Part shown: in pieces, positions 1 through 23,485 of the stretch
Layout of the letters: each line of letters starts with the position of its first letter
Numbering within the stretch: the first letter of the stretch is position 1
DNA from: a virus
Direction: 5' to 3' (one strand)
Length of the DNA stretch: 23,485 bases
IMG/VR virus record: IMGVR_UViG_3300025873_000050
Location: 1-23,485 of that record
Translations under genes and position numbers: made by a program
Notes under the pieces: generated by a model
Seen by the model: only the letters and a program-made list of their open reading frames with translations
Database searches by the model: none
What the model was told of the DNA's origin: nothing

Positions 1-2730
1 TTAAGAACCTTGGTTAGTGATGATTATTCGATAAGCGCTAGAAGCGTTTTAGGATTATCGGAAGTAGATTCTAATAGCCCCATACAATTTCCTGACGAAA
101 ACTATAGTGCCGTTAATTACTCTTCCAACGAGATTGTGTTTCCCTTAGTTGACAATGGTCAATGGAGAGTTGACCCTTTTGCGGAGTCAGTAAACGAGGT
201 TTCGGTAGGATGGGATAATATAAAGCCCGCCTACAGGATAGTGAAAGTTCTTAATCAATGTTTTAACTCTATCGGTTATACTTTAAAAAGCGACTTCTTT
301 AATAGTGGAGGTTGGAGTAATGATTTTGGTTCAGACTTTTCAGGGCTTATGGATAACTTGGTTGGCATATCCCCTAGCGCAAGCGTTAGTGAGGAAGCTA
401 TAAAAGCCTCTGAGTTAGACCTTAGTTACAACTACTCTACAGTAAGCGGGGCTTATAACGGATATTACGATAATAAAGAACCGTCTGCGTCTTACATCTC
501 AGGATTGCTAACGGTAAGACCAGAAATCGAATCTCCTTTCCTTGATGAAACTTATGGAGGTAATTATCACTGCGATTGGGCTTTCTTGCATTTTAATAAG
601 ACAAATAAAGACATTTCAGGCGCACACTCATTAAGTTCTTTGAGTGGAGATTTAGGGTCTAGATTCTCTACCAATCCTGATGGGTCTCCCTATCCTAAAA
701 TACTAGGGTATGTTTCCAATTCAAAATCTCACATAAATGTCGATAAAAGCGGATATTATAAGTTAAGCTTTTCTGTTAAAGCGGATTTTAATCGCCAAGA
801 CGGCAACGGGTTCGGGACTACAACTGGTAGCAATCCAACTAGCGAGCTTCTTGATTGGTCAAGCACAGGAGCTTCAAAGGTTTCCCGTAAGTTTACTGTA
901 GGGTTAGTCTCTAGCGATGTAGCTAACGATTCATTATATAAAGACTCATCATCTTTTGGACTTGAGTTTTTTGATTTAGATAACGATAGCGTTGTAGAGT
1001 TAGACCGTAGAAGTTATGATAGCACTAATGTAAGCGTAAGCAGGATTCAATATTTAAAAGCGGGAGAGACTTACAATGTAATGGCTTTATCAGGGGTAAA
1101 CCACCAAGGAACAGGGGGGGGTTATCCTATGACTTTAGGTACGTCGTTTAGAATATCCTCCGCTGAAATGAATATGACTCTGTGCGAGGATGTCGCTCCT
1201 ATGCGTGGGAAGAATAATCTTATATATACATCTGAAGGAAACCCTAAAGTTTCTTACGCAGAGGTTCTTCCTGATGTATCTTGTTTGGATTTTATTTCTG
1301 ATGTATCTAAAATGTTTAACTTAATATTTACAACTAACGAAGCTTTAAGGGAGGTTGTAGCAGAGCCTTATAGAGATTTTTATAATGACTTTACAGGCTC
1401 ATACACTAGTGTTACTCCGGGAATTAAAGTTCACGAAGTGTTCTCCGCCTCAGAGGATGAAGATGATTGGACTGCAACCTACGGGACTCTTGATGTTGAT
1501 ATAGGTAATCTTATATTTACAACATCTATAACAACTTACACTCCCACCCTTACTCTTACAAGTCCTATGACTTTAGTTGTTGGGGAGGTATATGAAATAA
1601 CCTTTACTTACGGGTCTGAAGATGGGGATAGTATAAAAGTTCATCTTGGCTCTGCGCAGTTCGGTAGTGAATCATACTCATCTCCTTGGTTAACCAGTGA
1701 TGCTGAGGATTACTACTATGGTGGTATTGGACAGATTGTTCTTGGGCGTTCTCACGTCGCTAGATTTGTAGCTCAAACAACCTCAACTTACATCTCGTTT
1801 ACCGTAGAGGATGGGGGAGTTTCAGCCAAAGAGGTGAGGATAGACCACCTTTTAGTTAAAAAGATAGAGCCGACTGCTAAAGATTGGACTGATAAAGCTG
1901 TTATAACAAACATAAAGGAAAATGCGGTTATAAAGTCCGACTTAAAGTACTCTATGGCTAGCGATAGTAGTGATTACGAAATTGATAAATTCAAGTCAGG
2001 AACAGAGGGTTTAAGTTTAGGCGATACCTATATTGATACAGGGATAAAAGTCGAGGCTAGCGAAACTGAAATATCTTTAGATATATACGCTGCTATGAAA
2101 ATGGCTTGGTCTAAGTTTATATGCAGAGATGCTAGCGACACAGACGTTACTAGCCATAAACCTATTTGGATTCCTAGAATTTGGGATACTCCTGATTCAA
2201 ACCTAGAACCCGAAGCTAACGCTCAAGTTCCTTCTCCAAATAATTCTCACGAACATAAGTTAGGAGTATTATCTAGCTTTGTTGATGTAGGAGAGCCTAG
2301 CGGTACTGATAGTAATACTACGGGGTTGACTATAACTTATGAGTTGGAGTGTTTTTGGGACTCCGATGAGGAGGAGATAAAGTTTAAAAAAGAAAGAGTT
2401 AAAAGCTACCTACCTGTAGGGTCTTACTCTCCTTTTGATGCAGACTTTCCTAACTTAACATTCTCACCAATAATAACAGGTAACTCTAATTCTAAAGGGC
2501 TTTATACTGAATATCATAAACCTTTAATTGAGATGTTAAAAATGAGAGATAAGTTAATTACAGCAGAGGTTATGTTGACTCCCGCTGATTTAGCAGGGAT
2601 TGATTTTAGAGAGCAGATACATATAGATGGGAATATTTATATATTAAATAAAATTAAAGACTTTAATTTCTCAGGAGAACCTACAGAAGTTGAGTTATTA
2701 TTAGTAACACCTAGAGGAACAAAAGAATAG
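1..2730 (+). CDS. Large tail/baseplate-type structural protein (5' partial)
   Basis: The frame is open from base 1 (TTA AGA ACC before the first possible start, a TTG at 10), so the gene most likely begins upstream and at least 906 residues are seen. I recognise no catalytic motif. The protein is rich in Ser, Thr, Tyr, Gly and Asp, as in beta-rich tail proteins. An inner stretch, about residues 480-630 counted from the TTG, reads like a beta-sandwich (GEVYEITFTYGSEDG, then alternating hydrophobic strands) and could be a carbohydrate-binding insertion. The C-terminus (about 830-906, with FREQIHIDGNIYILNKI) resembles the end of baseplate hub or distal tail proteins. It sits 4 nt before the tape measure gene, which supports a tail-tip role. 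The function is inferred from position and composition only; a tail fibre is the main alternative. Confidence 0.6.
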   Translation, partial: LRTLVSDDYSISARSVLGLSEVDSNSPIQFPDENYSAVNYSSNEIVFPLVDNGQWRVDPFAESVNEVSVGWDNIKPAYRIVKVLNQCFNSIGYTLKSDFFNSGGWSNDFGSDFSGLMDNLVGISPSASVSEEAIKASELDLSYNYSTVSGAYNGYYDNKEPSASYISGLLTVRPEIESPFLDETYGGNYHCDWAFLHFNKTNKDISGAHSLSSLSGDLGSRFSTNPDGSPYPKILGYVSNSKSHINVDKSGYYKLSFSVKADFNRQDGNGFGTTTGSNPTSELLDWSSTGASKVSRKFTVGLVSSDVANDSLYKDSSSFGLEFFDLDNDSVVELDRRSYDSTNVSVSRIQYLKAGETYNVMALSGVNHQGTGGGYPMTLGTSFRISSAEMNMTLCEDVAPMRGKNNLIYTSEGNPKVSYAEVLPDVSCLDFISDVSKMFNLIFTTNEALREVVAEPYRDFYNDFTGSYTSVTPGIKVHEVFSASEDEDDWTATYGTLDVDIGNLIFTTSITTYTPTLTLTSPMTLVVGEVYEITFTYGSEDGDSIKVHLGSAQFGSESYSSPWLTSDAEDYYYGGIGQIVLGRSHVARFVAQTTSTYISFTVEDGGVSAKEVRIDHLLVKKIEPTAKDWTDKAVITNIKENAVIKSDLKYSMASDSSDYEIDKFKSGTEGLSLGDTYIDTGIKVEASETEISLDIYAAMKMAWSKFICRDASDTDVTSHKPIWIPRIWDTPDSNLEPEANAQVPSPNNSHEHKLGVLSSFVDVGEPSGTDSNTTGLTITYELECFWDSDEEEIKFKKERVKSYLPVGSYSPFDADFPNLTFSPIITGNSNSKGLYTEYHKPLIEMLKMRDKLITAEVMLTPADLAGIDFREQIHIDGNIYILNKIKDFNFSGEPTEVELLLVTPRGTKE

Positions 2731-2734
2731 AGTT

Positions 2735-5533
2735 ATGGCTAAAACTACAGATAAGTACCATATAGAATTTGGTATCATTGGAATAAACAAGCTACAGAAG
2801 TATCAACAAGGCTTGGCGGCGACAAATAAGCAGCTTAAGGATTTAAATAAGCAAATAGCTAAACAAAAAGGGGCTACTTCTGCCAATGCAAATAAGCTAT
2901 CTAGGTTAACTAATCAGCAACAAGTCTACAATAAAAAGGTTAAGGATGGGATTAAGCATTTACAGGCTTATAACAAAGCTCGTGAGAGGGGGACTCTTGG
3001 GGTTACTAAAGCTTGGAAGGCTAACAAGAAGATGACACTTTCCTCTATGAAGATGGGGGCTGCTGTGGTTGCTGCAACTATGGCTTTTAGGAAGTTATCT
3101 CAATTCCTAATATCTAGCGTTAAAGATTTTGCAGCCTACGAAAAAGGTGTTAAAAACGTAACAACCTTACTATCATCAGAAGATACAGGGGCGTTTAGAG
3201 GGGAGCTTTTTGAGGGAGCTATAAGCGTCTCTAAGGATTTTGGGTTTGCTATGGGGGATGTAACTAAAGCTATGTTTGATTCTGTTTCGGCAGGGGTTAA
3301 AGGGGGTGACGCTATAAACTTTCTTAATGAAGCCTCTAAGTTAGCAATAGCAGGGGTTACTGATTTGAAATCAGCTACAATGGGGTTAACGACAGTTCTT
3401 AATGCTTACGGTATGACTGCTGATAAAGTTAGCGATGTGTCTGCTGTGTTATTTACAACTCAAAAATTTGGGGTTACTACCGTAGACGAATTAGCTAAAT
3501 CAATAGGTGTAGTAGTTCCATTTGCTGCGGCATCGGGTATTTCTCTTGAGGAGTTAGGAGCTTCTATTGCTGTAACTACTCGTTCAGGTTTAGATGCAGC
3601 GAAAACAGTTACAGCCTTACGTGCTGCTATCTCTCAAATGCAGAAGCCTTCTGAGCAATCCGCTGATTTATTTACTAAGTGGGGTATTCCTGTAGGTGCT
3701 GCTCAAATGAAAGCTGTAGGCTTTACTGAGACAATGAAAAGGCTTAACGACGTTTACAAGCAATCCCCTAGAGATATAGAGTTGATGTTTGGTAATGTTC
3801 GTGGTCTTACAGCTATATTCTCTATTGCAGGGGATAATGCGGCAGATTACGGTAAATTCTTAGCAGAGCTTAACGATGAAACTTTAAGGAGTGCAAACGT
3901 ATCAAAAGCTACTGCTGAACAAATGGACTCAACTCAGTTTAAGATTGACCAAATGAGTGCTGCTTGGACTGCTTTTAAAATTAACTTAGGAGATAATGAA
4001 TGGGCTAGAGAGATAATAGAACATACTACTACAATCTTAGGTTTAGCAACTCAATTCGGGGTTGCTGAGACGGCTCAGGCTACTTGGTATGATGCTGTGA
4101 GAAACTTTACCGACAAACAGTTGGGGCAATTAGGGCTTGAGGCTATGATACCGTATTTAGATATGGTTAGGGGAACTCAAACCGAAATAGAGAAGTTGAC
4201 AGAAAAGATGAATAAGGAGCAGGCTGAAGCTATTTTCGAGCCAATTAGAGATTATACGGCTACTGACCGTTTGAAGGAGTACGCTAACTCTTTAGCGACA
4301 GATGTGCCGATTGGCTTTAAAGTGATGTTAGACCAAATAGCGGCTCAAACAAGAAAGATTAAGCCTGAAGATTTGCAGTACTTAACTCCTGCTCAAATAG
4401 ACTTAGTAAAGTTAGGTTCTGATTATGACGAAAGCAGAAAGATGGTTTCCGATAAACTTCAAGAGGAAATAGAAGCTAAAAAGAAGTTGAAAGATGACGA
4501 AGCTAAAGCGTTGGCTTTAATCCAAATGGCGTGGTCTAACACTGAATTAGCCGCAAGAGGGAAATTTAATGAGGATGCCCATAATCTAAATATTAGCTTT
4601 GCTAAAAAAGAAAAGAAAACTGCTGACGAAGTGAAGGAACATAAGCTTACGTTAATTCAGTTAGAGTTAGATTACTTGCAAGCAGTTTTAATTGAGAAAG
4701 GTATATCAGCAACTCAAGAGGTTGAAATGAAGAAAAGAATTAACGCTTTACTTCTTAAGCAGACTCAGATTTCTTCCACTAAAGAAATAAAAGATGAGAA
4801 GAACAAGTTAGCAGTAAAAGCTCAACTACAAAGACAATCCGTAGCTCTTGCCGCTAAAATATTCACTGACTCAATTTCTAATAAATCAAAAGCAGAGGAG
4901 GAGGCGGCAAATGAAGAGAAAGCCCGAATTGATGAAAAATTAGAAGCGGGACTAATGACTCAGCGAACAGCCGACAAAGAGAAAGAAAAGATTGATAGAG
5001 AGTCTTTCAATAGAAAAAAAGAGTTTGAATTAAAGCAAGCAACTATCGGGTGGATTCAAGAATTGATAAACATCCGAATACAAGCAGCAGCAAACCCTGC
5101 GAACACCATTACTATGGGTGCTGCGGGTATTACTCAGTACACTCTTCTAGCAGCATTAGCTACAGCGGCTTACGCTCACAATAGAAGTCAAATAAATGCG
5201 CAGCAATTCGCTAAAGGTGGTATGGTTTACGGAAACTCTCACGCACAAGGAGGAGAGCGATTTGCCGTAGGCGGTAGAGTAGCTGAACTAGAAGGTGGAG
5301 AGGCTGTTATAAATAAAAGAAGCACCGCTATGTTTGGAAGCACCTTAAGCGCTATGAACGTAGCGGGTGGAGGAAAGTCATTTACTTCCCCTAACTTTGG
5401 TGGTGGAGGTTTAATAGACTACGGTAAGCTTGGGGCTGTTATAGGTCAGAACACAAACGTAGTTCTTCCTGTGGAGTCTTTAAGTAAAGTTCAAAATAGA
5501 GTTAAAACCATAGAATCTTCTAGTAAATTTTAA
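2735..5533 (+). CDS. Tail tape measure protein (TP901-like)
   Basis: This 932-residue protein sets tail length and is threaded through the tail tube during assembly. The N-terminal 100 residues are Lys/Gln-rich and helical, followed by a hydrophobic patch (MKMGAAVVAATMAF). Residues about 130-400 match the TP901-type tape measure core: KDFAAYEKGVKNVTTLL, GDVTKAMFDSVSAGV, a run with TTVLNAYG, and SLEELGASIAVTTRSGL. The middle is charged coiled coil. Near the C-terminus are further hydrophobic helices and a Gly-rich segment (FAKGGMVYGNSHAQGGERF, then ELEGGEAVINKRS) that is typical of Bacteroidetes phage tape measures. At about 1.5 angstrom per residue it predicts a tail near 140 nm. The ATG lies 4 nt after the preceding stop. 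Unusually, it precedes the capsid genes rather than following the tail tube gene. Confidence 0.9.
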   Translation: MAKTTDKYHIEFGIIGINKLQKYQQGLAATNKQLKDLNKQIAKQKGATSANANKLSRLTNQQQVYNKKVKDGIKHLQAYNKARERGTLGVTKAWKANKKMTLSSMKMGAAVVAATMAFRKLSQFLISSVKDFAAYEKGVKNVTTLLSSEDTGAFRGELFEGAISVSKDFGFAMGDVTKAMFDSVSAGVKGGDAINFLNEASKLAIAGVTDLKSATMGLTTVLNAYGMTADKVSDVSAVLFTTQKFGVTTVDELAKSIGVVVPFAAASGISLEELGASIAVTTRSGLDAAKTVTALRAAISQMQKPSEQSADLFTKWGIPVGAAQMKAVGFTETMKRLNDVYKQSPRDIELMFGNVRGLTAIFSIAGDNAADYGKFLAELNDETLRSANVSKATAEQMDSTQFKIDQMSAAWTAFKINLGDNEWAREIIEHTTTILGLATQFGVAETAQATWYDAVRNFTDKQLGQLGLEAMIPYLDMVRGTQTEIEKLTEKMNKEQAEAIFEPIRDYTATDRLKEYANSLATDVPIGFKVMLDQIAAQTRKIKPEDLQYLTPAQIDLVKLGSDYDESRKMVSDKLQEEIEAKKKLKDDEAKALALIQMAWSNTELAARGKFNEDAHNLNISFAKKEKKTADEVKEHKLTLIQLELDYLQAVLIEKGISATQEVEMKKRINALLLKQTQISSTKEIKDEKNKLAVKAQLQRQSVALAAKIFTDSISNKSKAEEEAANEEKARIDEKLEAGLMTQRTADKEKEKIDRESFNRKKEFELKQATIGWIQELINIRIQAAANPANTITMGAAGITQYTLLAALATAAYAHNRSQINAQQFAKGGMVYGNSHAQGGERFAVGGRVAELEGGEAVINKRSTAMFGSTLSAMNVAGGGKSFTSPNFGGGGLIDYGKLGAVIGQNTNVVLPVESLSKVQNRVKTIESSSKF

Positions 5534-5536
5534 CGT

Positions 5537-5818
5537 ATGGAAAGCGAGTTAATCAAGGAAATATCTTATGTGTGTGGAGAAGGCTCGGAAGGGGTTGTAT
5601 CCACCCTATATAGAGAGGGGTTGCTAAATAATACTTCTGTAAGGAATTACTTAATAAGAAAGGATTTCGATAAAGCTATTATGAAAAACAACGCTGAACT
5701 TATTAAGAATATATTTATAGACCTATCAGATAAGTATAATATCTCAGTTAGGCAGACACAAAGAATTGTGTATGACCATATGAAGAACAAAGTGTCAGTA
5801 GGTGTCAACACTATTTAA
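5537..5818 (+). CDS. Small helix-turn-helix protein, possible late-gene regulator
   Basis: A 93-residue protein encoded 3 nt after the tape measure stop. The C-terminal half holds a likely helix-turn-helix, LSDKYNISVRQTQRIVYDHM (about residues 63-82), with the layout seen in Mor/Fis-like and homeodomain-like DNA-binding domains; before it is a helical stretch (VRNYLIRKDF). I did not recognise a specific family. A candidate DNA-binding protein between the tape measure and the protease, just upstream of a consensus promoter at 5830, could regulate the capsid transcription unit, but that is inference from position. It could also be a small assembly factor. Nothing in it suggests a tail assembly chaperone, and I saw no frameshift site. 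Confidence 0.7.
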   Translation: MESELIKEISYVCGEGSEGVVSTLYREGLLNNTSVRNYLIRKDFDKAIMKNNAELIKNIFIDLSDKYNISVRQTQRIVYDHMKNKVSVGVNTI

Positions 5819-5829
5819 AACTAAATTCT

Positions 5830-5837
5830 TATATTTG
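5830..5837 (+). promoter_or_regulatory. Bacteroidetes-type promoter before prohead protease
   Basis: TATATTTG matches the Bacteroidetes -7 consensus TAnnTTTG and lies 7 nt before the protease ATG, in the 26-nt gap between the HTH gene and the protease. No TTG is found at the expected -33 spacing. The transcript would have a very short leader. It probably drives the protease and capsid genes. Confidence 0.6.
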
Positions 5838-5844
5838 TATTTAT

Positions 5845-6897
5845 ATGGAAAATCTATTTGAAAACAAGTCTTGGTATGATATGCCAATAGAAGCTAAAAC
5901 TGGTAAATCTACAGACATCCACATCTATGATGAGATTGGTGTTCACGGAGTTACCGCTAAAAGCTTCTTAGAGGACTTGAAAGGTTTAAAAGGAAAAGAT
6001 ATTACCGTACACATTAATAGTACAGGAGGTGATGTCTTTCAAGGTCAAGCAATCTATACAGCTCTTAAAAATTATTCAGGTAAGGTTACTGTAAAGATAG
6101 AAGGTTTGGCTGCGTCTATGGCTACCATAATCGCTTTAGCTGCTGATAAAGTCGAAATGACTTCTAATAGTTTGTTTATGATACACTCTCCTATGAGTAA
6201 TGTATTCGGAAACAAATCTCAGATGCGTAAGCAGATTAATGCCTTAGAAAAAGTTGAAACTACAATGTTAAGTGTCTACAAAGCTAAGACAAACATCTCA
6301 GAAGACGAAATAGAGCAAATGATGGCTCGTGAGACTTGGCTGTCAGCACACGAAGCATTAGAGTTAGGGTTTGTAGATGAAGTCTTAGGGGCTGTTAAAG
6401 TTGTTGCGAGATATGACTTAAGCGGATACCAAAATAAGACCCCTGAACAAATCTTAAATACTTTAAATATTAATAACCCTAAAGAAAAATCTACTATGTC
6501 AGAAGATTTAAAAACTTGGTTTGTAGGGCAGATTTCCGATTTAAAGAATATGATTACGGGAAATGCAGAAGAACCACAAGTAAAAACAGAAGAAACGGTG
6601 CAAGAGCCTACCGCAGAAACAGCTACAGAACAAGTAAACGTAGATGATTTAAAGGCTCAATTAGAATCTTTAACGAATGAGAGGGATGAGCTTTCTCAGA
6701 AGTTAAGCGTTCAAAAAGAAAAGACTAACGAGTCTAAAGAGGAAACGAAAACTCAGTTCGACCAAATGGCTCAAAGAATTTCAAAACTAGAGGCTACGCC
6801 CTCAGTTACTTTAGCTGAAAATGAACCTAAAGTTCAAGCGGATAAAGTCGCTCCGAAAGATGAGTGGGGTGATTTAGGAAGAAGCTTTTTTAAGTAA
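5845..6897 (+). CDS. ClpP-like prohead protease with C-terminal scaffold region
   Basis: 350 residues in two parts. Residues about 20-185 form a ClpP/S14-type serine protease fold that matures the prohead: HINSTGGDVFQGQAIYTAL, then the nucleophile in GLAASMATII (Ser91) and the general base in FMIHSPM (His114), followed by ETWLSAHEALELGFVDEV. The usual Asp position before TWLSA is held by Glu163. Residues about 215-350 are acidic, Gln/Glu/Lys-rich coiled coil (DLKAQLESLTNERDELSQKL), as in scaffolding domains fused to phage proteases. An in-frame ATG at 6496 (residue 218) begins exactly at the scaffold part and could give a separate scaffold protein. The gene lies 30 nt before the capsid gene, as expected for head assembly. 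Confidence 0.88.
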   Translation: MENLFENKSWYDMPIEAKTGKSTDIHIYDEIGVHGVTAKSFLEDLKGLKGKDITVHINSTGGDVFQGQAIYTALKNYSGKVTVKIEGLAASMATIIALAADKVEMTSNSLFMIHSPMSNVFGNKSQMRKQINALEKVETTMLSVYKAKTNISEDEIEQMMARETWLSAHEALELGFVDEVLGAVKVVARYDLSGYQNKTPEQILNTLNINNPKEKSTMSEDLKTWFVGQISDLKNMITGNAEEPQVKTEETVQEPTAETATEQVNVDDLKAQLESLTNERDELSQKLSVQKEKTNESKEETKTQFDQMAQRISKLEATPSVTLAENEPKVQADKVAPKDEWGDLGRSFFK

Positions 6898-6927
6898 AAA
6901 TATAAATAACAATTAAAAAGAAGAAAA

Positions 6928-7947
6928 ATGGCATTACAATTAACAAGTTTACCTACTGTTGAGCAGTACGACGTAAACAAAGCGATTATCGAACCTATAT
7001 TCTTAGGTCAAGACTATATGCAATATATGGAGGTGCTACCTAACATTAAAGGTACAACCGTTATTGATAAGTTTAATCAGCTTGGAAAGATTACTAAAGC
7101 ATTTGCAAATAGTGCGTTTTCTGCGGAAGGCGATGCAGACTACGGTGCAACTGTTACTATTACCCCTGCTCGTGTAGAGGCGGAAATTGAATTTAGAGCT
7201 AACGAACTTTTCAATAAAATGAAAGGTCAGCTAATGAAAGCAAATCACAACTTCGACAACGTAGATGGTTCTGTGGTTAAGGGTATCTTGCTTGGCTTAA
7301 TCGGACAAGGTGTGAAGCACGATTTTAATACTCAAGTATGGCTATCAGATGTTGCTGAAGGTGATACTCACTACGGTATTTACGATGGTATCTTCCAGTC
7401 AGCAGCAGAGGCGGGTTCAACTGCGCTAACAAGTGCATACGCGGGTCTTACTACACAAGCGGATGGTGCTGCTTTAGTTGCGGGTAACGGAGTTAAAATT
7501 CTAAAAGGATTATGGGATTCTGCTTCTCCTGAATTGTTAGAAGCGGGTGAGTTAGTTTTCTTTGTATCGGGAGATATAGCTGATGACTACTTAGTCACCC
7601 TTGAAGGAACAGGATATGCTGCTGCGGGTTATGGAGCATTAAAAGATGGTTTACCTTCATTAACTTGGAGAGGTATCCCTATTATTGTTCGTAGAGATTG
7701 GGATGTATCAATCACTACTGACTCAGGTTCAGTTGGTGGATGTAACGTTGCTACTGAAACTCACAGAGCTTTGCTAACTACAAAAGGTGCTTTTGTTGTA
7801 GGTACTGACTTTGACCAAAACTCAGTTGAGCAATGGTATTCTCAAGACAACAAAGCATATCGCTTTAGAGTGTCTTATATGATTGGAACTGCTTTGAAAG
7901 ATTCTAAGTTGTGTACTTACTACACTCCTGACGCAATCTCAGTATAA
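6928..7947 (+). CDS. Major capsid protein
   Basis: A 339-residue protein right after the protease/scaffold gene. It starts at an ATG behind an A-rich leader (AAAAAGAAGAAAA) of the type found before highly expressed Bacteroidetes genes. The N-terminus (YDVNKAIIEPIFLGQDYMQYMEVLPNIKG) and the strand-rich centre fit HK97-fold capsid proteins of this phage group; the stretch LPSLTWRGIPIIVRRDWDV (about residues 243-261) is a typical late beta-strand region of such proteins. Identity rests mainly on size, position after the protease, and overall pattern. A strong terminator directly after the gene suggests separately high expression. Confidence 0.85.
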   Translation: MALQLTSLPTVEQYDVNKAIIEPIFLGQDYMQYMEVLPNIKGTTVIDKFNQLGKITKAFANSAFSAEGDADYGATVTITPARVEAEIEFRANELFNKMKGQLMKANHNFDNVDGSVVKGILLGLIGQGVKHDFNTQVWLSDVAEGDTHYGIYDGIFQSAAEAGSTALTSAYAGLTTQADGAALVAGNGVKILKGLWDSASPELLEAGELVFFVSGDIADDYLVTLEGTGYAAAGYGALKDGLPSLTWRGIPIIVRRDWDVSITTDSGSVGGCNVATETHRALLTTKGAFVVGTDFDQNSVEQWYSQDNKAYRFRVSYMIGTALKDSKLCTYYTPDAISV

Positions 7948-7968
7948 GTATAGGATAATGATTAATAT

Positions 7969-8004
7969 AAAGGGGGTTGGGGTCTGACTCCACTCCCTTT
8001 TTTT
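7969..8004 (+). terminator. Intrinsic terminator after the capsid gene
   Basis: The arms AAAGGGGGT and ACTCCCTTT, with inner pairs GGGGT/ACTCC around a 3-nt loop and one bulged T, form a long GC-rich hairpin. It is followed at once by seven T residues. It lies between the capsid and tail tube genes and probably reduces read-through, giving more capsid than tube message. Confidence 0.85.
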
Positions 8005-8026
8005 AACACTTAAAAAGAAAAATAAA

Positions 8027-8554
8027 ATGGCATTATCATTAGGAGTAACAGTAACAAATACTGACCACTTTGCAAAGGGTGGTATAAAAACTCTACAATT
8101 AGCTGTCCCTGACGCTAGTACAGACTTTACAGATGACGGAGACGGAACTGCAAGTTCGGGTGTTTTAGCGGGAAGCGGTATTGTAGAAATTGATTTTGAA
8201 AAAGAAACTTGTAAGATGACGGTTTCCGCATCTCAAGAAAAAGGACTTATGCTCTACACTGTAGGTATTGAGGGTTATATCCCGAAAATCAGCGGAACAA
8301 AGCTTAAAGCTCTTGCAAACCTGAAAGGAAATATGATGGTAGGTAGAGTAACCTCTTGGGATGGAGCAGAGTATATGGTTGGTTACGACTTTACTTTAGG
8401 AAAAGCTTTTGGAACTACTGACGTTACTAACTTTGGTTTAGTTTTAGAGTCTATTGAATTAGATACAGGCGCGGCATTAGCTGACCAGAACGGAGTTACA
8501 TTTAAGTTAACTTCTGTTCAAGGAGAACCGCCTTACGAAACAACCTTCTCTTAA
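8027..8554 (+). CDS. Major tail tube protein (probable)
   Basis: A 175-residue protein encoded after the capsid terminator, behind an A-rich leader (AAAAAGAAAAATAAA) like that of the capsid gene, so high expression is likely. It is beta-rich with an N-terminal strand (LGVTVTNTDHF) and regularly alternating strands through the C-terminus (VTFKLTSVQGEPPYETTF). This size and pattern fit tail tube proteins, which polymerise as hexamer rings around the tape measure. The start MALSLGV echoes the capsid start MALQLTS, probably reflecting similar translation signals rather than homology. No motif proves the call. A capsid decoration protein is the main alternative. Confidence 0.6.
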   Translation: MALSLGVTVTNTDHFAKGGIKTLQLAVPDASTDFTDDGDGTASSGVLAGSGIVEIDFEKETCKMTVSASQEKGLMLYTVGIEGYIPKISGTKLKALANLKGNMMVGRVTSWDGAEYMVGYDFTLGKAFGTTDVTNFGLVLESIELDTGAALADQNGVTFKLTSVQGEPPYETTFS

Positions 8555-8582
8555 GAAGATAGTTTTTTATAAAGAATTTAAC

Positions 8583-8613
8583 GGGTGAAACTACGGAAGT
8601 AGCCCTTTATTTT
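8583..8613 (+). terminator. Probable intrinsic terminator after tail tube gene
   Basis: A stem CTAC/GTAG with a GGAA tetraloop is extended by GGG/CCC across a five-base bulge (TGAAA), then followed by TTTATTTT. The T tract runs into the next promoter. The bulge weakens the hairpin, so termination may be partial. Confidence 0.55.
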
Positions 8614-8615
8614 CT

Positions 8616-8623
8616 TATATTTG
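8616..8623 (+). promoter_or_regulatory. Bacteroidetes-type promoter before portal gene
   Basis: TATATTTG, a perfect match to the TAnnTTTG -7 element, lies 22 nt before the portal start and directly after a terminator. No TTG stands at the -33 position. It is the same octamer as at 5830 and probably drives the portal-to-lysis genes. Confidence 0.65.
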
Positions 8624-8645
8624 TATAATCATTATTCTATAAGTT

Positions 8646-9932
8646 GTGGCTAAAAGACAAAGAGATTCTAAAGGTCGATTCGTAGCTAGTGCTATGTCTG
8701 ACACCATAAAAAGAAATGCTAGTGGTCGGGTTAAGTTTGATATAGTTAACCTCTCTCCTATGCCTAATTTTATGGAGAAGAATAGGGAGATTACATCAAA
8801 AGAATTTTACAAGTTCGGCGATGATAATTTATTCCCTCAATACCTTGCTGAGTTAAAACGAAAGTCAAGTACTCACAGGGCTATCTTATCTCAAAAAGCA
8901 ACTTACACGGCGGGTAGTAAGATAACTACCGTTAACGCAAAGTTAGAGGACTACATTAAAGAGGTTAACCCAAAATCTCAGTCCCTTAGAAACCTTTTCA
9001 GGTTAGTTGTAGATGATTTTTATACATTCGGAAACGCTTACATAGAGTTCGTAGAATACGAAGGGGGATGTAATATGTACCATATTGATTCTACTATGTG
9101 TAGGGTTGGTAAAAATATGGAATCAGTATATATAAACCCTGACTGGACTCACTACGATGCTAAAGATAAAAAAGTTAGAAAAGTACCGATGTACCCTAAC
9201 TTTAAAAATGGGCGCTCTATCCTTATGTTCAAGGATTACGAAAGCGGATTCCAACGGTATGGTATCCCTGATTATATTGCTGCTGCTGAAAGCGGTTCTA
9301 TTGAAATAGATTACCTTATTCAGAAGTACAATCGGTCTAAGTTTGAAAACGGATTTATGCCCTCTGCTATTATAGAAATAGAGGGGTCTATGAGTGATGA
9401 TGAAGCTGAGGAGTTAATCTCTTTAGCTCAAGACAAGCTTACAGGAGAAGGGAATAATGGTAAGATATTATTCTTAGTTAAAGATGGTGCGGGAGGCGGC
9501 AGTTCTAACGTGCAAATCCTTAAAGATGATAAGGATGGTTCTTTTATGGAGTATCAGGAACTTACCCGTAACAACATAGTTACTGCTCATAGGTGGCAAC
9601 CTGCATTGTCAGGGATTGTCTCTAGTGGTAAGATGAATAATACAGGAAGTGAGATTAGGATTTCATACGACTTAGTTATGAGAACCGTTATCCAAGATAC
9701 GATAGAACAAGTATTTAAACCTATGCGTGACGCTATCGGTAAGGTGTTGAATTTAGACGCTTCGTCTTTAGAGGTTCAGTTTGAATCCCCTATTGGATTC
9801 GCTGCTGATATTGATATTAAAATGATAGCGGATGTGAACGAATTAAGAGCGTTGATTGGATTAGAAGAAAGACCTGACTTAGAAGATGTTTATTTAAATA
9901 ACTTAAACTCCAAAGATAATGGCGGCGACTGA
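8646..9932 (+). CDS. Portal protein
   Basis: A 428-residue protein matching the pattern of Bacteroidetes phage portals, the dodecameric ring through which DNA enters and leaves the head. Visible features are a basic N-terminus (KRQRDSKGRF), the early segment YKFGDDNLFPQYLAELKRKSS with SSTHRAILSQKATYTAG, a wing region with FGNAYIEF and YHIDSTMCRVGK, and the late helix region HRWQPALSGIVSSGKMNNTG, typical of portals that scan for compatible stem helices. The start is GTG, chosen because the basic segment follows directly and the promoter gives a short leader; the next in-frame ATG is at 8694. It overlaps the connector gene by 14 nt. Its place downstream of the tail tube gene is unusual. Confidence 0.88.
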   Translation: MAKRQRDSKGRFVASAMSDTIKRNASGRVKFDIVNLSPMPNFMEKNREITSKEFYKFGDDNLFPQYLAELKRKSSTHRAILSQKATYTAGSKITTVNAKLEDYIKEVNPKSQSLRNLFRLVVDDFYTFGNAYIEFVEYEGGCNMYHIDSTMCRVGKNMESVYINPDWTHYDAKDKKVRKVPMYPNFKNGRSILMFKDYESGFQRYGIPDYIAAAESGSIEIDYLIQKYNRSKFENGFMPSAIIEIEGSMSDDEAEELISLAQDKLTGEGNNGKILFLVKDGAGGGSSNVQILKDDKDGSFMEYQELTRNNIVTAHRWQPALSGIVSSGKMNNTGSEIRISYDLVMRTVIQDTIEQVFKPMRDAIGKVLNLDASSLEVQFESPIGFAADIDIKMIADVNELRALIGLEERPDLEDVYLNNLNSKDNGGD

Positions 9933-10506
9933 TTACAGACAATACGGTAACTTAATTACAGCGGCAGAGGTTGTTAGCCAAGCTATGACAAATGCTAATA
10001 TGGATTCGTCTATCATAGATGATAATATAGTTCTTATAGCCGAGCTAACGCACCTTAAACAGCATTTAGGGGATTACTTTTGGGGTCAATTAAGATTAAA
10101 AAAAGAAGGCGGAACTTTAGACGCTAACGAGACTACCCTATTAAATAATTACATAAAGCCCTGCCTAGCTTTCTACGTTAAGTATGAGGTTTTAAACGAT
10201 ATGCAGTACAACACTACCTCTAGTGGTATTGTTACAAACGAGGATGAGTGGAGTGATTCTGCTGACGGAACAGAGATGTCAATTTTAAAAGAAGATACCT
10301 TTAGAAAGGCTGAGATTCTCAAAAAAGATATGATTAATTGGTTAGACGACTCTGATAATGATGGAGTTTTTACTAATTATGAACACTCAAGCAATGATAA
10401 GCACTCTAACGGAAACAATGTAGTTAGGTTGGGGGGGATATTAGCTTACGGTTCTAAGGTTAATAGATATACTAATAAGAAGAAGAAAGATAATTACTAT
10501 GAGTAA
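9919..10506 (+). CDS. Putative head-tail connector protein
   Basis: A 195-residue protein overlapping the portal end by 14 nt, which indicates translational coupling. Its composition is helical and acidic: an early helix (LITAAEVVSQAMTNANMD), a segment with LTHLKQHLGDYFWGQLR, and a conserved-looking YIKPCLAFYVKYEVLNDMQY. Small helical proteins encoded just after the portal in Bacteroidetes phages are usually adaptor or connector proteins (DUF6712-like pattern). The role is inferred from position and shape; no catalytic motif is present. The C-terminus is basic (NKKKKDNYYE). Confidence 0.6.
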   Translation: MAATDYRQYGNLITAAEVVSQAMTNANMDSSIIDDNIVLIAELTHLKQHLGDYFWGQLRLKKEGGTLDANETTLLNNYIKPCLAFYVKYEVLNDMQYNTTSSGIVTNEDEWSDSADGTEMSILKEDTFRKAEILKKDMINWLDDSDNDGVFTNYEHSSNDKHSNGNNVVRLGGILAYGSKVNRYTNKKKKDNYYE

Positions 10507-10690
10507 TTTAGTGACAGAAATAAAAGATTCAATAGAGATAGCTGTGGTTAACGGTTCAGCGGTAGTAGTTTCGACTATGAGCCATATTGAACAAGGGTTA
10601 AGGATTTTCTCTTTAGCTATGGCTATTGTGTACACTAGTTGTAGGCTGTATGACTTGTGGTTAAAAAGAAAGGATAACAAAAAGAAATAA
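10499..10690 (+). CDS. Small membrane protein, class II holin-like
   Basis: 63 residues, overlapping the connector gene by 8 nt. There is a weakly hydrophobic N-terminal segment (IAVVNGSAVVVSTM), a clear membrane span (FSLAMAIVYTSCRLYDLWL), and a very basic tail (KRKDNKKK). Two potential spans with a charged C-terminus fit class II holins such as that of T7 (similar layout, no identity claimed). A holin would permeabilise the inner membrane at the end of infection. The lysis-like genes that follow support this, but the DUF5675 gene is two genes downstream rather than adjacent. The function is inferred. Confidence 0.6.
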   Translation: MSNLVTEIKDSIEIAVVNGSAVVVSTMSHIEQGLRIFSLAMAIVYTSCRLYDLWLKRKDNKKK

Positions 10691-10692
10691 CT

Positions 10693-11415
10693 ATGGCAGC
10701 TACAGATGATTATAATACAGGCGCTCCTTGGTACAAATACTTATTTGATGCTCAAGCGAGGTCAGGAGAAATAGCAAATGTTTCTTCTTCAGAGCAATTT
10801 GACAGAGATAACTTACTTCACTTTATAGAGGATAATTTTAAGAGCAACGTAAAAGGAGGGGTTACACTTGAAAATTTAAGAGCATTCCTTCATGTATTAG
10901 TAAAATCCACTAGGAATCAGTCTGATGATGATTCTAAGATTGTTTTAGCGACTAGGCTTGGTAGGTGTTATACTCAAGCCACTAATAGGTATTACTACGG
11001 GGATAATACTTACGCAGGAAGTTCTTGGGCGGGTTACGTTACAGATATAGCCGCAATCCCCGCTGAGAGGGCTTACAATGGTATCGTTGCACCCTTTGAT
11101 TTACATAACGCAGGAATGACGGGTGTTATAAGTAATCGTTACGGTGCGGGTGATGTGGATGTTGCCTTATACTACACTGACGAAGATACGGGGGCTACAA
11201 GCCTTGCAAACGCTACACTCGTAGGGACTACCACCATTACCGCTGTACTGGATACGTGTCACAACTTCGAGATAACTTCATCAGTTAAAATACCTAAAGG
11301 TAAAATTGTTTGGGCGTTACTTAGGAATCACGGATGGGTTGGGAGTACGGATTACGTATATTTCCAACACACTATTTTCGGAAGTACTCATTCATCTAAT
11401 TGGTCAAGCAGTTAA
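10693..11415 (+). CDS. Virion-associated protein of unknown function
   Basis: 240 residues. The N-terminal 75 residues are helical and include VTLENLRAFLHVLVKS, a pattern often found at the N-terminus of Bacteroidetes phage tail-fibre-like proteins. The rest is beta-rich with many Gly, Thr, Tyr and Trp (YYGDNTYAGSSWAGYVTDI, then paired strands up to YVYFQHTIFGSTHSSNWSS). This suggests a small helical adaptor followed by a beta-sandwich, possibly a receptor-binding or head-fibre protein. There is no signal peptide or catalytic motif. It starts 2 nt after the holin-like gene and shares the initial MAATD with the connector, probably by chance. Confidence 0.55.
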   Translation: MAATDDYNTGAPWYKYLFDAQARSGEIANVSSSEQFDRDNLLHFIEDNFKSNVKGGVTLENLRAFLHVLVKSTRNQSDDDSKIVLATRLGRCYTQATNRYYYGDNTYAGSSWAGYVTDIAAIPAERAYNGIVAPFDLHNAGMTGVISNRYGAGDVDVALYYTDEDTGATSLANATLVGTTTITAVLDTCHNFEITSSVKIPKGKIVWALLRNHGWVGSTDYVYFQHTIFGSTHSSNWSSS

Positions 11416-11426
11416 TTAAAAGGGGT

Positions 11427-11828
11427 ATGAAGGTTGTACTAAACAGACTACTAGAAACGGGGAAAGAAACTCTAGGCTCTTTAACTATTTATGATGAGCT
11501 AAAGGTTTGCTATGAGTGTAAAACTTTAGAACTCCCTTGGAGAGAGAATAAAAGAAACGTATCCTGCATACCTAGAGGTGAATATGAGGTGTCTACTAGG
11601 TTCTCAGAGAAGCACGGAGAGCATTTTATATTGCAAGATGTTTACGATAGAGATTTTATATTAATACATTCAGCTAATTTTTACACACAACTAAGAGGCT
11701 GCGTAGCTGTAGGAAAATCCTACGCTGATATTAACGGAGATAATGAATTAGATGTAACGTCTAGTAGGGATACTTTAGATGACTTGCTAAGAATATTACC
11801 TAACTCATTTTTCATAACCGTAATTTAA
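11427..11828 (+). CDS. DUF5675 family protein, possible cell-wall-active enzyme
   Basis: 133 residues from the ATG at 11427, chosen because it lies just after AAAAGGGG and avoids overlap with the upstream gene; the frame opens 27 nt earlier. The pattern matches DUF5675: LNRLLETGKETLGSLTIYD, TLELPWRENKRNVSCIPRGEY, then FILIHSANFYTQLRGCVAVG. The last motif (His, then Arg-Gly-Cys-Val some nine residues later) resembles the HxGC-type signature of YkuD/L,D-transpeptidase folds, so a peptidoglycan-linked activity is possible, but this is inference. It sits among holin-like genes and no recognisable endolysin is nearby, making it a candidate lysis or wall-remodelling protein. It may also be a virion protein. 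Confidence 0.75.
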   Translation: MKVVLNRLLETGKETLGSLTIYDELKVCYECKTLELPWRENKRNVSCIPRGEYEVSTRFSEKHGEHFILQDVYDRDFILIHSANFYTQLRGCVAVGKSYADINGDNELDVTSSRDTLDDLLRILPNSFFITVI

Positions 11829-11833
11829 AAGAT

Positions 11834-12013
11834 ATGATTGAGTACATTTCGCAAAACGGAACAGATATAGTAGCACTTATTGTTTGCGTTATGGCGGCAG
11901 CTAAGGTAATAGTAAGGTTAACCCCTTCCCTTAAAGATGACGCTATATTTGGAAAGTTAGATAAGATTTTAGAATTTATAGTACCGAATTATGGGACTAA
12001 GAAGGAAGAATAA
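11834..12013 (+). CDS. Small single-span membrane protein
   Basis: A 59-residue gene starting 5 nt after the DUF5675 stop. A membrane span (IVALIVCVMAAAKVIVRL, about residues 12-29) is followed by a short cytoplasmic domain (TPSLKDDAIFGKLDKILEFI). It overlaps the next gene by 23 nt in another frame. This layout recurs beside holin-like genes in Bacteroidetes phages. A role in lysis or as a holin partner is inferred. Confidence 0.65.
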   Translation: MIEYISQNGTDIVALIVCVMAAAKVIVRLTPSLKDDAIFGKLDKILEFIVPNYGTKKEE

Positions 12014-12272
12014 GAACCTAACTGAAAAAGAACTTAAACAAGACAAGCCTGTGATTAATCCTTTAATAACTACGGGAGCTAAACTAATGTCCTTTATTGT
12101 CCCTAAAATGTTTAAGGACAAGAATGGTAAGTGGTCTAGTAAAAGAACTATAGGAGGGGTTATAGCTATTGCCGCTGTACATCAAATGGAGGTTATGGGG
12201 GAAGTTACTTGGCAGCATTTGGTTTTAATGGCATTAGCAGTCGCTACCGTTTACGCCCCTGATTCTAAGTAA
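11991..12272 (+). CDS. Small membrane protein, holin-like
   Basis: 93 residues. The N-terminal 25 are very basic (GLRRKNKNLTEKELKQDK), followed by an amphipathic part (LITTGAKLMSFIVPKMFKDK) and two hydrophobic segments near the C-terminus (TIGGVIAIAAVHQM and QHLVLMALAVATVYAP). Two short spans joined by a turn are compatible with a holin or antiholin. It is the last gene of the plus-strand module and its stop overlaps the stop region of the convergent metallophosphoesterase gene by 8 nt. The overlap with the 59-residue gene suggests joint translation. Confidence 0.65.
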   Translation: MGLRRKNKNLTEKELKQDKPVINPLITTGAKLMSFIVPKMFKDKNGKWSSKRTIGGVIAIAAVHQMEVMGEVTWQHLVLMALAVATVYAPDSK

Positions 12273-12281
12273 AAGGAATCA
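12260..12281. terminator. Weak hairpin at the convergent gene junction
   Basis: TGATTC and GAATCA form a 6-bp stem around a 10-nt loop that contains the plus-strand stop codon. No T tract follows on either strand, so it is at best a weak bidirectional stop or an RNA-end stabiliser. Confidence 0.25.
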
Positions 12282-12999
12282 CTATAGGTAGGTTTCCGTT
12301 CTTTAAGACAACCCCGCAAGACAACTTGTAGGTCTTAGCGAAGTGCTTACTATAAGCCATAGCGTAAGATTTTCTATCTACACCGCAACCAACTTGCATA
12401 CCCCAATAGCTACCATTATAAATTACCGAAGCTTCTGTATGGATATGTCCTTGAACAACATTACAGTTAAACTGTAAAGACTTGTTTGCCGCCGCATTTC
12501 TTCCTGAAGTTCCCGTTCCGTGAACATATAGAACCTCTCCAACTTTGTGGTGTTCCTTAAAATCCCACCCTTCAACACCTAAAACTTCATCGTAGTCACG
12601 AATCCATCTAGCAGATACTCCTGAGTCAAACGCTTTTCTACGGACAATAGCATCGTGGTTTCCAATACAAACCTTAGCTACAGGAAAAATTTTATGCCAT
12701 TTCTGTATTCTTTCTATAGCCCTATCAAGCTCCTCTCCTGCACCGTAACCATCAGGGTCAGCTCTATGGAAGCTTGAGTAGTGGGAGTCTATTACATCGC
12801 CTATAAACACCACTTCAGAGCATCTGTACTTCCTAAATTGATTTAGGCAGTGTTCAAGGTATCCATCTAAGCAAAAGGGTTCGTGAATGTCCCCTATAAC
12901 TAATACGTTTCCTGTTTCTGCTTTTCCCTCAAAGGCTCTTGCCCTTTTAACCAAGTCCCACTCAAACTCTGAGAGTCTTGGTCTAAACTGCTTATCCAT
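12265..12999 (-). CDS. Calcineurin-like metallophosphoesterase
   Basis: 244 residues with the complete metallophosphoesterase motif set: GDIH (Asp37, His39), GDVID (Asp68), GNHD (Asn114, His115), a His before GTG (His160), and GHIH (His185, His187). These bind two metal ions and hydrolyse phosphomono- or diesters. Phage members of this superfamily include protein phosphatases and nucleic-acid or cyclic-nucleotide phosphoesterases; the substrate cannot be told from sequence. It is the final gene of the minus-strand module. A small-RNA-like promoter-terminator cassette lies upstream, and a near-consensus promoter (TATATTTA, at 13019-13026) follows that terminator, so the gene may have its own start of transcription. 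Confidence 0.88.
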   Translation of the reverse strand: MDKQFRPRLSEFEWDLVKRARAFEGKAETGNVLVIGDIHEPFCLDGYLEHCLNQFRKYRCSEVVFIGDVIDSHYSSFHRADPDGYGAGEELDRAIERIQKWHKIFPVAKVCIGNHDAIVRRKAFDSGVSARWIRDYDEVLGVEGWDFKEHHKVGEVLYVHGTGTSGRNAAANKSLQFNCNVVQGHIHTEASVIYNGSYWGMQVGCGVDRKSYAMAYSKHFAKTYKLSCGVVLKNGNLPIVIPFT

Positions 13000-13029
13000 A
13001 GTTGTAATTTTCTTGTTGATAAATATACT

Positions 13030-13063
13030 AAAAAAAAGTAACCCCTACAAATGTAAGGGCTAC
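13030..13063 (-). terminator. Strong intrinsic terminator (minus strand)
   Basis: Read on the minus strand, GTAGCCCTTAC and GTAGGGGTTAC form an 11-bp hairpin (two G-T pairs) with an ATTT loop, followed by eight T residues. It lies between the promoter at 13114 and the metallophosphoesterase gene. It may be an attenuator for that gene or the end of a short RNA. Confidence 0.85.
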
Positions 13064-13110
13064 TATGTGTTTAACCAAAAACACAACTATGCAGAGATAA
13101 AACAGGGAAT
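13030..13110 (-). ncRNA. Candidate ~80-nt phage small RNA
   Basis: A near-perfect promoter (13114-13121) points into a gene-free stretch ending at a strong intrinsic terminator. The predicted transcript starts near 13108-13110, is about 80 nt long, and has two hairpins: TGTGTTT/AAACACA with loop TTGGTT (7 bp, 13065-13084), and the terminator stem. I see no open frame of useful length. Promoter, compact structure and terminator together fit a small regulatory RNA. The alternative is an attenuated leader of the metallophosphoesterase message. Confidence 0.55.
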
Positions 13111-13113
13111 AGT

Positions 13114-13143
13114 CAAATATACTATTTAATTTCTTTCAGCCAA
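13114..13143 (-). promoter_or_regulatory. Consensus Bacteroidetes promoter (TTG-N19-TATATTTG)
   Basis: On the minus strand TTG (13143-13141) and TATATTTG (13121-13114) are separated by exactly 19 nt, the full Bacteroidetes sigma consensus. The -33 element lies inside the 3' end of the endonuclease gene, and the -7 element directly after its stop. It is one of the two best promoters in the window. Confidence 0.8.
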
Positions 13144-13541
13144 GTGTCGGGAACGATTTTCTCGCACCATTTTATGTCATTTTTATTACACCACTGAGCG
13201 TAAGTAGTTTGACTACCCTTTCTTATCTTGTTATTTGCGCTTTGGAATAAAAACCTAATATCTAAATCAGGATGTTGCTCCTTTAATAATAAATGCTTAT
13301 CCCTATCCGCCTTTACTAAGCGACCCTTAACCTCCAATATAATTCCGTTAGATAGGATTATATCGGGGGTATAAGAATGCTCACTCGAAGGGATTATGTA
13401 TTTAAGCTTAAGGGTTTCGTATTCAATCCCCTTTGCCTTTCTCTGTTTCAAATTCTTCCAAACTCGATGTTCTAGTCCACTTCGGAATCCCGCTTTTACA
13501 GCGGCAGTTCTTACAAGGCTTTTTCTTTTCTTCTTCATCAA
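13122..13541 (-). CDS. T7 endonuclease I-like Holliday junction resolvase
   Basis: 139 residues matching phage T7 gp3 closely in pattern: FRSGLEHRVWKNL, YIIPSSEHSYTPDIILSNG, ILEVKGRL, KHLLLKEQHPDLDIRFLF, and a final region with QTTYAQWCNKNDIKWCEK. The catalytic residues of T7 endonuclease I (Glu20, Asp55, Glu65, Lys67) correspond here to Glu24, Asp60, Glu70 and Lys72. The enzyme dimer resolves branched DNA and debranches replicating genomes before packaging. The first 40 codons overlap the upstream 94-residue gene by 119 nt in another frame, and because catalytic Glu24 is inside the overlap, the start cannot be moved downstream to remove it. Start choice: the first of two adjacent ATGs. Confidence 0.92.
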   Translation of the reverse strand: MMKKKRKSLVRTAAVKAGFRSGLEHRVWKNLKQRKAKGIEYETLKLKYIIPSSEHSYTPDIILSNGIILEVKGRLVKADRDKHLLLKEQHPDLDIRFLFQSANNKIRKGSQTTYAQWCNKNDIKWCEKIVPDTWLKEIK

Positions 13542-13707
13542 TAAGTTTTTCTATGTAAACACAAGCATCCATAAGCTCCTCTTGAGTGTGTTTAAGCCAC
13601 TCTAAGCGACTTAAGTCATCTCTCTCCATTGTAGTGCCGTACTTAGACTTCCCTACCTCAGAACGCTTTAAAATCTTAAAGCAGACCTGTTCCTCTATCT
13701 TACTCAT
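13423..13707 (-). CDS. Small conserved phage protein, MazG-like helical region plus Cys cluster
   Basis: 94 residues. The N-terminal part (GKSKYGTTMERDDLSRLEWL followed by HTQEELMDACVYIEKLIDE) matches a pattern widespread in phages, in which acidic EELMDA-type helices recall MazG-like nucleotide pyrophosphohydrolases, but the full metal-binding EExxE set is not present. The C-terminal 40 residues have a Cys cluster (PCKNCRCKSG) and are translated from the stretch that also encodes the endonuclease N-terminus. The start overlaps the upstream stop as TAATG. The function is unknown; a nucleotide-metabolism role would be only a guess. Confidence 0.7.
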   Translation of the reverse strand: MSKIEEQVCFKILKRSEVGKSKYGTTMERDDLSRLEWLKHTQEELMDACVYIEKLIDEEEKKKPCKNCRCKSGIPKWTRTSSLEEFETEKGKGD

Positions 13708-14036
13708 TAGCTTGTTTCAAATCCTTTAGTAACAAAGTTAGTAAATTCTAACTCCTTTTCCAAACTCTTATGTTTCCAAGAAACCATCTCTTGTTTGTAA
13801 TACATCATTTTGAAATAGCATTGGTGGAACAGCACTAAGCACTGCGAAAGACTCTCCACCCTTTCCTCTTTCTTTTTATATGTTTCGGGTTTCATTTTTC
13901 CAATAGACTGTAATAGCTCCTCTCTCATTCTAGAAACCTCTCCTTGCATTGTTGAGTACGCAGCCATAAAGCTGTTTTCGTCGTCAGATGCCGTCATATC
14001 CCTCATTAATTGTAAAGCTTGCTCTGCTACTTGCAT
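13707..14036 (-). CDS. Helical protein of unknown function
   Basis: 109 residues, almost wholly helical: MQVAEQALQLMRDM, GEVSRMREELLQSIGKM, then a Lys/Glu-rich segment and FHQCYFKMMYYKQEM. Heptad-like spacing suggests a coiled coil. There is no signal peptide, membrane span or known motif. Its stop overlaps the next ATG (TAATG), so the two are translated together. I do not recognise the family. Confidence 0.65.
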   Translation of the reverse strand: MQVAEQALQLMRDMTASDDENSFMAAYSTMQGEVSRMREELLQSIGKMKPETYKKKEERVESLSQCLVLFHQCYFKMMYYKQEMVSWKHKSLEKELEFTNFVTKGFETS

Positions 14037-14059
14037 TTTTTCTGAAATTTAATGTTTAC

Positions 14060-14073
14060 TTAACATACGTTAA
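14060..14073. promoter_or_regulatory. Inverted repeat, possible operator
   Basis: TTAAC ATAC GTTAA is a perfect 5-bp dyad in the gap between the minus-strand 109-residue gene and the plus-strand micropeptide. It lies 13 nt before a plus-strand promoter-like octamer, so it could be a repressor site. It is short enough to occur by chance. Confidence 0.3.
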
Positions 14074-14085
14074 TTTAATTCTACT

Positions 14086-14093
14086 TATTTTTG
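14086..14093 (+). promoter_or_regulatory. Possible plus-strand promoter before a micropeptide
   Basis: TATTTTTG matches TAnnTTTG and stands 4 nt before an ATG (14098). No TTG occurs at -33. It is the only promoter-like match I found facing plus within the minus-strand module, and it lies in non-coding DNA. Confidence 0.35.
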
Positions 14094-14097
14094 GCGT

Positions 14098-14169
14098 ATG
14101 AATAAATTTACAAAAGGACTTTACGCCTCTATAATGGTTGTAGTTTATATTATAGCTCTTTTAAACTAA
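14098..14169 (+). CDS. Possible 23-residue membrane micropeptide, antisense to its neighbours
   Basis: An ATG frame of 23 residues beginning MNKFTKGLYASI and continuing with a membrane span (MVVVYIIALL) to a stop at 14169. The basic start followed by a hydrophobic helix is what a real single-span peptide looks like. It faces the opposite way to the surrounding genes and overlaps the end of the 117-residue gene by 20 nt. A promoter-like octamer precedes it. Chance occurrence is possible at this length. Confidence 0.35.
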   Translation: MNKFTKGLYASIMVVVYIIALLN

Positions 14170-14503
14170 GGATTAAATCTTTTAGTTTATCAAGGTCTTT
14201 AATTTCAACCTCGCATTCTCCACCATCTAGAATAACTACTCCGTCTTCTGTAAAGAATGACACCCCTTTAATTGTTAAGGAATAATAAATAAACCCTGAC
14301 GATGTACACCAATCTGTAATCTCAGGCTCTTGATAGTTTTCTTCAAACCCTAAGTCCAACAACCCTTCTGGGGTTATCTTCTCAAAATCATCTGAGTTCT
14401 TTTTAAAACTCAACACAGCCTCGTCAAGCCTATCCTTGTTAGCTTGCGACGACAGAATATAATCCGTTTCATCTTTAGCACAACCACAATTACTACAATA
14501 CAT
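14150..14503 (-). CDS. Unknown protein with N-terminal CxxCxC motif
   Basis: 117 residues. The N-terminus MYCSNCGCAKDE holds a CxxCxC cluster, half of a zinc ribbon or a metal-binding knuckle. The middle (EGLLDLGFEE, then FIYYSLTIKGVSFFTEDGVV) is strand-rich, and the end (VEIKDLDKLKDLILSLKEL) is helical. The pair of hydrophobic strands with the final helix resembles small phage proteins of unknown role. No signal peptide. Start at the first ATG, after a purine-rich leader. Confidence 0.65.
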   Translation of the reverse strand: MYCSNCGCAKDETDYILSSQANKDRLDEAVLSFKKNSDDFEKITPEGLLDLGFEENYQEPEITDWCTSSGFIYYSLTIKGVSFFTEDGVVILDGGECEVEIKDLDKLKDLILSLKEL

Positions 14504-14526
14504 ACTTTTCTTTTTAAGATTAATTA

Positions 14527-14544
14527 GTAAACAATTCTGTTTAC
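14527..14544. repeat. Perfect 7-bp inverted repeat
   Basis: GTAAACA ATTC TGTTTAC spans the stop codon of the 81-residue gene and the leader of the next minus-strand gene. It could be an RNA hairpin or an operator. No T tract follows. Confidence 0.45.
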
Positions 14545-14786
14545 CGTTTATTTAAATTCCTAAGCATTCGCTCAAAGTCGCTCAATCTTACCTCGTCTAA
14601 TCTATCAGAGCTATCTAGATTAACCCTATTAATCTCTATAATCTCTCCTAGACTCCTTTGGTAGCCATCTTCTAAGTCAAGCGCTGATTTACCACACTTA
14701 CAACCATCCATACTCCAACGCTTATAGCTATCAGATACCTGAACGCTGTTACAGTATCCGCACTTCCACTCTAATAATACTCTCAT
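14541..14786 (-). CDS. Small zinc-ribbon protein
   Basis: 81 residues. The N-terminal half is a four-Cys zinc ribbon, CGYC and CKCG separated by about 16 residues (WKCGYCNSVQVSD then GCKCGKS). The C-terminal half is helical and acidic (VRLSDFERMLRNLNKR). Such proteins in phages often bind nucleic acid or a host polymerase, but nothing here shows the target. The ATG overlaps the end of the secreted-protein gene by 4 nt (ATGA type), indicating coupling. Confidence 0.7.
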   Translation of the reverse strand: MRVLLEWKCGYCNSVQVSDSYKRWSMDGCKCGKSALDLEDGYQRSLGEIIEINRVNLDSSDRLDEVRLSDFERMLRNLNKR

Positions 14787-15187
14787 TCGCTTTGTTTTAC
14801 TTGATGAATTTTACTCAAAGTCCATACTGTTGTAAACCTATCGCCCACAGCGTCGCTCCAAAGGTTGACTTTTTTTTCTTTTGTATTAACGCATATTTTA
14901 AAGGCATCATTTTCAGTGTAATAACAATCCGTATAGTCGTTAGGGCTATTGTAATAAGCCCACCAAATCTTTGTTACCTTATCTTCCTTTAATTCCATAG
15001 CGATAAACTCCTTAGTGTAGGCGAACTTGGTTTTCTCCCATCCGCCACCTGAAAGTAAGTATTTCGCTGAGTCTGCATTCCATTCACGAAACTCTGAATA
15101 TTGAGACTCCCATATTTTAAGGCTAGTGTTTTGAGCTTGAACTAAGTTCGGAATCACTACGCATAAAACTAATAATAACTTCTTCAT
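14783..15187 (-). CDS. Secreted protein of unknown function
   Basis: 134 residues with a clear Sec signal peptide, MKKLLLVLCVVIPNLVQAQ, cut probably after AQA-type residues near position 18. There is no lipobox. The mature part has aromatic and charged residues (KIWESQYSEFREWNADSAKY, KIWWAYYNSPNDYTDCYYTE) and two Cys that could pair in the periplasm. An exported protein within a phage early/accessory region is unusual and could be a host-derived accessory gene that alters the periplasm or surface, for example superinfection exclusion; that role is a guess. It is followed by a coupled zinc-ribbon gene and preceded by the tRNA. Confidence 0.75.
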   Translation of the reverse strand: MKKLLLVLCVVIPNLVQAQNTSLKIWESQYSEFREWNADSAKYLLSGGGWEKTKFAYTKEFIAMELKEDKVTKIWWAYYNSPNDYTDCYYTENDAFKICVNTKEKKVNLWSDAVGDRFTTVWTLSKIHQVKQSE

Positions 15188-15221
15188 CTTTTCTTTTGTT
15201 TTAGTTCTTTACTTTTTTTAG

Positions 15222-15314
15222 CTGTAAGGGCAAGACTCGAACTTGCATAAGGACATCTCTGCTACCCTCGCCTAATAGACAGTTAGGTGTGTATGCCAAT
15301 TCCACCACCTCACA
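15222..15314 (-). tRNA. Type II tRNA with GTC anticodon (identity unclear)
   Basis: The minus strand folds into a full cloverleaf: acceptor TGTGAGG/CCTTACA (7 bp, one G-T), D arm GTG/CAC with loop GAATTGGCATA, anticodon arm CCTAA-CTGTCTA-TTAGG, a 24-nt variable arm, and T arm GCAAG-TTCGAGT-CTTGC. CCA is not encoded. The anticodon is GTC (Asp codons), yet the long variable arm and the D arm are those of tRNA-Leu, while the discriminator base is G as in tRNA-Ser. Position 37 is T, where nearly all tRNAs have a purine. It may be a working tRNA, a decayed one, or a decoy. Confidence 0.85.
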
Positions 15315-15319
15315 AAGCA

Positions 15320-15409
15320 TTAATCACAATGTTCGTTAAGCCAATTAACGTAAATTACACAAGCTGCAACAAATGAGGCAGCAAAAATAGCTATGGATAT
15401 TTCAATCAT
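15320..15409 (-). CDS. 29-residue membrane micropeptide
   Basis: A short frame beginning MIEISIAIFAASF and continuing with hydrophobic residues (VAACVIYVNWL) to a polar end (NEHCD). It is one membrane span of about 20 residues. It lies between the 52-residue gene and the tRNA, on the same strand, in otherwise empty DNA. The composition makes a real gene likelier than chance, but there is no further proof. Confidence 0.45.
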   Translation of the reverse strand: MIEISIAIFAASFVAACVIYVNWLNEHCD

Positions 15410-15426
15410 AATTTCTAAGTTTTAAG

Positions 15427-15585
15427 TTAACTTCCGCAAGCCTCGCAGTCATCGTCATCAATACCGCAAGTCTCAGGCTGGTCTTGGTCTGTTAAATCTA
15501 CAATCCAACTATCCCAAGTCTCCCTAGCCACTTCTTTATTTCTTTCTTCGTTCAAATCGTTTTCTTTTTCACTTTTACTACTCAT
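15427..15585 (-). CDS. 52-residue acidic protein with C-terminal Cys motif
   Basis: Starts with MSSKSEKEND, has a helical charged middle (ERNKEVARETWDSWIVDL) and ends in TCGIDDDDCEACGS. The three Cys with a CxxC pair and an Asp run suggest a metal-binding tail. Its start overlaps the end of the 76-residue gene by 8 nt, as in coupled phage genes. The family is not recognised. Confidence 0.6.
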   Translation of the reverse strand: MSSKSEKENDLNEERNKEVARETWDSWIVDLTDQDQPETCGIDDDDCEACGS

Positions 15586-15808
15586 CGTCTTGTTTTATTA
15601 TAGATTTATAAAATTGAATGTCCAATCCTTTTATCTCCTCCTCAATATCAGTCCAAGCCGAATCAAAAGCCTCATCGGTCTCTAAATCGTACTTACCCCT
15701 TGTTCCGAAGTTAGCAACGTTCCTTGAGTTTATCTCTAACAATTTGTCTATCTTCTCCCTTACCTTCTTGTTCGTATGATAACGACCTAACTCTTTCTTT
15801 TTGCTCAT
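15578..15808 (-). CDS. Small unknown protein
   Basis: 76 residues, basic at the N-terminus (MSKKKELGRYHTNKKVREKI) and acidic at the C-terminus. Helical prediction throughout, with a central GTRGKYDLETDEAFDSAWTD. The first 98 nt overlap the end of the 71-residue gene in another frame. I do not recognise it. Both overlapping frames have sensible composition, so both may be expressed. Confidence 0.55.
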   Translation of the reverse strand: MSKKKELGRYHTNKKVREKIDKLLEINSRNVANFGTRGKYDLETDEAFDSAWTDIEEEIKGLDIQFYKSIIKQDDE

Positions 15809-15926
15809 AATGTTTTTGTTCTTCTAGCGAGGCTCTCCAAGCTAGATATTCATAATGATTTTGTTCTCTCCAATCTCCTGTCATCCTCATCTGTTCGTTG
15901 ATAAGGAACTCTTTTAGTCTTCCCAT
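15711..15926 (-). CDS. Small unknown protein
   Basis: 71 residues. The N-terminal part (MGRLKEFLINEQMRM, then WREQNHYEYLAWRASLEEQK) is aromatic and helical with the look of small phage proteins; the C-terminal third (YEQEGKGEDRQIVRDKLKERC) overlaps the next gene by 98 nt. It begins 11 nt after the helicase stop. The function is unknown. The part outside the overlap is the better supported. Confidence 0.55.
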   Translation of the reverse strand: MGRLKEFLINEQMRMTGDWREQNHYEYLAWRASLEEQKHYEQKERVRSLSYEQEGKGEDRQIVRDKLKERC

Positions 15927-15937
15927 AGTTTCCTGTT

Positions 15938-16882
15938 TTAAAATCCTAACTCTGCTTCCTCCTTCGTGAATGTGGTCTCTAAGCTGTCTAAAGGGTCTAC
16001 AAAATAACCGCCCCTGTTAGGGTTTAGATATGTAAATCTACAACTTTTTGGCGAGAATTTCAACAAAACAGGCTTATCTTCTTGCGTTGGTAATCCTACT
16101 AATTTTTGAAACTTAATCTTCCTTAAGTGTAATTCGGTTATATCCCAATTATCGCTACCTAAATGCCTGTGTATAACCATAAAATTATCTGTTCTATTAG
16201 CGAACATCCCTCCAAATTCAACGTCATACATACTCGGTGCGGGGATTCTCCCTGCGTCGTCTCTTTTCCTCGCTGCCGCCGTTCCTGCGTGTGTGGTTAA
16301 AATAAACTTCACGTTATGCTTCTGCTTAAACCTACGTATGCTAGACAACATATTGTAGTAATAATCGTACTTACTAAACCCGTTCTCAACCTTTAAGTCG
16401 TTTAAAGGGTCTATTAAGCATCCGTCATATTTAACTTCCTTCATCTGCTCCTCAAAAGCATCTAAGACTTCTGTCGCCGTTGGCTGCTCTTCAAAGGTTA
16501 TTATAGTGAAGTGGTCTAATACCCAATCAATAGCGTTGCTAAACTCAGTACCCGACATCCTGTCTTTCCTATCTTTATCAGCACTTTTACCTACAAGCAT
16601 TTCAGCTATATCGGAAATCATATCTCCTACAGGCTCATTCTCAGGGCAATAACATAGCCACTTCCAACCATACCTTACAGAAGCGTTCAGCATAAGGTAG
16701 AACATTGTAGTAGTCTTACCGATGTTCGCTAAACCCATAATTACATCCAACTCCCCTTTCCTATATTTATAGTGAGGGTCGAGGTTAGGTATCCCTGTAG
16801 AAACTCCTTTAGGTAGTCCATTCCTAAATATGTTCCCCGCATACCTTTTTATATCTGACTTGTTAGAAACCTTATATGTCAT
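15938..16882 (-). CDS. DnaB-type replicative helicase (RecA fold)
   Basis: 314 residues from the ATG at 16882 (MTYKVSNKSD), preferred over an ATG 39 nt upstream that would extend the overlap with the initiator gene. A RecA-like ATPase is clear: Walker A GLANIGKTT (about residues 50-58), Walker B ending in CLIDPLND (Asp158), and the sensor-like FILTTHAG (His198). The protein lacks the DnaB N-terminal domain, starting almost directly at the motor domain, as in short phage helicases such as T7-type motor domains without primase. It would unwind DNA at the phage fork with the adjacent initiator as loader. No primase domain was seen in the window. Confidence 0.85.
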   Translation of the reverse strand: MTYKVSNKSDIKRYAGNIFRNGLPKGVSTGIPNLDPHYKYRKGELDVIMGLANIGKTTTMFYLMLNASVRYGWKWLCYCPENEPVGDMISDIAEMLVGKSADKDRKDRMSGTEFSNAIDWVLDHFTIITFEEQPTATEVLDAFEEQMKEVKYDGCLIDPLNDLKVENGFSKYDYYYNMLSSIRRFKQKHNVKFILTTHAGTAAARKRDDAGRIPAPSMYDVEFGGMFANRTDNFMVIHRHLGSDNWDITELHLRKIKFQKLVGLPTQEDKPVLLKFSPKSCRFTYLNPNRGGYFVDPLDSLETTFTKEEAELGF

Positions 16883-17546
16883 AGAAGTTCTTTTGAGAGT
16901 CAGCAACTCTATTTGACACATCCCCTTTAGTCTCTATATGTTTCTCCGAGAGGTATTCGGGGAATTTACTTAAGCTGAATAAGGTTGACGGTCTTAAGAA
17001 CTTATCCCACTCAGTATTAAGCCACTGAGAACACTTAACATTTATTACGTGAATAAAGTCATCTAAAGAATGACCTTCATTAACTCTAGCTAATATAAGT
17101 TTGCTAAACGTGGGAGTTCTCCTAAATCCTCTCTTCCTTTCTGCCTTAAGGTTTAAGTAGTCTAACACGCTTTTTATAAGCACCTCATCGTCTTTAGATA
17201 ACCCTACGGAACTCTTTTTAGCTTCAACTCGCACTACCTCTTTAACAACCTTAACTTCCTTATCTCCGTACTTCGACGTTCTTATAACCCTCTTGTCAAC
17301 CTCTTTATTATTTTTGTATATTAAGTGGACTTTACAAAATCCTTTTTCTACTAAAGATGATATAACCCTAGTCACGCTAGACTTACTAAGCCCAAAGAAC
17401 TCAGCAAAATAAGCGTTACTAGCTATACATCCCTGCTCGTTATCAAGACTATGTATCTCAGCTAAAAAAACTTTTTCTTGCATAGTCATCTCTTTAGATA
17501 CCCATATCTCCCTAGGTATCCATATCCCTTTAAAATCTCTGCTCAT
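16872..17546 (-). CDS. Replication initiator-like protein (HTH + Phg_2220_C-like domain)
   Basis: 224 residues. The N-terminal part is a winged helix-turn-helix of the replication-protein type: MTMQEKVFLAEIHSL, then SNAYFAEFFGLSKSSVTRVI (about residues 43-62) and SLVEKGF. A charged linker follows (about 80-120). The C-terminal part, about 125-200, matches the conserved phage C-terminal domain of DnaD-like initiators (FRRTPTFSKLILARV, FIHVINVKCSQWLNTEWDKF, LRPSTLF). Such proteins bind the origin and load the helicase. The stop overlaps the helicase start by 11 nt, consistent with joint action. Confidence 0.82.
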   Translation of the reverse strand: MSRDFKGIWIPREIWVSKEMTMQEKVFLAEIHSLDNEQGCIASNAYFAEFFGLSKSSVTRVISSLVEKGFCKVHLIYKNNKEVDKRVIRTSKYGDKEVKVVKEVVRVEAKKSSVGLSKDDEVLIKSVLDYLNLKAERKRGFRRTPTFSKLILARVNEGHSLDDFIHVINVKCSQWLNTEWDKFLRPSTLFSLSKFPEYLSEKHIETKGDVSNRVADSQKNFYDI

Positions 17547-17549
17547 AGT

Positions 17550-17801
17550 TTATTCCTCCCAGTCTTTTAGAATCTTCCCAAATTCTTTTACGTAATCTTC
17601 TTCGTATAATAATCTATGCTTGTTGCACGTATTCCAAACCCCTTGGCAAACCTTTGTTACTGCTGCGGGATTTCTCTCTAAATACTTAGCACAACTTCTT
17701 ACGCTAGGGAAATGGATAGCCTCTAAAGGCTTCCCATCATCCATAACTATGGCTACAACTGCTCTAGCGTATCCCCGATTAATCTGCTGTAATACATCCA
17801 T
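17550..17801 (-). CDS. Small DNA-binding protein with NUMOD1-like motif
   Basis: 83 residues. The segment IHFPSVRSCAKYLERNPAAV followed by TKVCQGVWNTCNKHRLLY (about 29-66) follows the NUMOD1 pattern: Phe-x-Ser, a small helix, a second helix with a Cys-x-Gly turn, then a Tyr. NUMOD domains are DNA-binding modules usually fused to homing endonucleases; here it stands alone without a nuclease. It overlaps the DnaA-like gene by 23 nt and ends 3 nt before the initiator start, so it belongs to the replication operon. It might help recognise the origin or regulate the operon; this is inference. Confidence 0.65.
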   Translation of the reverse strand: MDVLQQINRGYARAVVAIVMDDGKPLEAIHFPSVRSCAKYLERNPAAVTKVCQGVWNTCNKHRLLYEEDYVKEFGKILKDWEE

Positions 17802-18246
17802 TTTCTTTTAGTTTTTCTAATTCCTTTGAAACTTTTTCTTCAACGTAGCTATTCATTAAGTCTATTAAAGCGTTGCACTTAAACTCATTAACCCTCTTAG
17901 CTTTAAGGATTACATTTACCCTATTCCTAAATGTCGCTGCGTCAACTAAAAAGCCTCTGTCTATACTATCTTTATAAGTTCTATAAACCCTGTCGTACTT
18001 AGAAGTATCTTCAACATACCTAACGGAGTGTATTACCGTTGCGTGATTGGACTTTGTAAAATCAGCTATATCCTGAAGATTCATCCCGTACTTAGACCTC
18101 AAGAAATACCTTAAGAAATGTCTAGCTACAACGTGGTCTCTGTACCTTGACTTGCTTGTTACGTCTATGGCAGCCACCTTTGTTAAGTCTGACACAAACC
18201 CTAAAGCATAATCAAATTCTTCCTGCCTAGTCATTACCGTTTCCAT
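17779..18246 (-). CDS. DnaA domain IV-like protein
   Basis: 155 residues. Residues about 28-80 match the C-terminal DNA-binding domain of bacterial DnaA: SRYRDHVVARHFLRYFLRSK, then MNLQDIADFTKSNHATVIHS and VRYVED. The SNHATVIHSV stretch equals the DnaA signature that reads DnaA boxes. The AAA+ ATPase domain is absent, so it is not a full initiator; a helical C-terminal part (about 90-155) is of unknown role. It could recruit host DnaA sites, mark the phage origin or repress. Start: ATG at 18246, with another ATG four codons on; either overlaps the previous gene by 8-20 nt. Confidence 0.82.
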   Translation of the reverse strand: METVMTRQEEFDYALGFVSDLTKVAAIDVTSKSRYRDHVVARHFLRYFLRSKYGMNLQDIADFTKSNHATVIHSVRYVEDTSKYDRVYRTYKDSIDRGFLVDAATFRNRVNVILKAKRVNEFKCNALIDLMNSYVEEKVSKELEKLKENGCITAD

Positions 18247-18439
18247 CGCCTTCTTCGTTTTGTTGTGGTTTAATGTGAAATGCGTAGTTGTAAAGCTCCG
18301 TAGCGTTAGCCAATAAGTTCTCTAAGTCTTTTGATGACGGTTGAGCCAACTCCAAGCACTTAAACCTAAACTCAGCTTCCATTGTTACTTGCTTAATCCT
18401 TTTATTTAATTCCGTTTGTGATACTTTTGTCTTTGACAT
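18227..18439 (-). CDS. Small helical protein, unknown
   Basis: 70 residues. A Lys-rich start (MSKTKVSQTELNKRIKQV) and a helical middle (FRFKCLELAQPSSKDLENLL) end in an acidic, polar tail (NEEGDGNGND). No motif recognised. It is the first gene after the terminator at 18466, and overlaps the DnaA-like gene by 20 nt, so it opens the replication operon. No consensus promoter was found in the 20 nt between terminator and start. Confidence 0.6.
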   Translation of the reverse strand: MSKTKVSQTELNKRIKQVTMEAEFRFKCLELAQPSSKDLENLLANATELYNYAFHIKPQQNEEGDGNGND

Positions 18440-18458
18440 ATCTAAACACTTTAATGGT

Positions 18459-18481
18459 TAAATAAAGGGGGCGAACCCCCT
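18459..18481 (-). terminator. Intrinsic terminator after SSB-like gene
   Basis: On the minus strand AGGGGG-TTCG-CCCCCT makes a perfect 6-bp stem with a very stable TTCG loop, followed by TTATTTAA. It separates the annealing/exonuclease/SSB unit from the replication unit. Confidence 0.8.
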
Positions 18482-18514
18482 CCATAATTACTAACTAAAA
18501 CTCTTTGTGAAAAA

Positions 18515-18850
18515 CTAGAACGATAAGTTCTCGTCATTAGGAGATTTCCACTCCCCGCTTGTAACTCCCTCACCACTTGAGGCATCAACTTTCCAAGCGT
18601 CTATGTTGTGGTAAAACTTACCATTAAACTCTCTTGATGAAAGGTTGAATGACACATTGATTTTGTCCCCAACCTTATGGTCGTTTATCAAGGAAACCTT
18701 TTCCCCAAATAAAGTAAAGCAAACATCTTTTGGGTACTTGTCATCTGTCTTTATAACAAACAATCTTTTACTCCAATCTTTACCTCCTTGAGACGTTCCC
18801 GCCTCTGTTTCTAAGACTTTTGTTAAAGTCCCCTCAATCGCATTCTGCAT
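18515..18850 (-). CDS. DUF3127 SSB-like single-stranded DNA-binding protein
   Basis: 111 residues with the DUF3127 pattern, an OB-fold family of Bacteroidetes: IEGTLTKVLETEAGTSQGG, WSKRLFVIKTDDKYPKDV, FTLFGEKVSLINDHKVGDKI and FNLSSREFNGKFYHNIDAWK. The last six residues (DENLSF) mimic the acidic, Phe-ending tip by which SSB recruits partner proteins. It would coat single strands during replication and recombination. It lies with annealing and exonuclease genes, which fits. The gene ends before a terminator. Confidence 0.82.
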   Translation of the reverse strand: MQNAIEGTLTKVLETEAGTSQGGKDWSKRLFVIKTDDKYPKDVCFTLFGEKVSLINDHKVGDKINVSFNLSSREFNGKFYHNIDAWKVDASSGEGVTSGEWKSPNDENLSF

Positions 18851-18857
18851 AATGTAA

Positions 18858-19115
18858 TTAATTTAAATTAAAGCTATCAATGTCTTCTCTACCATAATCA
18901 GATTGAAGGATAGCTTTCCTTGCTTCATCTCTGATTATCTTATTCTCAAATAAATGAATAAACATTTCAAACAACTCCTCAGGTTCGGCGTTTACTGCAA
19001 ACTCAAAATCCATTGTTTCGTCGTCAATAAAGTTCGCCATTATAATCATAACCGAGTCGTTACTTTCCGTTAACGTCTTGAGTATCCTCTGTCTTAATTC
19101 CTTTTCCTTGCTCAT
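18858..19115 (-). CDS. Small unknown acidic protein
   Basis: 85 residues from the ATG at 19115 (MSKEKELRQRILKTL). An upstream in-frame ATG (19130) lies inside the promoter element, so it is not used here. The protein is acidic and helical (MIIMANFIDDETMDFEFAV, EELFEMFIHLFENKIIRDEA). No motif recognised. It begins about 5 nt after a promoter -7 element, giving a nearly leaderless message, and ends 7 nt before the SSB-like start; expression with SSB suggests a role in recombination or replication. Confidence 0.65.
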   Translation of the reverse strand: MSKEKELRQRILKTLTESNDSVMIIMANFIDDETMDFEFAVNAEPEELFEMFIHLFENKIIRDEARKAILQSDYGREDIDSFNLN

Positions 19116-19119
19116 TATA

Positions 19120-19127
19120 CAAAGATA
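19120..19127 (-). promoter_or_regulatory. Probable Bacteroidetes promoter for the SSB unit
   Basis: TATCTTTG on the minus strand (19127-19120) matches TAnnTTTG and lies in the 23-nt gap between the exonuclease stop and the next start. No TTG is found at -33. Its place in one of the few gaps favours it. Confidence 0.5.
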
Positions 19128-19138
19128 CATTTTTTTTG

Positions 19139-19897
19139 TTAAAAAACATAACTAGGTTCAGGTATTTCAAATTCCTCCTTAAACCTGTAGTCATCTGTAT
19201 GTTTAGCTATATACACAAGGTTATATGTTTCGTCGTGTTTTTCTTTAGCTAAATCCTCGTCTTTATAGTAATCCAAGTAAGCACGTAAACATTGGTCGGG
19301 GTACGATAAAACATCTCCGTTCTCATCAAACGTGTTAGACAATATCTTTTCAGCCCTTTTATCCCCCACCTTAGGTATTCCTACTATGTTGTCTGTAGAA
19401 TCCCCCATAAGGGTCTGCTTGTAAATCAACCTGTCAGCTTCGTGTTGGTTAACATATTTAACCTCCCCTTTATTCCAATTATAATGAAGTCCCTCTATTT
19501 GTAGTAAGTCCTTATCTATACTACATATAATAGTTTTATCCATATTTGATTGACATACACCTAAAGCGTCGTCAGCCTCAATGCCGTCAACAACGTGACA
19601 ACCCCACGCTTCTATAATGTAATCTCTTATAGCGTCAAAATGTTCGGGCATAATTGTGTCTTTACGATTACCTTTATACACTTTAGTTACAGCTATATCT
19701 TTTCTGAAGTTCCCTCTACCTGTAAGGAATCCTATATACTGAACGCACTTAGTTACGTAGAATATATGCTCAAACATAGCATCTACACTTTCGTAAGCGT
19801 TTTCTACGCCATCTCCTTCGTGCTTCCACGCAGCCCGATAGAGCATAATATCAGCGTCTATAAGAGCCGTTTGTACATCTCCCTTACTTAGTTTCAT
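19139..19897 (-). CDS. 5'-3' exonuclease / flap endonuclease (FEN-type)
   Basis: 252 residues with the FEN metal-ligand set: ALIDADIMLYRAAW (Asp14, Asp16), GIEADDALG (Glu107, Asp109, Asp110), CSIDKDLLQ (Asp128, Asp130) and LMGDSTDNIVGIPKVG (Asp166, Asp169), the last leading into the helix-hairpin-helix (about 171-186, VGDKRAEKIL) that grips duplex DNA. This is the family of T5 exonuclease and the PolI 5' nuclease domain. It would remove flaps and RNA primers and resect 5' ends for the annealing protein encoded upstream, whose stop it overlaps by 14 nt. Confidence 0.9.
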   Translation of the reverse strand: MKLSKGDVQTALIDADIMLYRAAWKHEGDGVENAYESVDAMFEHIFYVTKCVQYIGFLTGRGNFRKDIAVTKVYKGNRKDTIMPEHFDAIRDYIIEAWGCHVVDGIEADDALGVCQSNMDKTIICSIDKDLLQIEGLHYNWNKGEVKYVNQHEADRLIYKQTLMGDSTDNIVGIPKVGDKRAEKILSNTFDENGDVLSYPDQCLRAYLDYYKDEDLAKEKHDETYNLVYIAKHTDDYRFKEEFEIPEPSYVF

Positions 19898-20489
19898 CGA
19901 ATGCTTTTTTAAGGGCTAAGGACTGCTCTTTTGTTATGTCGTAATCCCCCATCTTAGACTTTACAACATCCCCTTTCCCGCTAGTTATTGCTTTACACAT
20001 AGCCTCTAGTTGGTTATCTGTAAGTTTAGCCTTAACCTTGTTATTCTCCTTTAGTTGTGTAACATATCTATTGTCATCCCACATCCCTAAGAATATGTCT
20101 GCGTTAAACCCTAACTTAGACAACCCCTTTGTTAGAGCGTCGGTAGATACCTTTTTAAAGCATTCGTCATCCAACCTACCCTTACCGTTGTGGGAGGCTA
20201 TGGAGGAGTTTATAGCGTAATAACACTTGTTCTCGCCATCCATATACCATAGGTCTGCTTGATAACAAATAAGCCCATCTATACCGTTCAATGTATAAAA
20301 ATTCTCATCGGTAATTCCCCAACCTTGACCTATTTTACCAAATGCTCTTGTTATTTCCCGCACTTGATATTGTGCGTTTATACTAGTAAACTTTCTACCA
20401 AACCCCACCTCTTTAGTGAAATTCGGGTCAGTAGTTTGCACTGATTCCCAAAAGCTTAAATTGCCTTTTGTTTTAACTGCTTTAGCCAT
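19884..20489 (-). CDS. Single-strand annealing protein (Rad52/ERF-like)
   Basis: 201 residues. The pattern fits phage annealing proteins related to Rad52/ERF: REITRAFGKIGQGWGI (about 43-58), a strand pair with GLICYQADLWYMDGENKCYY, then DDECFKKVSTDALTKGLSKL and GFNADIFLGMWDDNRYV (about 105-141). The KxxTDAlxKglxxLGF element is the family's clearest mark. It would pair complementary single strands resected by the adjacent exonuclease. The exact subfamily is not certain. It follows a 160-nt structured leader and a consensus promoter, so it is the first gene of its operon. Confidence 0.78.
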   Translation of the reverse strand: MAKAVKTKGNLSFWESVQTTDPNFTKEVGFGRKFTSINAQYQVREITRAFGKIGQGWGITDENFYTLNGIDGLICYQADLWYMDGENKCYYAINSSIASHNGKGRLDDECFKKVSTDALTKGLSKLGFNADIFLGMWDDNRYVTQLKENNKVKAKLTDNQLEAMCKAITSGKGDVVKSKMGDYDITKEQSLALKKAFDETK

Positions 20490-20650
20490 AATCTCTTATT
20501 TTAATTGGTTAAAAGCAAAACCTCAAAAGATATTACCAGTATCTCGGCAAGGACATCTCCCTGCCTTTGGCTTTACATTTAACGCCGATTCGCCTACAAT
20601 CCCCATCGTAGGACTTGGTACTATTGCTCCACTCACGTAGGAAACTCCCG
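20490..20650 (-). ncRNA. Structured 5' leader RNA of the annealing-protein gene
   Basis: About 160 nt between a consensus promoter and the ATG, with no coding frame on the minus strand. Stems seen: GGCAGGGA/TCCTTGCC with loop GATG (20546-20565), CCTAC/GTAGG around a 10-nt loop (20593-20612), and AGATA/TATCT with a 7-nt loop (20528-20544). TCCTACG occurs twice (20607-20613 and 20636-20642) and either copy could pair with GTAGG, so alternative folds are possible. Several blocks match the tRNA at 15222 in the same order. It may be a regulatory leader or a decayed tRNA-like element. Confidence 0.5.
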
Positions 20651-20654
20651 TTTG

Positions 20655-20684
20655 CAAATATACAAAATTATAGTTAATTCTCAA
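20655..20684 (-). promoter_or_regulatory. Consensus Bacteroidetes promoter (TTG-N19-TATATTTG)
   Basis: TTG (20684-20682) and TATATTTG (20662-20655) on the minus strand are exactly 19 nt apart. It drives the leader RNA and the annealing/exonuclease genes, and has the same form as the promoter at 13114. Confidence 0.8.
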
Positions 20685-20689
20685 CACTT

Positions 20690-20839
20690 TTCTTAAAAAA
20701 ATAGTCTTTCCTATTAGTCATTCTTTGAATACGTTTAAGTGTATGAAATAGGCTTTACAAGCCCTCCGCTTCACTCTATTAACCTTAAGCACGTATCCCC
20801 TCAGACCCGAAGAAATCCGAGTGACCCAAATAAGCGGAC
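20690..20839 (-). other. 150-nt non-coding segment with inverted repeats
   Basis: No credible frame lies between the 75-residue gene and the promoter. On the minus strand, 20765-20838 is closed by a perfect 7-bp stem (TCCGCTT/AAGCGGA), with TCACTC/GAGTGA nested inside, and is 74 nt long like a tRNA, but has no T arm or D arm. A second hairpin GGCTT-GTA-AAGCC follows (20751-20763). It could be a structured RNA, a processing site or part of an origin. Confidence 0.4.
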
Positions 20840-21067
20840 TTAATTATCTTCACTAACTAATTCGTACTTAGCTACGGTTGTGGTAGTTCCCCACCTTGTA
20901 GGTACTTTCGTGCTAGTTGTTCTTATATTAACCCCATCCTCCTTTAGATTAAAGATAGTAGCACTGAGTCGGGTATTCCCTAAATCTCTAATTGCTTCTA
21001 ATGGTGTTATTTCCTTGTAATAGTTTAGGTATTTTAATAACCTTGTTTTGTGACTTTCCTTTGACAT
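20840..21067 (-). CDS. HTH_39-like winged-helix protein
   Basis: 75 residues from the ATG at 21067 (MSKESHKTRLLKYL), chosen to leave a small gap after the previous stop; an ATG six codons earlier is possible. The pattern, KYLNYYKEITPLEAIRDLG, TRLSATIFNLKEDGVNIRT, then a Gly turn (TRWGTTTTVAKYELV), matches the HTH_39 winged helix common in phages. It probably binds DNA as a regulator. It sits just upstream of the 350-nt non-coding region, a possible site of action. Confidence 0.72.
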   Translation of the reverse strand: MSKESHKTRLLKYLNYYKEITPLEAIRDLGNTRLSATIFNLKEDGVNIRTTSTKVPTRWGTTTTVAKYELVSEDN

Positions 21068-21072
21068 AGTTT

Positions 21073-21240
21073 CTAGCTTTTCCAATTAATTAAATCGTTT
21101 TTAATTTGTTCCTTTTCTTTTTCAGGTAAATTGTCAAATAGATATTCAATTTCATCTATTGGCTCTGAACACTCACTAAGTAACCACTTAGCGTATTTCA
21201 ACCCTACTTTCTCGTTTTGTAGCTCTTTCATCTTTCCCAT
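21073..21240 (-). CDS. Small acidic helical protein, unknown
   Basis: 55 residues from the ATG at 21240 (MGKMKELQNEKVGLKYAKWL), which leaves a 4-nt gap after the previous gene; an upstream ATG at 21288 would overlap by 44 nt. The rest is acidic (EPIDEIEYLFDNLPEKEKEQ). Not recognised. Confidence 0.55.
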   Translation of the reverse strand: MGKMKELQNEKVGLKYAKWLLSECSEPIDEIEYLFDNLPEKEKEQIKNDLINWKS

Positions 21241-21244
21241 AATT

Positions 21245-21511
21245 TTACCTCCTATCTCTAGTTTCGTGAGTACCTCTGTAATACTCAAATTTATCTAAAT
21301 ACTTTTCCTTCATAGCATTTAACGCCCAACCTTCACTACTAGACCAACCCGTAACAAGTTCCCAATTATCTTTAACTACAAACCCTTTACTTTTTGCGTC
21401 ATCTTTAACCTTAGTCCGTTTTTCTCGCCTACCTTTATTGTAGTCTGATAAACTCAGACCTTTAATAACTCTTTTGTTGCTATGTAAATATACTCCCTTA
21501 TCTTCTTTCAT
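21245..21511 (-). CDS. Small basic protein, unknown
   Basis: 88 residues, basic in the first half (SNKRVIKGLSLSDYNKGRRE, then KRTKVKDDAKSKGF) with aromatic residues later (NWELVTGWSSSEGWALNAMK, KFEYYRGTHE). It may be nucleic-acid binding, going only by charge. No motif recognised. It ends just before the 55-residue gene. Confidence 0.6.
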   Translation of the reverse strand: MKEDKGVYLHSNKRVIKGLSLSDYNKGRREKRTKVKDDAKSKGFVVKDNWELVTGWSSSEGWALNAMKEKYLDKFEYYRGTHETRDRR

Positions 21512-21533
21512 AACCTAATTCCCTTTTTTTAAA

Positions 21534-21734
21534 TTAGTAACTCGTTTCGTGAATGTGATTATCACACCCATCAAACTTACCACACATCCTAAGATATATA
21601 ACCCTACGTTTAAGGCTGTTTATAGACGCTCTAACGCCATAAAACCTACTTAAGTACCTTTGGGCTACCGAAGCCTCCTTACCCCTAGACACGCAGTCTA
21701 TTAGTACACTCTTAATTATACACTTTCTAAACAT
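21534..21734 (-). CDS. Small basic protein, possible HTH
   Basis: 66 residues. The central SRGKEASVAQRYLSRFYGVR and SINSLKRRVIYLR could form a helix-turn-helix, followed by a Cys/His-containing end (CGKFDGCDNHIH). The basic charge fits DNA binding. No family recognised. It follows a 118-nt gap containing repeated GGGGGTATGC motifs. Confidence 0.55.
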   Translation of the reverse strand: MFRKCIIKSVLIDCVSRGKEASVAQRYLSRFYGVRASINSLKRRVIYLRMCGKFDGCDNHIHETSY

Positions 21735-21786
21735 GACAATATATTTAAGTTATAAACTTTGTTATATAGTAAGCAGATTTAATTAG

Positions 21787-21835
21787 GGGTGTACCCACAT
21801 TTAAGCATACCCCCTCAAATTATAGGCATACCCCC
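21787..21835 (-). repeat. Repeated GGGGGTATGC motifs upstream of the 66-residue gene
   Basis: GCATACCCCC on the plus strand occurs at 21805-21814 and 21826-21835, exactly 21 nt (two helical turns) apart, and a related dyad GGGT-GT-ACCC lies at 21787-21796. Tandem sites on one helix face are typical of an operator. No clear promoter consensus lies nearby. Confidence 0.5.
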
Positions 21836-21852
21836 AATCAAACAACAACTAA

Positions 21853-22956
21853 CTAAAACATTACCTTAGCTTCTTCATAAAAACCACACCCATAACAGTG
21901 CTTATAAGCTGAATCCCCAGCTCCGTACTCTCTTTTTACCCCTCCACAAGAGCAAGGTTCTGAGTTATTAACATTGGAAGAGGTATCCACTACACAAAAG
22001 TCGCACCCATCGGTAGATATTGCCCCACATAAATCGCAACTCTCAAACTCTTTTGAGTTATTAACAATCTTTTTTTCTTCTTTAGGCTCACTTATTTTAG
22101 CAGTCTTATCCCAATTCCAAGAGTTACCACCTTGAGTTCCGTATATAGTAGTCCCGTAACTCTTATACCCATAGTTGTAACCCCCATAAGTATGCTCGGC
22201 TACGTGTTTGTGCATATTCTCCCCTAATGTAGTTATTAACTCTTTAATTAAGTCTAATGTATTTACAGCGTCTTTAACATTAACGTATTCCTTGCTTGAG
22301 TGTGGGTTATAATAACCACAACTCATATTAGCACAAGCTATCCCAATATCTTGAGAAATTTCGTGTACATCAGTTAAGCCCCCATCGGTTATTGAGTATC
22401 CGAACTTTTTTAAACTTGGGCTTATAAGGCTTTTAAACTTATCCCCAAACATTTTAACTCCCGAAGATTCTTGTACGAAATCTTTATTACCTTTCCTGTC
22501 ACACTCGAAAGCATAACCCACGTCGCTAAAGAAATCAGCGTCAGCTAAACTACTCCCTACGCAACCAATCTCCTCTTGAGCAAAGAAACATACCTTTATG
22601 TTATCAAAATGCCTTAAAGCCTCTAAACATATCCATATACCTACCTTATCATCCCCTCCAACGCCTACTTGTTGCATTTTATCAGAGTCATAGGCTACAA
22701 AATTGCCTTTAACACTATATACCTTATACCCTCTATATATATCGTGTACAGTATCGGTATGAGATACTACGCAAGGATAAACATCAGCCTTCCCTTTAGT
22801 AACATATAAATTGTCGTGTTGGTCTATCTCTACGTTAGATGCCCCCAACTCGTAACACTTTGCAGTTATAAAATCTAGAGTTTCCTCGTAATCATAACTT
22901 GTAGCTTGAGTACTCAATACTTCCTTTAAGCTACTTTTTAAATCATTGTACTTCAT
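21853..22956 (-). CDS. M20-type metallopeptidase with two C-terminal zinc ribbons
   Basis: 367 residues. Residues 1-250 match the di-zinc M20/PepT-like aminopeptidase core: VSHTDTV (His66, Asp68), VGGDDKVG (Asp102), AQEEIGCVG (Glu128/129, the catalytic base and a ligand), AFECDRKG (Asp153) and NPHSSKEYV (His219). All expected ligands are present, so the enzyme should be active on small peptides. After a Tyr/Gly-rich linker (about 255-285) come two four-Cys clusters, Cys307/310/318/321 and Cys335/337/354/357, which look like zinc ribbons. The combination is unusual for a phage. The target is unknown: peptide scavenging, or a host protein chosen by the ribbons. Confidence 0.82.
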   Translation of the reverse strand: MKYNDLKSSLKEVLSTQATSYDYEETLDFITAKCYELGASNVEIDQHDNLYVTKGKADVYPCVVSHTDTVHDIYRGYKVYSVKGNFVAYDSDKMQQVGVGGDDKVGIWICLEALRHFDNIKVCFFAQEEIGCVGSSLADADFFSDVGYAFECDRKGNKDFVQESSGVKMFGDKFKSLISPSLKKFGYSITDGGLTDVHEISQDIGIACANMSCGYYNPHSSKEYVNVKDAVNTLDLIKELITTLGENMHKHVAEHTYGGYNYGYKSYGTTIYGTQGGNSWNWDKTAKISEPKEEKKIVNNSKEFESCDLCGAISTDGCDFCVVDTSSNVNNSEPCSCGGVKREYGAGDSAYKHCYGCGFYEEAKVMF

Positions 22957-22978
22957 TTTTAGTTAGTTTTAGTTGTTT

Positions 22979-23440
22979 TTAAAATTGATAATTACCTACT
23001 TCACTTGATAACTTTCGAGTTTTGCCCTCAATCCCCGTAGCGTTTGCGAACTCTTTTTTAATCATCTCTACTAAAGGATGCCCTTTTAACATTCTGCCTA
23101 CCTCTGTTCTAACGCAGTCGGAAAGATTACGAGTTACCCCGAAAACATCCGTTATTGTATTAATCTCTCCTTGGAAATTGAATACTGTTACATTTTTATC
23201 GTATCTGTCGCAGTAACAAATCACTTCAGTTTTTAACCTTACAACCCCGTTAAGGATACAAGTTTTACTTTCGGGGACTTCTGAATAACTATCATTCCCC
23301 CTATCAGCAGAAACAAACTTTTTACTTTTGTGGTAATAGTTTCCGTCGTACTCACACACTCTTAATTCGCTTATGTGGAAGTAAGAATCATTCCCCTCGT
23401 GGGTTATTCTTTTTATAATTCGGTCTCCCTCTGTACTCAT
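22979..23440 (-). CDS. Unknown protein, possibly continuing past the window edge
   Basis: 153 residues from the ATG at 23440, ending at 22979. The frame stays open for 15 more codons to base 23485, so the true start may be outside the window. Regions such as NYYHKSKKFVSADRG, VICYCDRYDKNVTVFNF and VRTEVGRMLKGHPLVEMIKK suggest a mixed alpha/beta fold; a CYCDRYDKN cluster recalls a half zinc knuckle. No family recognised. It is encoded 22 nt ahead of the metallopeptidase, probably in one operon. Confidence 0.6.
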   Translation of the reverse strand: MSTEGDRIIKRITHEGNDSYFHISELRVCEYDGNYYHKSKKFVSADRGNDSYSEVPESKTCILNGVVRLKTEVICYCDRYDKNVTVFNFQGEINTITDVFGVTRNLSDCVRTEVGRMLKGHPLVEMIKKEFANATGIEGKTRKLSSEVGNYQF

Positions 23441-23485
23441 TATGTTATAGTACCCTTCTTCATTTAAAAATTCACTATGATGAAC

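Follow-up and report, generated by a model that had tools for sequence, protein, structure and literature searches.

The locus described here raises the question of what kind of molecule is encoded by an RNA gene that has the body of one tRNA and the anticodon of another, and whether such an RNA decodes at all. It lies in a 23,485-bp virus record, IMGVR_UViG_3300025873_000050 (here, the window, meaning the whole stretch of DNA analyzed), whose gene content includes portal, head protease, tape measure, helicase, replication initiation, and exonuclease genes. The RNA is read on the minus strand and is located between small ORFs within a co-directional stretch: a 134-amino-acid ORF lies downstream (positions 14783 to 15187, minus strand) and a 52-amino-acid ORF lies upstream (15427 to 15585, minus strand), a relative of the latter also being found upstream of the RNA in a related viral contig, L044. 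An earlier note on this DNA had proposed a minus-strand type II cloverleaf at 15222 to 15314. This is borne out by ARAGORN, which called a GTC tRNA at 15221 to 15314 (minus strand), by the general tRNA model of Rfam, which matched 15222 to 15314 with 43.7 bits (E = 2e-06), and by covariation (see below). No Rfam family except the general tRNA model matched the window. With our family covariance model R1, the training set of which includes the window, it scored 92.4 bits.

The gene (15222 to 15314, minus strand) encodes a type II tRNA-like RNA of 93 nt through G73, and CCA is not encoded. From 5' to 3', it reads TGTGAGG-TG-GTGGAATTGGCATACAC-A-CCTAA-CTGTCTA-TTAGG-(24-nt variable arm)-GCAAG-TTCGAGT-CTTGC-CCTTACA-G. 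The alignment gives a 7-bp acceptor stem, in which TGTGAGG (15308 to 15314, including U1 of the U1-A72 pair) faces CCTTACA (15223 to 15229), with helix 1 100% paired, followed by the discriminator G73 (15222). The D arm (15289 to 15305) is of the tRNA-Leu type, with a 3-bp stem, an AATTGG loop, and A14 and A15 ahead of the GG. The anticodon arm CCTAA-CTGTCTA-TTAGG (15271 to 15287) displays U33, the anticodon GUC (15278 to 15280, as called by ARAGORN), U37 (15277), and A38. The 24-nt variable arm, which contains a covarying stem, spans 15247 to 15270, and the T arm GCAAG-TTCGAGT-CTTGC spans 15230 to 15246, all on the minus strand. In the covarying structure, the acceptor/T stems are 7/5, and positions 8 and 65 are unable to pair in the window RNA. 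The minimum-energy fold of the window sequence alone is not a cloverleaf (z = 0.08), and the cloverleaf therefore rests on covariation and models rather than on the fold of a lone sequence.

Both this reading of the structure and the alignment agree with the earlier description of the RNA as a chimera of a Leu-type core, a GUC anticodon, and U37. The window RNA has the cloverleaf and tertiary core of an ordinary decoding tRNA but lacks a purine at position 37. It shares G73, G34, U35, and C36 with tRNA-Asp but not C38 or G1-C72, and it has the D arm and core (A15-U48) of tRNA-Leu but not A73. Like GatCAB substrate tRNAs, it begins with U1-A72.

The RNA is not confined to one phage. Pattern scans found it in about 55 viral contigs, repeated sequences counted. 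One of them (L002), recovered from another metagenome, represents the same phage and is 99.9% identical to the window. Another (L003) carries an RNA 96% identical to that of the window and matches other window DNA over 149 bases only. In L044, a syntenic relative, the gene occupies the corresponding position; its CTGTCTA loop is unchanged, and its stems show compensatory substitutions. This syntenic relative aside, phage neighbor genes in common account for little. In an alignment of 22 relatives, 97.2% of cells pair, both sides change in 20 of the 26 pairs, and none of 500 shuffled controls was as good; helix covariation is also strong in a 66-member alignment, which was fitted to the covariance model and so leans towards the model's structure. 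Among the loci tested, the first covariance model gave family members at least 82 bits (an odd copy in L021 excepted) and ordinary tRNA-Leu at most 67 bits. Subsequent genome searches accepted members down to about 70 bits and gave a score of 73 to one ordinary tRNA-Leu. BLAST returned no family member when the window and one family RNA were compared with GenBank phages or when the Pedobacter caeni copies were compared with plasmids.

These comparisons make a solid case that a family of conserved, covarying type II tRNA-like RNAs, chromosomal as well as phage-borne, is real. The features of the window RNA are odd when taken singly, and its lone sequence does not fold as a cloverleaf, which is what a decaying tRNA-Leu, a sequencing error, or a chance cloverleaf could offer in explanation. 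That explanation is refuted by the covariation, by L002 and L003, and by the chromosomal orthologs, and we assign it practically no probability. No relative was found with an ordinary tRNA at the same place, where L044 keeps the odd RNA, and no sign of decay was seen. Nor is the RNA a private oddity of one phage.

A first genome scan found the family RNA in Pedobacter, Anseongella, and a Cytophagales bacterium. A second covariance model detected it in 38 of a sample of 395 Bacteroidota genomes. Within Sphingobacteriales, the order to which Pedobacter belongs, 82 of the 101 genomes searched have it, mostly as two copies each; seven copies exist in one genome (G432). A GC-rich member with a TGGGGGG acceptor strand and a TTGTCTC loop (L061:2616-2709) occurs in a high-GC metagenome-assembled genome. 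In the phylum of that genome, the RNA was found in 1 of 141 genomes, and this member is possibly a mobile element or contamination.

Chromosomal family RNAs are standalone genes. As judged by eye, many copies have a promoter-like element, TAnnTTTG, and a terminator-like hairpin, and some are preceded by a boxA-like TTCTTTAA leader. One locus (L060:3983-5600) holds a tandem array of five repeats, each about 368 nt long and each with one family RNA plus promoter-like and terminator-like sequence. The variable arm is enlarged to 38 to 121 nt in chromosomal copies and is mostly shorter in phage copies (19 to 44 nt, with one of 77). Many chromosomal variable arms contain GGGATAAAC...GCTAAC and some contain GGGTTGACCAC. 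The latter is a conserved hairpin-like motif of the long variable arms in L084, L089, L097, L100, and L107; base pairing between the GAC of this motif and the anticodon-loop GUC is possible. Ordinary tRNA finders mostly overlook the chromosomal copies: ARAGORN found none in L060 and L062 to L066, the Rfam tRNA matches for P. caeni did not include them, and Rfam gave no match at the RNA itself in six chromosomal loci. A P. caeni locus that holds family RNAs also has a match to YrlA (Y RNA-like) below the Rfam cutoff (L062:5412-5519) and may be an RNA-repair locus.

Frequencies of sequence features were counted over 65 distinct family members. G73, U35, and C36 are invariant (65/65), and U1-A72 is present in all but one (64/65). 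G34 is found in 60 of the 65, and the five variants, with A, C, or U at this position, all stay inside the Asp/Glu anticodon box. C38 is present in 60/65 (48/48 chromosomal and 12/17 phage copies, the window RNA having A38). Position 37 is a pyrimidine, T or C, in 60/65, and U33 is missing from 7/65. Because the earlier viral scans had required TGTC, an anticodon-free viral scan was run as an unbiased check: GUC was present in 32 of 32 family hits, many of them repeated sequences, and T or C occupied position 37 in all but one.

The 36 distinct ordinary tRNAs of P. caeni provide a reference. None has a pyrimidine at position 37, which is thus as unusual as the earlier note had held, and all 36 have U33. 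Among them, U1-A72 is confined to tRNA-Asn and tRNA-Gln, and G73 is confined to the Asp, Asn, Ser, and Trp tRNAs. The discriminator, previously likened to that of tRNA-Ser, is indeed shared with it, but equally with the other three. By its sequence, the family RNA is a three-way chimera, with a Leu core, an Asp anticodon and discriminator, and an Asn/Gln-type first pair. The pyrimidine at position 37 and the loss of U33 in some members sustain the earlier view that it is probably not an ordinary decoding tRNA.

Phage contigs also contain further odd type II tRNA-like sequences (L021:1409-1512, L035:380-483, L045:8675-8771, L072:6433-6528, and L235:737-906). They start with AGTCAGG or a close variant, and several have A73 and lack a normal anticodon arm. 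Three of these contigs (L021, L045, and L235) carry such a sequence together with a family member in one locus.

The sole neighbor common to the distant loci compared is a gene encoding an Lrp/AsnC regulator. Such a regulator is encoded in every one of the 38 phylum-sample genomes that have the RNA, in 28 of them divergently from it, and two more family members, just below the model cutoff, were found beside an AsnC gene. "AsnC" is the family name of the regulator and says nothing about its ligand.

From the U1-A72 pair, we predicted, before any search for GatB, that GatB should accompany the RNA. In the phylum sample, GatB was present in 17 of the 17 RNA-positive genomes tested and missing from all three RNA-negative Sphingobacteriales tested alongside them. 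Among the 101 Sphingobacteriales, 82 genomes have both the RNA and GatB, 19 have neither, and none has one without the other. GatB is also present in four of five RNA-negative Bacteroidota tested from outside this order. GlnRS was found in all 30 genomes checked, RNA positive and RNA negative alike, so these genomes do not depend on GatCAB for Gln-tRNA. In the GlnRS tree, 18 of the RNA-negative, GatB-negative genomes form one clade and the remaining one (G129) stands apart, so that the best tree has the RNA and GatB lost together twice; a single joint loss is not rejected (p-AU 0.25). Thus, the concordance of the RNA with GatB counts as one event or two rather than as 19. GatB neighborhoods, read from ORF starts, gave no hint, the viral loci retrieved yielded neither GatB nor AsnC, and host prediction for the window phage yielded only weak portal matches.

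Our preferred reading, to which we give a probability of about 0.4, is that the family RNA is charged with Asp, is amidated by GatCAB, is poorly suited to decoding, and has been picked up by phages. The determinants of AspRS on tRNA-Asp are G73, G34, U35, C36, and C38, with G1-C72 also important (PMC9976931), and the U1-A72 pair is recognized by GatCAB, an enzyme that exists in Bdellovibrio alongside both AsnRS and GlnRS (PMC4206432). Judged by its sequence, an RNA that combines the Asp determinants with U1-A72 should be aspartylated by AspRS, and GatCAB would then convert the Asp to Asn. Variation of position 34 within the Asp/Glu box is expected if either acid can be amidated. If the RNA decoded, Asn would be placed at Asp codons; pyrimidine 37 and the relaxed U33 may prevent this by keeping it largely off those codons. 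In this RNA, tRNA-dependent asparagine formation would then have a carrier or sensor of its own, a role probably linked to the neighboring Lrp/AsnC regulator. More tentatively still, it may be a non-decoding, dedicated substrate of AspRS and GatCAB by which Sphingobacteriales and related Bacteroidota make or sense asparagine on an RNA carrier, and which phages captured. By a further step of inference, phages would carry a trimmed version that supplies or hijacks that function in infection.

Several observations count against the Asp/GatCAB reading. U1-A72 replaces G1-C72, which bacterial tRNA-Asp conserves, AspRS may have difficulty accommodating the long variable arm, and G34 is replaced in 5 of 65 members. 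The larger D loop (20a/20b) is unfavorable to some GatCABs. GatB also occurs in four of the five RNA-negative Bacteroidota tested from outside Sphingobacteriales, and the concordance within the order comes down to one or two losses.

The closest competitor, which we hold to be possible but on the unlikely side, is that the RNA is an uncharged tRNA mimic, or one whose charge is irrelevant, acting as a regulatory RNA or decoy, and that phages use it to titrate a tRNA-binding protein, the targets of a decoy being, e.g., anticodon nucleases or other tRNA-targeting defenses. Pyrimidine 37, the relaxed U33, the expanded variable-arm domain of chromosomal copies, the five-copy tandem array in L060, and the conserved regulator neighbor would all suit such an RNA, and phage tRNAs are known to act against tRNA-cleaving defenses (PMC11555353, PMC13096335). 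However, a mimic would not lead one to expect that U1-A72, G73, and U35-C36 are conserved together or that the RNA is found in precisely those Sphingobacteriales that have GatB, and near-universal occurrence in Sphingobacteriales together with synteny is unlike a defense gene. The earlier suggestion of a decoy or other non-translational RNA thus survives in this broader form as a close rival; its narrower part, a pure anticodon-nuclease decoy, predicts neither U1-A72 nor the AsnC neighbor nor the GatB concordance.

Two decoding roles are less probable. An extra tRNA-Asp with an odd body, charged by AspRS and reading GAC and GAU normally, would explain G73, GUC, the prevalence of C38, and the uniform GUC of the unbiased viral scan, yet we consider it distinctly improbable in view of pyrimidine 37, the seven members without U33, and the five with an anticodon other than GUC; moreover, U1-A72 would invite GatCAB to produce an Asn-tRNA that reads Asp codons. 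The P. caeni genome already has ordinary tRNA-Asp genes, and an ordinary tRNA-Asp is present together with the family RNA in phage contig L227, so there, at least, the family RNA is no substitute for tRNA-Asp. The two lie side by side in a large phage tRNA cluster with many other tRNAs (L227:3366-6309). Less probable again is charging by SerRS or LeuRS with mistranslation of Asp codons, the outcome that the earlier note had expected if the RNA were charged. SerRS and LeuRS do not use the anticodon for recognition, and neither enzyme would hold U35-C36 invariant. A long variable arm with G73 is a serine-type combination, and some allo-tRNAs insert Ser in Escherichia coli despite having non-serine anticodons (PMC7609411), but the core is of the Leu type (A15-U48) rather than the Ser type, G73 in all 65 members is unfavorable for LeuRS, and mistranslation would be costly. 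The puzzle arose because G73 was taken as Ser-like only; G73 with GUC is also a strong set of AspRS determinants (PMC9976931).

Allo-tRNAs are the nearest known kind of RNA. Like the family, they are type II, carry noncognate anticodons, with GUC among the commoner ones, and include some translation-inactive members tied to mobile elements (PMC7609411). They have 8/4 or 9/3 acceptor/T stems and are reported from Clostridia, Proteobacteria, and Acidobacteria (PMC7609411, citing Mukai et al. 2017), whereas the family has 7/5 stems, a Leu-type core, and a nearly fixed anticodon and is found in Bacteroidota and their phages. With Bacteroidota tRNA-Leu, the family shares the D arm GGTGGAA..GG, A15-U48, and two unpaired nucleotides before the T stem, but it differs in G73 in place of A73, U1-A72, GUC with pyrimidine 37, and a longer variable arm. 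It resembles tRNA-Asp (GUC) in G73, the anticodon, and mostly C38 but not in its type II body, its U1-A72 instead of G1-C72, or its pyrimidine 37. The GatCAB substrates tRNA-Asn and tRNA-Gln share U1-A72, and the family's presence parallels that of GatB in Sphingobacteriales; unlike them, the family is type II and has the anticodon GUC, and Asn and Gln codons are not decoded. Phage anti-cleavage tRNAs, although likewise encoded by phage-borne tRNA genes, are ordinary functional tRNAs that replace cleaved ones (PMC11555353, PMC13096335). No earlier description of the family was found in Rfam or in the openly accessible literature.

A structured RNA that is present in most genomes of one bacterial order, usually in two copies, and is carried by many phages has thus been mostly overlooked by tRNA finders and has no Rfam family of its own. 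If the family RNA is indeed a non-decoding GatCAB substrate, tRNAs can specialize for amino acid chemistry or sensing, an otherwise unneeded GatCAB would gain a role in bacteria with GlnRS, and the reasons for phages to carry a "tRNA" would be joined by a new one.
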